Origin: an uncultured Acetatifactor sp.
GTDB lineage: Bacteria; Bacillota; Clostridia; Lachnospirales; Lachnospiraceae
NCBI GenBank assembly: GCA_947627535.1
Contig: CANQWM010000010.1
Location: 1-64,000 of the forward strand
DNA: 64,000 bases
Direction of reading: 5' to 3'
Within the stretch, counting starts at the first letter, position 1; each line of letters starts with the position of its first letter. Shown piece by piece: positions 1 to 64,000 of this stretch. Position numbers and translations under genes: made by a program. The notes under the pieces were generated by a model, which saw only the letters and a list, made by a program, of their open reading frames with translations, was not told where the DNA came from and did not search any database.

Positions 1-68
1 CGTGCCTGACACTGCTCGATAATGGATCGCCAGTTAGAGATACGGATTTCATGTGTAGTCTTGTCCAT
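1..68 (-). CDS. tnpA: IS66 TnpA-like accessory transposition protein, N-terminal fragment
   Basis: Only the first 22 codons are present, starting at the ATG at 66-68 and running off the left edge. The peptide begins MDKTTHEIRISNWRSIIEQ, which resembles the start of IS66 TnpA (OrfA) proteins. These are small helix-turn-helix proteins needed for IS66 transposition together with TnpB and TnpC. A strong ribosome binding site (AAAGGAGG) lies just upstream of the ATG. Whether the remaining IS genes are intact cannot be judged from this window. Confidence 0.6.
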   Translation of the reverse strand, partial: MDKTTHEIRISNWRSIIEQCQA

Positions 69-165
69 GATAGTTGGCCTCCTTTAAAAAACTATTAGTT
101 TTATGAGTTTTTTAAAGTATGGCAGAAAAACTAACTGAGGTAAAGGCGGGCGATTTTACGCTTAC
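1..165 (-). mobile_element. End of an IS66-family insertion sequence (rest lies left of the window)
   Basis: Read on the minus strand, the DNA from 165 downward begins GTAAGCG, the usual terminal sequence of IS66-family elements. About 100 bases further in comes the start of a TnpA-like accessory gene. The element therefore appears to run leftward out of the window, with its outer end at 165. The flanking bases 166-173 (tttgcatt) would be one copy of the expected 8-bp target duplication, but the other copy is outside the window. The family assignment rests on the terminal heptamer plus the partial TnpA protein. Confidence 0.6.
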
Positions 166-451
166 TTTGCATTAAGAATCTGTCCTGTACAACTGATGTA
201 GCCTCAATCGTTTGACCATACACGATTTGATTTATACAATAGATTTGAGGCATAGGTTCCATAAAAAGCGCATTTCTCAACTCAATGAAATGACTGCTGA
301 TAGGAGGGGCTACATCTGAAATCTGCTGAGCCACGCTTGTGATTTCTTCCCGAACGGCTAAGACAGCATCGAATGGTATTGGCTGATTATAGTTATATCC
401 AGACAGAAGTTGCAACTGAGCTTGTAATTTATCAATTATCGTGTTATTCAT
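131..451 (-). pseudogene. Small unknown gene truncated at its 3' end by the IS66 insertion
   Basis: The frame opens at ATG 449-451 behind a good GGAGG site and encodes 106 residues. The last dozen or so (from about KRKIARL onward) are coded by the IS66 terminal sequence beginning at 165. The native protein therefore continued past residue 95, and its end has been replaced by transposon-encoded residues. I recognise no family. The native part is soluble and mildly hydrophobic, with no signal peptide or membrane span. It follows two other small unknown genes in the same direction and may have belonged to the same transcript. Confidence 0.5.
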
Positions 452-483
452 CTGAGGTCCTCCATTGTACTTATGATATTTTA

Positions 484-714
484 TTATATCTGCATCACCG
501 TATTTTCCCGAAGGTACTCAAGGCAGTTTGAGTCTATGAGCGAAATATTATCCTTTACAAAGTGTTCTACAAATGGAGCAACCCAATACTGAGAATTCTC
601 TGGTGGCGTTTCATCACAATCAAAATAGTTGATATAATCCTCCCCCATTACCGAAACCGGTGAACAGAGAAATAGCAGAACAATAAAGACCATCGTCATA
701 TATCGAGCTTTCAT
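484..714 (-). CDS. Small secreted protein, unknown function
   Basis: From the ATG at 714 the product is 76 residues. It begins MKARYMTMVFIVLLFLC and is followed by SPVSVMG, a convincing signal peptide with a likely cleavage site before EDYINYF. The mature part is about 50 residues, acidic, with two cysteines (FDCDE and NCLEY) that could form a disulphide. Longer starts at 807 or 795 are possible, but they would bury the signal peptide and overlap the upstream gene. The ribosome binding site is weak, so the start is uncertain. No family recognised. Confidence 0.45.
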   Translation of the reverse strand: MKARYMTMVFIVLLFLCSPVSVMGEDYINYFDCDETPPENSQYWVAPFVEHFVKDNISLIDSNCLEYLRENTVMQI

Positions 715-772
715 TACAAGTTCTTTTAACTCTATTATTAAACTACCACTCAAGAAATAATCGTTGTATCTT

Positions 773-1354
773 CTATATATAATATGCACGTCCATTACTA
801 TGAACATAGTTATTTAAAGCATCACCTATGGTTTTAAAGCTCTCTTTCAGATGGTATTTTATAACAATATCTTTGAGTTGTGGCGCCATTGCTATTTCTT
901 TCAAGACTTGACCAATTTGAAAATCTTTCAATTCATTTTCGTTCCATTTTCCTATTTTTTCTATCATTGACTTTGCCTGCTTGGATTCCAAGTCAAGGCT
1001 ATTACACACGAGAATATAAAGATAAAAAAACAGATCATCACGGTATTTTCGTAAGAGTGTGCTAGCGTCTGCTATACAGCCACACTCACAGCAAGCAATT
1101 ACATTTCCCATAGTTAATTCCAAGGAAGGTAAAATCCGCATAGCCGAAAATAACATTGTTTGGTGATTGCATACACCAATTACATATCCATTTCCAAAGT
1201 TCAGAAAATAAAAGTCATCAAGAAACTGCTCAAGCTCTTTCAGATCATTTATAACCTGTTGACATTCGTTATCCCCTGCAACGCACCGAGCATTCATTTG
1301 CCGTAATGTTTGATTTAAATCTGCTACTGTTAGGTTATTCTTTTCTTCCATCAT
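773..1354 (-). CDS. Hypothetical protein, unknown function
   Basis: The product is 193 residues (MMEEKNNLTVADL...). It is soluble and mainly alpha-helical by composition, with no signal peptide. A central cysteine cluster (ACCECGCI) is followed by LLRKYRDDLFFYLYILVC. An arginine-rich helix like this occurs in HEPN-like or DUF5677-like proteins, but the diagnostic R-x4-6-H motif is not visible, so I do not assign the family. It is the first small gene downstream of the methyltransferase/Res operon (71 bp gap, same strand). It could be a distal part of that transcript or an unrelated island passenger. Confidence 0.5.
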   Translation of the reverse strand: MMEEKNNLTVADLNQTLRQMNARCVAGDNECQQVINDLKELEQFLDDFYFLNFGNGYVIGVCNHQTMLFSAMRILPSLELTMGNVIACCECGCIADASTLLRKYRDDLFFYLYILVCNSLDLESKQAKSMIEKIGKWNENELKDFQIGQVLKEIAMAPQLKDIVIKYHLKESFKTIGDALNNYVHSNGRAYYI

Positions 1355-1425
1355 TTACTTATCGCTCTATCATTGAAATTTTTAAAGGTTCATGTGTAAT
1401 ATCATTACTTTTCTTACATAAGTGT

Positions 1426-4029
1426 TTATGGGGTTGTAGAAGTATCATTCTCCAAAATATGCGAATTCATAATTTTACTACCGGCATACATATGATATTT
1501 TACCCCACTGGCCACTGCCATCTCCTCTGCTGCTGCCTGCTTCGCCTTGACCACAGTATCATCAATCTTATTGTCTCCTTTGACCTCAATAAGCTGATAG
1601 GAACCATCTGTCATCCTCGCAAGAAAGTCGGGATAGTACTGGCGGATTCTCCCAGACTCCGGATCGTAGTAGTATACCGAAAGATCTCCTTGATTAGACG
1701 TAAACATACCCGTAAAATACACCTCTGCGACCTTACCGCTTGTGATGTACTGCATGAAGCATTCCCTCTCCGGGATAGAATCAAAGCAGTAGGTATCGGC
1801 GTGGAAGCTCTTCTTCAGTTGCTCCGGCGTAAAACCTTTATACTTATTTGTAATAACGAGGTCGTCCTTCGCAGAGAATTCATAATACCCAGCATCTTTC
1901 GGTTCTCGCAGCAGTACCAGTTCCCTGTCCTCTGTTTTTAATTCCGAGGTGATTTCAAAGAGTGCATGGAACATAGCCGGAATGACGTAATCATCCAGAA
2001 CAACATTATAATGATTAACAACTTCAAGAATCGTATCAATCCCATCAACTGACTCTCGGAGTATTCTTGCCGCAAGAATACAAGAAATATTCAAATAACG
2101 AGCCACCTCTCCGGCCAGGGAGAACTCACTATATTTCATGTTCTCCTGGAGATAGTCGATGTTCTTTTCTTTGACTGTGGTATCGCGAGCAAGGCTGTCA
2201 CGCTCATACATGATACTGGCATACTTAGAAAGATCAGCATCTACCAGCTTGAAATCCACAGGTTCGGAATATTCCTTTTCGTGGAGTGTGTACTCATGCC
2301 ATACACGTTTTAGGGTAATTGTCCTTGGAGGCGGCAGAACACGCACCTGATACTTATGACGAGTGGCATTGGACGGATTCTTGATCTCCTTGATCTCCAT
2401 ATTGAAATTCTTATGAAGTTCATCGTCCAAAGTGTCATAGTTCTCTTTGGATAGAAACACGGTAGCTGTTAAACGCTCGTCCGTAATTGCGCGGAGACAG
2501 CGCATTGTAGCCTGCAGAACAAATATTTTTGACTTGGGGCTGCGGAAAAGTGCCACACCAAACAGAGAACGGCAGTTCCAGCCTTCTTTGCCTTTCTCTA
2601 CGAGAATAATAAACTGCTTTTCGTTGCCTTCTGTACCAGGGACATCAAGGTTATTGAAGTCCCTAATGTCATCATTCTTTGTGTATTTTGCATCGCCGAC
2701 GTTCAAGAGAATCTTTGATACCGGAATTCCGAGCTTTGCAAGTATCTTCTCAAGAGCAGGCTTTACCTCCATGGCTGCCTCTTCTACACCTGCCGCATAG
2801 ATAGCCAGTTTCGGATTCAGACCTTCATAAATTTGTCCACCATATCTCTCCCAAAATGTGGTTACCACTGCTGTGAGGAACTCATCATTCTTCACGTTCT
2901 CAAAGCCGAGCGGGTCTGCATCCTTCAAAAAACTGTTCCAGATAGATTCGCGCAGACCATATGCATAAACTACCTCCGGCAGAAGCTGATTCTTGACATA
3001 CGGTGTACCTGTGTAGTTATAGCACGCCACGATGGAGGTATTTGCCGCAAGCAGATTGATGGTATCACGAAGGCTTGTCTTATTCGTTCCACTCGACCTA
3101 ATCTGCTTTTCAAGATCTGCTCCAAAGAGGTGATGTGCCTCATCAACATAGACACCAAGCTGAGGAAGGCGGCAGAGCTTCTTGAAACGCTGATTATCCA
3201 TCAACGTAGTATCATCCCATGCGTCATCATTGCCACCTGCGCCATAGACGGCGGAAAGTAAAGAGCCGGAGCCATTAAAGAGCATCTGACCGGGTGTCTC
3301 TTCTTTGCGCTTTTTCTTAACGATAATTTTCTGTGTATTAGAGATGATGATGTTGAAATCGGAATCATCAATCGTATGCAGAATAGTTCCTGTCTCGTCC
3401 AGAAAGTGGAACTTAATATTTGAATCAAGCACACGGGCATATTCTGGCGGCACCACTTTCGTCTTATCAAAGGTTATAATCTCACGGAGAGACTGAAGGA
3501 CGGTCTTGTCCGGCGCAAACACAAGAGCATTGTGACAAAAACGCTTATCCCCCGGATACTTCTTCGCAAGCAGAAATTCATAGAAGATACAGGTGGCCAT
3601 AAGAATAGTTTTTCCAAGTCCCATTGTGAGAGCATAGATGTAGTTAGGGTACGATTCTCGGTATTTCTTCATCTGCTTGAAAATCGTGTCGGTCTGCTTC
3701 TCTGTCGGAGCGTCAAAGAGACAAATCTGACCACCTTTGTCAACGGCATAATAGGACGCATCGGAGAAACGATCTCTCTTATGACGCCAGTCATCGAACA
3801 TCTCGTAGACCTGCTTGTTATTCATGAATTCCTTCACGAAGACATACATCTCCAGCGCTTCGAACTGTGGGGTACGTAGAAAGGCTTTGGGATTCTCCTC
3901 GCTGTCGTTATAGACGAGGAACTTCCTCGTAAGGTCATTGTAACGTGAACGTATTTTCCCACGGTTCGTAATGTAGTAATACCATAGCTGCTGATTAAAG
4001 GAAAAATTCGAATCAAATTCCACAGCCAT
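1426..4029 (-). CDS. res: Type III restriction enzyme Res subunit (SF2 helicase-nuclease)
   Basis: The product is 867 residues. Walker A is MGLGKT (about 136-141), motif II is DEAH (296-299), and later SF2 helicase motifs include the GKEGWN segment and the TMR motif of the second RecA domain. Near the C-terminus D801 (YPDF), E815 and K817 (IEVK) form a PD-(D/E)XK nuclease triad, as in type III restriction subunits. The family translocates on or senses DNA using ATP and cuts unmodified DNA together with Mod. Its ATG follows directly on the TAA stop of mod (TAA|ATG), so the pair is translationally coupled. It is somewhat shorter than EcoP15I Res. Confidence 0.88.
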   Translation of the reverse strand: MAVEFDSNFSFNQQLWYYYITNRGKIRSRYNDLTRKFLVYNDSEENPKAFLRTPQFEALEMYVFVKEFMNNKQVYEMFDDWRHKRDRFSDASYYAVDKGGQICLFDAPTEKQTDTIFKQMKKYRESYPNYIYALTMGLGKTILMATCIFYEFLLAKKYPGDKRFCHNALVFAPDKTVLQSLREIITFDKTKVVPPEYARVLDSNIKFHFLDETGTILHTIDDSDFNIIISNTQKIIVKKKRKEETPGQMLFNGSGSLLSAVYGAGGNDDAWDDTTLMDNQRFKKLCRLPQLGVYVDEAHHLFGADLEKQIRSSGTNKTSLRDTINLLAANTSIVACYNYTGTPYVKNQLLPEVVYAYGLRESIWNSFLKDADPLGFENVKNDEFLTAVVTTFWERYGGQIYEGLNPKLAIYAAGVEEAAMEVKPALEKILAKLGIPVSKILLNVGDAKYTKNDDIRDFNNLDVPGTEGNEKQFIILVEKGKEGWNCRSLFGVALFRSPKSKIFVLQATMRCLRAITDERLTATVFLSKENYDTLDDELHKNFNMEIKEIKNPSNATRHKYQVRVLPPPRTITLKRVWHEYTLHEKEYSEPVDFKLVDADLSKYASIMYERDSLARDTTVKEKNIDYLQENMKYSEFSLAGEVARYLNISCILAARILRESVDGIDTILEVVNHYNVVLDDYVIPAMFHALFEITSELKTEDRELVLLREPKDAGYYEFSAKDDLVITNKYKGFTPEQLKKSFHADTYCFDSIPERECFMQYITSGKVAEVYFTGMFTSNQGDLSVYYYDPESGRIRQYYPDFLARMTDGSYQLIEVKGDNKIDDTVVKAKQAAAEEMAVASGVKYHMYAGSKIMNSHILENDTSTTP

Positions 4030-5970
4030 TTAACGCACCTCCACTTCAAGCGACTCGGAAAGCAGGTCTGTAATTTTTACTTTGATTGTGCCGCAGCTTT
4101 CCGGAATATCATAGATGCCCTTTACCATCTCATCCTTGCCGGGAACATCAGTCACGGTTGGCTGTATGACCACACCATCGTAGTTCCAATCAATCATGAT
4201 GGAGTCAACAAGTTGGCGCCAATCTTCCACATACTCTTTCTGAAGGGAAAGTTTCTGCATTAGATTCATCGGGTAGAAAGCGCGGATAACCAGTTTACTA
4301 CCCTCACGTACTATCTCCGCTTCAGAATCACGTTTCAACTGCAATTCCGCTTTGTCACGAAGTATATCTACAATTTGAACATCCACTTTATACTCGGCAA
4401 GTTCCTGCTCCAGCGCGCCTTTCAGGTCAGGCTCGTGTCCCATGCAGACGATGGTGATACGCTCTACAGGCTGGTTCGGGTTCTCCTCCTTGCGTTTCTC
4501 ATAGGTCTTGTATGGCAGGTTTGCAAGAAGCTCTTTCAAGTCTGCCTTCGTAGCAATACGATTGACCGGCATGATTTTCACCATCCTGTCGTCAAGTTCC
4601 CCGTCCCAAACATTGCTCTGAGGGAACGGCTGAATCTCCAGAGCCGCAATTAGCAGGTTGCGGGCTTCCACTGGATTACGAAAGAAATCGTAGTTGTTCA
4701 CATTGTAAACTTCAAATCCTGTGTACTTAACGTCCGCCTCCAAAGCGGAGGCATCTATTCCCTTTGCCTTAAAGAAGTCGATGTCCTTTCTACAATCTTC
4801 GGCACTCAGTTCAGCATCTCTGTCTGCGCTTACTGATGCAAGATAAGGAGCAGGCTCCTCAGCGACAATAGAAAGCTGAGGTTTTATCGGGTTATAAGTG
4901 ATTGGAGTATGGGAAAAAGTCAGTTCATCGGCAACGGCAAGCAGACGTTTTGTTGTGGTCTGGATTGCACCAAGATTGATGTCTGCGCCAATAAAGCGTC
5001 TACCAAGTTTCATGGCAACGGCTTGTGTTGTACCGCTGCCCATAAAACAGTCGAATACTATACCATTTGGAGGGCATGAGGAAATAATAATTCTTTCAAG
5101 AAGTCTTTCCGGTTTTTGTGTAGGGTAGTCCAGTCCTTCCTTATCGGAATTGTTGATTTTATCCATAATCCAAACATCATCTATGGGACGACCATCTTTC
5201 ATCGCCTCTTCTAAGAAGCGTTTAACACGTTTACCTCCACCAGCATCAGAAAGAACATACTTCTTCCCTGTTCCTTCATCGATTAGTATTTTCTGCTTCC
5301 TTGACTTGGCATACGCTTCCGGCGATTCCCATTCCAGAGTAAAAGGCTCAAAATAGGGAGTATCTGTTTTAGAGTAATAGAGGATTGTGTCATGACGTCT
5401 ATTAAAATATGTATTGTTTTTTCGATTCCATCCGCTATATCTCCAGATAATTTCGTTTTGAAAATTTTGGGCACCATAAACCTCATCCATTAATAATCGA
5501 ATATGATGTGCTTTGTGATGGTCAACATGAATATAAATTGCACCTCGATCAGAAAGCAATTCCCTCATGACTAATAATCGTTCATACATAAACTGTAGAT
5601 ATTCATCATTTGTCCATATATCTCCATACTGCTTTTCTTCAAAAGAAGAACTATCACTTTCAGCCTTACCGACACCCCTCAAATCAATTTTCTTTTTATA
5701 GTCGGCTTTGCTATCAAATGGAGGGTCAATATATATAAGATCAATCTGCCCACGATAGTCCTTAAGCATATGACTCATGACCTGAAGATTATCTCCCCAA
5801 AATATCTTATTGATCCAGCCATTCTGCTCCGATCCATACGTCTCCCGCAGTTGTGCAGGATAATACTGCGTAGCACGGTAGGGGCGTTTCCCAGTCCAAC
5901 GAAGTTCAGGGAACCCTTTTATTGTAGGCCTCTGTTCAAATTCAAAAGTAAGCTGCTCACCATTTTCCAT
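4030..5970 (-). CDS. mod: Type III-like adenine-specific DNA methyltransferase (Mod)
   Basis: The product is 646 residues. The catalytic motif IV is DPPF (82-85) and the AdoMet-binding motif I is FMGSGTT (309-315). This order (IV before I) is that of the beta class, which includes type III Mod subunits and N6-adenine methyltransferases. The segment between the motifs, where target recognition usually lies, is only about 220 residues. The protein then continues for about 330 residues as a C-terminal domain I do not recognise. It presumably methylates the host recognition site to protect it from the coupled Res protein. It sits five bases downstream of the membrane-protein gene. Confidence 0.85.
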   Translation of the reverse strand: MENGEQLTFEFEQRPTIKGFPELRWTGKRPYRATQYYPAQLRETYGSEQNGWINKIFWGDNLQVMSHMLKDYRGQIDLIYIDPPFDSKADYKKKIDLRGVGKAESDSSSFEEKQYGDIWTNDEYLQFMYERLLVMRELLSDRGAIYIHVDHHKAHHIRLLMDEVYGAQNFQNEIIWRYSGWNRKNNTYFNRRHDTILYYSKTDTPYFEPFTLEWESPEAYAKSRKQKILIDEGTGKKYVLSDAGGGKRVKRFLEEAMKDGRPIDDVWIMDKINNSDKEGLDYPTQKPERLLERIIISSCPPNGIVFDCFMGSGTTQAVAMKLGRRFIGADINLGAIQTTTKRLLAVADELTFSHTPITYNPIKPQLSIVAEEPAPYLASVSADRDAELSAEDCRKDIDFFKAKGIDASALEADVKYTGFEVYNVNNYDFFRNPVEARNLLIAALEIQPFPQSNVWDGELDDRMVKIMPVNRIATKADLKELLANLPYKTYEKRKEENPNQPVERITIVCMGHEPDLKGALEQELAEYKVDVQIVDILRDKAELQLKRDSEAEIVREGSKLVIRAFYPMNLMQKLSLQKEYVEDWRQLVDSIMIDWNYDGVVIQPTVTDVPGKDEMVKGIYDIPESCGTIKVKITDLLSESLEVEVR

Positions 5971-5975
5971 TTTCG

Positions 5976-6743
5976 TTAATCCTCCTGAATAGCTTCAGTT
6001 CTTAATTGCTGTTCAATATCCGATACAGCCAACGGAATGTACCGCCCATCCGCAGTAAGATTACGTCCAAATATACTGCCAAGAATTGATTGATTTTGAA
6101 TCACAAGCTGCGAATTATTTTCCAAATAAGCATTGAAGCCTTCAAGCACTTTCGGATCATAAAGTTTTTCCAATAATGCTACCCTATCGACTATTCCCGC
6201 ATTGCTGAGATTTTCAACACCTTCTGAAACTTTTTTCTTTCCATCAGCCATTTCTGCCATCCCGACAATTATCTTCCTTAACTCTCGTATCACTTCTTCT
6301 TGCGTTAGCGACTTTCGTTCAGCATCATTAGTCTTCACATTCTCCGTCGAAAGCACGTTGCTCACAGGTTCAATTAACCTTTGTGCACTTTCTTCCTTTT
6401 GAAGTTTGACCTGTGCCTTGCGTTGCTCCGTCGCCTGTTCTTCGGCTTTCTTTGTCCTATGTCTGTCCCATAATTTCTTTACTCCGTAGCCCGCTCCGAT
6501 AATAGCAGCCACAATCAAACCACCTATTGCGGCAGAGCCAGCATTAATCCCTCCTGAAGGCTCTCCCTCCTCGTTACTGTCATTATCATCGTCTAAAAGA
6601 CTGATATCAACTCGATGTGCTATGGAACCATCTGCACGCCGTGCATAGAAATCAGGCAATAAATTATCTTCTTGGTAAGCCTCATAGTCATCATCAGTAA
6701 GACCAATTTTTAAACCTCTCTCTGGGTCATCTATATACGGCAT
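5976..6743 (-). CDS. Single-span membrane protein of the methyltransferase/helicase operon, unknown function
   Basis: The product is 255 residues. An N-terminal soluble part (about 1-65) ends in an acidic stretch (LLDDDNDSNEEGE). It is followed by a glycine-rich transmembrane segment (SAAIGGLIVAAIIGAGYG, about 70-88), a basic stop (KKLWDRHRTKK), a charged helical linker and a helical C-terminal domain of about 110 residues. There is no cleavable signal peptide. The basic flank suggests the large C-terminal part is cytoplasmic. Two bases separate its start from the helicase stop, and five bases separate its stop from the mod start. It therefore clearly belongs to the same operon, yet a membrane protein is not part of a standard type III system. 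No family recognised. Confidence 0.7.
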   Translation of the reverse strand: MPYIDDPERGLKIGLTDDDYEAYQEDNLLPDFYARRADGSIAHRVDISLLDDDNDSNEEGEPSGGINAGSAAIGGLIVAAIIGAGYGVKKLWDRHRTKKAEEQATEQRKAQVKLQKEESAQRLIEPVSNVLSTENVKTNDAERKSLTQEEVIRELRKIIVGMAEMADGKKKVSEGVENLSNAGIVDRVALLEKLYDPKVLEGFNAYLENNSQLVIQNQSILGSIFGRNLTADGRYIPLAVSDIEQQLRTEAIQED

Positions 6744-6745
6744 TG

Positions 6746-9631
6746 TTATTTCCCCCTACAATAGAATCGGAAATCGCACTCTTTGCAAACCATTGAATCA
6801 CTGGCACAGCGGTGGAAATCCTTCTTCATGATTTTCTTGACTGTATCATCAAATACCGCCATGGTTCCTTCCACAGCAGACTTCGTGTACGGATACGTGA
6901 TAGTCGGCACTCCGTCATCCTCACCTGTGTAATAGAGGTGCATCTTACTGACCTTTTGCCCGGTACGCTCCTCTACAAGATGAGCGTAAATATGGAGCTG
7001 CCGTCTGTACTGTTCAAGCCTTGCCCGCATCTTCTCCATATCAGGCTTTCGCTCGGCTTTGAAATCCACTATCTCAACCGTGTCTCCCTCGCCACAAATA
7101 AGGTCAACCTTGCCTTCGATAATGTAGTCCGGCTTTACTAAGGAAACATCTACTTCAGCCTGCTGTATCTGCGACCAGTCTCCACGCTGTCGTTCAACAT
7201 AGCGCAATACCTGTTTCAAGGCTGCCTCACGCTGGGGGCCAGCTAAGTATGTATGCTCAGTTTTTGTCAGAGACACATAATTGGAATCAAACCAACGGCT
7301 AATATTTTCCTCCGTAATCGATTGTTCTTCATGTCGAAGTGCCGCACGGTGTATATCCTCAATTGTCTCGTGGACAAGCGTACCAAAAAGCATAGCATTT
7401 GTACGGACAGGCATAAATTCCAATTCCCTATAGAATTTATACTGTAAGGCGCAAGTCTCGTAAACTGTAATATGCGATGTAAACGAGTAGGTATTCTTAA
7501 TGTTCACATCCTTTATAGGCTTGAAATCAAATTCTCTTATATTAAATGCGGGATTGTCCGCAGACTGTAGTTCCCCGTAAATTTCCTTGAAGTAGTTACT
7601 GGGTGTCCGCTTATCTTCGCAACAGGTCAGTATCAATAAATCCTGTGCACGTGAAAATGCCGTATAGTAAAGGCGCCAGAAGTCAAAGAACTTCGTCATC
7701 TCATGCGGCTCAAAAGCGGGACGCTTAAAATATCTGTCCTCTATCCGCATCATCAAATCACTTGTATTTTTCCTCGGCACATTTGCCAAAGAGTCCACAA
7801 AAACAATCGGAAACTCCATACCTTTGGACTGATGAATGGTAAGGAAAGAAACACAGCCGCTCGGAGCATACTCTGAATCATCCTCATACTCCACAATTCC
7901 ACCATCAAAGAGCAGACGAAGATACAGATTGAAAAGCATCTCTGTATTCTGATCTATACGGCGTTTACCGCGATATTCGACTGCATCCAAAACGTCCACT
8001 CGATGAAGGTACTCAAATTTTCCAATAATCTGTGTCAGCTTGGCGAGGTTACGAGCCGGCCGGATGTCGACCACGCCGACATCCATCTCTGTGTCGAGAA
8101 TCGCAGCGAACGGCTGGAATTCAAATAGCTGGTACATGAGTCCGCAGTAAGCGTAGTCCGTTGCTCCGGTCAAGCTAATATGGTCTTTACCACGTCGGCG
8201 TATCAACTTCAAAAGCTCTGAGTTCTCAGGCTTGGTAAGATACTCGTTCGCGGTTATGATGCAATTTCGGTAATAGGTTAGATGCTCCGGCCGTAGGAAA
8301 GTAAACTCCCCGTTCTCTAATCCCTGAACATATCGTGGGAACATAAGCATGAGACACCCTAGAGCAAGCCGTATCTCGTCACGCTGGAAGAACATATCAG
8401 ACCGCGGAGAATAAACATTTATGTGGTTCTCCTCAAGAAAATGGGCAAGAGCCGTCACCCTTGGATGTTTTACTGAATTAAACAGGAATGCAATCTGGTT
8501 ATAGTCTGTCAGTTTGCCGGAAGCTTTCAGGTCATTGATGAACCGCAGGATCTTTTCATGCCACTCGTCCGTATCTTCCACTCCTGCAAGTTTCACAACT
8601 GCAGGGCTATGTATCGTAGTTTTCTCGTGTGGCTTGATTCTCTTATCATAACGAAAGTTCTCCCAGCAAAACTTAAACTTTGCTCCTTCCGTGGTAATCA
8701 TCCACTTATTGTAGAAATCAACAATGTCACTGTTGGAACGATAGTTGATAGTCAGGGGAATAATGCGGCACTCGCCGTCCGCAAACTTTTGCGGAAATTC
8801 CAAGATGTTTCGGATAGTAGCACCTCGGAAACGATACAAACCTTGGTCATCATCGCCGACCACGCAGATGTTCTTGCCATCTCCGGCAAGGAGAAATACA
8901 AGCTGCTCTTGCACAAAGTTTGTGTCCTGATACTCATCAATCATGATATGAGTCACCTTGGCACGCAACTCTTCTAAAATTTCTACATGATCCTGCAAAA
9001 GATAGAATGCTTCAACCTGGATAGACGAGAAGTCCATTAGATTGGATGCCGTCAAAAGATCACGGTATTCTTTCAGCATTCGGCCGAGAGCGACAATCGA
9101 TAGCTCTGAATCTGACATCAGTTCCTCTGGCGTCACCAGTTCCTCGGAAATGTTATTCACATAGTTACAGATAGCCTCTGCCTGCTTCCATGCGCCACTA
9201 TTGGGCAGAACACTCTCCCATTCTGGAATGTTCCTGAAACGATAAATATTTTGAAAAACCATATACTGCTGATCAAAAGCGTCCAGAAGACGGTAGTTTC
9301 TACGGAGCCTCGTAAACTCCAGATGTTCTTTCAGAATGCGAAGACATAGCGAATGGAACGTGCCGATATACATGTCATTGATATTCGCCACGATTCCTCT
9401 GTCAGATAGTTCATTCGTAATTCTTGTAATCAGTTCCTTGGCGGCTTTCTCCGTGAAAGTAGCAATGAAAATACTTTCAGGTTTCACGCCGCATTCTTCT
9501 ATGAGATAGATTGCACGCTGGACAAGCGTATAGGTTTTGCCAGTACCTGGTCCAGCAGTAATAAGAACAGGACCGTCTGCAGTAGCTATTGCCTTTTGTT
9601 GTCCTTCATTAGCATTTCCGAAATCAAACAT
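6746..9631 (-). CDS. UvrD/AddA-like SF1 helicase fused to a RecB/AddB-type Fe-S nuclease domain
   Basis: The product is about 961 residues. SF1 helicase motifs are all visible: GPGTGKT (Walker A), DEYQDTN (motif II), VGDDDQGLYRFRGA (III), NYRSN (IV), IHQSKGMEF (V) and YTAFSRAQ (VI). The last 250 residues carry a RecB-like nuclease core (EGKVDLI, then VDFKAE). One cysteine precedes it (TCALQYKF) and three follow (CKECDFRFYC), the arrangement of the 4Fe-4S cluster in AddB and Cas4 nucleases. I chose ATG 9631 (MFDFGNANEG) because the homologous core starts there and AAAGGA lies upstream. A TTG start 20 codons earlier lacks a site. It is the first gene of the four-gene operon. Confidence 0.82.
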   Translation of the reverse strand: MFDFGNANEGQQKAIATADGPVLITAGPGTGKTYTLVQRAIYLIEECGVKPESIFIATFTEKAAKELITRITNELSDRGIVANINDMYIGTFHSLCLRILKEHLEFTRLRRNYRLLDAFDQQYMVFQNIYRFRNIPEWESVLPNSGAWKQAEAICNYVNNISEELVTPEELMSDSELSIVALGRMLKEYRDLLTASNLMDFSSIQVEAFYLLQDHVEILEELRAKVTHIMIDEYQDTNFVQEQLVFLLAGDGKNICVVGDDDQGLYRFRGATIRNILEFPQKFADGECRIIPLTINYRSNSDIVDFYNKWMITTEGAKFKFCWENFRYDKRIKPHEKTTIHSPAVVKLAGVEDTDEWHEKILRFINDLKASGKLTDYNQIAFLFNSVKHPRVTALAHFLEENHINVYSPRSDMFFQRDEIRLALGCLMLMFPRYVQGLENGEFTFLRPEHLTYYRNCIITANEYLTKPENSELLKLIRRRGKDHISLTGATDYAYCGLMYQLFEFQPFAAILDTEMDVGVVDIRPARNLAKLTQIIGKFEYLHRVDVLDAVEYRGKRRIDQNTEMLFNLYLRLLFDGGIVEYEDDSEYAPSGCVSFLTIHQSKGMEFPIVFVDSLANVPRKNTSDLMMRIEDRYFKRPAFEPHEMTKFFDFWRLYYTAFSRAQDLLILTCCEDKRTPSNYFKEIYGELQSADNPAFNIREFDFKPIKDVNIKNTYSFTSHITVYETCALQYKFYRELEFMPVRTNAMLFGTLVHETIEDIHRAALRHEEQSITEENISRWFDSNYVSLTKTEHTYLAGPQREAALKQVLRYVERQRGDWSQIQQAEVDVSLVKPDYIIEGKVDLICGEGDTVEIVDFKAERKPDMEKMRARLEQYRRQLHIYAHLVEERTGQKVSKMHLYYTGEDDGVPTITYPYTKSAVEGTMAVFDDTVKKIMKKDFHRCASDSMVCKECDFRFYCRGK

Positions 9632-9800
9632 AAAAGCTTGATATCCTTTCTTACGGTTATTTATAAAGTGTAAAAATTTTATCTTGTACAATCCGCATTG
9701 GGTCAGCTAAGTTTAAATTCAATTATTCCATAATTCTATAATTTTTGATCATATAACTTTTTGCATTTTTATTCTTTGTACTTTAGATACTCAACAGTAC

Positions 9801-11897
9801 CTATTTCTTTTTAATATTTGTTGGAATATCAGTCTCAACAACATTCCTAATTTCAGTCATAATTGGTGTATAAAAATCTACATCAACCTTCGGTGTAGAT
9901 AATGAAACCACTAATGAGTATCTAATTTTACTATCATACTTATCCAAATAACTTCGTTCTCTCCACCAACCAATTACAGGAAAAACTGCAATATTTTTAC
10001 AGTCACACAATTCTGCTGCTGTTAATTCACAATAATCAGAATGTATGGAGCCTACATCTCGATTATCTGATCCTAAATACCAACGTTCACTTCCACTTGT
10101 ACCCTCGCCTTTATCCTTTTTATCATCTCCACGCAACTTTACATTGATACGTTTCTTAAAATCATCAAGATCCTCGTTAGAGTTAATTACATCAAATCTT
10201 AACCCACACGATGGATAACGATATTTATCCTTCCAGCCGACTTCACCCGGACCAGGTTCAATAAAATATGATAAAGTCACTTTCAGAGTAACCATTTCGC
10301 TTCCAAGTTTTTCCAAAACTTCTGTGGGCCAAGGCAAGGTATGAATATGCATTTCATTCATACTGTTTTTGCTATATGGTTGCAATTCACCTTGGATGAC
10401 CATATTCACACTATTATTCATACACTGAATTGCTTTTTCCAAATCAGGAATACCATATCCACAAGTTCTTAAAAGCCTCCGACGCCCTTTTGTTTTTGTG
10501 TCCTCAATACAAAATTGCCTTTTCATTTGTTCAGTCCAGCTAGCAGAATGAATCATCAATGCCCTAACTGTTTCAGGCCACATATTAGGATATTCAACCA
10601 GTAGCTGTGAACAAAACCATGCTGCCTGCGCTGCAGCAGAACTTGTTCCCCATATTGTTGAAAAATTTTTAATCAATGGTCTATAATTGGTTGTTAATAA
10701 TGATAAATCTGGACACTCCGAATAATCAGTCCCATTAGTTGCCATATTGCCTCCGTCAAATAGCACTTCTGGTTTAACAGGCCACTTACTATTCCACAAT
10801 TCAGAAGTAGAATTATACGGAGACATAGCACCCGCTTCTGCTACTGGATTATAACCTTTAAAAGACGCATCTATTATGTTGACATCATTTGAATACGCTC
10901 CAACAGTAATAGCATTCCATGCTTGTCCCGGACTTTCAACACAATGCAATGTATTTGCATCTGGAAATGATACTCTTCCCAATTCTTCTGGATATACATT
11001 CCCTGCGCTAACAACAAAAAGGCGCTTTACATTTTCTTCATCTGCACCAGATGTAATGCTATCTACCGCTGCTGACCACGAAGTCGGACTCCCATCAAAA
11101 GTATTATATTCTGGAGAAGTCACCGCCATACATATAACTCTATGTACAAACGGATTGGCTATCTCAGCTAATGAAACAGCTTGCTCTGTAACCGCACCAT
11201 ATAACTCAGGATCGTTTTCACCCGTTGGTGGCAGAATCTTTACTGACTCAATTTTCTGGGGTATCTCTATTTTAGCTTTTCCTAACAATGTCTCTTTTAG
11301 GTTATTATATAGGGCTATTCCAGCCATTTCCGTTCCATGTCCTTGATGATCCCCACTGCCCCATGTAGAATTTACCGCTTGAACGTGATCTAAATTAATT
11401 GCCTGCGCCAACAAAGGATGCGCTGCTGTAACTCCTGTGTCCAACAAACAAATAGCTACATTGCCATTTGTATAGGTTGTACGTTGTAATAATTCATCTA
11501 TCCATTCCCTTTGTTCATTATTAGACAAATCTGAAAAAACAGCTGTTGCTTCTTGTGCTCGCCGTATTTCCGTGATATATGGACATACAGCTATTAAGAG
11601 TTTTAGCTGTTCAGCATTTGCATATATCATCTTGACTATACGTTCCGGAAAAACAATATGCTTATCATCAATATGTATTTGATTTTCTGAACATATCAAG
11701 AAAATACTTTCCTCAGTTTCTCTCCATGCTTCAATAATATTACCCTTCTTAAAGTCATACCTAAGCCAAATTTCGCACCAAACAGGTGTATTTTTAGGCA
11801 TGCTTTCAGATGTTCCAACCCAAAAAGAATCCAACATTGCCACTTTTATATCATCAATGCTTCTAACCAAATCATTATTCTTTGGATTTCCCTTCAA
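9801..11897 (-). CDS. ietS: IetS-like subtilisin-family (S8) serine protease, catalytic part
   Basis: The product is 698 residues as read from a TTG at 11897. The complete subtilase machinery is present: D153 (LLDTG), H187 (GHGTEMAG), oxyanion N300 (VVSAGN) and nucleophile S419 (GTSSAAAQ), with a C-terminal beta-rich domain after residue 500. No signal peptide, so it acts inside the cell. Together with the AAA+ ATPase upstream it matches IetAS, a protease-ATPase pair first described as a plasmid stability module and found in defence islands. The family normally has an N-terminal domain fused in frame; here that domain is a separate upstream frame. The residues just before the TTG in this frame (VEAYANEQT) read like native protein. 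So the gene is probably one gene interrupted by a -1 shift, not one starting at TTG. No ribosome binding site precedes the TTG. Confidence 0.78.
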   Translation of the reverse strand: MKGNPKNNDLVRSIDDIKVAMLDSFWVGTSESMPKNTPVWCEIWLRYDFKKGNIIEAWRETEESIFLICSENQIHIDDKHIVFPERIVKMIYANAEQLKLLIAVCPYITEIRRAQEATAVFSDLSNNEQREWIDELLQRTTYTNGNVAICLLDTGVTAAHPLLAQAINLDHVQAVNSTWGSGDHQGHGTEMAGIALYNNLKETLLGKAKIEIPQKIESVKILPPTGENDPELYGAVTEQAVSLAEIANPFVHRVICMAVTSPEYNTFDGSPTSWSAAVDSITSGADEENVKRLFVVSAGNVYPEELGRVSFPDANTLHCVESPGQAWNAITVGAYSNDVNIIDASFKGYNPVAEAGAMSPYNSTSELWNSKWPVKPEVLFDGGNMATNGTDYSECPDLSLLTTNYRPLIKNFSTIWGTSSAAAQAAWFCSQLLVEYPNMWPETVRALMIHSASWTEQMKRQFCIEDTKTKGRRRLLRTCGYGIPDLEKAIQCMNNSVNMVIQGELQPYSKNSMNEMHIHTLPWPTEVLEKLGSEMVTLKVTLSYFIEPGPGEVGWKDKYRYPSCGLRFDVINSNEDLDDFKKRINVKLRGDDKKDKGEGTSGSERWYLGSDNRDVGSIHSDYCELTAAELCDCKNIAVFPVIGWWRERSYLDKYDSKIRYSLVVSLSTPKVDVDFYTPIMTEIRNVVETDIPTNIKKK

Positions 11898-12292
11898 TGT
11901 TTGTTCATTTGCATATGCTTCAACTTTTTAAGAAAAATACTTTCTTTCCCAGAAGGTATATAAACTGTAGCCCTAATTATGGATTTTTCTTCATCCTCAT
12001 GGACATTGAGCAAGCGAATTCCAGCTTTACGATTTTCTAAACTCTTTATGGCCAAATCATGTCCTTCGGCGCTTAAGAATTCAAGATAAGTTCCTTCTTT
12101 ATAGCGAATTGCCGCAGCCTGTTTCTGGGACAATGATTGGGAATAACACTCTTGTAATTTTCTCTGTATAAATGCCGCATGCGTTGCAACTGTACGCTTT
12201 GGATAGTTTGTTTTTATAGGCTTTGATATCGATGTATAAGGCATAGTTTCAACCGTTTGTTTCAGAAAAATATTCCTTTTTTCCACTGCCAT
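11894..12292 (-). CDS. N-terminal domain of the IetS-like protease, split off by a frameshift
   Basis: The product is 132 residues. The segment TYLEFLSAEGHDLAIKSLE followed by KAGIRLLNV and ATVYIPSGKE is what one expects in the N-terminal domain of these S8 proteases, which then lead through a helical linker into an NPKN...SIDDI segment. Here the protein ends KHMQMNKH at TGA 11894-11896, whereas the -1 frame carries on in protease-like sequence. It starts two bases after the AAA+ gene stop. I read it as the front part of the protease gene, either lost by an indel or joined by ribosomal frameshifting. The alternative, an independent small antitoxin-like subunit, fits less well. Confidence 0.7.
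   Translation of the reverse strand: MAVEKRNIFLKQTVETMPYTSISKPIKTNYPKRTVATHAAFIQRKLQECYSQSLSQKQAAAIRYKEGTYLEFLSAEGHDLAIKSLENRKAGIRLLNVHEDEEKSIIRATVYIPSGKESIFLKKLKHMQMNKH
11924..11931 (-). other. Frameshift site between the two parts of the IetS-like protease gene
   Basis: On the minus strand the sequence reads CTT AAA AAG TTG in the frame of the N-terminal part. The catalytic frame is -1 relative to this. It opens only at a TAA that overlaps the A-run and continues GTT GAA GCA TAT GCA AAT (VEAYAN). The frame change must therefore happen between the A5 run (plus-strand T's 11925-11929) and the TGA at 11894-11896. One extra A would restore a single open frame. T AAA AAG is a poor version of the A AAA AAG slippery heptamer, and I see no strong downstream stem-loop. 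Confidence 0.7.
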
Positions 12293-12294
12293 AC

Positions 12295-13254
12295 TTATGC
12301 CTCCCTACATGTATATACATTTTGCCGTTCACTTAATAATGCAATTACTGCCTTACTTGTAATTGGCTCATCACTCAAAATAGAAGTTTTAATCGCATCA
12401 TCACATACTTTTGCGATTTCTGCCTGGCTTAATCCTTCTGCAATCTTTACTATTTCTTTTGAAATAATAAAATAATTATCGTAAGCGTTTATTTTGTATT
12501 CAAATAAACGCTTAATCTCTTTAGATGTAGGCAATGTATAATGTAATACATCATCAAATCTTCTAAACAATGCTTGATCTAAAAGTTTTTGATTATTTGT
12601 TGCTGCCACAATAATACTTTCAGAATTATCCTGCTCTATAAATTGTAGAAACGAATTAAGAATTCTCCTCATTTCTCCCACCTCATTATCGAGGTTTCGA
12701 TCTGCACCTATGGCATCAAACTCATCAAAAAAGTATACACCAACAGTTGACTCAATACTGTCAAATATCTGTCTTAACTTTACACTTGTTTCCCCCATGA
12801 ATTTTGTCACAAGCTTATCCATTTGTACCGTATATAAAGGTAATGATAACTCAGAAGCAATAATTGATGCCGTTAACGTCTTTCCGGTTCCCGGATTGCC
12901 TTCAATCAAGATTTTTCTTCTATTAGTCAAACCATAAGATACAAGTTTATTCTTATTTCTATACTCACTTAGAATTCTTTGAATTTTATCACTAATATCT
13001 GCTGAAACAATTAGTTCTGATAAATCATGGGAAGGCATTGATAGTGTAAGCATTGGATTAGTTGAAGTAAGCTGAACAATATTGGCTCTTTTGCTTCCAA
13101 CTCTATCAATCTGCTTTTTTAAATCACGCGCTAAGTTATCGTGCCCAAGCCTAGCTTCGTGCGCAGCAATTTGTAAAACGACTGTTTTAAACTTTTCATC
13201 ATTACAATCTGCATAAGCTTTCACCAAACTTTTTATTTGTTCTGCTGTAGCCAT
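12295..13254 (-). CDS. ietA: IetA-like AAA+ ATPase, partner of the subtilisin-like protease
   Basis: The product is 319 residues. Walker A is GNPGTGKT (119-126), Walker B is FFDEFD (175-180), sensor 1 is AATNN, and an arginine finger lies in ALFRRFDD. A short helical N-terminal region precedes the AAA+ core. This is the ATPase of an IetAS-type pair. By analogy with the plasmid pTi system it restrains or activates the neighbouring protease, but the exact role in defence is not settled. The start at ATG 13252-13254 has GGGAGATG upstream, and a strong sigma-A promoter lies 40 bases further up. The following protease frame starts two bases after its stop. Confidence 0.8.
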   Translation of the reverse strand: MATAEQIKSLVKAYADCNDEKFKTVVLQIAAHEARLGHDNLARDLKKQIDRVGSKRANIVQLTSTNPMLTLSMPSHDLSELIVSADISDKIQRILSEYRNKNKLVSYGLTNRRKILIEGNPGTGKTLTASIIASELSLPLYTVQMDKLVTKFMGETSVKLRQIFDSIESTVGVYFFDEFDAIGADRNLDNEVGEMRRILNSFLQFIEQDNSESIIVAATNNQKLLDQALFRRFDDVLHYTLPTSKEIKRLFEYKINAYDNYFIISKEIVKIAEGLSQAEIAKVCDDAIKTSILSDEPITSKAVIALLSERQNVYTCREA

Positions 13255-13290
13255 TTATTCATCTCCCATAATCAAAATTAACTAATTTAT

Positions 13291-13319
13291 ATCATACTAT
13301 TTCTATACCATAACGTCAA
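13291..13319 (-). promoter_or_regulatory. Sigma-A promoter of the ietA-ietS operon
   Basis: On the minus strand TTGACG (13319-13314) is followed after exactly 17 bases by TATGAT (13296-13291), close to the TTGACA/TATAAT consensus. The ietA ATG is about 37 bases downstream of the -10 box, with GGGAGATG in between. The surrounding DNA is very AT-rich. No obvious operator was seen. Confidence 0.65.
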
Positions 13320-13583
13320 CAAAATGCATACATTTCTCTATATTTACTCTAATATTTTAGTCATTTTCTACATTTGTGTGTCCCTAATATAGTAAGTCGT
13401 CATTTTGCACAAAAATTGCTTCAGGAGAATTGTATATAGTTCCGAAAAAGATAATTTTGATACAGTTGGACGAAGATTTAATGGTGATATTCATGTAGAC
13501 ACACTTTTGTAAAAGCTGCTAAATTATGATCATCTATTTTCTCTTCAACTTCAACTACCAATAACCTGCTATTAAGTAGATTC
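13320..13583. other. AT-rich non-coding stretch at the right end of the island
   Basis: I see no credible coding frame, RNA gene or strong terminator between the ietA promoter and the rlmD remnant. Any recombination boundary of the accessory island should lie here, since ietA belongs to the island and the remnant at 13584-13834 belongs to the rlmD side. I could not pick out a convincing attachment-site repeat by eye. Confidence 0.4.
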
Positions 13584-13834
13584 CTAAAAATCAATCATCC
13601 TAAAATGCTTCAGCGCCTCCCGAAGCGCCCTCTCTTTCTCCTCCGGACACTTAGACTATCTGGAATTTTCAAATTTCGAAAGATTATAATCTCCCTCTCA
13701 ATAATCCCACACTTCCTCTTAACCTACACAATATACAAGTTGCTGACCTTCAACCCAAACTTTTCCAACACACACGCTTTGCTTCCCTCATAACTGGCTT
13801 TTCTTCTCCGCCGCCATCAAATCCATCTCATCTA
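13584..13834 (-). pseudogene. Decayed C-terminal extension of rlmD
   Basis: Directly after the rlmD stop, the minus strand still encodes recognisable protein in shifting frames. LDEMDLMAAEKKS is in one frame, ASYEGSKACVLEKFGLKVS followed by NLYIV and a stop then VKRKCGIIERE in the next, and DYNLSKFENSR, a stop, and KCPEEKERALREALKHF in a third, ending at TAG 13584-13586. This matches, from memory, a C-terminal extension carried by RlmD/RumA-like proteins of related Lachnospiraceae. Here it holds two in-frame stops and at least two frameshifts. Loss of one base just before 13834 (CTAACCTAG) would create the present rlmD stop. Confidence 0.6.
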
Positions 13835-15382
13835 GGTTAGTTCCACCTCAATATGCTGCTTGACATTGAGTTTGGACAGCAAGCACACGCACTCCACATT
13901 CGCCGTCCACGGGAACTGGTCCACCGCCACCGCCTTTTCCACCCGGTAGCCCCCTGCGAGAAACGCCTCCAGGTCCCGCGCAAGACTGGTGGGCTTACAG
14001 GATATGTACACGATCCGCTCTACGCCGTAGCCTATGATCTTCGGCAGCGCCTTCGGATGGATCCCGTCCCTGGGCGGGTCCAGAATGATCAGGTCAGGCT
14101 TTTCCTCAATGCCGTCCAGCACCTTCAACACATCCCCGGCAATGAACTCACAGTTCGTCAGACCGTTTTCCGCCGCGTTCCTGCGGGCGGCCTCCACGGC
14201 CTCCTCCACGATCTCCACCCCGATGACCTTCCCTGCCACAGGCGCCATCAGCTGGGCGATAGTGCCTGTCCCGCTGTAGAGATCATAGACGACCTTGTCA
14301 GGCCGCAGATCCGCGCCCCTTCCGAGATCGCCCACATACTCTCTCGCCGTCTCGTAAAGCACTTCCGCGCTGTAGGAATTGGTCTGAAAAAAAGAAAACA
14401 CAGAAATTTTGAAACGAAGCCCTAAAAGTTCCTCATAAAAATAATCCCGGCCGTAAAGCGTCTCCGTCCGGTCGCTCTGTACTACATCCGCCTGAGAATC
14501 GTTGACAATATGTAAAATCCCCGCGAATCGGCCGGAAAGCTTCCCCTCACGCTCCAGCGAAAGCAGACAGTCCCGAAATCCTTCGAGCAGCTCTTCTTCC
14601 CCGCCCGCGGGATTTTGCCGCATATCCTGTCCCGTCCGTCCGGCCGCTGCGCCGCTTCTTCCGGCCGGGTTCGCCGTTTCGCTGCGCTCCCCGGCTCCAT
14701 CCCCGTCCCCGGAGACCTCCTGCGACGTAGTTACAATTGCCGCCAGGATCTCCCCCGTCCGGGATGCCTTTCTTACAAGCAGATGCCGTAAATACCCCCG
14801 ATGAGTCAGCTTATGAAAATAGTCCACCCCCCGGGCGGCAAAGTACGCCAGCGCCGCCTGAAGGATCTGCCGGTAATCCCCGTCCACGATCCGGCAGTCC
14901 TCCACAGTCACCACGTCGTAAAAGCTTCCCCGCTTATGCATGCCAAGGGCCAGCGGACCGTCCTTTACCTCGTCGCCGAAGGAAAATTCCATCTTGTTCC
15001 GGTATTCATAGACTGCGGGGCTTGCCTTGATCCCTTCCCATATCCACTGCTGCTCCTGCCGGGCCAGCGCCCCCTCCAGCAGCCGTCTGACCTGCTCTTC
15101 CTTTATCTTAAGCTGCTCCTCATAGGGAAGGGACAGATAGGTACATCCCCCGCACACGCCAAAATGAGAACACGGCAGGCCAGTTTCCAAAGGTGATTTT
15201 TCCATCACCTCCAGCAGACGGCCTTCCGCCTTCCCTTTTCTTACCTTATTGACGCTAAGCTTCACGATCTGTCCGGGCAGGCTGTTCTTCACGATAACGG
15301 TGCCTTCCCCGGTCTGAACGACTCCTTTGTTGGGGAAATCCACCCTCTCGACTCTGGCTTCAAATACCTGTCCTTTTTTCAT
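13832..15382 (-). CDS. rlmD: 23S rRNA (uracil-C5)-methyltransferase RlmD/RumA
   Basis: The product is 516 residues. An N-terminal TRAM domain (about 1-60) is followed by the Fe-S cysteine motif CSHFGVCGGCTY, the AdoMet site DLYSGTGTIAQ, LDPPRDGIHP and the catalytic cysteine in YISCKPTSLARD. The enzyme makes 5-methyluridine in 23S rRNA. A low-complexity insertion (about residues 225-265, rich in G, A, R and E) is unusual. The C-terminus ends abruptly at VELT, and the DNA behind it is a decayed extension. It therefore probably lost its last 80 or so residues, although the catalytic part is complete. It starts four bases after the small membrane-protein gene, with GAGGGAG upstream. Confidence 0.9.
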   Translation of the reverse strand: MKKGQVFEARVERVDFPNKGVVQTGEGTVIVKNSLPGQIVKLSVNKVRKGKAEGRLLEVMEKSPLETGLPCSHFGVCGGCTYLSLPYEEQLKIKEEQVRRLLEGALARQEQQWIWEGIKASPAVYEYRNKMEFSFGDEVKDGPLALGMHKRGSFYDVVTVEDCRIVDGDYRQILQAALAYFAARGVDYFHKLTHRGYLRHLLVRKASRTGEILAAIVTTSQEVSGDGDGAGERSETANPAGRSGAAAGRTGQDMRQNPAGGEEELLEGFRDCLLSLEREGKLSGRFAGILHIVNDSQADVVQSDRTETLYGRDYFYEELLGLRFKISVFSFFQTNSYSAEVLYETAREYVGDLGRGADLRPDKVVYDLYSGTGTIAQLMAPVAGKVIGVEIVEEAVEAARRNAAENGLTNCEFIAGDVLKVLDGIEEKPDLIILDPPRDGIHPKALPKIIGYGVERIVYISCKPTSLARDLEAFLAGGYRVEKAVAVDQFPWTANVECVCLLSKLNVKQHIEVELT

Positions 15383-15386
15383 TTAC

Positions 15387-15656
15387 TTAGTTTTCTCCCT
15401 CGTCCACGAAGAAGTCGTCTTCTTCCGCGTCCTCATCCTCATCCTCAAACTCGTCTTCAAACTCGTCATCGAGATCGTCCAGATAGTCAGGATGCAGATA
15501 GCGGTAAACAGCATACGCAATTCCTGCCACTGCCGCAATGGCGCCGATCACTGCCAGTACCCAGAGCACGACATTGCACTTTTTCTTCTCCTCTTCCTTC
15601 TTGTTCAGGAACTCGTTTGCCTTTACCAGGTCGATCAGGTTCTCCAGCTTATTCAT
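15387..15656 (-). CDS. Small single-span membrane protein with acidic tail
   Basis: From ATG 15656, preceded by GGAGG, the product is 89 residues. A lysine/glutamate-rich helix (MNKLENLIDLVKANEFLNKK) is followed by a transmembrane segment (VVLWVLAVIGAIAAVAGIAY, about 31-50). The tail is a run of aspartate and glutamate (DDEFEDEFEDEDEDAEEDD). It is a recurrent small gene of unknown function in this bacterial group, as far as I recall. It lies between pcrA and rlmD on the same strand. Confidence 0.65.
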   Translation of the reverse strand: MNKLENLIDLVKANEFLNKKEEEKKKCNVVLWVLAVIGAIAAVAGIAYAVYRYLHPDYLDDLDDEFEDEFEDEDEDAEEDDFFVDEGEN

Positions 15657-15726
15657 AAGATACCTCCATCTTTGGCAGCTCCGCTGCCGCTTTCTATTAT
15701 AGAATACCACATCCGCCGCTAAAATA

Positions 15727-18003
15727 CTACACTCTTTTCAATTTTGCAAAAGATGCATACATGATCTTCTGTCCCGCCCGGTCAAAATCTACCGTAACCT
15801 TATAATCTCTGGGCTCCCGCTCTACCAGGAGCACGGTTCCCACCCCGTATTTTACATGCGTCACACGGTCCCCGGCGGCATATTCCAAAGTCTGGGGGAC
15901 CTGGGTCTGGGCGCCCTTTGAGATCCCGGCCAGCCGGTTCAAGCTGTCGATTCCCTGGGCGATATATGGCTTGTCAGCCTTTGGGGTGACTCTGGTTCGG
16001 AAAACGGCCTTCGGCCTGAAATCAACGATTTCTTCCCCATCCGTCAGAATCTCGTCCCGTCTGGGGCGCTCGGGCGCTTTCCCGTCCAAAAGCTGCGGCG
16101 GGATCTCCCTCACGAAACGGCTGACGGCATTGTACTGCGTCTCGCCCCGGATCATGCGCATTTTCGCACAGGTCAGGGTAAGGTTTTTCATTGCCCTTGT
16201 GATCCCCACATACGCAAGCCTGCGCTCTTCCTCCATATCCTGCGGGTCATCGGACGCAATCGTCAGGTAACCGGGAAAGAGTCCGTCCTCCATTCCCGCC
16301 AGATATACATTGGGAAATTCCAGCCCCTTCGCGGAATGCAGCGTCATCAAAAGGACCTTGTCGGCGTCTCCGTCCACGTTGTCAATGTCAGCAACCAGTG
16401 CAACCTCCGCCAGAAATTCCGTGAGATTGGGCTCCTCGTGGGTATCCTGGTAAACCACAGCTTTTGTGATCAGTTCGTCCACATTCCCGATCCTGTCCTC
16501 GGAATCTGAATCGTCATAATCCTCCAGATAGTCATCGTATCCTATCCTGTCCACGATCTCGCGGATCAGCTCCGCAACGGTCAGCTCCTTTTGCTGCCGT
16601 CTCAGGCCTTCGATCAGCTGTACGAAGGGACGGATCTTTGCCCCGGCCTTTCCCAGCCCCATAATGTCATCCGCCCTGGTCATGGCGTCATAGAGGCTGA
16701 TATCCATCAGCTGGGCGTAATCCTCCAGCTTTTCCAGCGTGGCCGCGCCGATTCCGCGCCGGGGCACATTGATGATCCGTCGGAGGGCCACCTCGTCCCG
16801 GCCGTTGTCCACGGTCTTTAAATACGCCAGAATATCCTTGACCTCCATTCGCGAATAGAAGTTTGTACCGCCCACCACGTTGTAGGGAATCCCCTCAAAG
16901 ATCATCCGCTCCTCTAAAAGCCGCGCCTGGGCGTTGGTGCGGTAGAGCACAGCGCAGTCGCTGTACCTTCCCCCTTCCTTGTTCACCCTCCGCGCAATAT
17001 CCTCGGCGATATACTCTGCCTCCTCGTAAGCGGTCTCGAACTGGCGCAGGCAGATCTTGTTCCCCGCTCCTTTATCAGTCCAAAGGGCCTTTTCCTTTCT
17101 CCCCGTATTGTTGCCGATCACAGCGTTGGCGGCATCCAGGATGGACTGGGTAGAGCGGTAATTCTGCTCCAGCTTGATGACCGCCGCCTCCGGAAAGTAT
17201 TGCTCGAAATCCAGGATATTCCGGATGTTCGCCCCCCGGAACCGGTAAATGGACTGGTCGTCGTCTCCCACGACGCAGAGATTCCGGTATTTTTCCGCCA
17301 GAAGACGGACCAGCTCGAACTGGGCCAGATTGGTATCCTGATACTCGTCCACCATGATGTACCGGAACCGTTCCTGATAAGACGCAAGCACCTCCGGACA
17401 GCTCTTGAACAGCTCTACCGTCTTAACGATAATATCGTCAAAATCCAGCGCGTTATTCCTCTGCATGGTTTCCTGATATTCCCGGTACACCCCGGCGTAA
17501 ACAGCCTTGCCGTAGTCCCCTGCGGCGTCCAGTTCATATTCCCTTACGCCGACCAGCTTGTCCTTGGCGGAGGAAATGGCGTTCAAAAAGGATTTTCCCT
17601 TATAAATCTTAGTATCTATGTTCCGATTTTTGCAGATTCCCTTGATTACAACCTTCTGATCGTCGGTATCATAAATGGTAAAGTCGTTTCCATAACCGAT
17701 CCTGTCTATGTATCTGCGGAGAATCCGCACACAGGCGGCATGAAAGGTGGAGACCCAGACCTGGTCGGCGCCGAATCCCACAAGGCTGTCCACCCGTTCC
17801 CGCATCTCGCCCGCGGCCTTATTCGTAAAGGTGATGGCCAGGATGTTCCAGGGCCTCACCCCCATCTCGCCGATCAGGTATGCGATTCTGTGGGTCAGGG
17901 CTCTCGTTTTTCCGCTGCCCGCTCCCGCCAGGATCAGGAGCGGTCCTTCCGTGGTCATAACCGCCTGCTTTTGTTCTCTGTTTAAGGTATCGTATAGACT
18001 CAT
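15727..18003 (-). CDS. pcrA: ATP-dependent DNA helicase PcrA/UvrD
   Basis: The product is 758 residues, the usual length for PcrA. SF1A motifs in order: AGAGSGKTRALTHR (Walker A), DEYQDTN, VGDDDQSIYRFRGA, QNYRST, LHSAKGLEF and VGITRAMKNL. The C-terminus (VTHVKYGVGTVLLVE...FAKLKRV) matches the Tudor-like PcrA tail that binds RNA polymerase. It unwinds DNA in repair and removes recombinase and polymerase from DNA. It is distinct from the shorter-tailed, nuclease-fused UvrD relative in the accessory island. It overlaps no neighbour; AGAGG sits upstream of ATG 18003. Confidence 0.95.
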   Translation of the reverse strand: MSLYDTLNREQKQAVMTTEGPLLILAGAGSGKTRALTHRIAYLIGEMGVRPWNILAITFTNKAAGEMRERVDSLVGFGADQVWVSTFHAACVRILRRYIDRIGYGNDFTIYDTDDQKVVIKGICKNRNIDTKIYKGKSFLNAISSAKDKLVGVREYELDAAGDYGKAVYAGVYREYQETMQRNNALDFDDIIVKTVELFKSCPEVLASYQERFRYIMVDEYQDTNLAQFELVRLLAEKYRNLCVVGDDDQSIYRFRGANIRNILDFEQYFPEAAVIKLEQNYRSTQSILDAANAVIGNNTGRKEKALWTDKGAGNKICLRQFETAYEEAEYIAEDIARRVNKEGGRYSDCAVLYRTNAQARLLEERMIFEGIPYNVVGGTNFYSRMEVKDILAYLKTVDNGRDEVALRRIINVPRRGIGAATLEKLEDYAQLMDISLYDAMTRADDIMGLGKAGAKIRPFVQLIEGLRRQQKELTVAELIREIVDRIGYDDYLEDYDDSDSEDRIGNVDELITKAVVYQDTHEEPNLTEFLAEVALVADIDNVDGDADKVLLMTLHSAKGLEFPNVYLAGMEDGLFPGYLTIASDDPQDMEEERRLAYVGITRAMKNLTLTCAKMRMIRGETQYNAVSRFVREIPPQLLDGKAPERPRRDEILTDGEEIVDFRPKAVFRTRVTPKADKPYIAQGIDSLNRLAGISKGAQTQVPQTLEYAAGDRVTHVKYGVGTVLLVEREPRDYKVTVDFDRAGQKIMYASFAKLKRV

Positions 18004-18007
18004 GGGT

Positions 18008-18760
18008 TCATTTTACCTCTGACACGTCGCTGAAGTTCCAGGTTCTGATATTAAACTCTACAAGAGGCGAATCACAGTAAGGACAGATCTTCGCGCCCAG
18101 CTCGGGAAGGGGCGCGCCGCAGTTGGGACAGTTCATGGCAAGTCCCGCGTCCGCCGCATTTTCCGCAAGTTCTCTGTCCTGAATATAGATCACCTCAACA
18201 TCGTACCGGCTCTGGCAAAGCCGGCACACGTCCCCTTCCTGGGGCCGGCCGTCCTGCTTCTGCGGGCAGCTGTACTGGACGGCGGACTGAAAGACAATGC
18301 TGCAGCGCCCTTTTTCCTTGCGGTATGTCCTAATCTCCGTCCTGTGGATTTTGATATTGTCGAAATGTTCCTCTCTCCCGGCATCACGAAGCATTTCTAT
18401 CCGCATCTTAAGCTTCGCCTTCAGCTCCTCTGTCCCTTCCGTGAGCAGAGAGGGATCCGCCCCGTCCACGCTGCGCAGAAAGGAGAGCAATACAGTCTCG
18501 GCCCGGCGCTTCATCTCGTCGTAATGAAAATCCGGGAAATCCCGCATGATGCGGGGCAGATAGATGCTGGTGGCTCCGGAGACGGACTTGGGCGTCGTCT
18601 CGCTCTCCAGCTCCGCGTTCCGCAGCCCCTGCATGATATCTTCCGTGCCAAACGCCATATGGGAAAACTCCCTGACCCTTTTTCTGACCCTGCGGTAAGC
18701 GTAATACCCCGTCCCCATAACGGCCAGAACCAGCGTCAGTACAATAATAACACCTGTCAT
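18008..18760 (-). CDS. Membrane-anchored Tim44-like protein with C-terminal zinc ribbon
   Basis: The product is 250 residues. An N-terminal transmembrane helix (VIIVLTLVLAVMGTGYYAY) is followed by a basic stretch and a middle domain (about 75-165) whose pattern resembles Tim44-like domains. At the C-terminus is a zinc ribbon (CPNCG...CPYC), with two further cysteine pairs earlier (SCPQK, CRLCQ). Function unknown. It starts 17 bases downstream of an SPFH-domain gene that also ends in zinc ribbons, so the two probably work together at the membrane. Confidence 0.6.
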   Translation of the reverse strand: MTGVIIVLTLVLAVMGTGYYAYRRVRKRVREFSHMAFGTEDIMQGLRNAELESETTPKSVSGATSIYLPRIMRDFPDFHYDEMKRRAETVLLSFLRSVDGADPSLLTEGTEELKAKLKMRIEMLRDAGREEHFDNIKIHRTEIRTYRKEKGRCSIVFQSAVQYSCPQKQDGRPQEGDVCRLCQSRYDVEVIYIQDRELAENAADAGLAMNCPNCGAPLPELGAKICPYCDSPLVEFNIRTWNFSDVSEVK

Positions 18761-18777
18761 CTTAATTTCGTCTCTCT

Positions 18778-20133
18778 TCAGATCCTGTCGTTGTCATCAA
18801 AGACATCCCCGCACTCAGGGCAGAACTTCGGCGGATGCGCAGGGTCCTCCGGCTCCCAGCCGCACTTGTCGCACCGGTACAGCGGAGCGCCCTCCGGCCT
18901 CTTTCTTCCGCATTCCTGACAGAACTTTCCCTGATTTACATGACCGCAGGCGCAGGTCCAGCCGTCCAGAGCCGGCTTTGGCAGCCCGCACTCCTCGCAG
19001 AACTTTCCCCTGTTGTCGCTTTTCCCGCAGGCACAGGTCCAACCTAAGACAGCGCCCTCCGCCACGGTGCTGGCAGGCTTCATGGCCGGCGCCGCCTGCG
19101 CCTGGTTCTGGACGCCGAACATACCGCCCATGCCGTTGTTCATCATATTCTGCATCATAGCCATTCCCATCATGCCCATAGCGCCGTTCATGGCGGAAGC
19201 GTTGTCCCCGTCGCCGCCGTTTCCCATATTCTCCAGCGCCCTGGTGTAGGCCTCCGTCTGTCTCGCCGCCGCCATATTGGCATTGGTGAGAACTGCCGTG
19301 TCGTTCCACTTGTTGATCCTGTCCAGATCCTCCTTGGGAACAATGGGCGCGGCCATGGTCATGGACACCACTTCGATTCCTCTGGTCTGGGTCCACTGCT
19401 GGCTCAGTTCCTCCTTCAGGTATCCGGTGACCTCCTCCATGTGCGCAGGCACCTGGTAGGGAAGTACGCCCTGCCCCGCGATCCGGGAAAGCGCCATGGG
19501 CAGCTTGGTAAGAAGTTCGGCCTTCATCATGCCGGAGAGGGTATCGTTCTTGTCGTAAGCACCCTCCACATTCCCCGCCACATTGGTATAGAACAGGATG
19601 GGATCCACGATTTTGTAGGTGTACTGTCCGTTGCACTTCACCGTGGTCTCCAGCTCAAAGCCGGTGTTTGCCGCGACGAAATGGAAGGGGATGGGATTGG
19701 GGGTACCGTAAAGATTGTTCATGATCTCCTTGGTATTGATATAGTACACCCTCTGATCCTTCGCCGTGTTCCCGGCAAACGCGACTCTTCTTCCCAGAAG
19801 GGAAAAGGACTTTTTCAGGTTTTCGCCCAGACTTCCGTACAGCAGGGATGCCTCCGAGGATGCGTCGTAGCGGAACTCGCCCGGCTCCGCGCAGAACTCC
19901 GCGATTCTGCCCTGGTCCACGATCACCATACACTGACCCACATTTACGGAAATGACAGAGCCGTTGGATATGATATTATCGTTTCCGTGGTTGCTGTCCC
20001 GTCCCTTTGTTATCTTTTTCTCCCCCTTTGCCATCAGCGTATTGCTGTCAAGGGAAGTACAGTAGAAATACTCCAGATACTGATCGGCCATCAGGCCGCC
20101 GATGGCATCCTTTGCCGCTTTGATCAAGCCCAT
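18778..20133 (-). CDS. SPFH-domain (YdjI-like 'virion core' type) protein with zinc ribbons
   Basis: The product is 451 residues. Residues about 1-280 form an SPFH/band-7-like domain of the YdjI type (QYLEYFYCTSLDSNTLMAKG near the start). A methionine- and glycine-rich low-complexity linker (about 310-345, MGMMGMAMMQNMMNNGMGG) follows, then three zinc-ribbon or C4 modules (CACGK...CEECG, CACGH...CQECG, CDKCG...CPECG). YdjI-like proteins assemble at membranes and are linked to phage-shock and envelope-stress responses in Bacillus. Here the partner genes differ (Tim44-like downstream). Start chosen at ATG 20133 behind GGAGG. Confidence 0.8.
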   Translation of the reverse strand: MGLIKAAKDAIGGLMADQYLEYFYCTSLDSNTLMAKGEKKITKGRDSNHGNDNIISNGSVISVNVGQCMVIVDQGRIAEFCAEPGEFRYDASSEASLLYGSLGENLKKSFSLLGRRVAFAGNTAKDQRVYYINTKEIMNNLYGTPNPIPFHFVAANTGFELETTVKCNGQYTYKIVDPILFYTNVAGNVEGAYDKNDTLSGMMKAELLTKLPMALSRIAGQGVLPYQVPAHMEEVTGYLKEELSQQWTQTRGIEVVSMTMAAPIVPKEDLDRINKWNDTAVLTNANMAAARQTEAYTRALENMGNGGDGDNASAMNGAMGMMGMAMMQNMMNNGMGGMFGVQNQAQAAPAMKPASTVAEGAVLGWTCACGKSDNRGKFCEECGLPKPALDGWTCACGHVNQGKFCQECGRKRPEGAPLYRCDKCGWEPEDPAHPPKFCPECGDVFDDNDRI

Positions 20134-20297
20134 TTTTCTTCCTCCGTTTTCGGTTTGTCGGTTTAAGAGACTTTCGCGTGCCCCGGCGGATCATACCCGT
20201 CCGGTCCCGCCCGCAGATTACATTTATTGTACCAAATCCTGCATATTTTCTCAATACTTTTATCCGGAGGATTCCGCCGCCGTCTGCGGCTGCGCGC

Positions 20298-20341
20298 AAA
20301 AAAACCGCCCGCGGGCTGTATTTCCACAGCCGCAGGCGGCG
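20298..20341 (-). terminator. Rho-independent terminator of the solute-binding protein gene
   Basis: On the minus strand a GC-rich inverted repeat (GCCGCCTGCGGCTGT...ACAGCCCGCGGGCGG, loop GGAAAT) is followed by a run of seven T. It lies 24 bases after the stop of the solute-binding lipoprotein gene. Confidence 0.85.
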
Positions 20342-20364
20342 CCGTATCTTCCCTGAATCCGGCC

Positions 20365-21378
20365 TTACTTGGCCGCTTTCTTTGCAAAATCCGTGTTCAC
20401 AAGCTTCTCATAGGGCACCTTCTCCTCCAGCACCCCGGCGTCCAGAAGGATATTCTGCAGAAGATCAAAGGAGCTTTCTTCAAAGATCAGATCTTCCTTC
20501 CACGTATCCTGCTCATAATACCGGGTCACAATCGCAGTCAGCGTCTCCTGGTCCGTCTCCGCGAACTGGGGCGCGATCACCTCCGCGATCTCCTCCGGGG
20601 TATGGGACTGTACATAATCCATTCCCTTCTGCAGGGCGTCTGTGAAAGCCTGCACCGTTTCCTTATTGTTTTCCAGATAACTCTTTTTGGCGGAAAAGGC
20701 GGTGTATGGCACATAGCCGGAATCCTCGCCGAGAGACGCCACCACATATCCCTTTCCCTGCAGTTCAAGAGATGTGGCGTGGGGCTCAAACTCTACCGTG
20801 AACTCTCCCTGTCCGCCGGAAAAAGCGGCGGCGGTAGAGCCGAAGTCGATGCTCTGGTCAATGTTTACGTCGCCGGGATCGATCCCGTTCTTCTCCAGAA
20901 TATATTCAAATACCATCTCGGGCATACCGCCCGCTCTTCCGCCCAGCACATCCCTTCCGACCAGCATTTTCCAGGAAAAGTTTTCCATGGGTTCCCTGGC
21001 CACAAGAAAATTCCCGGCGCGCTGGGTCAGCTGGGCAAAGTTCACTACATAGTCCTCGGTCCCCCCGGCGTAAGTGTACACGGTGCTCTCACTTCCCATG
21101 AAGCCGATGTCCGCCTCCCCGGTAAGCACCGCCGTCATCGTCTTATCGGCGCCGAACCCTGTCACCAGGTCAAGGTCGATTCCCTCCTCCTCAAAATATC
21201 CCTTTTCAACCGCCACATACATGGGGGCATAGAAAACGGAATGGGCCACCTCATTCAGCACCACCCTTTGATTGCCTGTCTGGGAATCCTCCCTGCCGCC
21301 GCAGCCCGCCGCGGCGACGGCAAATAACAGTGCCCCAAGGCAGGCCGCCCCGGCTTTCTTCAGATTCCGTCCTTTCAT
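20365..21378 (-). CDS. ABC transporter solute-binding lipoprotein (SsuA/NMT1-like)
   Basis: The product is 337 residues with a lipoprotein signal (LLFAVAAAGCGG, Cys about 26). The fold is that of periplasmic binding protein type 2 of the SsuA/THI5-NMT1 group: the N-terminal NEVAHSVFYAPMYVAVEKGY followed by FFEEEGIDLDL-type strands, and GEADIGFMGSE. These bind sulphonates, taurine, nitrate or pyrimidine precursors. The ligand cannot be told from sequence. No permease or ATPase gene lies beside it, so it is an orphan receptor. It has GGGAGG before ATG 21378 and its own terminator, so it is a single-gene unit. Confidence 0.85.
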   Translation of the reverse strand: MKGRNLKKAGAACLGALLFAVAAAGCGGREDSQTGNQRVVLNEVAHSVFYAPMYVAVEKGYFEEEGIDLDLVTGFGADKTMTAVLTGEADIGFMGSESTVYTYAGGTEDYVVNFAQLTQRAGNFLVAREPMENFSWKMLVGRDVLGGRAGGMPEMVFEYILEKNGIDPGDVNIDQSIDFGSTAAAFSGGQGEFTVEFEPHATSLELQGKGYVVASLGEDSGYVPYTAFSAKKSYLENNKETVQAFTDALQKGMDYVQSHTPEEIAEVIAPQFAETDQETLTAIVTRYYEQDTWKEDLIFEESSFDLLQNILLDAGVLEEKVPYEKLVNTDFAKKAAK

Positions 21379-21436
21379 ATGAGACCTCCCTTATCAATGA
21401 TGCTCTATTATATGAGGGTCCCATCTGAAAAGTTCC

Positions 21437-22093
21437 TCAATCCTCCTTCGGCGCCTCTTCCTTATGTTTCTTCGGCTTTCCCTCCGCCTTTTCCTCCCCG
21501 GAGGACTCCGAGATCTCATCCACCATTTTTTCGATCAGCAGCCGCTTGATATATACGTCAAAGCCCAAAGTACAGATAAAAGCAAACTTCCGCAGAAAAT
21601 CCCGGCTTTCCTCGGGCGCATCCTGAAACGTTCCCTCCGCGGCGGCAAATTTCTGGGTCACATCGGCCTTCAGCGCTTCCATCTGCGCCTTCTCCAGACT
21701 GAATGCCTCCCTGTAAACACGCTCCAGGTTAAAGTCTCCGTCGCTCTGGAAAAACCGTTCCGTGATGGGCTTTAACAGCTTCTGGATATCCCCGATGGAG
21801 AGAAACCCCTTGTAATAATAAATAAAGATCAGAAGAAGCACATGCTCTTTGGAATACTTCTTTTTTACCGGCGGAGGAAGCAGGTCGTTTTTCGCGTAAT
21901 TGTTTATCATGGTCTTTGTCAGCACCTTATCCTCCCCGGGATGCCGGACGGTGGCGCGCAGCTCACTGTCCATAAAGGTAGTCACCTGATCCATGTAAAG
22001 ATCGATCCCCGGAATGTCTTCCGGCCTGATGTATCGGGTCCTGTCCAGACTGGCAAGGATACTGTTAAGCAGATCATTGCTGTCTATTGTCAT
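21437..22093 (-). CDS. DUF1836 domain protein (putative DNA-binding)
   Basis: The product is 218 residues. The central region (TKTMINNYAKNDLLPPP followed by KKYSKEHVLLLIFIYYYKG) is the DUF1836 signature, which looks like a MerR-type winged helix. The C-terminus is a lysine/glutamate-rich tail. Members are common in Firmicutes and have no established role; regulation of transcription is inferred from the fold only. It is divergent from the TrpR-like gene at 22266, with about 170 bp between them. Confidence 0.75.
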   Translation of the reverse strand: MTIDSNDLLNSILASLDRTRYIRPEDIPGIDLYMDQVTTFMDSELRATVRHPGEDKVLTKTMINNYAKNDLLPPPVKKKYSKEHVLLLIFIYYYKGFLSIGDIQKLLKPITERFFQSDGDFNLERVYREAFSLEKAQMEALKADVTQKFAAAEGTFQDAPEESRDFLRKFAFICTLGFDVYIKRLLIEKMVDEISESSGEEKAEGKPKKHKEEAPKED

Positions 22094-22178
22094 AAGTCCG
22101 CCCGCCTTTCCTGTATAATCACAAGTTCATTATATAGTATTCAAAACTACATGACAACAGAATATTTAAAAATTCCGG

Positions 22179-22236
22179 TTTACTTCAGCACTTTCCTGTG
22201 TTAAAATGCAGTTAGTCGGGCTGTAAAGTTTTACAG
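22179..22236 (+). promoter_or_regulatory. Sigma-A promoter and inverted-repeat operator of the TrpR-like gene
   Basis: TTTACT (22179-22184), a 17-base spacer and TAAAAT (22202-22207) make a reasonable sigma-A promoter. Just downstream, where the transcript would begin, lies CTGTAAA-GT-TTTACAG (22221-22236), a perfect inverted repeat with 7-base arms. It is placed well for a repressor that blocks initiation, and the encoded TrpR-like protein is the obvious candidate. The ribosome binding site GGGGAGG follows at about 22250-22256. Confidence 0.55.
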
Positions 22237-22265
22237 TGTAAAAGTGTTTGGGGAGGTGTCCTTAT

Positions 22266-22559
22266 ATGAACAGAAAACTTAAGACCGAGGCAGTGGATTC
22301 GCTTTTCGATGCCGTTCTGTGCCTGAAAACCCGCGAAGAGTGCTATAGCTTCTTTGAAGACTTATGTACCGTCAACGAGCTGTTGTCCCTGTCCCAGCGC
22401 TTTGAAGTTGCCTCCATGCTGAAAAAGCAGAAGACCTATCTTGAAATTGCCGAGAGGACGGGCGCTTCCACCGCCACCATCAGCCGTGTGAACCGCTCCC
22501 TGAATTACGGAAACGACGGATATGAGATGGTCTTTGAGCGCCTGTCCCATCTTTCCTAG
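22266..22559 (+). CDS. TrpR-like regulator, YerC/YecD family
   Basis: From ATG 22266 the product is 97 residues. CLKTREECYSFFEDLCTVNE leads into a helix-turn-helix (TYLEIAERTGASTATISR, about 62-79), the YerC/YecD version of the TrpR fold. The family is widespread in Firmicutes without trp-operon linkage; its ligand and regulon are largely unknown. ATG 22266 has GGGGAGG eight bases upstream, whereas the earlier GTG start does not. Its stop codon overlaps the stop of the convergent bactofilin gene by three bases. Confidence 0.85.
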   Translation: MNRKLKTEAVDSLFDAVLCLKTREECYSFFEDLCTVNELLSLSQRFEVASMLKKQKTYLEIAERTGASTATISRVNRSLNYGNDGYEMVFERLSHLS

Positions 22560-23044
22560 TTCTGCGCCGTTTCCTGGCTGTCCCCGGAGGCTTCCGTCTC
22601 CGCCCGGTTTTCGGCCTCCACTTCCTTCAACGCCTCTTCGATGGCTTCCTTTGCCGACCTCTTTCCGGCCCTTATTGCCTTTGAGGCGGGTCTTGGGCGT
22701 TTGCCCGGCACATCCTGGTTCATATTGCAGCTTCCCTGAAATACAGCGTTTTCATCGATGACGATAACAGCCGTGGTAATGTTTCCGATGAGTCTGGCGG
22801 TAGCGGTCAGCTCCGTCTTTTCCGTCACAGTCACATCGCCGTTGATCTCCCCTCCTACCACAATAGAACGCGCTTCCACGTCTCCCCTGATGGAACCGGC
22901 CGCGCCGACGATCAGAGTCCCCGCCACCTTAACATCCCCGTTGATCTCACCGTCGATCCTGACGGATCCCTCCGCACTGAATCCGCCCTCGCACACCGCG
23001 CCCCTTCCGATAATCGTCGTAATGGCAATCTCTTTCTTTTTCAT
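22556..23044 (-). CDS. Bactofilin (polymer-forming cytoskeletal protein)
   Basis: From ATG 23044 the product is 162 residues. The core (about 8-110) is a right-handed beta-helix with the repeated G-x-I-x-G-D-V pattern (IDGEINGDVKVAGTLIVG, SIRGDVEARSIVVGGEINGD), which defines bactofilins. The C-terminal tail is charged and helical. Bactofilins form nucleotide-free filaments on the membrane and position cell-wall enzymes. The gene follows directly on a LytM-domain protein gene, the usual partner. Start chosen from GAGG spacing; an upstream alternative start adds 11 basic residues. Confidence 0.88.
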   Translation of the reverse strand: MKKKEIAITTIIGRGAVCEGGFSAEGSVRIDGEINGDVKVAGTLIVGAAGSIRGDVEARSIVVGGEINGDVTVTEKTELTATARLIGNITTAVIVIDENAVFQGSCNMNQDVPGKRPRPASKAIRAGKRSAKEAIEEALKEVEAENRAETEASGDSQETAQN

Positions 23045-23098
23045 TCTCTTCCTCACCTTCCGCCGCCTCGCGGCCAAACATCTGCTCCAGGTCCGTCG

Positions 23099-23818
23099 TC
23101 AACCGCTGATGGCAAGCATCTCCATCGGGTCAATATACACTCCGTCCTTCATCATCTGATAGCCAAGCCTGTTATTCTCTTCATCGATCAGAAAAAGCGT
23201 GCTGCCCTGTCTGACTGTCTCTCCCTGCTTGACCTTGACTTCCCCCTGATTTCTGTAAATGGTGACATAACCGTTCCCGTGGTCCACCCAGACATTATGC
23301 CCGTACTCGCTGTCATCGTTGACGGCGGATACGGTACCGTTGGCCGTCGCCACAACCATAGCCCCCGGCGCTGCGGAGAAGATGCACATGGGATCCCCTT
23401 CCGGCGCCTCCTCAAAGGTGGCGGCTCCCGTAAGCGGGAACTCCGTGGGGATGAACTGCTGTTCCAGCTGCTGTGCCAGGCTGCTTTCGCTTTCCGTCTT
23501 CTGCGTCACCGTATTGCTTAAGATCTGGACCGTATTATCCAGTTCATCGATCCTGGCCTGAAGCGCCGCGTTTTCCTCCTCCAGAGCCTGAATGGTTTCC
23601 TGCTGCTGTACTTCCCGGACGTCGTCCTCCTCTTGGGCCTGCGTGTCGTGCAGGAAGATAATGTACCCCGCTGCCGCGCCCAGGGCAGCGCTCAGGAGAA
23701 TCACAAACGCTCTCACCTTCCACATCCTGATCCGAAACTGCCTTGTACTGGCATCTGCCGCGTCGGACGTAACAATAACCACATGACTGCTCTTTCGTTT
23801 ATGCCTTCGTCGCGCCAT
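23099..23818 (-). CDS. Membrane-anchored M23/LytM-domain protein with degenerate active site
   Basis: From ATG 23818 (GGAGGTGA upstream) the product is 239 residues. A basic cytoplasmic N-terminus is followed by a transmembrane helix (AFVILLSAALGAAAGYIIF), a coiled-coil (EEDDVREVQQQETIQALEEE...) and a C-terminal LytM fold (SEYGHNVWVDHGNGYVTIYR, then GETVRQGSTLFLI). The zinc ligands look lost: the expected H-x-H near the end is replaced by LGYQMM, and the 'YAHL' histidine by YRNQ. It is therefore more likely a structural or activator protein than a hydrolase, in the manner of EnvC or SpoIIQ. It is transcribed just ahead of the bactofilin gene. Confidence 0.78.
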   Translation of the reverse strand: MARRRHKRKSSHVVIVTSDAADASTRQFRIRMWKVRAFVILLSAALGAAAGYIIFLHDTQAQEEDDVREVQQQETIQALEEENAALQARIDELDNTVQILSNTVTQKTESESSLAQQLEQQFIPTEFPLTGAATFEEAPEGDPMCIFSAAPGAMVVATANGTVSAVNDDSEYGHNVWVDHGNGYVTIYRNQGEVKVKQGETVRQGSTLFLIDEENNRLGYQMMKDGVYIDPMEMLAISG

Positions 23819-23965
23819 AAAAGTCACCTCCGGTAAACTTCATTATTTTATCATAGGCGGCACCTGACGGCAATGAGAATTTAACATTTTTGTAACATTT
23901 ACCAAGGAATGCTCTCCTCTTCTGTGTATTATGTTTAAATATAACATATGTTATTTGTGCAATAT

Positions 23966-24763
23966 TTATAATTGCCCGTCCGGTATTTTCCCTTCCGCGC
24001 ACAGGGCAAGCACCTTTTTCCACTCCAGTCCGCCCCCGAACAGATCCAGCGCGCTGCCCGCCGTGACGTTCAGCCGGTTATTTCCCAGCTCTTTTAAAAG
24101 GGACAGATCCGCAAAGCTGTGGACGCCTCCCGCGTAGGTTACAGGCCGTCCCTCCCACTGGCCCAGCAGGCTGACCAGCTCCGTCTCAATGCCCTGGGAT
24201 CTTCCCTCCGCATCCACCCCATGCACCAGAAATTCGTCGCAGTATTCCGACAGACGCTCCAGCAGGGACAGGTTTACCTGTTCGTCCGTCATGTTCTGCC
24301 AGCGGTCCGTTACCACCCTGTATCCTTTTTCTGTCTTTCGGCAGCTTAAGTCCAGAACCAGCCGCTGCCTTCCCACCGCTGCGGCCAGCCGCTCCAGGCG
24401 GTCATACCTTATCCTTCCCTCCCGGAATACATACGAGGTCACGATCACATGGGACGCTCCCGCCTCCAGAAACTGAGCCGCGTTTTCAGGCGTGATCCCG
24501 CCGCCCAGCTGAAGGCCGCCGGGATATTCCTCCAGCGCCGCCAGGGCCTGTCTCTTTGTGGCCTCATAAAATTCGCTTCCGGGGGGATTCAGCAGAATGA
24601 CATGCCCTCCCTTAAGCCCCTCCCGGCGGTACAGTCCTGCAAAGTACGCCGCATCCTGCTTCGCCACATAGTTTTCTCTGGCCGTGTTTCCCTCATCCCG
24701 CAGGCTTCCCCCCACGATCTGTTTCACTTTTCCGTTATGGATATCGATACAGGGTCTGAACTC
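23966..24763 (-). CDS. hisA: Eukaryotic-type HisA (HIS6-like) ProFAR isomerase
   Basis: From ATG 24763 (AAAGGAG upstream) the product is 265 residues. It is a TIM barrel of the HisA/HisF superfamily. CIDIHNGKVKQIVGGSLRDE near the start, LQLGGGI, VVTD-like and LDLSCRK segments, and the ending TYAGGVHS...NVTAGSALDLFGG resemble yeast and plant HIS6 more than typical bacterial HisA. The reaction would be isomerisation of ProFAR to PRFAR in histidine synthesis. No other his genes are near. The identification is from memory of the HIS6 sequence. Confidence 0.78.
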   Translation of the reverse strand, partial: EFRPCIDIHNGKVKQIVGGSLRDEGNTARENYVAKQDAAYFAGLYRREGLKGGHVILLNPPGSEFYEATKRQALAALEEYPGGLQLGGGITPENAAQFLEAGASHVIVTSYVFREGRIRYDRLERLAAAVGRQRLVLDLSCRKTEKGYRVVTDRWQNMTDEQVNLSLLERLSEYCDEFLVHGVDAEGRSQGIETELVSLLGQWEGRPVTYAGGVHSFADLSLLKELGNNRLNVTAGSALDLFGGGLEWKKVLALCAEGKIPDGQL

Positions 24764-24882
24764 CATAGCTTCTCCTTTCCCCATGGACATGCTCCCATTA
24801 TATAATGAAATTCCCGGGATTGCAATCTTCCAGAGATAACGGAAGTTTGGTCACGCGCCCGGTAGATTTTTTCCTCTCCCTG

Positions 24883-24891
24883 TGTTATACT
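24883..24891 (+). promoter_or_regulatory. Extended -10 promoter of the LTA-synthase-like gene
   Basis: TG-T-TATACT is an extended -10 element (TGnTATAAT type). The -35 region 17 bases upstream is only weakly matched. It lies about 60 bases before the ATG at 24955, in the gap between divergent genes. Confidence 0.5.
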
Positions 24892-24954
24892 GGTTCATAC
24901 AAAAAAACCACAGCGCCAGATGAAAGGTGCCTGTTCTTAAAGGTGTAGCCCGCA

Positions 24955-26958
24955 ATGGAAACAAAAAAGAAGGAAAAACGGCCGTCCGCCGAAATAATTG
25001 CAAAACTGTACCGGAAGGGGGAGGAACATCCTGTGGTTTCCTCCTGCGTTCTGGCCTTTCTTGTAACACTGGCTGTGGAGACCGCCAGCCGTCATTCCCT
25101 CTTTCAGGGATTCGGCTTCCTCTTTTCCCATCCGGTCTGCTTCTGTATTAACATGATGATCGTCCTCGTGCCCCTTTCTCTGGCCTTTTTCTTTAAAAAA
25201 CGCTTGTTTTTCCTGGCCGTATCCGCCATCTGCTGGCTGGCGCTGGGCCTGGTAAATGCCGTTGTGCTCTTGTTCCGCAACACGCCCTTCAGTGTCTCGG
25301 ACATCCTGCTTCTGCCCTCGGTTTTTTCCGTCATCCATGTCTATCTGGATCTCTGGCAGATTCTCCTTGCGGCGGTACTGTTTTTGCTGACAACGGCGGC
25401 GCTGGCGGTTCTGTTTCTAAAGGCCAGAAAACACGCCGTCTCTTACCGCCTGGCGGCTGCTTTCTTTGCGGCGGCCGTGGCGGCGGCTGCCGGCTCCTAC
25501 AGTCTGACCGTGATTGGCCATAAGGAAGAGCGGGCCGCTACCTTTGCCAATATCCGGGACGCCTACGACCGTTACGGTTTTATTTACTGCTTCTGCACCA
25601 GCGCTTTTGACAGAGGGATCGTAAAACCGGGATTTTATTCCAAAGCCTCCGTAAACTGGCTGATGAAGACCCTGAAGGAGGTTCCCCGGCCGGAGGTTCT
25701 GCCGAACATCATCATGGTACAGCTGGAATCCTTCTTCGACGTAAGCTACCTTGACGACGTGACGTGCGGGGAAAATCCCATCCCGAACTTTACGGATCTG
25801 AAGGAGCATTTTTCCACCGGCTTTCTCACCGTTCCTTCCGTCGGCGCAGGGACGGCGAACACGGAGTTTGAGGTTCTCTCCGGCATGAGCCTCGACTTCT
25901 TCGGCATGGGCGAATATCCCTATAATACCATCCTGCAGGAATCAGCCTGCGAGACAGTCGCGACAGACCTGAAATCTCTCGGCTATACCGCTCACGCCAT
26001 CCACAACAATACCGGCACCTTTTATAACCGCAACAGGGTTTTCGCCCAGCTGGGTTTTGACACCTTTACCCCCCTTGAGTTTATGGAAAACGTGGAATAC
26101 AATCCCATCGGCTGGGCCAAGGACAAGGTGCTGACCGACGAGATCCTGAAGGCGCTGAACGACACCTCCGGCGTCGACTTCGTATTTGCCATCACCGTTC
26201 AGGGGCACGGGAAATATCAGCAGGGAGCGGACAGCGAGGAAATGGCCGATCTCGGTATCACCTGGGCCGACGAGGAGCAGGACAACGAAACCTTTGCCTA
26301 CTATGTAAGCCAGCTCCGGGAGACGGACGCATTTATCGGGGAATTGGTAAAGACTCTGGAGCACCGGTCGGAACCAACCGTGCTGGTATTTTACGGAGAT
26401 CATCTTCCCGGGTTCCATATCGGGGCGGAACAGCTGGAAAACGGGGATATTTTCCAGACCGAGTATGTGATCTGGGACAATTTCGGACTGCCTGCAGAAA
26501 AGAAGGATCTAAACGCATATCAGCTCTCCGCTGAAGTTTTGGGACGCCTTGGGATCGGCAGCGGCCTTCTCACAAGATACCACCAGCAGACGGCCGACAG
26601 CGAGGATTACCTGGACGGCCTGCGCCTTCTTGAATACGATATGCTGTATGGGGAAGCGTACTGCTACGGCGGCAAAAATCCCTATACGGCCTCACAGCTT
26701 AAGATGGGCATAACGCCCATTACCATTTCAAACGCCGTATGGGAAAACGGCGTCCTGCAGGTAAACGGAGCGCACTTTACCCAATGGAGCTGTATCGCCA
26801 TAGACGGGGCCGGGCTGGAAACCACATGGGTAGACGATAAAACCCTGACAGCCGAGCTGTCGGAGCTGCCAAAGGCAGGCTCCGTCATCACAGTACAGCA
26901 GAACACGCCGTCCCAGGTTACGCTTTCCGAGAGCGTGGGCGTCTTTCTGGACAACTGA
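24955..26958 (+). CDS. LTA-synthase-family membrane sulfatase/phosphoglycerol transferase
   Basis: The product is 667 residues. About five N-terminal transmembrane helices (to residue 185) precede an extracellular alkaline-phosphatase-like domain. The metal-binding and nucleophile motifs are VQLESFFD, GAGTANTEFEVLSG (nucleophile Thr) and FYGDHLPG. The last 80 residues (ITISNAVWENGVLQVNG...) look like an Ig-like IPT/TIG domain. Family members transfer phosphoglycerol from phosphatidylglycerol onto lipoteichoic acid or other envelope glycans. Whether this makes LTA proper or decorates another polymer is open. It is convergent with a VanZ-like gene. Confidence 0.85.
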   Translation: METKKKEKRPSAEIIAKLYRKGEEHPVVSSCVLAFLVTLAVETASRHSLFQGFGFLFSHPVCFCINMMIVLVPLSLAFFFKKRLFFLAVSAICWLALGLVNAVVLLFRNTPFSVSDILLLPSVFSVIHVYLDLWQILLAAVLFLLTTAALAVLFLKARKHAVSYRLAAAFFAAAVAAAAGSYSLTVIGHKEERAATFANIRDAYDRYGFIYCFCTSAFDRGIVKPGFYSKASVNWLMKTLKEVPRPEVLPNIIMVQLESFFDVSYLDDVTCGENPIPNFTDLKEHFSTGFLTVPSVGAGTANTEFEVLSGMSLDFFGMGEYPYNTILQESACETVATDLKSLGYTAHAIHNNTGTFYNRNRVFAQLGFDTFTPLEFMENVEYNPIGWAKDKVLTDEILKALNDTSGVDFVFAITVQGHGKYQQGADSEEMADLGITWADEEQDNETFAYYVSQLRETDAFIGELVKTLEHRSEPTVLVFYGDHLPGFHIGAEQLENGDIFQTEYVIWDNFGLPAEKKDLNAYQLSAEVLGRLGIGSGLLTRYHQQTADSEDYLDGLRLLEYDMLYGEAYCYGGKNPYTASQLKMGITPITISNAVWENGVLQVNGAHFTQWSCIAIDGAGLETTWVDDKTLTAELSELPKAGSVITVQQNTPSQVTLSESVGVFLDN

Positions 26959-26968
26959 CCGGGAACCG

Positions 26969-27508
26969 TCATTCCCCGCCTGTTTTGTCCTTCCTGGGGC
27001 GGCCGAAAAAGATCCGGAAAAGCAGGAAACCCAGAGCGGTTCCCAGAATATTCGTCAAAATATCGTCTATCTGAAAATAACCTCTTCCCGTCATCTTCTG
27101 GAACCATTCCACCGCCGTACTGGTCACTGCCCCGAACAGCACGCACCGGAAAAAACCTTTGGCCCAGGGAATCGCCCAGGCACTCAGGAAACCATAGGGG
27201 ATGAACAGCAGTACGTTTTCCACTACAAACGCGTTATTTCTTTCGTTGATCCCCCAGGTGGAAAACAGCTCCAGGTTGAATGCACCTATCCTGCTTCCGC
27301 GCTCTCTTGAAAAGAATGTGATCACGAGCAGCACGGCCAGATACAGCGTATAAAACGCCGCCGGTATGCCGGTTTTCAGCACCCTTTTCCTTCCCCCGCC
27401 TCTTGCGAGAATGCACAAAAGGAGCAGGGCTGCAGGCCCTCCCAGCGCCAGACCGTAAGGGAGGTATTCCACCGCTGAAACCATATCTCTGTATATATAT
27501 TGTACCAT
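26969..27508 (-). CDS. VanZ-like membrane protein
   Basis: From ATG 27508 the product is 179 residues with four to five transmembrane helices. It carries the VanZ pattern (NAFVVENVLLFIPYGFLSA..., then VEWFQ and DDILTNILGTALGF). VanZ-like proteins affect lipoglycopeptide and teicoplanin susceptibility in some hosts, but the biochemical role is unknown. CGGAGAGATGG precedes the start. A longer frame upstream would overlap the neighbouring gene and adds a basic, non-membrane segment, so I rejected it. Confidence 0.85.
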   Translation of the reverse strand: MVQYIYRDMVSAVEYLPYGLALGGPAALLLLCILARGGGRKRVLKTGIPAAFYTLYLAVLLVITFFSRERGSRIGAFNLELFSTWGINERNNAFVVENVLLFIPYGFLSAWAIPWAKGFFRCVLFGAVTSTAVEWFQKMTGRGYFQIDDILTNILGTALGFLLFRIFFGRPRKDKTGGE

Positions 27509-27557
27509 ATTCCATCTCTCCGGTAACAACCCGTCTGAGACGGACAAAGGAAAACGC

Positions 27558-27860
27558 TTACCGGTAACTGTCCCAGCTGCTCCCGGCTTTCTCCCACCTG
27601 TCCTTCTCCTCAAACAGTCTGTTATTCATCCATGCCACGGCATCCGTCACGCCGTCCTCGTCAAAAGAAAATTCCTCGCTCTCCTTCTCTTCTAAAGGAG
27701 TGGTGATAAAATTAAAGGGCTCCGGCCATACGGTAGCCTTAAGTTTTTTTTCGTCTCCCGAAAAGACACCCTCAAGACGGTATCTCATCCCCTGATGGCT
27801 GCCGGTAAACTCTGTCTTTTTCAAATATTCCATGGATAGGATGTCTTGCCGCTGGATCAT
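27558..27860 (-). CDS. Small conserved hypothetical protein
   Basis: The product is 100 residues, acidic and soluble (MIQRQDILSMEYLKK...). GGGGAGG stands seven bases before ATG 27860, so it is probably translated. Weakly alternating polar and hydrophobic strands suggest a small beta-rich domain. No family recognised. It lies 50 bases ahead of the VanZ-like gene on the same strand and may share its transcript. Confidence 0.6.
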   Translation of the reverse strand: MIQRQDILSMEYLKKTEFTGSHQGMRYRLEGVFSGDEKKLKATVWPEPFNFITTPLEEKESEEFSFDEDGVTDAVAWMNNRLFEEKDRWEKAGSSWDSYR

Positions 27861-27961
27861 TTATGTATCCTCCCCAATGATATCTCTCTCATCCCCAGCC
27901 GTCAGCATGCGCCAGCGGTTTCCCCTGGAGCCTGGCGGCCGGACACTGCTCTCACACAGAC

Positions 27962-27989
27962 GCAGGGCGTTTATCCATAAACGCCCTGC
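27962..27989 (-). terminator. Perfect 12-bp hairpin downstream of sigE
   Basis: GCAGGGCGTTTA-TCCA-TAAACGCCCTGC is a perfect inverted repeat with a four-base loop. It lies 36 bases after the sigE stop and about 100 bases before the next gene. On neither strand is it followed by a convincing T-run, so it may be a weak terminator, an mRNA-stabilising hairpin or an attenuator for the small gene downstream. Confidence 0.5.
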
Positions 27990-28025
27990 AATAAGTATAC
28001 CTCATTCCTGTCTGCTTTGCCAAGT

Positions 28026-28763
28026 CTAAATATAGCTGCTCATCTCTTTTTTCAGCTGGCGCATGATTTTCTTTTCCAGCCTGGATATGTAGGACTGGGA
28101 AATTCCCATCAGAGACGCCACCTCCTTCTGGGTCATCTCCTGTCCGTCCGGGGTTCCAAGCCCAAATCTCAGCCTGATAATGGTTTTTTCCCGATCAGAC
28201 AGCTTGCTTACCGCCCGCATCAGCAGCTTCCGCTCCGCCTCGTTTTCAATATTCCGGTAGATTACATCCTCGTCCGTTCCCAGAATATCCGACAAAAGCA
28301 GCTCATTTCCGTCCCAGTCCACATTCAGCGGCTCGTCGATGGAAACCTCCAGCCTTGTCTTGTTGTTCCTGCGAAGATACATCAGAATCTCATTTTCTAT
28401 GCACCGGGAAGCGTAAGTGGCAAGCTTGATGTTTTTCTCGGGATTAAAGGTGTTGATGGATTTGATCAGGCCGATCGTGCCAATGGAGATCAGATCCTCC
28501 ACCCCCACGCCGGTGTTGTCAAATTTCTTTGCTATGTAAACCACGAGTCTTAAGTTGTGTTCAATCAGGGTCGCCTTCGCCTCCGCGTCAACCTCCGTTC
28601 CAAGATCGCTTATGACCTGACTCTCCCTTTCCATCTCCAGAGGCGGCGGCAGTACCTCCGCCCCTCCTATATAATGGATCTCTGCCCTTTTATGAAGGAG
28701 AAGATTCTCCCTGCGTATCATTTTCAACTGCATTCTGCCCGGTAGTGCCACTTTCAGTATCAT
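28026..28763 (-). CDS. sigE: Sporulation sigma factor SigE (pro-sigma-E)
   Basis: From ATG 28763 (GAGAGGATAT upstream) the product is 245 residues. A pro-sequence of about 30 residues precedes [13 protein letters not shown], which corresponds to the processing region of Bacillus pro-sigma-E (YYIGGSEALPPPL). Regions 2 ([33 protein letters not shown]) and 4 ([20 protein letters not shown]) are strongly conserved. Sigma-E directs early mother-cell transcription. Its start lies inside spoIIGA (74-bp overlap), tying production to that of its processing protease. Confidence 0.95.
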
Positions 28764-29613
28764 ATATCCTCTCATTCCGCCGTTTTTTTGGCCTCTCCTT
28801 TTTCCGCTCCGAAAAGAGCGCAGGATTGATTATCATTTTTACGGATTCCGCCTCCGCATTTTCAGACGCGCTGATCCCCTGGGGGCTGGCCGCGATCCAA
28901 ACCTGAAAAAAGGTTCTGATCATACCGTCCAGCTCCAGCTGCAGCTTTGGCAGCAGATAACTTACCAGGATCCCCCGGCTCTTTCCGATGCTGTGATAGG
29001 GAACGGCCCGGCAGCCCTCCGGAAGCTTTCCCTTAAGACTGTCCATCACGTCCTTCGACACCACACAGACCGGCCTGCCGCTGATCGGCTCCGTCAGAGA
29101 ATTGCCGGAATCAACAAGCCCCGTCACCTCAAGCCGCGTTTCCCTGCACGACAGCACCGCTCTGCACAGGCTTTCTTTCTGAACCTCTCTTGCGCGTAAC
29201 CGCCATAAAAAAAGAAAGCAGATTCCGCCCGCGCCCAGGATCCCGAAAACGCCTGTCAGGCTCTTTTTCAGGCCCGGTACGGCACGGATCAGGAAAAGCA
29301 GCGCTCCGCCCATGCAGAAAGAATAAAAAACCAGCTTTTCCAGCAGCTTCAAAAACATTCTGAAGCTCTTCACGGGAAATGCCGTCAGAAGCATTCCAAC
29401 GGTTCCCACTGCGATCCCCGCTCCCATTTTTACCGGGACGGTCCCCGGCAGCAGATACGGCAGCAGCCCGCCAAGCCCTCCCAGCGCGGCTCCCAGCAGC
29501 AGTCTTCCCGGCGTGGCAGTGCGGAAAGAGCTGCGGTTCACCAGCAGCAGAAGGTACAGGTCCATCACAAAATTGACCAGAAACAGACTGTCTGCATAAA
29601 GCTCATAATGCAT
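28690..29613 (-). CDS. spoIIGA: Sigma-E processing peptidase SpoIIGA
   Basis: From ATG 29613 (AAAAGGATG upstream) the product is 307 residues. Five N-terminal transmembrane helices are followed by a cytoplasmic aspartic-protease-like domain with the catalytic DSGNSL motif ([14 protein letters not shown]). The family forms a dimeric aspartyl protease in the septal membrane that activates pro-sigma-E in response to forespore signals. The gene is paired with sigE as in B. subtilis, but sigG does not follow here. Confidence 0.92.
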
Positions 29614-29635
29614 CGGCATCATCCTTTTCATAATC

Positions 29636-29701
29636 ATTATAAGGTTCCCCGCAGATAAAATTTGTCAAAGATAAGGAGTCCGCCCGGCGATTTTTTCGAC
29701 A
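29636..29701 (-). promoter_or_regulatory. spoIIG-type Spo0A-activated promoter
   Basis: On the minus strand TTGACA (29668-29663) and TATAAT (29641-29636) are both perfect consensus boxes but lie 21 bases apart, too far for ordinary sigma-A use. The B. subtilis spoIIG promoter has the same feature (22 bases) and depends on Spo0A. A perfect Spo0A box core, TGTCGAA (29701-29695), lies about 27 bases upstream of the -35. A one-mismatch box (TTTGTCAAA on the plus strand, 29661-29669) overlaps the -35. Together these indicate direct Spo0A control of spoIIGA-sigE. Confidence 0.75.
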
Positions 29702-29788
29702 TACCGGAACAAGGCCACAGGTCGGGCGCCGCATCCCTGCACGTATTTGGATCCTCCGATCCCGCTCATACGCGAAAAAAGACCGGCA

Positions 29789-29817
29789 CAAAAAAACCGG
29801 GCGCCAAAAGCGCCCGG
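29789..29817 (-). terminator. Rho-independent terminator of the dcw/ftsZ operon
   Basis: On the minus strand CCGGGCGC-ttttg-GCGCCCGG is followed by a run of eight T. It lies 23 bases after the ftsZ stop and separates the division cluster from spoIIGA-sigE. Confidence 0.9.
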
Positions 29818-29839
29818 CCTGAATAAAGCAGCCGTTCTT

Positions 29840-31015
29840 TTATTTTCTCTGCAGGAAGTCCGGGATCTTAAGAGACTTCTCCTCCACAGAACTCCTGATA
29901 TCCACAGGCTTCTGGATTCCCGGTACAGGCCGCGCCGCGGCTCCGCCGCCCTGCTGCCCCGCCTGGGGCTGTACGCCCAGATTCTTGAAGGAATTTGGCG
30001 TCAGGTGCGCAGACGACGGCCGGTAGGAAGAGCCCGTCCCTATTCTGGACGTCACAGCGGGCGCAACCTCCTCAAGCCCGGTGGCGATCACCGTGATGGA
30101 ACAGGTATCGGACTTCGATGCGTCATACATCGCGCCGAAGATAATGTTCACGTCCTCGCCGGCAAGATTCTGTACATAGCTTACGGCGTCGTTGGCGTCC
30201 GCCAGCGTAATGTCGCCGGACACATTGATAATCACATGGCTGGCGCCCGTGATGGTCGTCTCAAGCAGCGGGCTCTCCACAGCCATCTTCACCGCGTCCA
30301 TGGCCTTCTCGTCGCCCTTGCCCTCGCCGATTCCGATATGTGCGATGCCCTTTTCCGTCATCACGGTCTGTACATCCGCAAAGTCCAGATTGATAATGGC
30401 GGGCACGTTGATCAGGTCCGTAATTCCCTGAACCGCCTGCTGAAGCACTTCATCCGCCTTCTTAAGCGCCTCCGGCATGGTGGTGCGCCTGTCCACGATT
30501 TCCAGGAGCTTATCGTTCGGGATCACGATCAAGGTATCCACGTGCTGCTTGATCCGCTCAATTCCGCTGAGCGCATTGGTCATACGGGTCTTTGCCTCAA
30601 ACCGGAAAGGCTTTGTCACAACGCCAACCGTAAGGATCCCCAGTTCCTTCGCAAGCCTCGCCACAACGGGGGCCGCTCCCGTTCCCGTTCCGCCCCCCAT
30701 ACCGCAGGTGACGAACACCATATCCGCCCCCTTCAGGGCAGCTGAAATCTCTTCCGCACTCTCCTCCGCCGCTTTTTCTCCAACATCCGGCTTTGCGCCG
30801 GCTCCAAGCCCCTTTGTCAGCTTCTCCCCGATCTGCAGCAGTTTCGGCGCCTTGCAGAGCTGCAGGGCCTGCTTGTCCGTATTCACTCCAATAAAATCCA
30901 CACCGTCGATCTGTTCATCTATCATTCTATTGACAGCATTATTACCTGCACCGCCCACACCGACCACAATGATCTTGGCAGCAGATTCAGCGTCATTCGT
31001 CTTAATCTCAAGCAA
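29840..31015 (-). CDS. ftsZ: Cell division protein FtsZ
   Basis: The product is 391 residues. The GTP-binding loop T1 is [10 protein letters not shown], the signature GGGTGTG is at about 107-113, and the T7 loop carries NLDFADV. The C-terminal peptide IPDFLQRK, which binds FtsA/SepF-type anchors, is intact after a proline/glycine-rich linker. FtsZ forms the tubulin-like ring at the division site. The start codon is TTG (31013-31015) behind a strong AGGAGG. A separate promoter precedes it, so it can be made independently of the upstream cluster. No ftsA was seen beside it. Confidence 0.97.
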
Positions 31016-31065
31016 GAGTCCGTCCTCCTTCTAAAAAACAAAGCCTTCAAAACTTCATATAGATT

Positions 31066-31094
31066 ATCATACAATTTTTTTAGGAATTAATCAA
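31066..31094 (-). promoter_or_regulatory. Sigma-A promoter immediately upstream of ftsZ
   Basis: On the minus strand TTGATT (31094-31089), a 17-base spacer and TATGAT (31071-31066) match sigma-A. It lies in the 128-bp gap between divIB and ftsZ, about 50 bases before the TTG start. Confidence 0.6.
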
Positions 31095-31143
31095 CATGTT
31101 TTTGTTTTTATTTTCTGTTCCATTTTCCGTTCCATGTAACAGT

Positions 31144-31872
31144 TCAATCCGGCTTAAAGGTATATCGGCCGCTGTTTTCCTCATAAGTTTCCATCTGAAG
31201 CGTTCCGCTCATTCCCTCCAGATTCCGCAGAAGCTCCGAGAGGATCATAAGCTTGTCCTCCAGCGTCGCACTGTCGTTTCCCAAAGCGACCCTCACATCC
31301 TGAAAGCAGAGCGTGATGCTTCCGGAGGGCTGAAAACTGATCTTGTCAGCGTTCAGCTTATACTTCTCCAGAAGCTTTGTGATGTTCAGAATGCTGTCAA
31401 ACACCCTGGGATCCTCCACGGGGAGGGCTTCCCCCACCGCCATGTGGTCAAAGGAAAGCCCTGTGATCTCGGGGACGCCGGCGGTTCTTATGCTGGAGCT
31501 CTCCACCACGTAACCGTCCTTGTCGAAATACAGATAAGTCCCCAGATACTTTACATATCCCGTGAGCACTTTCTCGTATACCGTGATCCTCACCGTGTCA
31601 GGGGCAAGGATGGCCACATCCATGACATCCACGAAGGGGACGCCCTTTATGCCCCTGTTCCGGTACTTTGCGGAGAGATAAAGGGAATTGTTCCCGAAGG
31701 GACCGTCCATGACGATGGCTTTGATCTCATCCTCCGTATAATGTACATTCCCCTCCACATATACTGTATTGACGGTATATCTGGAGATTACATAGCCCCC
31801 TGCTCCCAGCACCGCGGCCAGGATCAGGACCACCGCAAGTATGATGATTTTTATCCTGCTTCCTCTACGCAC
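31144..31872 (-). CDS. divIB: Cell division protein DivIB/FtsQ
   Basis: The product is 242 residues. One transmembrane helix (IIILAVVLILAAVLGAGGYVI) is followed by a POTRA domain (VNTVYVEGNVHYTEDEIKAI, about 34-100) and a beta domain. It bridges the division transpeptidase and FtsL/FtsB outside the membrane. The GTG start overlaps the end of murA by eight bases. Identity rests on the topology, the POTRA pattern and the dcw position. Confidence 0.88.
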   Translation of the reverse strand: MRRGSRIKIIILAVVLILAAVLGAGGYVISRYTVNTVYVEGNVHYTEDEIKAIVMDGPFGNNSLYLSAKYRNRGIKGVPFVDVMDVAILAPDTVRITVYEKVLTGYVKYLGTYLYFDKDGYVVESSSIRTAGVPEITGLSFDHMAVGEALPVEDPRVFDSILNITKLLEKYKLNADKISFQPSGSITLCFQDVRVALGNDSATLEDKLMILSELLRNLEGMSGTLQMETYEENSGRYTFKPD

Positions 31873-33118
31873 CCGTCACCCGCGCTCCTAACTCTCTGAA
31901 ATCCCTGCAGATATTTTCGTATCCGCGGTAGATATACCTGCACCCTGTCACCGTGGTCTCGCCCCGGGCCATGAGTCCCGCCACCACCAGGGCCGCGCCT
32001 CCCCGCAGCTCCCTGGCCTCCACGGGGACGCCGCAGATTCCGTCCACGCCCCGTACCAGAACCGTGTCCGGACTCTGGACCTGGATTTGGGCTCCCATCC
32101 GGCGCAGCTCCTCCACCACCCGGAATCGGTTTTCAAAAATCGTTTCCCGAATCATGACGTCCCCGTCCGCCCGAACGGCGGCCGCCAGCGCCACTGACTG
32201 CAGATCCGTGGGAAAACCGGGATAGGTCTCCGTCCGGATACATTCCACCGCCCGGGGTCTGCGGGGAGCCTGTACATAAACGCCCTCCCCGGAGGTACAG
32301 ATCTTTCCGCCCATGTGTTCCGCCAGCTCCAGCACCGATTTCATTTCTTCCCAGGGAGCGTCCTCCAGGAACACGCTGCCGCCTGTGCCCACGCAGCCCA
32401 GCAGATAAGTCCCCGCCACGATCCTGTCCGCCGGGACCGTAAAATCCGCGCCGGAAAGCTTTCTGCCGCCCTGGATCAGAAGTCTGCCGGTCCCGATCCC
32501 CTCGATTCCGGCGCCGCAGCCTTTCAGATATCTGCACAGCGCCCCGATCTCCGGCTCCAGCGCGGCTCCCTCCAGAATCGTATCGCCCTCGGCCAGAACC
32601 GCCGCAAGGATCACGTTCTCCGTGGCACCCACACTGGGAAAGGGCAGCCGGATCTTCGCGCCGCAGAGTCTGTCCGCGGCCGCCATAAGCCTGCCTTCCT
32701 CCTCCCGGAACTGGACTCCCATCTGACGCAGCGCCTCCAGATGCAGATCAATGGGTCTTTCCCCGATCACGCAGCCCCCGGGATGCTCCATGACCACGCT
32801 GCCGCACCTGCCCACCAGCGCTCCCAAAAGACACAGGGACGACCTCATTCCCGTGACCGCCTCCGTGCCGATCTCCCTGCAGTCCACGCAGGAAGCGTCC
32901 ACATGCAGACCGCTTTCCTGCCAGCTCACCCTGCAGCCGATGTCCTTTAACAGACGGATCATTGCGAACACGTCTGTGATCCTGGGACAGTTTTTAATAA
33001 AAGAACTCCCGCCGGTCAGAAGCGTCGCCGCCAGGATCGGCAGTGCGGCGTTCTTCGAGCCCTGTACCCGGACCTTTCCCTGTAACGGTATCCCGCCCTG
33101 AATATGAATAGAATCCAT
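31865..33118 (-). CDS. murA: UDP-GlcNAc 1-carboxyvinyltransferase MurA
   Basis: The product is 417 residues of the EPSP-synthase fold. K22 (GSKNA) and the catalytic, fosfomycin-sensitive C116 (PGGCVIGERP) are present, as is the C-terminal YIYRGYE segment. It catalyses the first committed step of peptidoglycan precursor synthesis. Its place between ftsW and divIB is where B. subtilis has murG and murB, as well as a MurA homologue. Confidence 0.93.
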   Translation of the reverse strand: MDSIHIQGGIPLQGKVRVQGSKNAALPILAATLLTGGSSFIKNCPRITDVFAMIRLLKDIGCRVSWQESGLHVDASCVDCREIGTEAVTGMRSSLCLLGALVGRCGSVVMEHPGGCVIGERPIDLHLEALRQMGVQFREEEGRLMAAADRLCGAKIRLPFPSVGATENVILAAVLAEGDTILEGAALEPEIGALCRYLKGCGAGIEGIGTGRLLIQGGRKLSGADFTVPADRIVAGTYLLGCVGTGGSVFLEDAPWEEMKSVLELAEHMGGKICTSGEGVYVQAPRRPRAVECIRTETYPGFPTDLQSVALAAAVRADGDVMIRETIFENRFRVVEELRRMGAQIQVQSPDTVLVRGVDGICGVPVEARELRGGAALVVAGLMARGETTVTGCRYIYRGYENICRDFRELGARVTGA

Positions 33119-33181
33119 ACGCCTGTAACACCATCCGGTATCAAACTGATAGACCTATTCTATCCTATGCGGCAGGCACGC

Positions 33182-34345
33182 TCACAGTTCCTTGAGCTGG
33201 ATCCGCTTCGCCACGCTTAAGACAAGCCCGATCTCCGACAGCAGAAACATGACGGAGGAGCCCCCGTAGCTGATGAAGGGAAGGGAAATCCCCGTGTTGG
33301 GGATGGAGTTTGTGACAACGGCAATGTTCAGGATGGCCTGAATGGCGATATGTCCCATGACGCCCACGACCAGCATTGCGCCGAAAAGATCCGGCGCGTT
33401 GTTGGCGATCACCATCATACGCCACAGCAGCATAATAAACATCAGGATGATGGCGATGGCGCCGAACAGGCCCAGCTCCTCACAGATAATGGAAAAGATC
33501 ATGTCATTCTGCGCCTCGGGCAGGAAACTCAGCTTCTGCATACTCTGGCCAAGTCCCTTCCCCCAGATCCCGCCGCTTCCGATGGCGTACAGCGCCTGCA
33601 TGGTCTGGAAGCCGACGCCAAGGGAATCGCTCTCCGGATCCAGCCAGGCCTGGATACGGCCGCCCCTGAACTTCAAAAAATCGCTGCCCGACACCACCAG
33701 AAATACCATCAGGGCCGCCAGCGCCAGCACGGCGCCGCCCATGAGCAGAAATTTTTTATAGTCGGGGCTGGCAACAAACACCATAAGGACCGATATACCG
33801 AGAACGATAATGGCGGAGCTTAAGTTATCCGTGATCAGGTAGATTTCCAGCGCGATGGGCAGCGGGAACGCCACCATCAAAAGAAAGCCCTTCATGGTCC
33901 GCACGCTCTTCCCCATCTTGCAGACCATGGTAGCAAGGAACAGGATCATCCCCAGCTTCGCCACCTCCGCAGGCTGCAGGTTCAGACCGATGACCGGAAC
34001 CTCGATCCAGCGTCTTGCCCCGTGGGATTCCACGCCCATCGGCGTCAGCACAAGAGGGATGATGGCCATGGAGACAAGATATCCGGCAAGGTAAAACCGC
34101 TCCCAGAAGTGATACGGGATGTTCGCCACCACAATCATGGCCACAAGGCCCAGGATCACGGCGACCAGCTGCTTTTTCAGATAATAGGCCTGATCCTGAT
34201 AGCTCTGGTACGCCTCGTAGGAGCTGGCGGAATAGATCATCACCAGGCCGAAGCCCAAAAGGAACAGCACGATAAACAGCAGGCTGTAATCAAAAAAATA
34301 TTCGGATTGTTCTCTCTTTCTTCTCGCTGCGCTCCGCGATGCCAT
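33182..34345 (-). CDS. ftsW: SEDS glycosyltransferase FtsW/SpoVE
   Basis: The product is 387 residues with about ten transmembrane helices. SEDS motifs are visible: GLVMIYSASS near the N-terminus, NLQPAEVAKLGMILFLA, and the C-terminal NIAVVTNSIPNTGISLPFIS segment. It polymerises lipid II in the septum with a class B PBP. Position after murD matches spoVE/ftsW of Bacillus, and the sequence alone does not say whether it serves vegetative division, sporulation or both. Confidence 0.92.
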   Translation of the reverse strand: MASRSAARRKREQSEYFFDYSLLFIVLFLLGFGLVMIYSASSYEAYQSYQDQAYYLKKQLVAVILGLVAMIVVANIPYHFWERFYLAGYLVSMAIIPLVLTPMGVESHGARRWIEVPVIGLNLQPAEVAKLGMILFLATMVCKMGKSVRTMKGFLLMVAFPLPIALEIYLITDNLSSAIIVLGISVLMVFVASPDYKKFLLMGGAVLALAALMVFLVVSGSDFLKFRGGRIQAWLDPESDSLGVGFQTMQALYAIGSGGIWGKGLGQSMQKLSFLPEAQNDMIFSIICEELGLFGAIAIILMFIMLLWRMMVIANNAPDLFGAMLVVGVMGHIAIQAILNIAVVTNSIPNTGISLPFISYGGSSVMFLLSEIGLVLSVAKRIQLKEL

Positions 34346-34403
34346 ACCCGCTCTCTCCTTTTCGTCTCAAGGCGGCCGTCCTGCCTCTTCCTCCCGCCTT
34401 TTT

Positions 34404-35768
34404 TCACGAAAGACTTCTTACATACTCCTTGAACATGTCCCCGCGCTCTTCGTAATTGCGGAACATTCCCCAGCTGGCGCAGGCCGGCGACAAAAGCACC
34501 GCGTCTCCCTCCTGGGCCAGCTCTGTGCAAAGCCTTAAACATTCTTCATAGGTGTCCGCAAACCGGATCCTGTCAAAGCCGTGTTTTCTGGCGCAGGCCG
34601 CGATCTTCTCCCGTGTCTGGCCGATGAGCACCAGCCACTTTACCCGGCCCTCAAAGCTCTCGATCCACTCGTCATACTCGCTTTCTTTGTCATAGCCCCC
34701 GCCGATGAGCACCGTCGGTCTGCTCATGGCCCGGATCCCCTGAATGGCCGCGTCCGGATTGGTGCCCTTGGAGTCGTCGTAGTAATCCACCCCGCCCTTC
34801 GCGGCCACAAATTCGATCCGGTGGGCCACAGCCCGAAACTCCCTTATCACCTCCAGCGAGGTTTCCGTGGGAACGCCCATTCCGTCCGCAACGGCAATGG
34901 CCGCCATCACGTTTTCCACGTTGCACATTCCCACGAGTTTCATGCCGCTTCGGATATCCAGAAGCGCCCGCTCCGTCCCCCGCATACGGCGGACAATGGT
35001 TTCTCCCCGGAGAAAATACCCCTCCTCAAGCTCCCTTGCGGAGGAAAAATACACCGCCCTGGCCGGGCAGCGCTTTCCGAATTCCCGGGTGTACTCGTTT
35101 TCATAGTTCAGGACGCAGATGTCGTCCTTCGTCTGGTTCCGGGTAATGTTTTCCTTTGCCGCCACATAGGCCTCCATGGTATGATGGCGGTTCAGATGAT
35201 CCGGCGTGATGTTCAGGATCGCCGACACTGCCGGATGGAAATCGCGGATCGTCTCCAGCTGGAAGGAGCTGATCTCCCCCACGGTAACGGTATCCGGCGC
35301 CGTCTTCAGGCATTCGGAGGTATAGGGGTTCCCAATGTTTCCCACGATAAACACCTTTTCTTTTCCGAGATGCGCCTCCAGGATCCTTCCCACCAGAGTC
35401 GTTGTGGTGGTCTTTCCGTTGGTGCCGGTAATGGCGGCCACGCGCCCCTTTTCCTCCTGATACCCCAGCTCAATTTCCCCGAGGACGGAAGCGCCGTGCT
35501 CCCGAAGCGCATTTACAAGCGGAATGTCCACCGGCACGCCGGGACTTAACACCACGGCTTCCGTCTCAAGGATCGTTTCCCGGGGCAGCTCCCCCGCCAC
35601 GCAGCGCGCCCTGCTCCCCGCGGGAAGCTTCTCCCGGATCTGCTCTGCCGTAAGCTTTTCATCGCTGTCATACAGCGTCACATCCGCTCCCATATGCTCC
35701 AGCAGCGCCACACTCCCCACGCCGCTGATCCCTGAACCGATCACCAGACATTTCTCACCCGATCTCAT
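34404..35768 (-). CDS. murD: UDP-N-acetylmuramoylalanine--D-glutamate ligase MurD
   Basis: From ATG 35768 the product is 454 residues. An N-terminal Rossmann domain (CLVIGSGISGVGSVALL), the ATP loop ITGTNGKTTTT and the ligase motif DDSKGTNPDA follow the MurD pattern. It adds D-glutamate to UDP-MurNAc-Ala. GGAGG nine bases upstream supports this start; a longer frame adds 22 unlikely residues. Confidence 0.94.
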   Translation of the reverse strand: MRSGEKCLVIGSGISGVGSVALLEHMGADVTLYDSDEKLTAEQIREKLPAGSRARCVAGELPRETILETEAVVLSPGVPVDIPLVNALREHGASVLGEIELGYQEEKGRVAAITGTNGKTTTTTLVGRILEAHLGKEKVFIVGNIGNPYTSECLKTAPDTVTVGEISSFQLETIRDFHPAVSAILNITPDHLNRHHTMEAYVAAKENITRNQTKDDICVLNYENEYTREFGKRCPARAVYFSSARELEEGYFLRGETIVRRMRGTERALLDIRSGMKLVGMCNVENVMAAIAVADGMGVPTETSLEVIREFRAVAHRIEFVAAKGGVDYYDDSKGTNPDAAIQGIRAMSRPTVLIGGGYDKESEYDEWIESFEGRVKWLVLIGQTREKIAACARKHGFDRIRFADTYEECLRLCTELAQEGDAVLLSPACASWGMFRNYEERGDMFKEYVRSLS

Positions 35769-35806
35769 TTTCCACTTCCTCCGTCTTCCATGTTCCTCTC
35801 CCCGCG

Positions 35807-36763
35807 TCAGTATGCCGCCAGCGCAGCCAGACACATAAGCGCCGTGACAATGGCAAATACAGCCGTTATTTTATTTTCAGACCAGCCGCACAGCTCAAAG
35901 TGATGATGCAGCGGAGCCATCCGGAAAATGCGCCTGCCGCCGCTGATCTTATAGTATCCGACCTGCAGGATCACGGAGATCACCTCCGCCAGATAGACAA
36001 TCCCCACAAGCGCTATGTAAAGCGGCATCTGCATCATATAGCCGCAGGCCGCCACAAATCCCCCCAGCGCCAGAGACCCCGTGTCTCCCATAAACACGGA
36101 CGCCGGGTGGGTATTAAAGAGCAGAAACCCCAGCAGCGCCCCGGTCACCGCGCAGGTCACCGGCTCGATCCCATAGCGGCCGCCGACGGCTGTCACGGTA
36201 AAAAACACTGCAACGATAGCCGTGACGCTTCCGGCCAGCCCGTCGAGACCGTCCGTAAAATTCACGCCGTTTACGGTGCCAATCACAACGAAAAACAAAA
36301 GCGGCAGGTTCCAGATTCCAAGGTCCAGAAAGGTATCCTGAAGAAACGGAACCCTCATCGCCAGACTTACGTCCGTGTAATGTGTCAGGTAAAAGGCGAA
36401 CACGGCGGTGACAAGGATCTGTCCCCCGAATTTCTGGATGGGCGTAAGTCCCATGGAACGCCTGCACACCACCTTGATGTAATCGTCCAGAAACCCGATC
36501 ATGCCGAACCCCAGCGTCAGGAACAGCACCGGGGCCGCCTTGGGATATCTTCCCATAAAGGGCAGGCAGGTCACCACCACGCTGAACAAAATCAAAAGCC
36601 CGCCCATGGTAGGCGTTCCGGTCTTTTTTAAGTGCGCAGCCGGGCCGTCATCCCGGACCGTCTGGCCGCATTTTATCTTCCGCAGAAAAGGGATCAAAAG
36701 CGGTCCCGTCAGGGCGCTCAGCGAAAAAGACACCAGGACGGCCATCACACTAACTCTGTTCAT
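35807..36763 (-). CDS. mraY: Phospho-MurNAc-pentapeptide translocase MraY
   Basis: The product is 318 residues with about ten transmembrane helices. The catalytic motifs GTPTMGG, LDDYIK and NFTDGLDGLA, and the histidine segment MAPLHHHFE, are intact. It makes lipid I at the membrane. Its start overlaps the end of the upstream PBP gene by 14 bases. Confidence 0.95.
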   Translation of the reverse strand: MNRVSVMAVLVSFSLSALTGPLLIPFLRKIKCGQTVRDDGPAAHLKKTGTPTMGGLLILFSVVVTCLPFMGRYPKAAPVLFLTLGFGMIGFLDDYIKVVCRRSMGLTPIQKFGGQILVTAVFAFYLTHYTDVSLAMRVPFLQDTFLDLGIWNLPLLFFVVIGTVNGVNFTDGLDGLAGSVTAIVAVFFTVTAVGGRYGIEPVTCAVTGALLGFLLFNTHPASVFMGDTGSLALGGFVAACGYMMQMPLYIALVGIVYLAEVISVILQVGYYKISGGRRIFRMAPLHHHFELCGWSENKITAVFAIVTALMCLAALAAY

Positions 36764-38501
36764 TCTCTAGATTATACTCCTTAATTCCCAAATACGGAAG
36801 GATATTTTCAAAAAGCTGCCTGACGATGGGCGCTGCCACCTGCCCGCCGTAATAGATGCCCTGGGGATTGTTCACGATGGCAAGCGCCATGACCTGGGGG
36901 TCGTCCGCCGGCGCAAATCCGATAAAGGAGGCGATGTATCTGCCGCTTCCCCTGGGCAGCGTCTGGCTTGTGGCGGTCTTTCCGCCCACCCGGAATCCCT
37001 CCACGGCGCCGTTCTTCCCGGAGCCCTCCGACACCACCATCTCCAGGATTCTGCGCATCTGGGCGCTGGTCTCTTCAGAGACGATTCCCGTTTCCACAGG
37101 GTAGGAAAAGTCCTCCAGTGTATTTCCGTTCTCATCCAGCGTCCGGATGCCGAAATGGGGCGTAACCCGGTTGCCGCCGTTTACAATGGAAGCGGCTGTG
37201 GTCAGGAGCTGGACGGGAGTGATCTGAAAGGACTGGCCGAAGGATACCGTGGCAAGCTCTACATTTCCCATGTCTTCCATCCGGTGCATGATCGTGCCCG
37301 CCTCCCCCGGCAGATCAATCCCCGTTTTCTTCTTCAGCCCGAACTGCTCGAAATAGCTATAGTAACGCTCCACGCCAAGGCGGAGTCCCACGGTGATAAA
37401 CACCGGGTTACAGGAGTTCATGGTGGCGTGGACAAAATCCTGTGCCCCGTGGCCCGCTATCTTATGACAGCGGATCCGCCTGTCATCCACCATGATGTAT
37501 CCGGGACAGCTGAACGTGCTCTCAGGCGTGACCACGCCCTCTTCCAGCCCCGCGGCAGCGGTAATGATCTTAAAGGTGGAACCGGGTTCATAGGTATCGT
37601 TGATGCACCCGTTCCTCCACATGGCGTTCAGCAGATTCTGGCGCTCCTGCTCCGAGAGATCCGCCGGCGCATCCTCCGGCAGCTGGTAGGGGTTGTTCAG
37701 ATCAAATTCCGGCACGTTCACCATCGCCAGCATCTCCCCGTTCTGGGGGTTCATCACAAGGATGGACACACTGTCCGCCTGCTTTGCGGCCATGGCCTGA
37801 GCCGCCAGCTGGGTGGCGTAGGACTGAATGTTCATATCCATACTGATCACAAGGTCGCTTCCGTCCACAGGCTCCACCCGGCGCTCCCCGGCGGCTTCCA
37901 CCTCGATTCCCGCCGCGTCCGTGATGGTGAGAATATTCCCGGGCTTCCCCTTAAGCTCTTCCTCGTATATCACCTCCAGGCCGATGATTCCCTGATTGTC
38001 CCCGCCTGTAAAGCCCAGCACCTTGCTGGCAAGCTCCTCATAGGGATAATAACGCTTGTAATCCTCATCCACCTTGACGCCTTCCAGATCATATTCCCGG
38101 ATCCGGTCGCCCAGCGCCTTATCCACGTTGCTCCTGATCCGCTCCATGGAGGAATACTTCTCCACTCTGGCGCGCACATATTCTTCGGAAAGCTCCAGCT
38201 CCCTGCTGAGCACCTGAATAACCCGTTCGGGATCCTTCACCTGATTATGTATGACGGATACGGTACACACCGTCCGGTTATCCGCCAGGACCTTTCCGTT
38301 CCGGTCCAGGATACGTCCCCTTGCGGCTTTGATGCTCCTCTCCCTCTCATGAAGCTGATCCGCCATCTGGGAATAGTGCTCCGCCCGAAAGACACACAGA
38401 TAGATCAGCCTCCCGAAGAGCGCCAGCAGAATAACCGTACATATCAAAAATACCGTGAGTATCTTTTTCCGGTGAAAGATTCTGTTGTTGTCCGCCAACA
38501 T
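36750..38501 (-). CDS. spoVD: Class B penicillin-binding protein, SpoVD/FtsI-like (KTA variant)
   Basis: From ATG 38501 (GAGG upstream) the product is 583 residues. One N-terminal transmembrane helix, a pedestal domain and a transpeptidase domain with STFK (S308) and SCN (S363) follow. The third motif, normally KTG, reads KTA here (K508-T509-A510, in GGKTATSQT). There is no PASTA domain. It is the second of two adjacent PBPs, the same arrangement as pbpB-spoVD in B. subtilis. I therefore favour a SpoVD-like role, though a vegetative divisome role is not excluded. Confidence 0.8.
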   Translation of the reverse strand: MLADNNRIFHRKKILTVFLICTVILLALFGRLIYLCVFRAEHYSQMADQLHERERSIKAARGRILDRNGKVLADNRTVCTVSVIHNQVKDPERVIQVLSRELELSEEYVRARVEKYSSMERIRSNVDKALGDRIREYDLEGVKVDEDYKRYYPYEELASKVLGFTGGDNQGIIGLEVIYEEELKGKPGNILTITDAAGIEVEAAGERRVEPVDGSDLVISMDMNIQSYATQLAAQAMAAKQADSVSILVMNPQNGEMLAMVNVPEFDLNNPYQLPEDAPADLSEQERQNLLNAMWRNGCINDTYEPGSTFKIITAAAGLEEGVVTPESTFSCPGYIMVDDRRIRCHKIAGHGAQDFVHATMNSCNPVFITVGLRLGVERYYSYFEQFGLKKKTGIDLPGEAGTIMHRMEDMGNVELATVSFGQSFQITPVQLLTTAASIVNGGNRVTPHFGIRTLDENGNTLEDFSYPVETGIVSEETSAQMRRILEMVVSEGSGKNGAVEGFRVGGKTATSQTLPRGSGRYIASFIGFAPADDPQVMALAIVNNPQGIYYGGQVAAPIVRQLFENILPYLGIKEYNLENEQS

Positions 38502-38556
38502 ACAAAACCTCATAAAAAAGGAATTGATATACTTTATTCCCGATTTTGCGAGGTTA

Positions 38557-40755
38557 TTACTGGATGTCGGGATTTACGGGGACATTGGGATCCACCACCG
38601 TCTCGGAACCGTCATCGGCCCCGCCGTCTCCGCCCTCCGGACTCTGGCCGTCTCCTCCTTCCGGAGTCTGTCCGTTCCCTTCTCCCTCCGGGGCCTGGCC
38701 GTTTCCATCTCCTTCCGGAGTCTGGCCGTTCCCTTCTCCCTCGGGAGTCTGGCCGTCCCCTTCCGGCACCGTTTCGTAGTAGGTGTTTTCCAGATTCAGC
38801 TGGTCCAGCTCCGCCTGTTCCTCCGCCGTCACATCCACGGTCATAAAGATATTCAGATAGGGAAGGGCCTCCGTGAGAATGCTTCTCACAATGGCGGTGG
38901 CGTACTTTGCGTCTCCCTGATGGGATTCGTTGGGCCTGTCCACCACAACGTAGATCGCGATCTGGGGGTCCTCCGCCGGCGCATAGCCGATAAAGGATAC
39001 CACGTGATCCGTCTCCGAACGCTTGTGGGTCACGGGATCGATTGTCTCCGCCGTTCCCGTCTTCCCGCCGATCTTATATCCCGCGGGCCGCGCCGTCCCG
39101 CCGGTTCCGTACTCCACCACAGCGTTGCAGTACTGCCGGATCAGCGCGGAGGTGGATTCGGACACGGTCTGCTTGAGCACCCGGGGCTCGATATTTTTCA
39201 CGGTGGCGCCGCTGGAGTTTGTGATGCGGTCCACCATATGGGGCTCATAATAACTTCCTCCGTTGATCAGGGAACAGAAACCGGTGATCATCTCGATCAT
39301 GGTCACGTTGAAATTCTGGCCGAAGCTGTTGGTGGCAAGGTCCGTAGGGCCCATCCTGTCCGCGGTATAGACCAGGCTCGCCGTCCTTGCCTCTCCCGCC
39401 AGATCAATGTTGGTCCGAAGTCCAAAGTTAAAGATCCTCTGGTATTCCACAAAATTCTCCGCCCCGATTGTCTGCGCGATCTTCATCATACTCACATTGC
39501 AGGATTTTGCCACGGCCCTCTCAAGGGTCATCAGCCCGTCGTTTCTGTTGTGGCAGTGAATGGTATACCCTCCCACCTCTAAGGCGCCGTTGCACTCGAA
39601 GGTGGAATCCGGCGTGATCGTCCCCAGTTCCAGAGCCGCGGCCACCGTAAACGGCTTCGCCGTGGATCCCGGCTCATAGGTGCCGGTAATGCAGTAGTTC
39701 TTCCAGAGATTGTTCAGATTCAGATACACCTCGTCCTCGCTCATGGCGTCCAGCGTCTCCTGGGTGATGATGGTGCCGGTGTTCCTGATCTCAAAATAAC
39801 CGGCGGCGTTCGTGATCTGCTCCACCTTTTTGGATCCAAGAAGATTCTGAGGATTTCTAACATCGTTCAGATCGTATCCGGGCGCGCTCGCCATGGCGAG
39901 GATTCTTCCCGTGTTGACCTCCATGATGATACAGCCCACGTTGTCCGCGCCGTTTCCCGGCGTGTTCTTGTCCTGGCGCTCCTCCATAAATTTCCGGAGA
40001 TATTTTTCCACGATCATCTGAAGGTTTACGTCAAGCGTGGTATGGATGGTATTGCCGTCCACAGCTGCCTTTACCGTCCGCTCCAGCGCGAGATCCTCAT
40101 TCATGTAGCCGTATTCCCTGCCGTTGATCCCGTTCAGAACATCATTATAATATTCCTCCAGCCCGTAGCTTCCCTGATTGTCCGTGCTGGTAAAGCCGAT
40201 GGCGTCCGCCGCCAGAGAGCCGTACGGATACCGTCTCTGGTACTCTTCCTCAAACCAGACGCCCCGGATGTTCGTATTTTCCTCCTGCGCCGCCAGAAAG
40301 CCGCTGATCTGATCATACTCCAGCCGTTTTAAGGGCACATACCAGGATGAAGTGGGATGGGTGGTCACATACTCTCTGATCTGGCCCATATCCAGTTCAA
40401 AATTCTGGCCCAGCGCCTGCAGGGTGGGCTCCAGATACTCTTTTTTCCCCAGCATCACCTTGGCGTCGATCACAAGGTTGTACACCTTCTGGCTGGTAGC
40501 CAGCCTTGTCCCGTGGCTGTCCACGATATCGCCCCTCCTGTAGGGAATGACGACGGAATCATACCGCTGCTGCGCCAGAACCTGTTTCTGGTACTGGGTG
40601 CCGTTCTCCCGCACCAGATAAAAAAGCCTTGCGCTTAACCCGGCAAAAGCCAGCAGTACCAGTATGAACAGTACCACCAGCTTCTTTTGCATTTTGATTG
40701 AAAATTTCTTTTTCTGCTTTTCCCGCCTGCCCGTTTCCAGACTTCCGTCTTTCAC
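38557..40755 (-). CDS. Class B penicillin-binding protein, PbpB/FtsI-like, with repetitive tail
   Basis: The product is 732 residues from a GTG start behind GAGGTG. One transmembrane helix (LVVLFILVLLAFAGLSARL), a pedestal domain, then the transpeptidase with STAK (S364), SCN (S418) and KTG (K565). After residue 660 comes a low-complexity extracellular tail made of PEG-xGNGQ-type repeats in place of PASTA domains. It directly follows the ftsL-like gene and is therefore the likely divisome transpeptidase partner of FtsW. Confidence 0.88.
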   Translation of the reverse strand: MKDGSLETGRREKQKKKFSIKMQKKLVVLFILVLLAFAGLSARLFYLVRENGTQYQKQVLAQQRYDSVVIPYRRGDIVDSHGTRLATSQKVYNLVIDAKVMLGKKEYLEPTLQALGQNFELDMGQIREYVTTHPTSSWYVPLKRLEYDQISGFLAAQEENTNIRGVWFEEEYQRRYPYGSLAADAIGFTSTDNQGSYGLEEYYNDVLNGINGREYGYMNEDLALERTVKAAVDGNTIHTTLDVNLQMIVEKYLRKFMEERQDKNTPGNGADNVGCIIMEVNTGRILAMASAPGYDLNDVRNPQNLLGSKKVEQITNAAGYFEIRNTGTIITQETLDAMSEDEVYLNLNNLWKNYCITGTYEPGSTAKPFTVAAALELGTITPDSTFECNGALEVGGYTIHCHNRNDGLMTLERAVAKSCNVSMMKIAQTIGAENFVEYQRIFNFGLRTNIDLAGEARTASLVYTADRMGPTDLATNSFGQNFNVTMIEMITGFCSLINGGSYYEPHMVDRITNSSGATVKNIEPRVLKQTVSESTSALIRQYCNAVVEYGTGGTARPAGYKIGGKTGTAETIDPVTHKRSETDHVVSFIGYAPAEDPQIAIYVVVDRPNESHQGDAKYATAIVRSILTEALPYLNIFMTVDVTAEEQAELDQLNLENTYYETVPEGDGQTPEGEGNGQTPEGDGNGQAPEGEGNGQTPEGGDGQSPEGGDGGADDGSETVVDPNVPVNPDIQ
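38620..38766 (-). repeat. Tandem repeats encoding the Gly/Glu/Pro/Gln tail of the PBP
   Basis: About 147 bases encode residues 664-712 of the PBP, built from copies of an eight- to nine-residue unit (PEGEGNGQT, PEGDGNGQA, PEGEGNGQT, PEGGDGQS). The DNA copies differ by only a few bases. Repeat number is likely to vary between strains by slippage. Confidence 0.75.
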
Positions 40756-40769
40756 GCTGCACCTCGTTT

Positions 40770-41273
40770 CTAACGGCTTCCGCCGGCCGTCTTGCGCATA
40801 TAGTCGTTTTTCTTGCTGGAATAGGTAATGATCTGGCCTTCCTCGGCGTATGTCATTCCCAGCTCTCCTATGGCGATGCGCTTTACTTCCTCCAGATTAA
40901 TGCTGTTTATGATCCTGTTATACTCCTCGTCGTTTGCGATGCGCGCGCTGTTGAGCTCGCTTTCCATGGACGCAACGCTCTTGGTCAGATTGGTCAGCTG
41001 CGCCTGCATCTGAATATAATTTACCAGAATAAGTCCTGCCGCCAGAAGCGCTGCCCCCAGAAAGAACACATAGCCGGCGCTCATATGACGGGCCTTCTCA
41101 CGGTTCTTCCTCACCTGGGGACGGGGCTGTCTTCTGGGCTCCTCCAGCTCCCTGGTGATCTCGATCTGACGGGCGGCGCTTCCGTAGACATAGGCGCCGC
41201 GGCTTCCTCTCGCCGGGCCCGTCCTGCGGTGCGCCGTATATGAAGTTCTGTTGTTTCCCCTGCTGCGGTTCAT
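40770..41273 (-). CDS. ftsL: FtsL-like division protein
   Basis: The product is 167 residues. A long basic N-terminal cytoplasmic region (arginine/glycine-rich, about 1-65) precedes one transmembrane helix (AGYVFFLGAALLAAGLILVN) and a coiled coil (QAQLTNLTKSVASMESELNS). The end, RIAIGELGMTYAEEGQIITY, is typical of FtsL. Assignment is by topology and position between rsmH and the PBP, since FtsL diverges strongly in sequence. Confidence 0.8.
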   Translation of the reverse strand: MNRSRGNNRTSYTAHRRTGPARGSRGAYVYGSAARQIEITRELEEPRRQPRPQVRKNREKARHMSAGYVFFLGAALLAAGLILVNYIQMQAQLTNLTKSVASMESELNSARIANDEEYNRIINSINLEEVKRIAIGELGMTYAEEGQIITYSSKKNDYMRKTAGGSR

Positions 41274-41294
41274 GTTCCAGTTCCTGCTTTCCAG

Positions 41295-42233
41295 TTATTC
41301 TTCCATTCCTTTTTCAAACACTCTCAGCTTTGCGCTCTTGGAGCGGCTGTTTTCCTCGATTTCCTCCGCGCCCGGAAGAATGGGCTTTTTCGTCACAACT
41401 CTCCCTCTGCTCTTACGCCCGCACACACAGACCGGAAAATCCGGCGGACATGTGCAGGGGTTTTCGTTCCTCCTGAACACGGTCTTGACGATCCTGTCTT
41501 CCAGGGAGTGAAAGGTAATGACACAGATCCTTCCCCCCGGGGCCAGCAGACCGATCAGCTCGTCCAGCGAATCCCGCAGCACCTCCAGCTCCCGGTTGCA
41601 TTCAATGCGGATGGCCTGAAAGGTCTGCTTCGACGGATGACCCTCCCGGCGCATCTTTGCGGGAACGGCCGCTTTGATGATATCGTTCAGTTCAAAGGTG
41701 GTCTCTATGGGGCCGTCCTGTCTCGCCCTGACGATTCGCCTCGCAATGCCGGCCGCGGACCGGTCCTCCCCATAGTCCCTTATGATCCGGTATAATTCTC
41801 CCTCGGAATAACCGTTTACAATATCCCGGGCGGTGAGCGTCTGTCTGCGGTCCATCCGCATGTCCAGAGGCGCGTCAAAGCGATAGGAAAAGCCCCTTTC
41901 TTCTGTGTCAAGCTGGTAGGAAGAAACGCCCAGATCCAGCACAATGCCGTTTACCTGGTTCACGCCCAGCCCTTCCAGCGCGCTTTTCGCGTTGCCGTAA
42001 TTGTCTCTCAGGATGGTGACCCTGTCCGCGAAGGGGGCAAGTCGCTTTCCCGCCGCCGCCACAGCCACGTCATCCTGGTCTATTCCGTAGAGGTGTCCCT
42101 CGGCCAGCCGGCTGCACACCTCATAAGCATGGCCGCCGCCGCCCAGCGTCCCGTCCACATAGATACCGTCCGGCTTTACCTGAAGCTGCTCTATCGTCTC
42201 CCGAAGAAGTACAGAGTAATGGTGAAATTCCAT
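41295..42233 (-). CDS. rsmH: 16S rRNA (cytosine-N4)-methyltransferase RsmH (MraW)
   Basis: The product is 312 residues. The AdoMet site is [14 protein letters not shown], followed by [20 protein letters not shown] and the conserved [12 protein letters not shown] near the end. It methylates C1402 of 16S rRNA on N4. It is the second gene of the mra operon, with AAAGGA before ATG 42233. Confidence 0.96.
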
Positions 42234-42279
42234 ATCCGGTATCCTTTCCGCGGCCCGTCTCTTTCTGAAAGCGGATGCG

Positions 42280-42711
42280 TTATATCGTAAGACCCAGATT
42301 CAGCATTCCCTGAGATATCTGGTTGATATCCACCTGGCTGCTGTTCTCGTTCCACTTGTCCAGGCTCCATATCTCGATGCGCCCTCCCATTCCGGCCAGG
42401 ACCACATCCTTCTGTAGTCCCGCGAAATCCCGCAGATCCTGGGGCATCAAAATACGTCCCTGCTTGTCTACCGTCACGTACATCGCGCCTGACAGAAAAA
42501 AACGCGCAAACTGTCTTGCTTCCTCATTGATCAACGGCAGCGATGCCAGCTTTGCCTCAAAGACCTTCCAATCCTCGTTGGCGTACACAAATAAACAGCC
42601 ATCCATTCCCTTTGACACAACAAATTCGTCTCCCAGAATCTCGCGGTATTTGGAAGGAATGCTCAGCCTGCCCTTCGGGTCGATCGTGTGATTGTATCTT
42701 CCCATGAACAT
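42280..42711 (-). CDS. mraZ: Transcriptional regulator MraZ
   Basis: From ATG 42711 the product is 143 residues. It carries two AbrB-like halves, each with the D-x-K/Q-GR motif ([17 protein letters not shown] and [16 protein letters not shown]). MraZ forms a ring that binds direct repeats ahead of its own operon. The repeats are present at 42784-42819. GGTGGTGATGG lies just upstream of the start; alternative starts four and six codons away exist. Confidence 0.94.
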
Positions 42712-42783
42712 AGCCATCACCACCAGTCAAAGCGGGTCTGCCACAGGAAACGGCGCCGATTTTGGACATTTTCAGGTCTTTCA

Positions 42784-42858
42784 TCCCACTTTATGGGTTT
42801 TCGTGCCATTTCCATCCCACTTTTATAAAGATTTTAACATATATTTTGGAATTTTCAA
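42784..42858 (-). promoter_or_regulatory. mra operon promoter with MraZ boxes
   Basis: On the minus strand TTGAAA (42858-42853), a 16-base spacer and TAAAAT (42836-42831) form a sigma-A promoter. Downstream, over the start of the transcript, are TGGGA (42819-42815), a near-copy TGGCA (42808-42804) and a second TGGGA (42788-42784). Their starts are 11 and 20 bases apart, so they fall on one face of the helix. TGGGA repeats are the known binding sites of MraZ, pointing to autoregulation of the division operon. Confidence 0.7.
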
Positions 42859-42887
42859 GCGTTATTTTTTTGCGAAATGCCCGAAAA

Positions 42888-42919
42888 AAGGCGCTCCCAT
42901 CGGACTTTGGGAGCGCCTT
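42888..42919. terminator. Bidirectional terminator-like hairpin between lgt and mraZ
   Basis: AAGGCGCTCCCA, an eight-base loop and TGGGAGCGCCTT form a perfect 12-bp stem. T-runs follow on both strands (six T on the minus strand, four on the plus). It would end transcripts coming from lgt before the mra promoter. Confidence 0.75.
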
Positions 42920-42946
42920 TTCCTTCCGAAACACAAGATATGGTAT

Positions 42947-42996
42947 AAGGGCGGTTAACATCACAGCACATCTATGGCTGGATGAAAACCGCCCTT
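42947..42996. terminator. Second hairpin downstream of lgt
   Basis: AAGGGCGGTT (42947-42956) and AACCGCCCTT (42987-42996) pair across a 30-base loop. The T-run is short on both strands. It lies 34 bases after the lgt stop and may assist the stronger hairpin at 42888. Confidence 0.45.
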
Positions 42997-43029
42997 TTAT
43001 TAAAAAAATTTAAAAAATTTTTGAAAATC

Positions 43030-43890
43030 TTAAGATTTCTTTCTCTTTCTGAGCCTGACACTTAAGTCCGCCGCCACCGCAAACACCACCATCACCAGCG
43101 AGAGCAGCTGCGAAACCGGGATCTTCGTCCCGGGAACGAACAGTGTGTCGGTCCGGATCCCCTCGATGAAGAAACGGCCCAGCCCATAGCCGGCAAAATA
43201 AAGCAGACAGAGCTCCCCGTCAAACTTCTTGTGTCTGCGCCACAGCAGGATCAGCGCGAAGACGACCAAATTCCAGAGGCTTTCATACAGGAAAGTGGGG
43301 TGGACGTTGATATAGTTGGCGCCCTCCGGAATATGGGCCGCGATCTCCTCCGTGATATCCGACGCATCCCTGACCGCTTCCACCGGAATCTGCATGGAAA
43401 ACAGGCCGTTATAGTATCTGCCGAACACTTCGCGGTTCATAAAATTTCCCCACCGGCCTATCGCCTGTCCCAGGATCAGCCCCGCGATGGCCGTATCTCC
43501 CATCAGCAGCGCATTCTGCTTTTTTACCCTGGCATAGACGAACAGGGTGAGGAACGCCGCTATGACGCCCCCGTAAATGGCAAGGCCCCCCTGCCGGAAA
43601 TTGAACATCCGGAGAGGATTGTCCCGAAACTCCGACCAGGAAAAGATAATATAATAGATGCGGGCGCCCAGGACGGAAAATATTACAGCGTACAGCGCAA
43701 AGTCCCAGTAAAGCTCCGGATCCTGCCCGGACGCCTTCGCCACGCGGACAGCCGTCAAAATACCCGCGATCACGCCCAGCCCCACGATCAGACCATAAAA
43801 ATAAATGTCGAACCCAAAAACGGAAAAATGGGTAGGTACGTTTTTCAGATAAATTCCAAGATTGGGAAAAGCAATGTCTCCTGCGTTCAT
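43030..43890 (-). CDS. lgt: Prolipoprotein diacylglyceryl transferase Lgt
   Basis: The product is 286 residues with about seven transmembrane helices. The Lgt signature GQAIGRWGNFMNREVFG is present, with YGGVIAA and HPTFLYESLWN following the family pattern. It attaches diacylglycerol to the lipobox cysteine of prolipoproteins, such as the solute-binding protein at 20365. AAAGGTGA precedes the start. Confidence 0.95.
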   Translation of the reverse strand: MNAGDIAFPNLGIYLKNVPTHFSVFGFDIYFYGLIVGLGVIAGILTAVRVAKASGQDPELYWDFALYAVIFSVLGARIYYIIFSWSEFRDNPLRMFNFRQGGLAIYGGVIAAFLTLFVYARVKKQNALLMGDTAIAGLILGQAIGRWGNFMNREVFGRYYNGLFSMQIPVEAVRDASDITEEIAAHIPEGANYINVHPTFLYESLWNLVVFALILLWRRHKKFDGELCLLYFAGYGLGRFFIEGIRTDTLFVPGTKIPVSQLLSLVMVVFAVAADLSVRLRKRKKS

Positions 43891-43941
43891 TTTCCGGTCA
43901 CCTTTCTGCTTCTTTCCTGCAAAATCCCCCGGCGGGTTCTT

Positions 43942-45039
43942 TTATACGTTAAAACGGAACAGGATCACATCCCCGTCCTTCACCACATAGTCCTTGCCCT
44001 CGATTCCCACAAGCCCCTTTTCCCGCGCGGCCGCAAGGGAACCCTGTTCCAGAAGGTCCCTGTAGTTTACTACCTCCGCCTTGATAAACCCTCTCTCAAA
44101 ATCGGAGTGGATTTTGCCCGCGGCCTGGGGCGCTTTTGTGCCGATCTTAATGGTCCAGGCCCTGGTCTCGTCCTCTCCCGCGGTCAGAAAGCTCATCAGC
44201 CCAAGCAGGCGGTAACTGGCCCGGATCAGCTTCTCCAGTCCCGACTCCTTTAAGCCCAGATCCTCCAGGAACATGGTCTTTTCGTCCTCCTCCAGCTCGG
44301 AGATCTCCTGCTCGATCTGGGCGCAGATCACAAAGGCCTCGCTGTGCTCCTTTGCCGCCAGCTCCTTTACATCCGCCACCATGGGGTTGGATGCGCCGTC
44401 GTCCGCCAGATCCTCCTCCGCCACATTGGCCGCATAGATCACGGGCTTTGAGGTGAGAAGATGGATCTCCCGGAGAATCGCAAGCTCATCCTCGTCCTCC
44501 GGCTCCAGCGTCTTTGCGGGCTTTCCGCTCTCCAGATGGGCTTTCAGCTTTTCCAGAAACGCCGCCTCCCGGGCATAGGTTTTGTCGATCCGCGCTGTCT
44601 TCGAGACCTTGGAGAGCCGTCTCTCCAGCACCTCCAGATCAGCAAAGATCAGCTCCAGATTGATGGTCTCGATATCCCGCAGCGGATTGACGCTGCCATC
44701 CACGTGCACCACGTTGGCATCCTCAAAGCACCGCACCACATGTACGATGGCGTCCACCTCCCGGATATTGCTCAGAAACTGGTTTCCGAGCCCTTCTCCC
44801 TTGGAAGCTCCCTTTACCAGGCCGGCGATGTCTACAAACTCTATGACCGCCGGCGTCACCTTTTTGGAATGATACATATCGCCCAGAAGCTTCAGTCTCT
44901 CATCCGGCACCGCCACCACTCCCACGTTGGGATCAATGGTGCAGAACGGATAGTTAGCGGACTCCGCCCCCGCCTTTGTCAGTGAATTAAAAAGCGTGCT
45001 CTTTCCCACATTGGGAAGACCGATGATTCCCAGTTTCAT
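43942..45039 (-). CDS. ychF: Redox-regulated ATPase YchF (OLA1 family)
   Basis: The product is 365 residues. An Obg-family G domain has GLPNVGKST (G1), [16 protein letters not shown] (G3) and NVAEED in place of NKxD, which explains the ATP preference of the family. A C-terminal TGS domain ends [10 protein letters not shown]...[16 protein letters not shown]. It is a ribosome-associated stress-responsive ATPase. One base separates it from rsgA. Confidence 0.96.
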
Positions 45040-45040
45040 T

Positions 45041-45946
45041 TTACTTCTGTCTCCTCCCGCTATCTGTCTGTTTCCTTTTGTCTTTCAGTTCCTCATAGAT
45101 CTGACAGTAATTTTCATACCGGATCCGGCTGACCGCCCCCCGCTCCACCGCATCCCTGACGCCGCAGACCGGCTCGCGGATATGGGCGCATCCTCCGAAT
45201 CTGCAGTACCTCTCATAGGCCGCAAACTCTCCGTAATACGCCGCAAGCTCCTCCTTTTCCAGGTCAAAGACCTCCAGCGAACTAAACCCCGGCGTATCCA
45301 GAATATAGGTTCCGTCTCCCGCCGCGATGAGTTCCGTGTGGCGGGTGGTGTGTCTCCCCCGCTGGATCTTTTCGCTGATCTGCCCTGTCTCCATATGGAT
45401 TTCTGTCTGAAGGCAGTTGATGATGGAGGATTTTCCCACGCCGCTGGGGCCCGCCACCGCTGTAGTCCTGCCCCGCAGGAGCCGCCGCAGCTCTTCCATG
45501 CCTTCTCCCGTCCTGGCGCTTACCGCCGCGGTCTGATACCCGCAGCCGCCGTATATGCCGCAAAACCCTTCGCCCTCTCCCCGGGCATCCAGGTCCAGCT
45601 TGTTAAAACAGATGACGCACGGAATGTGCCGCTGTCCCATCATGATCAGGAATCTGTCCAGCAGATTAAAGCTGGGGCGGGGGCTGACAACGGAAAAAAT
45701 GATAAGCGCCTGGTCCACGTTTGCCGCCGCGGGACGTATCAGCTCGCTGCGGCGCGGCAGAATCTGCCTGATATTTCCGAGACGATTCGCCCCGTCAAGC
45801 ACATCCAGCTCCACGTCGTCCCCTACCAGGGGCTTTCTGTTGTCCTTCCGGAAAATTCCCTTTGCCCTGCACTCATATATGCCGGAGGCTTCCCCGGTGT
45901 GTACATAATAGAAGCCTCCGATCCCTCTGATGATCTTTCCCTGCAT
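45041..45946 (-). CDS. rsgA: Ribosome small-subunit-dependent GTPase A
   Basis: The product is 301 residues. An N-terminal OB fold is followed by a circularly permuted GTPase in the order G4 (NKLD), G1 (GPSGVGKSS), G3 (DTPG). A C-terminal zinc site (CRFGGCAHIREPVCGV) follows. It aids late 30S maturation. It begins three bases after pknB, in the order usual for Firmicutes. Confidence 0.95.
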   Translation of the reverse strand: MQGKIIRGIGGFYYVHTGEASGIYECRAKGIFRKDNRKPLVGDDVELDVLDGANRLGNIRQILPRRSELIRPAAANVDQALIIFSVVSPRPSFNLLDRFLIMMGQRHIPCVICFNKLDLDARGEGEGFCGIYGGCGYQTAAVSARTGEGMEELRRLLRGRTTAVAGPSGVGKSSIINCLQTEIHMETGQISEKIQRGRHTTRHTELIAAGDGTYILDTPGFSSLEVFDLEKEELAAYYGEFAAYERYCRFGGCAHIREPVCGVRDAVERGAVSRIRYENYCQIYEELKDKRKQTDSGRRQK

Positions 45947-45949
45947 GCT

Positions 45950-48169
45950 CTACTCTTTTTCAAACGTGATCTTTCTTGTGACGGTCTTTGTTTCCTGGGT
46001 GGGAGCCGGTATCACCACCTCTCCGGTGTCCGGGTCCGTGACGGGCGTCCCCGGCGTCTCCACCGTGTACGTCAGGGTGACCGTTCCCCCCGACGCAGTC
46101 AGATTATAATAGCGCAGCGGCTGGGGAAGGCTGGTGACATTCCGGATCTCCTGCAGCGTCCTGCCATCGTCCGTCTCCAGCGTGACGGTTACGGGCATTC
46201 CCTCCGCATAGTCCGGCGCTTCCTCCGGGGTCGGTCTCTCAATATCCACTTCGCATTTGTATGTCACAGGCGCCTCTGTAGGCTCCGGTCCCTTGCTGAT
46301 CCACAGATCCACCTCCGTACCGGCTTCCACCTCCACGTCCCGCGTATAGCTCTGGTTAAAGATCACATTCTCCGCGTACTGGGAATTATACTCATAGGTG
46401 ACCTCGCCCACACTCAGATTCTGCTCCGCCAGCATGATCCTGCCGTCCGCCTCGCTCTGCCCGATCAGATACGGGACCCTGACCTGGCTTTCCTGGGGCT
46501 TGGCGCCCAGACTCACGGTAAGCGTGATCCCCGCGCCGGAGGGCGCTTTTTCAAAGGCGGCCGGCACCTGGGAAACCACATACCCCTCCATCACCGCGTC
46601 CGAGTAGCCCTCCATCCTGATCACGGTAAAGCCCTGCTCCTTAAGCATCCTTTCCGCGTCCTCGTAGGATTGGTTGACCACAGACGGAACCTCGATTCCC
46701 CTGGTTTCGGAACCGGAGCCCAGACTTGCCGTAAGCGTCACAAGCGCCCCCTCCGCAACCTCGGTATTTTTCTCCGGATCGGTGCGGATGACCACGCTGA
46801 GATCATAGGTGTCCGATTCCTCATAGACCACCTGCACCCTGAGATTTTTCCCGTACAGCGTATTTGTGGCGTCTTCCACTGTCTTTCCCACCACATCCGG
46901 CATGGGAAAACCGGCCGGAATTTCCGTCCCGGAAGGCTCCGGACTTTCCACATTGACAAGGCCCCCTCTTTCGTCCTCCCGGTCCTGTCCCATATTTTTA
47001 AACACATTCACGGCAAGGACGATCACGATGGCGCAGACCGCAATGCCGCCCAGCACCGCCAGAATCGTCGTCACCCGGTCCATTCCGGGATTATAGTCGT
47101 ATTCGTCCCCGTCCTCATACCCTTCGTCCCCATACTCTCCGTCCGGGTATTCCCCGTCTGCATACTCTCCGTCCGCATATTCCCCGTCTTCATAGTATTC
47201 TCCCGCCTCGGAGCGCAGCCCATCGCCGGGATCCGGCGCCTCATATTCCTGAAAGGCCGCACGCTGCTTGATCCGGGCCACATCCCCGTCCGTGATCATT
47301 CTGGTGCCGCTCTCCAGATCCGGGTCGTTCTGTACCACAAAGTCCTCATCCGGATTGATCAGAGACTGCTTCAGATCCGCAATCAACTCCCGGACATTCT
47401 GGTATCTTCTGTCCGGAGACTTCTGACAGCATTTCAGCACAATATTCGCCACGCTCCCGGGAATCTCCGGCACATACTCCGTGGGGGAGGGCATTTCCTC
47501 CTGAATATGCTTGATGGCGATGGCTACCGTCGTCTCCCCGTTAAAGGGCACTCTTCCCGTAAGCATCTCGAACATCGTGATCCCCAGGGAATAGATATCG
47601 CTCTTCTCGTCGCTGTAGCCGCCCCTGGCCTGCTCCGGCGAGGTATAGTGGACGGAACCCATGACGTTGGAGGTGATGGTATTGCTGGTAGCCGCCTTCG
47701 CGATGCCGAAATCGGTGACCTTGACCTTGCCGTCCCTGGAAATGATGATGTTCTGAGGCTTGATGTCCCGGTGGATGATATGATTGTTGTGAGCCGCCTC
47801 GATTCCCATGCTCACCTGTATGGCAATGCTGACTGCCTCCTTGTAGGTCAGCCTCATTTTCTTTTCAATATATTTTTTGAGGGTAATCCCCTCCACAAGC
47901 TCCATGACAATATAGTAAATCCCGTTTTCCTCTCCCACATCGTACACGTTCACAATGTTGGGATGCATCAGCCCCGCAGCCGCCTGGGCCTCGATTCGGA
48001 ATTTGGATACAAAGTTCGTGTTCTCGCTGAACTCCTGCTTGAGGACCTTCATCGCCACAAACCGGTTCAGCTTGTGGTCCTTGGCTTTATATACATCTGA
48101 CATACCGCCGGTGCCGATCTTTTCCAATACCTCATACCGGTCGCCAATCATCATACCGATCTTAATCAT
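45950..48169 (-). CDS. pknB: PASTA-domain Ser/Thr protein kinase (PknB/PrkC)
   Basis: The product is 739 residues. The cytoplasmic kinase domain (about 10-275) has the glycine loop GTGGMS, Lys41, HRDIKPQN and DFG. A juxtamembrane region follows with a repeated DGEY motif and strongly acidic tyrosine-rich sequence, then a transmembrane helix (TTILAVLGGIAVCAIVIVLAV). Outside are three PASTA repeats (DVVGKTVEDA, SVVNQSYEDA, YLIGQSEADG) and a further beta-rich C-terminal domain. PASTA domains sense muropeptides or lipid II and link wall status to kinase activity. Paired with its phosphatase upstream. Confidence 0.95.
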   Translation of the reverse strand: MIKIGMMIGDRYEVLEKIGTGGMSDVYKAKDHKLNRFVAMKVLKQEFSENTNFVSKFRIEAQAAAGLMHPNIVNVYDVGEENGIYYIVMELVEGITLKKYIEKKMRLTYKEAVSIAIQVSMGIEAAHNNHIIHRDIKPQNIIISRDGKVKVTDFGIAKAATSNTITSNVMGSVHYTSPEQARGGYSDEKSDIYSLGITMFEMLTGRVPFNGETTVAIAIKHIQEEMPSPTEYVPEIPGSVANIVLKCCQKSPDRRYQNVRELIADLKQSLINPDEDFVVQNDPDLESGTRMITDGDVARIKQRAAFQEYEAPDPGDGLRSEAGEYYEDGEYADGEYADGEYPDGEYGDEGYEDGDEYDYNPGMDRVTTILAVLGGIAVCAIVIVLAVNVFKNMGQDREDERGGLVNVESPEPSGTEIPAGFPMPDVVGKTVEDATNTLYGKNLRVQVVYEESDTYDLSVVIRTDPEKNTEVAEGALVTLTASLGSGSETRGIEVPSVVNQSYEDAERMLKEQGFTVIRMEGYSDAVMEGYVVSQVPAAFEKAPSGAGITLTVSLGAKPQESQVRVPYLIGQSEADGRIMLAEQNLSVGEVTYEYNSQYAENVIFNQSYTRDVEVEAGTEVDLWISKGPEPTEAPVTYKCEVDIERPTPEEAPDYAEGMPVTVTLETDDGRTLQEIRNVTSLPQPLRYYNLTASGGTVTLTYTVETPGTPVTDPDTGEVVIPAPTQETKTVTRKITFEKE

Positions 48170-48205
48170 ACCTGCTCTCCATTTCCTTGTTCAGGGAACT
48201 GTCCG

Positions 48206-48937
48206 TTATACCTGAGGATCTATCAGAATCACACTGATATTGTCCCGTCCGCCGCGCTCGTTGGCGGCGTCCACAAGCTCCTCCGCCTTTTCCACCATGT
48301 CCCGGGCGCCGTCCAGGATCATCCGGATCTCCTCGTCCTCCAGCATATTGGTCAGGCCGTCCGTACACATCAGGATCAGATCGCCTTCTTTCAGCTGTAC
48401 CGTGAAAAAATCCGCCCTGACGTCCTCGTCCGCTCCGACAGCTCTGGTAATAATATTTCTGTCGGGATGATTTCTGGCCTCCTCTTTTCCCATTCCGCCG
48501 CGCCGCACCATCTCCGCCACCCAGGAGTGATCCTTTGTGATCTGGCGGATCTCCCTTTGATTTGCCACATACAGCCGGCTGTCCCCTACATTCGCGACGC
48601 AGAGGCTGTTTCCCTCGCAGGTTGCGGCCACAACGGTGGTTCCCATCCCCTCCAGATCTGCGGATTCCCGCGCTCTGGCGCGGACGAGCCGATTCGCTGC
48701 CCGGATGGCATCCTCCAGGATCCGGGTCCTCTCCGTCTCTTTTGAACCTTCCACTTCCTCCACGATGGTCTCCACCGTCATCTTGGATGCGTAATCTCCG
48801 GCCTTATGGCCGCCCATGCCGTCCGCCACGATGAAAAGGTTTGGCAGACACCCCACCGGCCGTTCCGAAGTATAAACAAAATCCTGATTCAGTTTTCTCT
48901 TTCTGCCTACGTTGGTTATGGAAAACGTTTTTAACAC
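48206..48937 (-). CDS. stp: PP2C-type Ser/Thr phosphatase (Stp/PrpC)
   Basis: The product is 243 residues. Metal-binding motifs of bacterial PP2C are present: NQD near the start, ADGMGGH, MGTTVVAA, GDSRLY, CTDGLTNM and GGRDNIS. It reverses phosphorylation by the PASTA kinase encoded just downstream. Its start overlaps rlmN by seven bases. Confidence 0.95.
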   Translation of the reverse strand: MLKTFSITNVGRKRKLNQDFVYTSERPVGCLPNLFIVADGMGGHKAGDYASKMTVETIVEEVEGSKETERTRILEDAIRAANRLVRARARESADLEGMGTTVVAATCEGNSLCVANVGDSRLYVANQREIRQITKDHSWVAEMVRRGGMGKEEARNHPDRNIITRAVGADEDVRADFFTVQLKEGDLILMCTDGLTNMLEDEEIRMILDGARDMVEKAEELVDAANERGGRDNISVILIDPQV

Positions 48938-50022
48938 GTCTTTCGCCCTCCAAGCTCCAGCAGGGAGTCTCCCTCTTTCGCGGCCTGCATGGTCCTTCGT
49001 CTCAGCTGGCCGCAGGCGCCGTCAATATCCCTGCCCATTTCCCTTCTTATGGTAACATTTATTTTATTTTTTTCAAGTTTATTTTGAAAAGAACGTATCC
49101 TCTGCGTCTGAGACCGCACGAAATCCCTCTCCCTGACAGGGTTGACAGGGATCAGGTTCACGTGGCAGCCCATAGGTCCTGCCAGCGCCGACAGCTTCTC
49201 CGCATCCTCGTCCGTATCGTTTACACCGCCTGCCAGACTGTATTCAAAGGTGATCCGTCTGCCGGTCATCTGAAAATAATAAGCGCATGCGTCCATCAGC
49301 TCCCCCACGGAATATCTTTCCGCTATGGGCATCAGCTTCCTCCGCTTTTCGTCTGTGGGGGCGTGAAGGGACAACGCCAGCGTGATCCCAAGCTTCTCCT
49401 TTGCCAGCATACGCATCTGGGGCACCAGCCCGCAGGTGGAAACGGTCACGTTGCGCTGGCTGATATGAAGACCGTCTTCGTCCGTGAGCATCTTAAGAAA
49501 GACAAGCAGATTATCGTAATTGTCCAGCGGTTCCCCCGTCCCCATGACTACCACGTTGGAAACCCGCTCCTTCGTGTGGAGCGAAATGGCGTACACCTGG
49601 TCCAGCATCTCGGAGGGAAGAAGGTTCCGCTCCAGTCCGTCCAGCGTGGAAGCGCAGAACCGGCACCCCATCCGGCACCCCACCTGGGAGGAAATGCAGA
49701 CGCTGTTCCCGTGACGGTATTTCATCCACACGCTCTCCACCAGGTTCCCGTCGCCCAGGCGGAAAAGATATTTGCGGGTGCCGTCTGCGGCGGATTCCTG
49801 GATCCGCACCGGCTCCAGACAGGTATAAGAATAACGCTCCCCAAGCTTTTCCCGAAATTCTTTGGAGAGGTTTGTCATTTCGTCAAAGCTTCTGGCCAGC
49901 TTTACGTGCATCCATTGATAGATCTGTCCGGCGCGGTACGCCTTTTCCCCCGTCTGGGCAAGCGCTTCCCTAAGCTGCGGGAGCGTCATGGACTTAATAT
50001 CTTTCTTTTGGGTTTCCTGCAT
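48931..50022 (-). CDS. rlmN: Radical-SAM rRNA/tRNA adenine-C2 methyltransferase RlmN
   Basis: The product is 363 residues. The radical-SAM motif is CRMGCRFC, followed by GMGEP-like MGTGEPLDNYDN. The two methyl-carrying and resolving cysteines are expected in STCGL and near DIDGACGQL. It methylates A2503 of 23S rRNA and A37 of some tRNAs. It lies in the conserved rsmB-rlmN-stp-pknB order. Confidence 0.95.
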   Translation of the reverse strand: MQETQKKDIKSMTLPQLREALAQTGEKAYRAGQIYQWMHVKLARSFDEMTNLSKEFREKLGERYSYTCLEPVRIQESAADGTRKYLFRLGDGNLVESVWMKYRHGNSVCISSQVGCRMGCRFCASTLDGLERNLLPSEMLDQVYAISLHTKERVSNVVVMGTGEPLDNYDNLLVFLKMLTDEDGLHISQRNVTVSTCGLVPQMRMLAKEKLGITLALSLHAPTDEKRRKLMPIAERYSVGELMDACAYYFQMTGRRITFEYSLAGGVNDTDEDAEKLSALAGPMGCHVNLIPVNPVRERDFVRSQTQRIRSFQNKLEKNKINVTIRREMGRDIDGACGQLRRRTMQAAKEGDSLLELGGRKTC

Positions 50023-50091
50023 GTTTCCCCTCTCCGCCGCCTTCCCTTTTCGTTTCCCGCGGCCTTCCTCCCGGCACAGCCTTCTCTTCGT

Positions 50092-51498
50092 TTACTGCGG
50101 CCTTCTGCAAAACCGGGCGATAAAGAAACCGTCCCCCTGGGTATATCCGGGCAGCAGCTGAACGCAGGCCTGCTTCTGCGCCTGGCCAAGCCCCTGCCGG
50201 GAAGGCTTTCCGGCCTGGTCCCGCAAAACCTCCAGCCGGTCCCTGAAGGCCCTGATCTCGTCGGGAAGCCCGTCCAGCGGGACGGGATCAAAGGGAAGCT
50301 CCTCCGAAATATATTTCACCATCGCCTCGTTCTCCGCGGTGTTTATGGTACAGGTGCTGTAGAGCAGCGTCCCGCCCGGCTTTACATACTGCCAGCTTGC
50401 GCTTACGATCTCCCTCTGGAGCATCTCCGCCTGCCTTACGCTCTCCCAGCTTGCGCGGTACTTGATATCCCGCTTTTTCCCGATCACGCCCAGTCCCGAA
50501 CAGGGCACGTCCAAAAGGACCACGTCAGCCTGTCCGATTAGATTTTCGTCCGTCAGACATCCGTCCCGGACCTGTACCTCTATGTTTTCCATTCCCATCC
50601 TGCAGGCGGCGCTGCGGATCAGCTCCGCCTTTTCCTGTGACCTGTCCCTGGAAAGCACCCGCGCCGCCTTTTCCGCGGCAAGAAGACTCTTGCCTCCGGG
50701 AGCCGCGCAGACGTCGACCACAAAGTCCCCCTTCCGTATCCCGGCCATCTCCACAGCCAGCGCCGAGCTTACGTCCTGGACAGTAAACAGCCCCTCCGCA
50801 AATCCGGGAAGCCTTTCCACGCCGTTTACCCCCTCCAGACTGTACACATAGGGAAGATAGCTGCTTTGAATCGGCACAATTTCCTGGGCCCGGAACGCAT
50901 CGCACAGCTTTTCCCTGCGCTCCCCGGTCAGATCCGTCCGGAACCGGATGGACACCGGACTAACCTGCATCAGGCCTTCCAGAATTGTTTCCGTGATCTC
51001 TGTACCGTATTCATCTGCCCAGAGCCCGACGATCCAGTCGGGCATGGAATATTTGACGGACAGATACCGCAGCGGTTCTTTCTCCCTGTCCGGAAGCGGA
51101 AGATTTTCCTTTTGCCGGGCCAGATTTCTGAGAACAGCGTTCACAAACCCCTTAAGACTGCCGAATCCCCTCCTTGCCGCCAGCCTGCATGCCTCGTTGC
51201 AGACGGCGCTGTCCGGAACCGAGTCCATGTAAAGCAGCTGATAAAGACTCAGGCGCAGCAGCTCCCGGATCAGCGGCTTCATCTTTCCCACGGGAATGTT
51301 GGACACCCGGTTCAAGTGATAATCCAGCTCAAGCCGTCTCTCCAGAGTCCCCTCCGTAAGCCGCTTCAGGAACGCCCTGTCCCTGTCCGGAAGATAATCG
51401 TATTTATCCAGCACCTCCCGGATCAGTCGGTGGGAATATTCTTTCTGCCGCCCCAGAACCAGCATGGTATCCAGCGCAATCTCCCTGATATCGGCCAT
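50092..51498 (-). CDS. rsmB: 16S rRNA (cytosine-C5)-methyltransferase RsmB (Sun/Fmu)
   Basis: The product is 468 residues. An N-terminal NusB-like helical domain (about 1-150) is followed by the methyltransferase with VCAAPGGKSLLAAE, the first catalytic cysteine DVPCSGLGVIGKKRDIKYR and the second in YSTCTINTAENE. It methylates C967 of 16S rRNA. ATG 51498 starts 18 bases after the zinc peptidase gene. Confidence 0.93.
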   Translation of the reverse strand: MADIREIALDTMLVLGRQKEYSHRLIREVLDKYDYLPDRDRAFLKRLTEGTLERRLELDYHLNRVSNIPVGKMKPLIRELLRLSLYQLLYMDSVPDSAVCNEACRLAARRGFGSLKGFVNAVLRNLARQKENLPLPDREKEPLRYLSVKYSMPDWIVGLWADEYGTEITETILEGLMQVSPVSIRFRTDLTGERREKLCDAFRAQEIVPIQSSYLPYVYSLEGVNGVERLPGFAEGLFTVQDVSSALAVEMAGIRKGDFVVDVCAAPGGKSLLAAEKAARVLSRDRSQEKAELIRSAACRMGMENIEVQVRDGCLTDENLIGQADVVLLDVPCSGLGVIGKKRDIKYRASWESVRQAEMLQREIVSASWQYVKPGGTLLYSTCTINTAENEAMVKYISEELPFDPVPLDGLPDEIRAFRDRLEVLRDQAGKPSRQGLGQAQKQACVQLLPGYTQGDGFFIARFCRRPQ

Positions 51499-51516
51499 GG
51501 CTTTCCTCCCGTCTCT

Positions 51517-52218
51517 CTAATCGTCCCTTCTGCGCCCGCCGCCGAAGAGCAGTACAAGACGCAGCAGCTGCAGGATGGAAGACGCTGCCGCAGCGACATA
51601 TGTCAACGCCGCGGCGGTCAGGACCTTCCTTCCGCCTGAGGTCTCCTGCGCATTTAAAAGGCCGTACTGGCCGATCTTATCCAGCGCTCTTGCGGAGGCA
51701 TTGAACTCCACGGGAAGCGTTACGAGCTGAAACAGCACGGAAAGCGAAAAGGCCCAGATCCCGATCTGGATCAACGTATTGTTCCAGGCCAGCAAAACCC
51801 CCAGCAGGATCAGAGGAAGCCCAAGCCTGCTGCCGATGTTCACCACGGGCACCAGCGCCGTCCGGAAATTCAGAAAGGCGTACCCTTTGTCATGCTGAAT
51901 GGCATGCCCGCACTCATGGGCCGCCACGCTCACAGCCGTCACGGACGCGCCGTTATAGTTGCTGCTGGAGAGACGCACCGTGTTGGACCTGGGATCGTAA
52001 TGATCTCCCCCGCCGCCCTTCAAACATTCCACCTGTACGCCATAGAGCCCCTCGCTGTCCAGTATTCTGCGGGCCGCTTCCCCTCCGGTCATCCCTCTGC
52101 TGTTCTGGATCCTGCCGTACCGGTTCATGGTGGAATTGACAAGGGCGCTCGCCCCCAGACACAGCACCATGCCGATCAGCACCAGAACATAGGTGGGATC
52201 CCAATAATAATATGGCAT
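51517..52218 (-). CDS. YugP-like membrane zinc metallopeptidase
   Basis: The product is 233 residues. An N-terminal transmembrane helix, the zinc motif HECGH (VAAHECGHAIQHD) and two to three further C-terminal helices match the YugP neutral zinc metallopeptidase family. Substrates are unknown. AAGGAGG precedes the start. It is inserted between fmt and rsmB, an insertion I recall as common in Clostridia. Confidence 0.88.
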   Translation of the reverse strand: MPYYYWDPTYVLVLIGMVLCLGASALVNSTMNRYGRIQNSRGMTGGEAARRILDSEGLYGVQVECLKGGGGDHYDPRSNTVRLSSSNYNGASVTAVSVAAHECGHAIQHDKGYAFLNFRTALVPVVNIGSRLGLPLILLGVLLAWNNTLIQIGIWAFSLSVLFQLVTLPVEFNASARALDKIGQYGLLNAQETSGGRKVLTAAALTYVAAAASSILQLLRLVLLFGGGRRRDD

Positions 52219-52251
52219 ATTCCACAGCCTCCTTTTCTTCTCTAATGAAAT

Positions 52252-53211
52252 CTATCCCTTTACCGGTTCCGTCCTTCCCAGTATCTCCCCCGGCTGCATT
52301 TTTACCCCAAGAAGGAAATCATGGACCGGCATCCTCTTTTTTCCCTCCAGCTGCAGTTCATAGACGCGCAGGGCGCCCTGCCCCGCGGCGACGGCTACAA
52401 AATTTCCGGCCGCCTCCAGGATCTCTCCCGGTTTTCCGCCCCTTCCCGCATAGGAGGCGCCGTCCGGCTCCGCCTTCCAGATCTTAAGCTGTTTTCCCCG
52501 GTAAAAGGTATAGGCTCCCGGCCAGGGCGTCATGCCCCGGATCCTCCGGTCGATCTCCTCCGCCGTCCGGGAAAAGTCGATCTCCCCCATGGACTTCTGG
52601 ATCAGGGGCGCATAGCAGCTTTCCCCGTCCTGCTGCTTTTCGGGAACCAGCTTTCCCTGTTCCAGCAGCGAAAGAGCCTCCACCGCCGCCTCGCCGCCAA
52701 GAAGCATCAGCTTATCGTGGAGGGTCTCATAATTATCGTCCTTTTCGATCTCCAGCTCCCTTTGATAGAGGATGTCGCCTGTATCCAGGCCGGCGTCCAT
52801 CTGCATAATGGTGATTCCCGTCTTTTTCTCCCCGTCGATGAGCACATGCTGGATAGGGGATGCGCCCCGGTATCGGGGCAGCAGAGACGCATGGATGTTG
52901 AGACAGCCATACCTCGGAATATCCAGAATCTCCTGAGAAAGGATCTGGCCGAAGGCCGCCACAATATAAATATCGGCAGAGCAGCGCCGAAGCGCCTCCA
53001 CCGCCTCCGGCGTCTTGATCCGCGGGGGCTGAAAGACCGGTATCCCATGCGCCAAAGCCTTTTGCTTCACCGGCGGCGCAACAGGCTCGCCGCTCCTGCC
53101 CTTCGGCCTGTCCGGCTGGGTCACCGCAAGAACAATCTCATGTCCCGCGCGCAGCAGCGCTTCCAGCGCCCCCGCCGCAAAATCCGGAGTTCCCATAAAA
53201 ACTATCTTCAT
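52252..53211 (-). CDS. fmt: Methionyl-tRNA formyltransferase
   Basis: The product is 319 residues. FMGTPDFAAGALEAL at the start, the signature HASLLPRYRGASPIQ and the catalytic segment QMDAGLDTGDIL are those of Fmt; an OB-like C-terminal domain follows. It formylates initiator Met-tRNA. It overlaps def by four bases (ATGA), a classical coupling since Def removes the formyl group. Confidence 0.96.
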   Translation of the reverse strand: MKIVFMGTPDFAAGALEALLRAGHEIVLAVTQPDRPKGRSGEPVAPPVKQKALAHGIPVFQPPRIKTPEAVEALRRCSADIYIVAAFGQILSQEILDIPRYGCLNIHASLLPRYRGASPIQHVLIDGEKKTGITIMQMDAGLDTGDILYQRELEIEKDDNYETLHDKLMLLGGEAAVEALSLLEQGKLVPEKQQDGESCYAPLIQKSMGEIDFSRTAEEIDRRIRGMTPWPGAYTFYRGKQLKIWKAEPDGASYAGRGGKPGEILEAAGNFVAVAAGQGALRVYELQLEGKKRMPVHDFLLGVKMQPGEILGRTEPVKG

Positions 53212-53684
53212 TCTTCCTCTTCCCTTGCCGCGTCCTGAAGCGGCCCCTCCACTTTTTCCACATACAGATGGCCGTCCAGATGATCCAGCTCATGACAGAT
53301 GGCACGGGCCAGCAGCTCCGTCCCCTCCAGTTCGTACTCCTTCATATTGACGTCCAGCGCCACGGCCTTTACATAATTCGGCCTTGTCACCTGTCCGGTC
53401 TTTCCCGGTACGCTGAGACATCCCTCCTGACCGGTCTGCTCCCCGCTGGACTCCACGATCCTGGGATTGATCAGGATATGGGGATCCTCTCCCGTGGTGT
53501 CGATGACCACGATCCGCTTCAGGACGCCCACCTGGGGCGCCGCAAGACCAACGCCGTTCGCCTCATACATTGTCTCCAGCATGTCCTCAATCAATTCTCT
53601 GATGCGGGGCGTCATCTCGGTTACCTCCCTGCATTTTTTGGTAAGCACTTCCTCACCGATCTCACGTATGTTTCTGATTGCCAT
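53208..53684 (-). CDS. def: Peptide deformylase
   Basis: The product is 158 residues. The three motifs are GVGLAAPQVG, EGCLSVPG (metal-binding Cys) and HELDHLDG (metal-binding His residues with catalytic Glu). It removes the formyl group from nascent proteins. It is the third gene of the murE-priA-def-fmt run. Confidence 0.96.
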   Translation of the reverse strand: MAIRNIREIGEEVLTKKCREVTEMTPRIRELIEDMLETMYEANGVGLAAPQVGVLKRIVVIDTTGEDPHILINPRIVESSGEQTGQEGCLSVPGKTGQVTRPNYVKAVALDVNMKEYELEGTELLARAICHELDHLDGHLYVEKVEGPLQDAAREEEE

Positions 53685-53729
53685 TTTTCCTCTTTTCCGC
53701 TGGGTTACAGCTTTGATGCGGATCCCGCC

Positions 53730-55958
53730 CTACAAAATGTTCATAGGGTCAAAGTCGAACTGCACCGACTCGGGTCTCTGCCATTCCTTCAGTTTTCGTT
53801 CCGCTTCATCCTTTATTTTAATCAGTGTATCATATTCCGCGGATTTCACATAGAAAACAAATCTGAAAATATCATTAATTTTTTCGATGGAAGCCGGCGC
53901 CGGTCCGATCAGACACACGTCCCGCCCCCATCCTGCCGCCGTCTCATGAGAAAGAAGCTTCGCAAGCTGCGCGCCGCCCTCCTCCGACCCCGAGAAAACC
54001 TGAACCGCCAGCATGTGGGAGACCGGCGGATATCCCATCATCTCCCTGTAGAGGATCTCTTCCCGGTAAAAGCCCTCATAGTCCTGGGCCGCGGCATGAA
54101 CTACGGCGTAATGCTCCGGCTGATAGGTCTGGATCACCGCCTCCCCGGGAAGCGTCCCTCTTCCCGCTCTTCCCACCGCCTGGGTCAGGAGCTGGAAGGT
54201 CCGCTCCCCCGCCCGGTAGTCCCCGGCGCTCAGCGAAAGGTCGGCCGCCAGAACACCCACCAGCGTCACCCTGGGAAAGTCATGTCCCTTTACGATCATC
54301 TGCGTACCGATGAGCACGTCGGCCTCCCGGTTGGCAAAGGCGGACAGGATCTGCTGGTAGCTGTCCTTTGTCCTGGTCGTGTCGCCGTCCATGCGCAGGC
54401 AGCGCACTCCGGGGAACATTTCCTTCAGCCGCTCTTCGATCTGCTGGGTGCCTGCCCGGAAGCCGCTGATATACTTGGAACCGCATTTCGGACACAGGGA
54501 GGGCTTCGGTTCGCTGTAGCCGCAATAGTGGCACAGGAGCTTTCCTCCCCTGTGCTCCGACAGAGACACGTCGCAATGGGGGCACTTCATCACATGCCCG
54601 CAGGCCCGGCAGGACACAAACCCCGCATAGCCCCGGCGGTTCAAAAACAGGATGCTCTGCTCCCCCTTCGCGAGACGGTCCGCCAGAAGCTCCTGCAGCC
54701 GCCTGCTGAAAATGGAGCGGTTTCCTTCCTTTAATTCCCGCCGCATATCCACGATCTCCGTCTTCGGCAGCTCCCCGCCCGTCAGGCGTTCCTTTAAGGT
54801 AAAGAGCCTGTACTGCCCCTGTTCCGCCCGGTAATACGCCTCCAGGGACGGCGTCGCCGAGCCCAGCACCACCGCCGCGCCGTGCAGTCTCGCCACCTCC
54901 AGCGCCGTCTCCCTGGCGTGGTATTTGGGGGCGGATTCGCTTTTATAGCTGCTCTCGTGCTCCTCGTCCATCACGATCACGCCGATATTCGGAAAAGGTG
55001 TGAACAGCGCCGACCGGGGACCGATGATCACATCGATTCCGCCCTGCTTCGCACGCTGGCACTGATCGTATTTTTCCCCGGGAGACAGCATGGAATTCAT
55101 GACGCTGACCCTGTCCCCGAACCGGCGGTAAAACCGGATCAGCGTCTGATAGGTCAGCGCGATCTCCGGGATCAGCACAACGGCCTGCCTGCCCCGCCTG
55201 ACCACGTTTTCTATGATCTCCAGATAAACCTCCGTCTTTCCGCTTCCCGTGATGCCGTGGAGCAGATAGGTGCCCGGCCGCCCCGCGTCGATATCGGAAA
55301 GCACCGCGTCCGCCGCAGCCCTCTGGGCCGGACTCAGCTCCTTTTTGGACTCAGCAGCCGTCTCGATCCTTACGGGATTGCGGAGCTGTTCCCTGCTTAC
55401 TATCCGCAGGACGCCCGCCCGCTCCAGACTTTTCACTGTCTGCGCGGAGACGCCCAGCCTGCCCGTGACCCACTCGCAGGGGATACAGGGCTGATCCGCC
55501 AGCTCCCGGAGAAGCCGCGCCTTCGCCACCTGCTTCTTTCTCTGGCTCTCCCCCAGGAGCGAAAGCACCTCCTCCCTGGTCATCAGGCGCTCCAGCGTTC
55601 TGTGCTCCAGTCCCCTCACAGACCGCTTCGCCGGAAGCACCGTCTTCAGCGCCTGTATCATGGTGGAACCGTAATTTTTCCGGAGCCAGGCGGCGAGGGC
55701 GACCATCCTTTCCTCCACGCCGACGCCCTTCCCCGGCAGATCCAGAATGCTCTTCAGCCTCCCGGGGTCGAATTTGCACACCTCCCCCAGACCCACCACA
55801 TAGCCCTGCAGGGGTTTGTTCCCGTTCCCGAAGGGCACCGTGACGCACGTGCCGATCTCAAGCTTTCCCTTAAGACGCTCCGGCACCCGGTACTGAAAGG
55901 GCCTATCCAGTTTTTCGTGGGTGATATCCACGATCACATCAGCGTACAGCTCCCCCAC
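53730..55958 (-). CDS. priA: Primosomal replication-restart helicase PriA
   Basis: The product is 742 residues. An N-terminal DNA-binding domain precedes the SF2 helicase with GITGSGKTEVYL (Walker A) and DEEH. A zinc-binding insertion is rich in CxxC pairs (CRACGHVMKCPHC, CHYCGYSEPKPSLCPKC). It restarts stalled replication forks. The start is GTG 55956-55958 behind GGAGG, overlapping the end of murE by 20 bases. Confidence 0.95.
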   Translation of the reverse strand: MGELYADVIVDITHEKLDRPFQYRVPERLKGKLEIGTCVTVPFGNGNKPLQGYVVGLGEVCKFDPGRLKSILDLPGKGVGVEERMVALAAWLRKNYGSTMIQALKTVLPAKRSVRGLEHRTLERLMTREEVLSLLGESQRKKQVAKARLLRELADQPCIPCEWVTGRLGVSAQTVKSLERAGVLRIVSREQLRNPVRIETAAESKKELSPAQRAAADAVLSDIDAGRPGTYLLHGITGSGKTEVYLEIIENVVRRGRQAVVLIPEIALTYQTLIRFYRRFGDRVSVMNSMLSPGEKYDQCQRAKQGGIDVIIGPRSALFTPFPNIGVIVMDEEHESSYKSESAPKYHARETALEVARLHGAAVVLGSATPSLEAYYRAEQGQYRLFTLKERLTGGELPKTEIVDMRRELKEGNRSIFSRRLQELLADRLAKGEQSILFLNRRGYAGFVSCRACGHVMKCPHCDVSLSEHRGGKLLCHYCGYSEPKPSLCPKCGSKYISGFRAGTQQIEERLKEMFPGVRCLRMDGDTTRTKDSYQQILSAFANREADVLIGTQMIVKGHDFPRVTLVGVLAADLSLSAGDYRAGERTFQLLTQAVGRAGRGTLPGEAVIQTYQPEHYAVVHAAAQDYEGFYREEILYREMMGYPPVSHMLAVQVFSGSEEGGAQLAKLLSHETAAGWGRDVCLIGPAPASIEKINDIFRFVFYVKSAEYDTLIKIKDEAERKLKEWQRPESVQFDFDPMNIL

Positions 55959-57423
55959 CGCATCCTTCCTCCAGAAGCTCCTTTATCAGCACACGTTCAT
56001 CCATGGGGTGCTTTACCCCCTTGATCTCTTGGTAATCCTCATGGCCCTTGCCCGCCAGCACAATGATATCGCCCTCCTGGCCATGGGAGATGGCGTAACG
56101 GATGGCCTCCTTCCGGTCGCAGATCTCAACGTACTTTCCGTCCGTCTTTTCCATTCCCGTCCTGATATCGTCCATGATGGCCTGGGGTTCCTCGAATCTG
56201 GGATTGTCGGAGGTAATGATCGTCAGGTCCGCCAGCCGGCCGCTGACCTCCCCCATCTCAAAGCGCCGCTGCCGGGAACGGTTCCCGCCGCATCCGAAGA
56301 GACATACCAGCCGTTTCGGCTCGTACTCCCGCAGGGTGCTCAAAAGACTTTCCAGCGCCATGGCATTGTGGGCATAGTCGATGAGCAGCGTAAAACGGTC
56401 CGAAACCTTCACCATCTCGATCCGTCCCTTGACTTTTGCCGTCAGAAGCGCCTTTTTGATATCCTCCTCCCGGATCCGGAAATGGCGGCAGATGGCAATA
56501 GCGGCCAGCGCGTTATAGACGCTGAATCTGCCGGGGGCCTGTATCTGGGCGTCAAACTCCATCAGGCCGCAGACATGAAAGCGGATCCCCAGCTCCCCGG
56601 GGTTATGGACCAGCGCCAGATCCCTCGCCCGAAGCATACAGTCTTCTCCAAGCCCGAAGGTCTCCAGACTGCAGGTACAGCCTTCCGTCACCTGTCTCCA
56701 GTGGCCGTCGTCGCCGTTGACGATGCCGATCCGGCACTGCTTAAACAGCCGCGCCTTGCAGGACAGATACTCTTCAAAGCTTGCGTGTTCGCCGGGGGCG
56801 ATATGGTCCGGCTCCAGATTGGTAAACACGCCGTAGTCAAAGACAAAGCCCTGGGTCCTGTGCAGCATCAGCGCCTGGGAGGACACCTCCATGACGACGA
56901 CCTCCAGCCCCTGTTCCACCATCTTCGCAAAATATTCCTGCAGCAGCCAGGACTCCGGCGTGGTATTTTCGGCGTGGAGATGCGTTTCGCCGATGATCAC
57001 CTCGATGCTCCCTACAAGTCCCACCTTGTATCCTGCGTTTTCCAGAATGGATTTTACGAGATAGGTGCTCGTCGTCTTTCCCTTCGTGCCGGTAATTCCG
57101 ATAATCTTCAGCTTTTCGGCGGGATGGCCGAACCAGGCCGCGGAGATAAACGCCATGGCATAACGGGTGTCATCTACCCGGATCACCGTGACGCCGCATC
57201 CCTCCGGCAGTTCCACCTGCCTGGAAACCACCAGCGCCTTCGCCCCCGCAGCAGCCGCGTCCGCCGCAAAGTCATGGCCGTCGAATTTCGCGCCCTGGAT
57301 ACAGAGAAACAGGCAGCCTTCCATAACCTTCCGGGAATCATAGACCACCGCGGATACCTCCGTGTCCACCGTCCCACTGACACAGGTAAATTTCAGATCT
57401 GTCAGCAAATCCTCCAGCTTCAT
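55939..57423 (-). CDS. murE: UDP-MurNAc-tripeptide synthetase MurE (meso-DAP type)
   Basis: The product is 494 residues. ATP loop GITGTKGKTTSTY and the substrate motif DNPRFEEP are present. The arginine of DNPR contacts meso-diaminopimelate, so this is the DAP-adding form, and the organism should have DAP-type peptidoglycan. It lies outside the dcw cluster, at the head of the run that continues with priA. AAAGGACGG precedes the ATG. Confidence 0.94.
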   Translation of the reverse strand: MKLEDLLTDLKFTCVSGTVDTEVSAVVYDSRKVMEGCLFLCIQGAKFDGHDFAADAAAAGAKALVVSRQVELPEGCGVTVIRVDDTRYAMAFISAAWFGHPAEKLKIIGITGTKGKTTSTYLVKSILENAGYKVGLVGSIEVIIGETHLHAENTTPESWLLQEYFAKMVEQGLEVVVMEVSSQALMLHRTQGFVFDYGVFTNLEPDHIAPGEHASFEEYLSCKARLFKQCRIGIVNGDDGHWRQVTEGCTCSLETFGLGEDCMLRARDLALVHNPGELGIRFHVCGLMEFDAQIQAPGRFSVYNALAAIAICRHFRIREEDIKKALLTAKVKGRIEMVKVSDRFTLLIDYAHNAMALESLLSTLREYEPKRLVCLFGCGGNRSRQRRFEMGEVSGRLADLTIITSDNPRFEEPQAIMDDIRTGMEKTDGKYVEICDRKEAIRYAISHGQEGDIIVLAGKGHEDYQEIKGVKHPMDERVLIKELLEEGCGGGAVR

Positions 57424-57733
57424 ATTTCATTCCGTCCTTTCCGTGAACCGCCCAGGCGTTTCCTTCCCCACCGCATCCGCGGCCACAACCAATATGTTCT
57501 ATTTTACTCTATATTTGAAAATTCTACCACCCCAAAATGGAAAAACGCCATAAACAAAAGCACCAGTTACTAAAAAAACAGAACGCCCCGGCTCTCGCCG
57601 GGGCGTTCCTTCTTATGAGGGGGGAGATAGTGAGTTCATCAACTATCTGTAAATTAATATAAAGGTTAATTGTGTCCAAAATGTGTTTAATTTCTAACTA
57701 AATTATAAAATCATAAAAGAAAAGATAATTTTT
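57424..57733. other. Intergenic region between murE and the sugar-kinase gene
   Basis: It holds the terminator at 57572-57608. To its right (57609-57733) lies an AT-rich stretch with a 7-bp hairpin (AGATAGT 57625-57631, ACTATCT 57642-57648) preceded by the purine run GAGGGGGG. A ten-codon plus-strand frame starting GTG at 57630 could be a leader peptide but is unsupported. No other feature seen; the murE promoter presumably lies in 57424-57570. Confidence 0.4.
57572..57608 (-). terminator. Rho-independent terminator after the sugar-kinase gene
   Basis: On the minus strand GAACGCCCCGGC-gaga-GCCGGGGCGTTC is a perfect 12-bp stem followed by TGTTTTTTTA. It lies about 125 bases after the kinase stop and insulates the murE run. 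Confidence 0.88.
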
Positions 57734-58639
57734 TTATCCTAACAGATTCAGATATGTTTCCATGGGAATACAGCCGTTTTCCCTGGTCGATGCGTTCGCC
57801 GCGGCCAGCGCAGCAGCCTTTGTGAGAGCCGTCCCTGCGTCCTCCCCCGCCAGCTCGCTCATGCACAGCGAGGCCACCACCGTATCGCCGCATCCCACAG
57901 TGTTCACCGCCCGGGCGGGAAGCGCTCTTTGATAGTACACCCGCTCTTCTTCCACCCAGACAAGCCCCTCCTCTCCAAGGGATACCACCACCCGGCCCAC
58001 ACCGGCCGCCAGGATCTGCCGGGCTGCCTCCACGACCTCTCCGCGGCTTTCCGGTTTTTTCCCGGTCAGATCCGCCAGTTCCCGGCGGTTCGGCTTCACG
58101 ATGTCAGGCCCCGCCTGAATCCCTGCCCGGAGGGCATCCCCCGAGGAATCCAGGATAACCCTGCAGCCCGCCATATGGCAAAGCTCGATCAGCCTTCCAT
58201 AGAGGTCCCCGGGAACCCCGGCGGGAAGGCTTCCGGACAGCACCGCCAATTTACAGCTTTCCAGACATCCGGTAAACCGATTCAGAAAATTTCCCAGCTC
58301 CTTCTGTGTCACGACAGGTCCCGGCTCCAGCAGCTCCGTGACTCTGCCGTTTTCCTCAAGCAGGTTGGTGCTCGTCCTTGTGTCCCCGGCAATCCTCGTG
58401 AAATGGCACTCCACTCCCAGCTGTTCCATGGCCTCTTCGATCAGCTTTCCCCCCGCGCCGCCCAGGAATCCCACCGCCGCCACAGGGATATGAAACTGCC
58501 GGAGCACCTTGGTCACGTTGACAGCCTTTCCGCCCGCCACGCTCTCCGCCTCGTCCATCCTGTTCACCTCTCCCGGTGTAAGCTTTTTCAGCCGGCACGT
58601 CCTGTCTACCGCCGGGTTTAAACTGACCGTCAGAATCAT
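57734..58639 (-). CDS. PfkB-family sugar kinase (1-phosphofructokinase / tagatose-6-phosphate kinase type)
   Basis: The product is 301 residues. TVSLNPAVDRT at the start, the GGKAVNV motif and the ATP/catalytic segment NTVGCGDTVVAS are the marks of the LacC/FruK group, which phosphorylates hexose phosphates. No PTS or lac genes are near, so the substrate cannot be fixed. It follows recJ on the same strand. Confidence 0.85.
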   Translation of the reverse strand: MILTVSLNPAVDRTCRLKKLTPGEVNRMDEAESVAGGKAVNVTKVLRQFHIPVAAVGFLGGAGGKLIEEAMEQLGVECHFTRIAGDTRTSTNLLEENGRVTELLEPGPVVTQKELGNFLNRFTGCLESCKLAVLSGSLPAGVPGDLYGRLIELCHMAGCRVILDSSGDALRAGIQAGPDIVKPNRRELADLTGKKPESRGEVVEAARQILAAGVGRVVVSLGEEGLVWVEEERVYYQRALPARAVNTVGCGDTVVASLCMSELAGEDAGTALTKAAALAAANASTRENGCIPMETYLNLLG

Positions 58640-58678
58640 GTTATCTCTCCCTTCCCATGCGTCCTCTGCTTCAAAGCT

Positions 58679-60445
58679 TCAGCAGTAGTACTGCATGATA
58701 TACTGTACCTCCGTCTTTCCCCGGTAGGTGTTTCTTCCCAGCTGATAAACCACCGAGACCGAGAGCTCCGCATCCCCCCGGTAAAGGCTCTCTGCGCTTC
58801 CCGGTCCGAACTTTTCATCCAGAAATATCTCAAAATTCCTGAGCTCCCCGAAAAAGACAATCTGCTTCAGCGCGCCGGCCGGAGTCCGCACCCGATATCT
58901 GGCAAACCTGCCGTCCGTTCCCATCCGATACCCGGCAAGGAATGTCAGATCCTTCTGGGCGAAGAGCGGCTTGGGATTCCCCACCCCGAAGGGCTCCAGC
59001 AGATCCATTTCTTCCGCGATCTCTTCCCCGGCGCAGTCCAGGGGCATGGGCACGTCGATATGTACCTTCGGCACGAGATCCTCCTCCGTCATCCCGCACC
59101 CGTCGTTCAGCGCCCTGCGCAGAGGCTCGATCTCCTCCTCCCGCATGGAAAACCCAGCTGCCATGGCGTGTCCCCCGAATTTGGTAAAAAAGCGCTTCAC
59201 CTCCGTCATGGCCCGGTACATGTGATACCCCTCCACGGAGCGGCCGGAGCCCTTTACGCCCTCCTCGCCCCGGGTCAGGAGGAAAACGGGACGGTGATAG
59301 CGTTCCCGGATCCTTCCGGCGATAATCCCCGCCAGGCTCTCATGCACCTGGGGCAGAAAGATCACCATAACCTTGTCCCCGGAAATTCCCCGCTCCGCGA
59401 TATACCTTTCCGCCAGCTCCACTCCCTCCGCGGTCAGATTCTTCCTGCTGTCGTTCAGCTCCTTCAGCTCCCCTGCCGCGCTCATGGCCTCCGTTCCGGA
59501 ACGGCTCATCAGAAGCTCCAGCGCCCGCGCCGCCGTGTCCAGCCGGCCGGTGGCGTTCAGACATGGCCCGATCACAAAGCCCAGATGATAGGCGCCAAGC
59601 CGGTCCATCTTTAAGCCGTTTACCGCCATCAGCGCTCTCAGGCCCGGATTTCTGGTGTTTCTCAGTCTCTTCAGTCCTTCCTTCACCAGGATTCTGTTTT
59701 CGTCCTTTAACTCCATGACATCACAGACCGTGGAAAGTGCCACAAACTCGAGAAATTCTTCCAGTGCTTCCGAAAGCGCCCGGCTGCCGCTTTTCTCCGC
59801 CAGCGCCTGAACCAGCTTATAGGCCACCGTCCCGCCGCAGATTCCCGGGAAGGGATACCCGCATTCCTCCCGCTTCGGGTCGATGACAGCCAGGGCGGGA
59901 GGAAGGATTTCCCGGCGCTTTCCGTCTTCGTCCGTCTCAAAGGGCACCTCGTGGTGATCCGTGACGACGACCTGAATGCCAAGCTCCGCCGCCAGCTCGA
60001 TCTGGGGCGCTGCCGCGATCCCGTTGTCACAGGTGACGATCAATCCGATTCCGTCGTCCGCCGCCTCCCGGATCAGATGCTCATTCAGCCCGTAGCCGTC
60101 ATGGATCCGATGAGGGATGGCCGTATCCACTGCCGCCCCCAGTATCTCAAGCCCCCTGGTGAGAATATAGGAGGAACAGATTCCGTCCACATCATAATCC
60201 CCTATGACCCGGATCCTTTCCTTTCGCTGCAGCGCCTGAAGGATCTGGTCCACAGCCCGGTCCATATCCTTCAGAAGCCAGGGCGAATAACATTCCCGCA
60301 GCGTCCCGTGCAGGAACCGCTCCACCTGCGCCTCTTCCGTGAGATCCCTGTTGCGCAGGATTCTGGCCAGTACCGGGCTGATGTGGAACTCTTCCGCCCA
60401 TCTGTTAAAATCCGCTCTCTTTGCCGCCACGAACCACTTTTCCAT
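58679..60445 (-). CDS. recJ: Single-strand-specific 5'-3' exonuclease RecJ
   Basis: From ATG 60445 (GGAAGGCGGG upstream) the product is 588 residues. DHH-phosphoesterase motifs DYDVDG, CDNG and DHHE are present, then the DHHA1 domain and an OB-fold C-terminus. It acts in recombination and mismatch or base-excision repair. A longer frame upstream adds a low-complexity basic segment and was not used. Confidence 0.93.
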   Translation of the reverse strand: MEKWFVAAKRADFNRWAEEFHISPVLARILRNRDLTEEAQVERFLHGTLRECYSPWLLKDMDRAVDQILQALQRKERIRVIGDYDVDGICSSYILTRGLEILGAAVDTAIPHRIHDGYGLNEHLIREAADDGIGLIVTCDNGIAAAPQIELAAELGIQVVVTDHHEVPFETDEDGKRREILPPALAVIDPKREECGYPFPGICGGTVAYKLVQALAEKSGSRALSEALEEFLEFVALSTVCDVMELKDENRILVKEGLKRLRNTRNPGLRALMAVNGLKMDRLGAYHLGFVIGPCLNATGRLDTAARALELLMSRSGTEAMSAAGELKELNDSRKNLTAEGVELAERYIAERGISGDKVMVIFLPQVHESLAGIIAGRIRERYHRPVFLLTRGEEGVKGSGRSVEGYHMYRAMTEVKRFFTKFGGHAMAAGFSMREEEIEPLRRALNDGCGMTEEDLVPKVHIDVPMPLDCAGEEIAEEMDLLEPFGVGNPKPLFAQKDLTFLAGYRMGTDGRFARYRVRTPAGALKQIVFFGELRNFEIFLDEKFGPGSAESLYRGDAELSVSVVYQLGRNTYRGKTEVQYIMQYYC

Positions 60446-60589
60446 GCTGCTTCCCGCCTTCCTGCCTCTCTTTCCATACGCCTGCTCCGGTCCCCTCCCG
60501 GCAGCTGCCGAGCCGGCGAAAAGCCGCCGCACACCGAAACAGAGCGCCCCGGTATGGGACGCTCTGGCAGAACGCTTTTTCTGGTTCCC

Positions 60590-61027
60590 TTATCCCAGCT
60601 TGTGGCCGCAGGAAGTACAGAACGCCGCTCCCTCGGAACAGACCGCGCCGCACTGGGGACAGACATTCTGCGTCTTGTTGTCCTCGGCAAACAAAGGCTC
60701 CAGCTTCTCGCCGCACTTGTTGCAGAAGGCGCTGTCCAGCACAAGGACATTGCCGCACTTTTCACATTTCCGGAGTCCCTTGATGGCCAGCTTGCGCTTT
60801 TCCTGATACTCTGTCTCCTTGTCGACGGCTGCCACGGCGGAAACCATTTCCTCATAGGGCGTTCCCTTGACGCTCTCGGACGTATTGGCCGCAAGAAAAG
60901 CCTGACCGATCTGCATCACCAGCGACGCCCTGTTCTGAGCCAGCTCCGCCAGCCTTCTGTCACACTCAGCCTCCGCAGGATCCACGTTGGGAACCGGGTG
61001 CTGGTCCTTTTTCTCAAAAAATGCCAT
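60590..61027 (-). CDS. Double zinc-ribbon protein, unknown function
   Basis: The product is 145 residues. A helical N-terminal half is followed by two zinc ribbons (CEKCGN...CNKCGE and CPQCGA...CTSCGH). Such proteins are often adaptors or parts of larger complexes; no partner is evident. It sits between recJ and an ABC-2 exporter on the same strand. Confidence 0.75.
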   Translation of the reverse strand: MAFFEKKDQHPVPNVDPAEAECDRRLAELAQNRASLVMQIGQAFLAANTSESVKGTPYEEMVSAVAAVDKETEYQEKRKLAIKGLRKCEKCGNVLVLDSAFCNKCGEKLEPLFAEDNKTQNVCPQCGAVCSEGAAFCTSCGHKLG

Positions 61028-61050
61028 TTTTCTTATCCTCTCTTTTCTTT

Positions 61051-62175
61051 TTATTTATGTAAAGCATTTTTCCAACCTGACACCAGTACGCACAGTCCTG
61101 CGCCCACAAGGATGTAGGCGGCCATCAGATAAACATGATAGGTACTGTGCGTCGCCTTGAGATAGTAAAAAGGCGGAAGAAGATACTGCAGCGGCTGAAA
61201 GCGATTCACGCTGATAAATACGGGACAGACCGCCGCCATTCCCATAAGGAGGATCGGAATGCAGCTGCCCAGACGTTCCGGCGTCCCACAGAGCAGACGG
61301 ACCAGATTACAGAAGACCAGCACACAGCCCGTAAACAAAACCCCGTTCATCACCTCTTTATACCAGACCGTAAAGACCCCGGACAGCTTACAGGCGATCA
61401 GAAGCGCCGCTGCCGCGTCCGTCAGAACCACCCCGTGAAACCCGAAGGCCAGCCAGAGCCTGTGCTTTATGGGCATCCAGGAAAAGGTTCCCCTCTGCTC
61501 ATCCTGCATATAGTACAGAGAGGCCGCAAACCCGCAGAGCACCAGCCAGAGAGCCAGAATGCCCCGCACCGGAGCCAGAAGGTAGCTCTCCTTCTCCACC
61601 GCCCGGCCGTCGAAATACACGATCTGAAACAGGCTGCCCTCCGCGTGAGTCCGTTCGTAAGCCTCCGACAGCTCCTCCTCATCCGCCCAAAGCCCCAAGT
61701 CGTCCCTGACATAATCCTCATAGACGGCATAGGAAAAAAACGGATACAGGGCGCTGGTCAGGATTTCCCTGGAGAAGGCCAGGGGGACACTGTCCTCCCG
61801 CTCCACTACAGTCACCACGGGCTTCACCCGTTTCCGGGCCGCACTCTCCCCCAGACGCACTGCAAGGTTTTCCGGGAAAATCCACGCCGCGTCCGCCTGA
61901 AAGCGTTCCACAAGGGCTCTCGCTTCCTCCGGCGTCTCGCAGACCACATACCGCAATACATTTCTGTCCTGCAAGAGTCCGTCAACGATCTTTGCCGCCA
62001 GTTCGTCAGACGGATCCGTCCGGCACAGCGCGACCGTCACGATCCCGCTTTCCTGCCGCGCCGCGAGCCGCATTCCCGCAACCAGCAGGGGGACGGCGCA
62101 CAGGATCATAAGAAAGCTCCATTTTTTAAACAATCGTTTATTGAGAAGGCAAAACCATACCGCAATCCGGCGCAT
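61051..62175 (-). CDS. ABC-2-type transporter permease
   Basis: The product is 374 residues. One N-terminal transmembrane helix, an extracellular domain of about 160 residues (SGIVTVALCRTDPSDELAAK onward) and five to six C-terminal helices follow the ABC2_membrane_3 layout. It forms the membrane part of an exporter with the next gene and the ATPase at the right edge. Substrate unknown. Confidence 0.82.
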   Translation of the reverse strand: MRRIAVWFCLLNKRLFKKWSFLMILCAVPLLVAGMRLAARQESGIVTVALCRTDPSDELAAKIVDGLLQDRNVLRYVVCETPEEARALVERFQADAAWIFPENLAVRLGESAARKRVKPVVTVVEREDSVPLAFSREILTSALYPFFSYAVYEDYVRDDLGLWADEEELSEAYERTHAEGSLFQIVYFDGRAVEKESYLLAPVRGILALWLVLCGFAASLYYMQDEQRGTFSWMPIKHRLWLAFGFHGVVLTDAAAALLIACKLSGVFTVWYKEVMNGVLFTGCVLVFCNLVRLLCGTPERLGSCIPILLMGMAAVCPVFISVNRFQPLQYLLPPFYYLKATHSTYHVYLMAAYILVGAGLCVLVSGWKNALHK

Positions 62176-62181
62176 TTCCCG

Positions 62182-63423
62182 TCATCCCCTCCGAATCCTG
62201 CAGTTTCTCACAAAAACTGAAATCCCGAAAAACACTGCCAGATAACCAAACAGTCCCGCCTCCGCCCACAGAGAAGTCTCTCCCTGAAGCTGCGCCCCCA
62301 CACAGGCAAGCGCCCGTCCGGACGGAAGGGTCCCGCCGATCTTCCTTAAGACATCCGGGAACATGCCGGAGGGATAAAAGCAGCCGGACAAATACGCCAT
62401 GAAAATCCCGCATAAAAACTGCAGAAGAACGCTGCTGACCACGCCCGTTGTCAGCTCATACAACAGAAACTGCATGGCTGAAAATGCCGCTGTCACGGGA
62501 ATCAGCTGAAGATAAAGACCGAAAAGCGCGGAAACGTCCCCGCCCTCCCAGCCTGCAAAACGGACAGCGCCGCTGACAAATACCGCCCCCAGGATCAGAA
62601 AGACGCCCAGAAGACAGCATAAATTGAGAGACAGATACGCCAGATACTCTCCCGCCGTCTGACGGAATGCCCCCACGCCTTTCGACGCCATCAGACGCAT
62701 CGTGCCGCCGTTCCTTTTCGCAAACAGCGGACAGCTGAATATCCCCGCAAGAAGCAGGTAAAAGATCAGCAGCCCGGAAAAAAGGTGTTCCCCGGTGGAA
62801 AGACCGGAAGACAGTCCCAGAATCTCCAGATCGCAGATCTGCGTCCGGTTGAGCACCATGTCGATCAGCCGCAGATTCAGATCATCCGTGGCGACCGACA
62901 CCTTATCCTGCATACCGCGCTCCCACATAACATCCTGCATGGCGTATATGGCATTCTGAGAATAGAGCACCAGCGTGGAGGCCACCTTCGTAAGCTCCTC
63001 CACAAGGATTCCCGTTATTCCCTTTTGACCTGTGGCGCCCACAAGGGTAATGGGCGCGTCATTTGACCCGGCGACAATAGCGTCCACCAGATCATCCGGC
63101 ACCACAGCGTACGCCGCGATGTCTCCCTTAATCAGCGCCCGTCTCGCCTGGGGCTCGGTCATCACCGGAAATTCCAGTGCAAATCTGGAATCGTCCAGCT
63201 GGGAAAGCGCGGAAATGCCAAAGCCAAGATAAGTATCCGTGGTGTTTCCCACCAAGGCAATCCGATACCTGCGGCTGTCTTCTGTCCTGGCATCGCTGTT
63301 TAAGTACAGCACCGCAAAAACGCCCACACAGCCGAACATGATCACCGTCGCCGCCATCAGTGCGGGCAGAAGCTTCCGGGCGCGCCGAATCTGTACCGAT
63401 AGATACGTGTAAAATCCGCTCAT
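62182..63423 (-). CDS. ABC-2-type transporter permease
   Basis: The product is 413 residues with the same layout as its neighbour: an N-terminal helix (LPALMAATVIMFGCVGVFAVLY), an extracellular domain of about 180 residues and six C-terminal helices. It overlaps the ATPase gene by four bases (ATGA) and is six bases ahead of the other permease, so the two probably form a heterodimer. Confidence 0.83.
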   Translation of the reverse strand: MSGFYTYLSVQIRRARKLLPALMAATVIMFGCVGVFAVLYLNSDARTEDSRRYRIALVGNTTDTYLGFGISALSQLDDSRFALEFPVMTEPQARRALIKGDIAAYAVVPDDLVDAIVAGSNDAPITLVGATGQKGITGILVEELTKVASTLVLYSQNAIYAMQDVMWERGMQDKVSVATDDLNLRLIDMVLNRTQICDLEILGLSSGLSTGEHLFSGLLIFYLLLAGIFSCPLFAKRNGGTMRLMASKGVGAFRQTAGEYLAYLSLNLCCLLGVFLILGAVFVSGAVRFAGWEGGDVSALFGLYLQLIPVTAAFSAMQFLLYELTTGVVSSVLLQFLCGIFMAYLSGCFYPSGMFPDVLRKIGGTLPSGRALACVGAQLQGETSLWAEAGLFGYLAVFFGISVFVRNCRIRRG

Positions 63424-64000
63424 GATAGTATTCCCGCCAGTCGGTGAATGTCCCCGTCATACTCATAGCAAGTCAGGCTGCCGTCTCTGAGGATGTAGCA
63501 TTGATCGCAGAGCGCAAGCTCCTGCATGTCGTGTGTCGCCAGCAGAAGAATGCCGCCCCCGTTCTTAAAGGCTTCAAAATACCGGTAGATTTTTTCCTTA
63601 CAGACAATGTCCAGCGCCGCTGACGGCTCATCGAGCAGCAAAATCCCAGGATTCGCGGCCACGGCGCAGCCGATGGACAGCCGTTTTTTCATTCCGCCCG
63701 ACATCCTGTGTACCGGCACCTTCAAAAAGGCGCCGATCCCGAGAAGGGCGAGCACACCCCGATCCAGTTCCTGTTTCAGCGTTTTTTTGTCATACCACAG
63801 ACGCAGGTTATCCCAGGCGTTCAGCTCCTCGATCAGAGGATTCTCCTGAGGGACGTATCCCAGCACCGAATTGCGCAGCGCCGTGTTTTTAAAAAGGTCC
63901 TCCCCGTCACAGAAAAAGCTGCCGCCGTCCGCCTTCTGAACACCCGCCAGTATGGAGAGCAGCGTGGATTTTCCGCAGCCGTTCCCGCCGAGAATCCCCA
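63420..64000 (-). CDS. ABC transporter ATP-binding protein (N-terminus beyond the window)
   Basis: The frame is open to the right edge. Walker A GGNGCGKSTLL is encoded close to 63960-64000, the Q-loop at GYVPQEN, the signature SGGMKKRLS, Walker B ILLLDEPSAALD and the H-loop THDM follow. Only the first strands before Walker A are missing. It energises the two ABC-2 permeases downstream. Confidence 0.92.
   Translation of the reverse strand, partial: GILGGNGCGKSTLLSILAGVQKADGGSFFCDGEDLFKNTALRNSVLGYVPQENPLIEELNAWDNLRLWYDKKTLKQELDRGVLALLGIGAFLKVPVHRMSGGMKKRLSIGCAVAANPGILLLDEPSAALDIVCKEKIYRYFEAFKNGGGILLLATHDMQELALCDQCYILRDGSLTCYEYDGDIHRLAGILS

Follow-up and report, generated by a model that had tools for sequence, protein, structure and literature searches.

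The 64,000-nucleotide stretch of DNA analysed here (the window) opens contig C10, one of the 53 contigs that make up a 2.85-Mb genome. On its minus strand, from position 9631 down to 1426, lie four adjoining genes with intergenic gaps of 2, 5 and 0 bases in the ORF calls, and the compact unit described in a previous sequence-only reading is therefore real. The genes encode, in this order, a UvrD-type SF1 helicase with a C-terminal Cas4/AddB-like Fe-S PD-(D/E)xK nuclease (961 residues, 6746–9631; referred to as UvrD-Cas4), a 255-residue protein with one predicted membrane span (5976–6743; assigned from homologues and hydropathy and referred to as the slot protein, form A), the beta-class amino-methyltransferase Mod (646 residues, 4030–5970) and a Res-like SF2 ATPase with a C-terminal TnsA-like PD-(D/E)xK nuclease (867 residues, 1426–4029). 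The first, third and fourth genes constitute the core, and the slot gene is optional. The length of the helicase-nuclease is counted from an ATG; the mechanical ORF begins at a TTG at 9691. Because the order of the core trio is repeated across 10 phyla and the four-gene layout is repeated in a phage genome, the arrangement is far beyond chance.

The helicase-nuclease matches the Pfam families UvrD-helicase (E 3e-73), UvrD_C and PDDEXK_1 (E 5e-22). The PDDEXK_1 match spans residues 719–959 (6755–7477, minus strand) and contains the presumed Fe-S cysteines C727, C949, C952 and C958. Every one of 69 homologues except L034 has all four cysteines (68/69), and the Walker A, Walker B and nuclease residues that were checked are intact in 68 or 69 of the 69, confirming the proposed fusion of a UvrD-like helicase to an Fe-S nuclease. 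By sequence, the closest solved structures for the helicase are PcrA/UvrD, and its helicase domain resembles GajB (E 3e-55). The protein scores under the NCBIfam cut-offs for AddA and RecB, and the genome encodes its own AddA (914 bits, cut-off 708).

Mod matches the Pfam family N6_N4_Mtase (E 1e-53), and its best solved relative is EcoP15I Mod (4zcf, E 2e-30). A DPPF or DPPY motif is found in 79 of 80 alignment rows, the remaining row having a gap at this position; these motifs do not discriminate between N6-methyladenine and N4-methylcytosine formation. Residues 176–268 (5167–5445, minus strand) form a hypervariable target-recognition region. Res matches the Pfam TnsA-like N family (residues 785–848, E 7e-7) and reaches a sub-threshold score for ResIII (21.5 bits, cut-off 22.5). 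Its nuclease part lies at 1480–1812 (minus strand), with E754, D801, E815 and K817 present in 85 of 85 rows; the Walker A, DEAHH and TGTP motifs are likewise complete in all 85 rows, except for T141 (83 rows, with Ser in the other 2). A profile search against solved structures returned no relative of Res at E 0.01, the PADLOC type III nuclease model covers 42 of its residues only, and the fold match of the predicted Res to EcoP15I Res is no better than that to other SF2 motors. The assignment of the two proteins as a type III Mod and Res thus stands for Mod and for the motor-nuclease architecture of Res, but Res is, by sequence, remote from known type III Res proteins and its nuclease is TnsA-like.

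A search of genome contigs with Res yielded 210 stretches with relatives, the best 80 of which were kept, so that these 80 loci lean to close relatives. They span 10 phyla (Bacillota 41, Pseudomonadota 16, Spirochaetota 6, Actinomycetota 5, Bacteroidota 5, Chloroflexota 3 and four phyla with one each), although single assignments can be wrong, as many loci are metagenome bins. Among the best 80 of 210, Mod lies directly beside Res in 75 of the 79 loci with at least 400 bases upstream of Res. The four remaining loci comprise L074, in which an over-long ORF call overlaps Mod; L081 and L084, in which Mod is farther off and the order is unchanged; and L058, in which Res stands without Mod or UvrD on an 8.9-kb contig. 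UvrD-Cas4 is encoded in 64 of the 66 loci from the same 80 that extend at least 2.5 kb upstream of mod. At both misses, L073 and L081, inserted genes that resemble mobile elements stand next to short ORFs with similarity to the C-terminal end of UvrD (57 and 28 bits, respectively), and both loci apparently retain UvrD remnants. The co-occurrence expected for all four families thus holds for the three-gene core, which recurs in loci assigned to 10 phyla, and not for the membrane protein, which has family members between uvrD and mod at 11 of 68 loci.

The three core proteins also vary together. Complete sets of three came from 66 loci, made up of 58 genome loci, the window and 7 loci on plasmids (rows under set lengths and loci L093–L095 were left out). 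Their pairwise distances correlate at 0.966 for Res and UvrD, 0.919 for Res and the Mod core, and 0.893 for UvrD and the Mod core, with none of 500 permutations as high for any of the three. Concordant distances of this kind are also expected when genes are inherited or transferred together as a block. Together with the presence of UvrD-Cas4 in nearly all testable loci, the Res–UvrD correlation upholds the earlier view that the helicase-nuclease belongs with mod and res and is no passenger. In contrast, the distances of Mod residues 176–268 correlate at 0.012 with Res, 0.009 with UvrD and 0.055 with the Mod core, values reached in 164, 192 and 43 of 500 permutations, respectively. Across 103 pairs with a Res identity of at least 80%, the mean identity of the recognition region is 0.25, compared with 0.78 for the N-terminal part of Mod, 0.88 for its C domain, 0.86 for Res and 0.84 for UvrD. 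L015 and L018 (Res 0.87) have recognition regions that are 95% identical, a match that no other pair shows among those listed (60 of 103), whereas L015 and L014, with closer Res proteins (0.95), share 30% in this region. L016 encodes tandem Mods that are 14% identical in the recognition region and 96% identical in the C domain. Sequence comparison thus points to a conserved core of helicase-nuclease, Mod and Res that co-evolves and stays one block, the exception being the Mod recognition region. The pattern matches that of a DNA-recognition module swapped within an otherwise fixed machine, and the divergence of this region is the signature of a restriction–modification system that changes specificity by exchanging one module.

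The second gene behaves differently from the core. The window's slot protein has a single hydrophobic stretch (peak 19-residue Kyte–Doolittle value 1.86, beginning at residue 66), which fits the single span ascribed to it. It matches no Pfam, PADLOC or PHROGs family and gives one weak NCBIfam match far under the cut-off; its predicted structure is poor (pLDDT 50.5). Of the 68 genome loci that have the complete core, 19 show more than 150 bases between uvrD and mod and 3 show more than 150 between mod and res, L069 among the latter representing a split Res; in 49 loci uvrD and mod lie too close together for a gene to fit between them. The slot-protein family occupies 11 of the 19 wide gaps. It takes two forms: form A, with a membrane span as in the window (L017, L020 and L049), and form B, without one (L013–L016, L033, L037, L038 and L045, the last in two pieces). 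The forms have about 100 C-terminal residues in common (BLAST E 4e-4 to 7e-12, profile E 3e-11 to 1e-13, computed against a small set of slot proteins). The other eight wide gaps hold unrelated genes or unassigned sequence, including genes for a BRO-N protein matching PADLOC PDC-S13 (L030), an OLD-like ATPase-TOPRIM protein (L091) and a GmrSD-type protein (L059).

Members of the slot family all fall within a single 30-leaf section of the Res tree (midpoint-rooted), on which, with fourteen loci set to an unknown slot state, the family needs at least 5 changes and forms A and B need 2. In one sample of genomes the family was found in 3 of 392 (the window's own genome, G384 with a whole system and G250 with a decayed copy), and in a second sample in 1 of 398, again the own genome. 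All homologues found lie in uvrD–mod gaps, in one decayed copy or in one captured operon piece. The slot protein is therefore a dedicated yet optional and exchangeable accessory and not a core component. The proposal that the membrane protein is a part of the machine finds no support, given the 49 of 68 loci without room for it and the span-less members of its family, and degradation at the membrane is accordingly no conserved feature.

In a set of 392 genomes from the order, only the window's genome (G000) and G384 have the Mod family at E 1e-100, and Res at E ≤1e-20 is found in these two, in G037 as a contig-edge fragment and in G314 as a remote relative. The last (224 bits) is accompanied by a Mod-like gene (270 bits), with no UvrD match within 19 kb. 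The UvrD family at E ≤1e-100 occurs in 8 of the 392 genomes. Two of these, G000 and G384, also have mod and res; G055 encodes a UvrD that is cut at a contig end and is placed inside the core clade; and five (G362, G364, G381, G215 and G281) carry a distinct sister clade without mod and res (FastTree support 100, in a tree that excluded broken or short UvrD proteins). Four of the sister-clade proteins (L104–L107) are whole and the fifth, L111, reaches a contig edge. They adjoin a DUF1351-like gene, confirmed by Pfam in 1 of 5 loci (L104) and judged by eye in the others, and a gene for a DEDDh-type domain is also present in L104, the locus tested. Because this sister clade exists without mod and res, the helicase-nuclease can have other uses.

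The system is also found on plasmids and in phages. A tblastn search with Res returned 26 plasmid records, 14 of which cover at least 80% of the query, whereas a megablast search of plasmids with the whole operon gave no match. Eight of the 14 near-full-length loci were opened (Enterococcus faecium, E. casseliflavus, Tunicatimonas, Blastomonas, Nitrosomonas, Spirosoma, Vibrio and Yoonia), and in all 8 uvrD-cas4, mod and res lie in the same order and on the same strand, uvrD being split in two pieces on the E. faecium plasmid. Weaker Res relatives occur on plasmid H22 (31%) and in phages H28 and H29 (25–29%). In IMG/VR, 17 loci have Mod beside Res (17/17) and 14 of these have UvrD-Cas4; L120 and L121 are alike, and the contig of L124 equals in length that of the genome locus L076. 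UvrD-Cas4 is missing from L113, which lies at an edge, from L128, with none within 6 kb, and from L129. In the viral locus L117, uvrD and mod stand 0.8 kb apart. All four genes of the operon, spaced by 2, 4 and 0 bases, occur together with an IetAS pair in phage PV036426, which also has genes for tail proteins, an endolysin and an integrase. Its proteins are 90% (helicase), 59% (form-A slot protein), 74% (Mod) and 91% (Res) identical to those of the window, and its Mod differs from the window's mainly in the recognition region. The operon piece in L129 is surrounded by genes for a phage-type DNA polymerase, a pyrophosphatase and a ribonucleotide reductase; its Mod is intact, its form B slot gene is cut at the start and its Res is cut after 154 residues. 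L129 looks like a phage that retained the methyltransferase, perhaps protecting its own DNA, though it may be a chimeric assembly. That this contig keeps only Mod intact from a captured operon piece counts for the model set out below.

Next to the operon, at 9801–13254 on the minus strand, lies an IetAS-like pair (PADLOC IetA E 6e-72, IetS E 2e-35) that is not part of the core and consists of an AAA ATPase (12295–13254) and a subtilase (9801–11897), with a 132-residue ORF (11894–12292) between them. IetAS pairs accompany the system at 8 of the 108 loci inspected, and PADLOC matches lend support. The PADLOC IetA model at the threshold used was useless for estimating prevalence, matching in 31 of 31 genomes and 14 of 14 controls; most matches are longer frames that resemble FtsH-type ATPases. 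IetA-like genes of near full length in a short frame gave four matches in 3 of the 31 genomes (two in G020 and one each in G000 and G022). An RlmD gene (NCBIfam RlmD above cut-off) lies beside the site in both the window's genome and G250, the two being 78% identical, and at this site G250 has an Argonaute-type gene, the decayed copy of the system, and BrxP and BrxC genes. The surroundings of the system are thus rich in defence genes, namely IetAS, Argonaute-type and BREX genes and a ZorA, which also counts for the model set out below. Regulators also occur near relatives, with WYL proteins in L071 and L016 and HTH proteins in L014, L042, L085 and L092 (ten proteins scanned, nine neighbours).

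We consider it probable that the locus encodes a three-enzyme type III-like restriction–modification system with an optional fourth gene, in which Mod and Res would make the cut, the UvrD-Cas4-like enzyme would degrade the DNA and the slot protein would be an accessory. According to this model, Mod recognizes a short site through its exchangeable recognition region and methylates host DNA, which would provide self-recognition. At unmethylated sites, as on incoming phage DNA, Mod would recruit Res, whose SF2 motor would be driven by ATP and whose TnsA-like nuclease would cut. The UvrD-Cas4-like enzyme would then load at the resulting ends or nicks, unwind and degrade the DNA, and so make the cut irreversible. 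The slot protein, absent from many systems, may act as a regulator or a second-line effector. The presence of Mod (75/79) and UvrD (64/66), the distance correlations, the exchanges of the recognition region, the intact residues and the 8 of 8 plasmid loci speak for the model. The remoteness of Res by sequence, its unselective fold match, the sister-clade helicase without mod and res, and L128, L058 and G314 count against the model. Of the larger defence machine envisaged earlier, the near-constant helicase-nuclease is retained and the membrane component becomes an option; the analysis supports a type III-like system of which the helicase-nuclease is a near-constant third part, with cutting probably followed by end degradation.

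The alternatives differ mainly in the task that they give to UvrD-Cas4. Mod and Res might restrict alone, as an ordinary type III pair, with UvrD-Cas4 as a helper that repairs or clears self-damaged host DNA. Hudaiberdiev et al. favour such an ancillary, repair-like role (PMC5704561), and the sister clade shows the enzyme outside mod-res, but its absence from only two testable loci, both with apparent remnants, and its correlation with Res suit an obligate part better, and the genome's own AddA would make a general helper redundant; we regard this explanation as rather unlikely. The Mod–Res architecture speaks for a plain type III system of two genes whose neighbours merely hitch-hike, but this reading is disfavoured and highly improbable in view of a UvrD-Cas4 that is near-constant and co-evolving in loci from ten phyla. 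Two motors and two nuclease sites, all intact across the alignments, would also suit a single translocating and degrading complex of Res and UvrD-Cas4 that excludes phage DNA under the guidance of methylation and without clean cutting, an outcome like that of BREX; the PD-(D/E)xK site of Res, complete in 85 of 85 rows, suits cutting instead, and we give this possibility little weight.

For the slot protein, an analogy suggests itself. The anticodon nuclease PrrC sits inside some type I operons and acts when restriction is blocked. The slot protein might similarly serve as a second-line effector once the restriction machine has been disabled, and the unrelated defence-type genes in the same gap in L030, L091 and L059 fit such a role; however, it has no known toxin domain, form B lacks the membrane span and the structure prediction is poor, which together make the idea doubtful. 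A more far-reaching possibility, which we hold only tentatively and think less probable than the three-enzyme model, is a separate and widespread class of restriction in which Mod licenses a two-motor, two-nuclease machine of Res and UvrD-Cas4, a hybrid of restriction–modification and RecBCD. The uvrD–mod gap would then be a cassette for interchangeable second-line modules, the membrane protein among them, with temperate phages carrying the operon and phages stealing the methyltransferase to escape.

The composition, previously taken as unrecognized, is in part already in print. In 2017 Hudaiberdiev et al. (PMC5704561) described UvrD-Cas4 beside type III Mod and Res; theirs is the one paper on the core set found in a search that left subscription papers mostly outside; within the same scope, no experimental study of the trio was found in the open literature, and the available parts of PMC12458937, PMC8649781 and PMC2292703 held no match to the system. 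The 2017 loci share the gene set, the fusion of an SF1 UvrD to a pfam12705 nuclease and, in several loci of both sets, nearby WYL and HTH regulators, and the window's system likely belongs to the same clade. That paper described a genome neighbourhood, and its section 8 does not include the slot gene, specificity swapping or co-evolution. New here, apparently, are the co-evolution, the specificity swapping, the exchangeable gap position, a phage with all four genes, a phage contig with an intact methyltransferase alone and the repeated IetAS neighbours. The core is widespread, with loci in 10 phyla, on plasmids and in phages; because the window's Res, UvrD-Cas4 and slot proteins all stay under NCBIfam cut-offs and PADLOC covers so little of Res, standard tools may well call such a locus an orphan methyltransferase. 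Should the third protein prove necessary, restriction and end degradation would be joined in a single system, and the relatives would supply naturally swapped specificities and, in the slot, a range of candidate accessory effectors for testing.

BREX, DISARM and Dnd have signature genes such as PglZ/BrxC, DrmAB and DndBCDE, respectively. Among the PADLOC matches listed for the four proteins, none is to a model of these three systems or of Hma (the best 25 of 64 families for Mod and the best 25 of 65 for the helicase). Gabija shares the GajB-like helicase domain, but no GajA was found among the 10 proteins scanned, and Res and Mod occupy the operon. In the available part of PMC8259958, type III m4C systems in many genomes have an extra SF2 ATPase without a nuclease motif 5′ of mod; an extra helicase gene upstream of mod and a DPPY/F motif in Mod are common to both, but the third gene here encodes an SF1 UvrD with a PDDEXK nuclease. 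AddAB, RecBCD, AdnAB and ZomB likewise combine an SF1 helicase with a RecB/Cas4-type nuclease, whereas the window's enzyme falls under the AddA and RecB cut-offs and is encoded with mod and res. ZomB is described, in the accessible text of PMC9453066, as a UvrD protein that differs in having two Cas4-like domains; its reported ATP-dependent nuclease activity counts for the model. Another comparison is with type III restriction–modification as in EcoP15I, with which the system shares adjacent genes for a beta-class Mod with an exchangeable, variable recognition region and for a Res composed of an SF2 motor and a C-terminal PD-(D/E)xK nuclease, and from which it differs in its third, helicase-nuclease protein, in the TnsA-like nuclease of Res and in the remoteness of Res by sequence. 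As uvrD-cas4 is present in 64 of 66 testable loci, a system of mod and res alone does not describe it, and we file it as a type III-like variant rather than as plain type III.

Pairs of genes encoding an AAA ATPase and a subtilase (IetAS) lie near the uvrD–mod–res system in 8 of the 108 loci examined, and genome contigs account for five of these neighbours among their 80 loci. The pair occupies positions 9801–13254 in the window and, in coordinates local to each relative, 282–3721 in L013, 336–3775 in L014, 5959–9493 in L028, 905–4196 in L030, 625–4058 in L037, 4039–7327 in L109 and 2472–5911 in L130. These loci are spread over several subfamilies of the system, and the pair is located upstream of, divergent from or downstream of it. 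The recurrence of IetAS may be functional, or may merely reflect clustering within islands. An additional 132-residue open reading frame (ORF), which had no match in a Pfam search, lies between the two IetAS genes of the window.

Downstream of res in the window, the ORFs at 484–807 and 773–1354 both match a single ORF of the relative L049 (12686–13555), and the window copy (484–1354) therefore seems to be split. Searches of Pfam and PADLOC assigned no family here.

The components of the system also occur in other arrangements. In the phage contig L129 (5342–8465), Mod is intact, the Res gene and the optional gene of the uvrD–mod gap are truncated, and UvrD is absent, possibly representing capture of the methyltransferase by a phage as an anti-restriction factor. 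L016 (5115–8957) encodes one Res and two tandem Mod proteins with differing recognition regions, a possible dual-specificity system. A sister clade of the UvrD–Cas4-like enzyme resides in a different gene set (L104, 7334–12393; L105, L106, L107 and L111), its companions in L104 being a DUF1351 protein and one of DEDDh type.

Other defence-type genes neighbour the system or its remnants. In a same-genus genome (L112, 5196–20000), a defence island adjoining rlmD contains a SIR2–Argonaute-type protein, a decayed copy of the system, BrxP and BrxC, and a ZorA-type protein is encoded immediately 3′ of res on a Spirosoma plasmid (L009, 12643–14061). In L058 (3624–7590), Res stands without Mod or UvrD and is followed by two genes, the second of which matches only general helicase models in NCBIfam; we take this pair to be reminiscent of Hachiman HamA and HamB.
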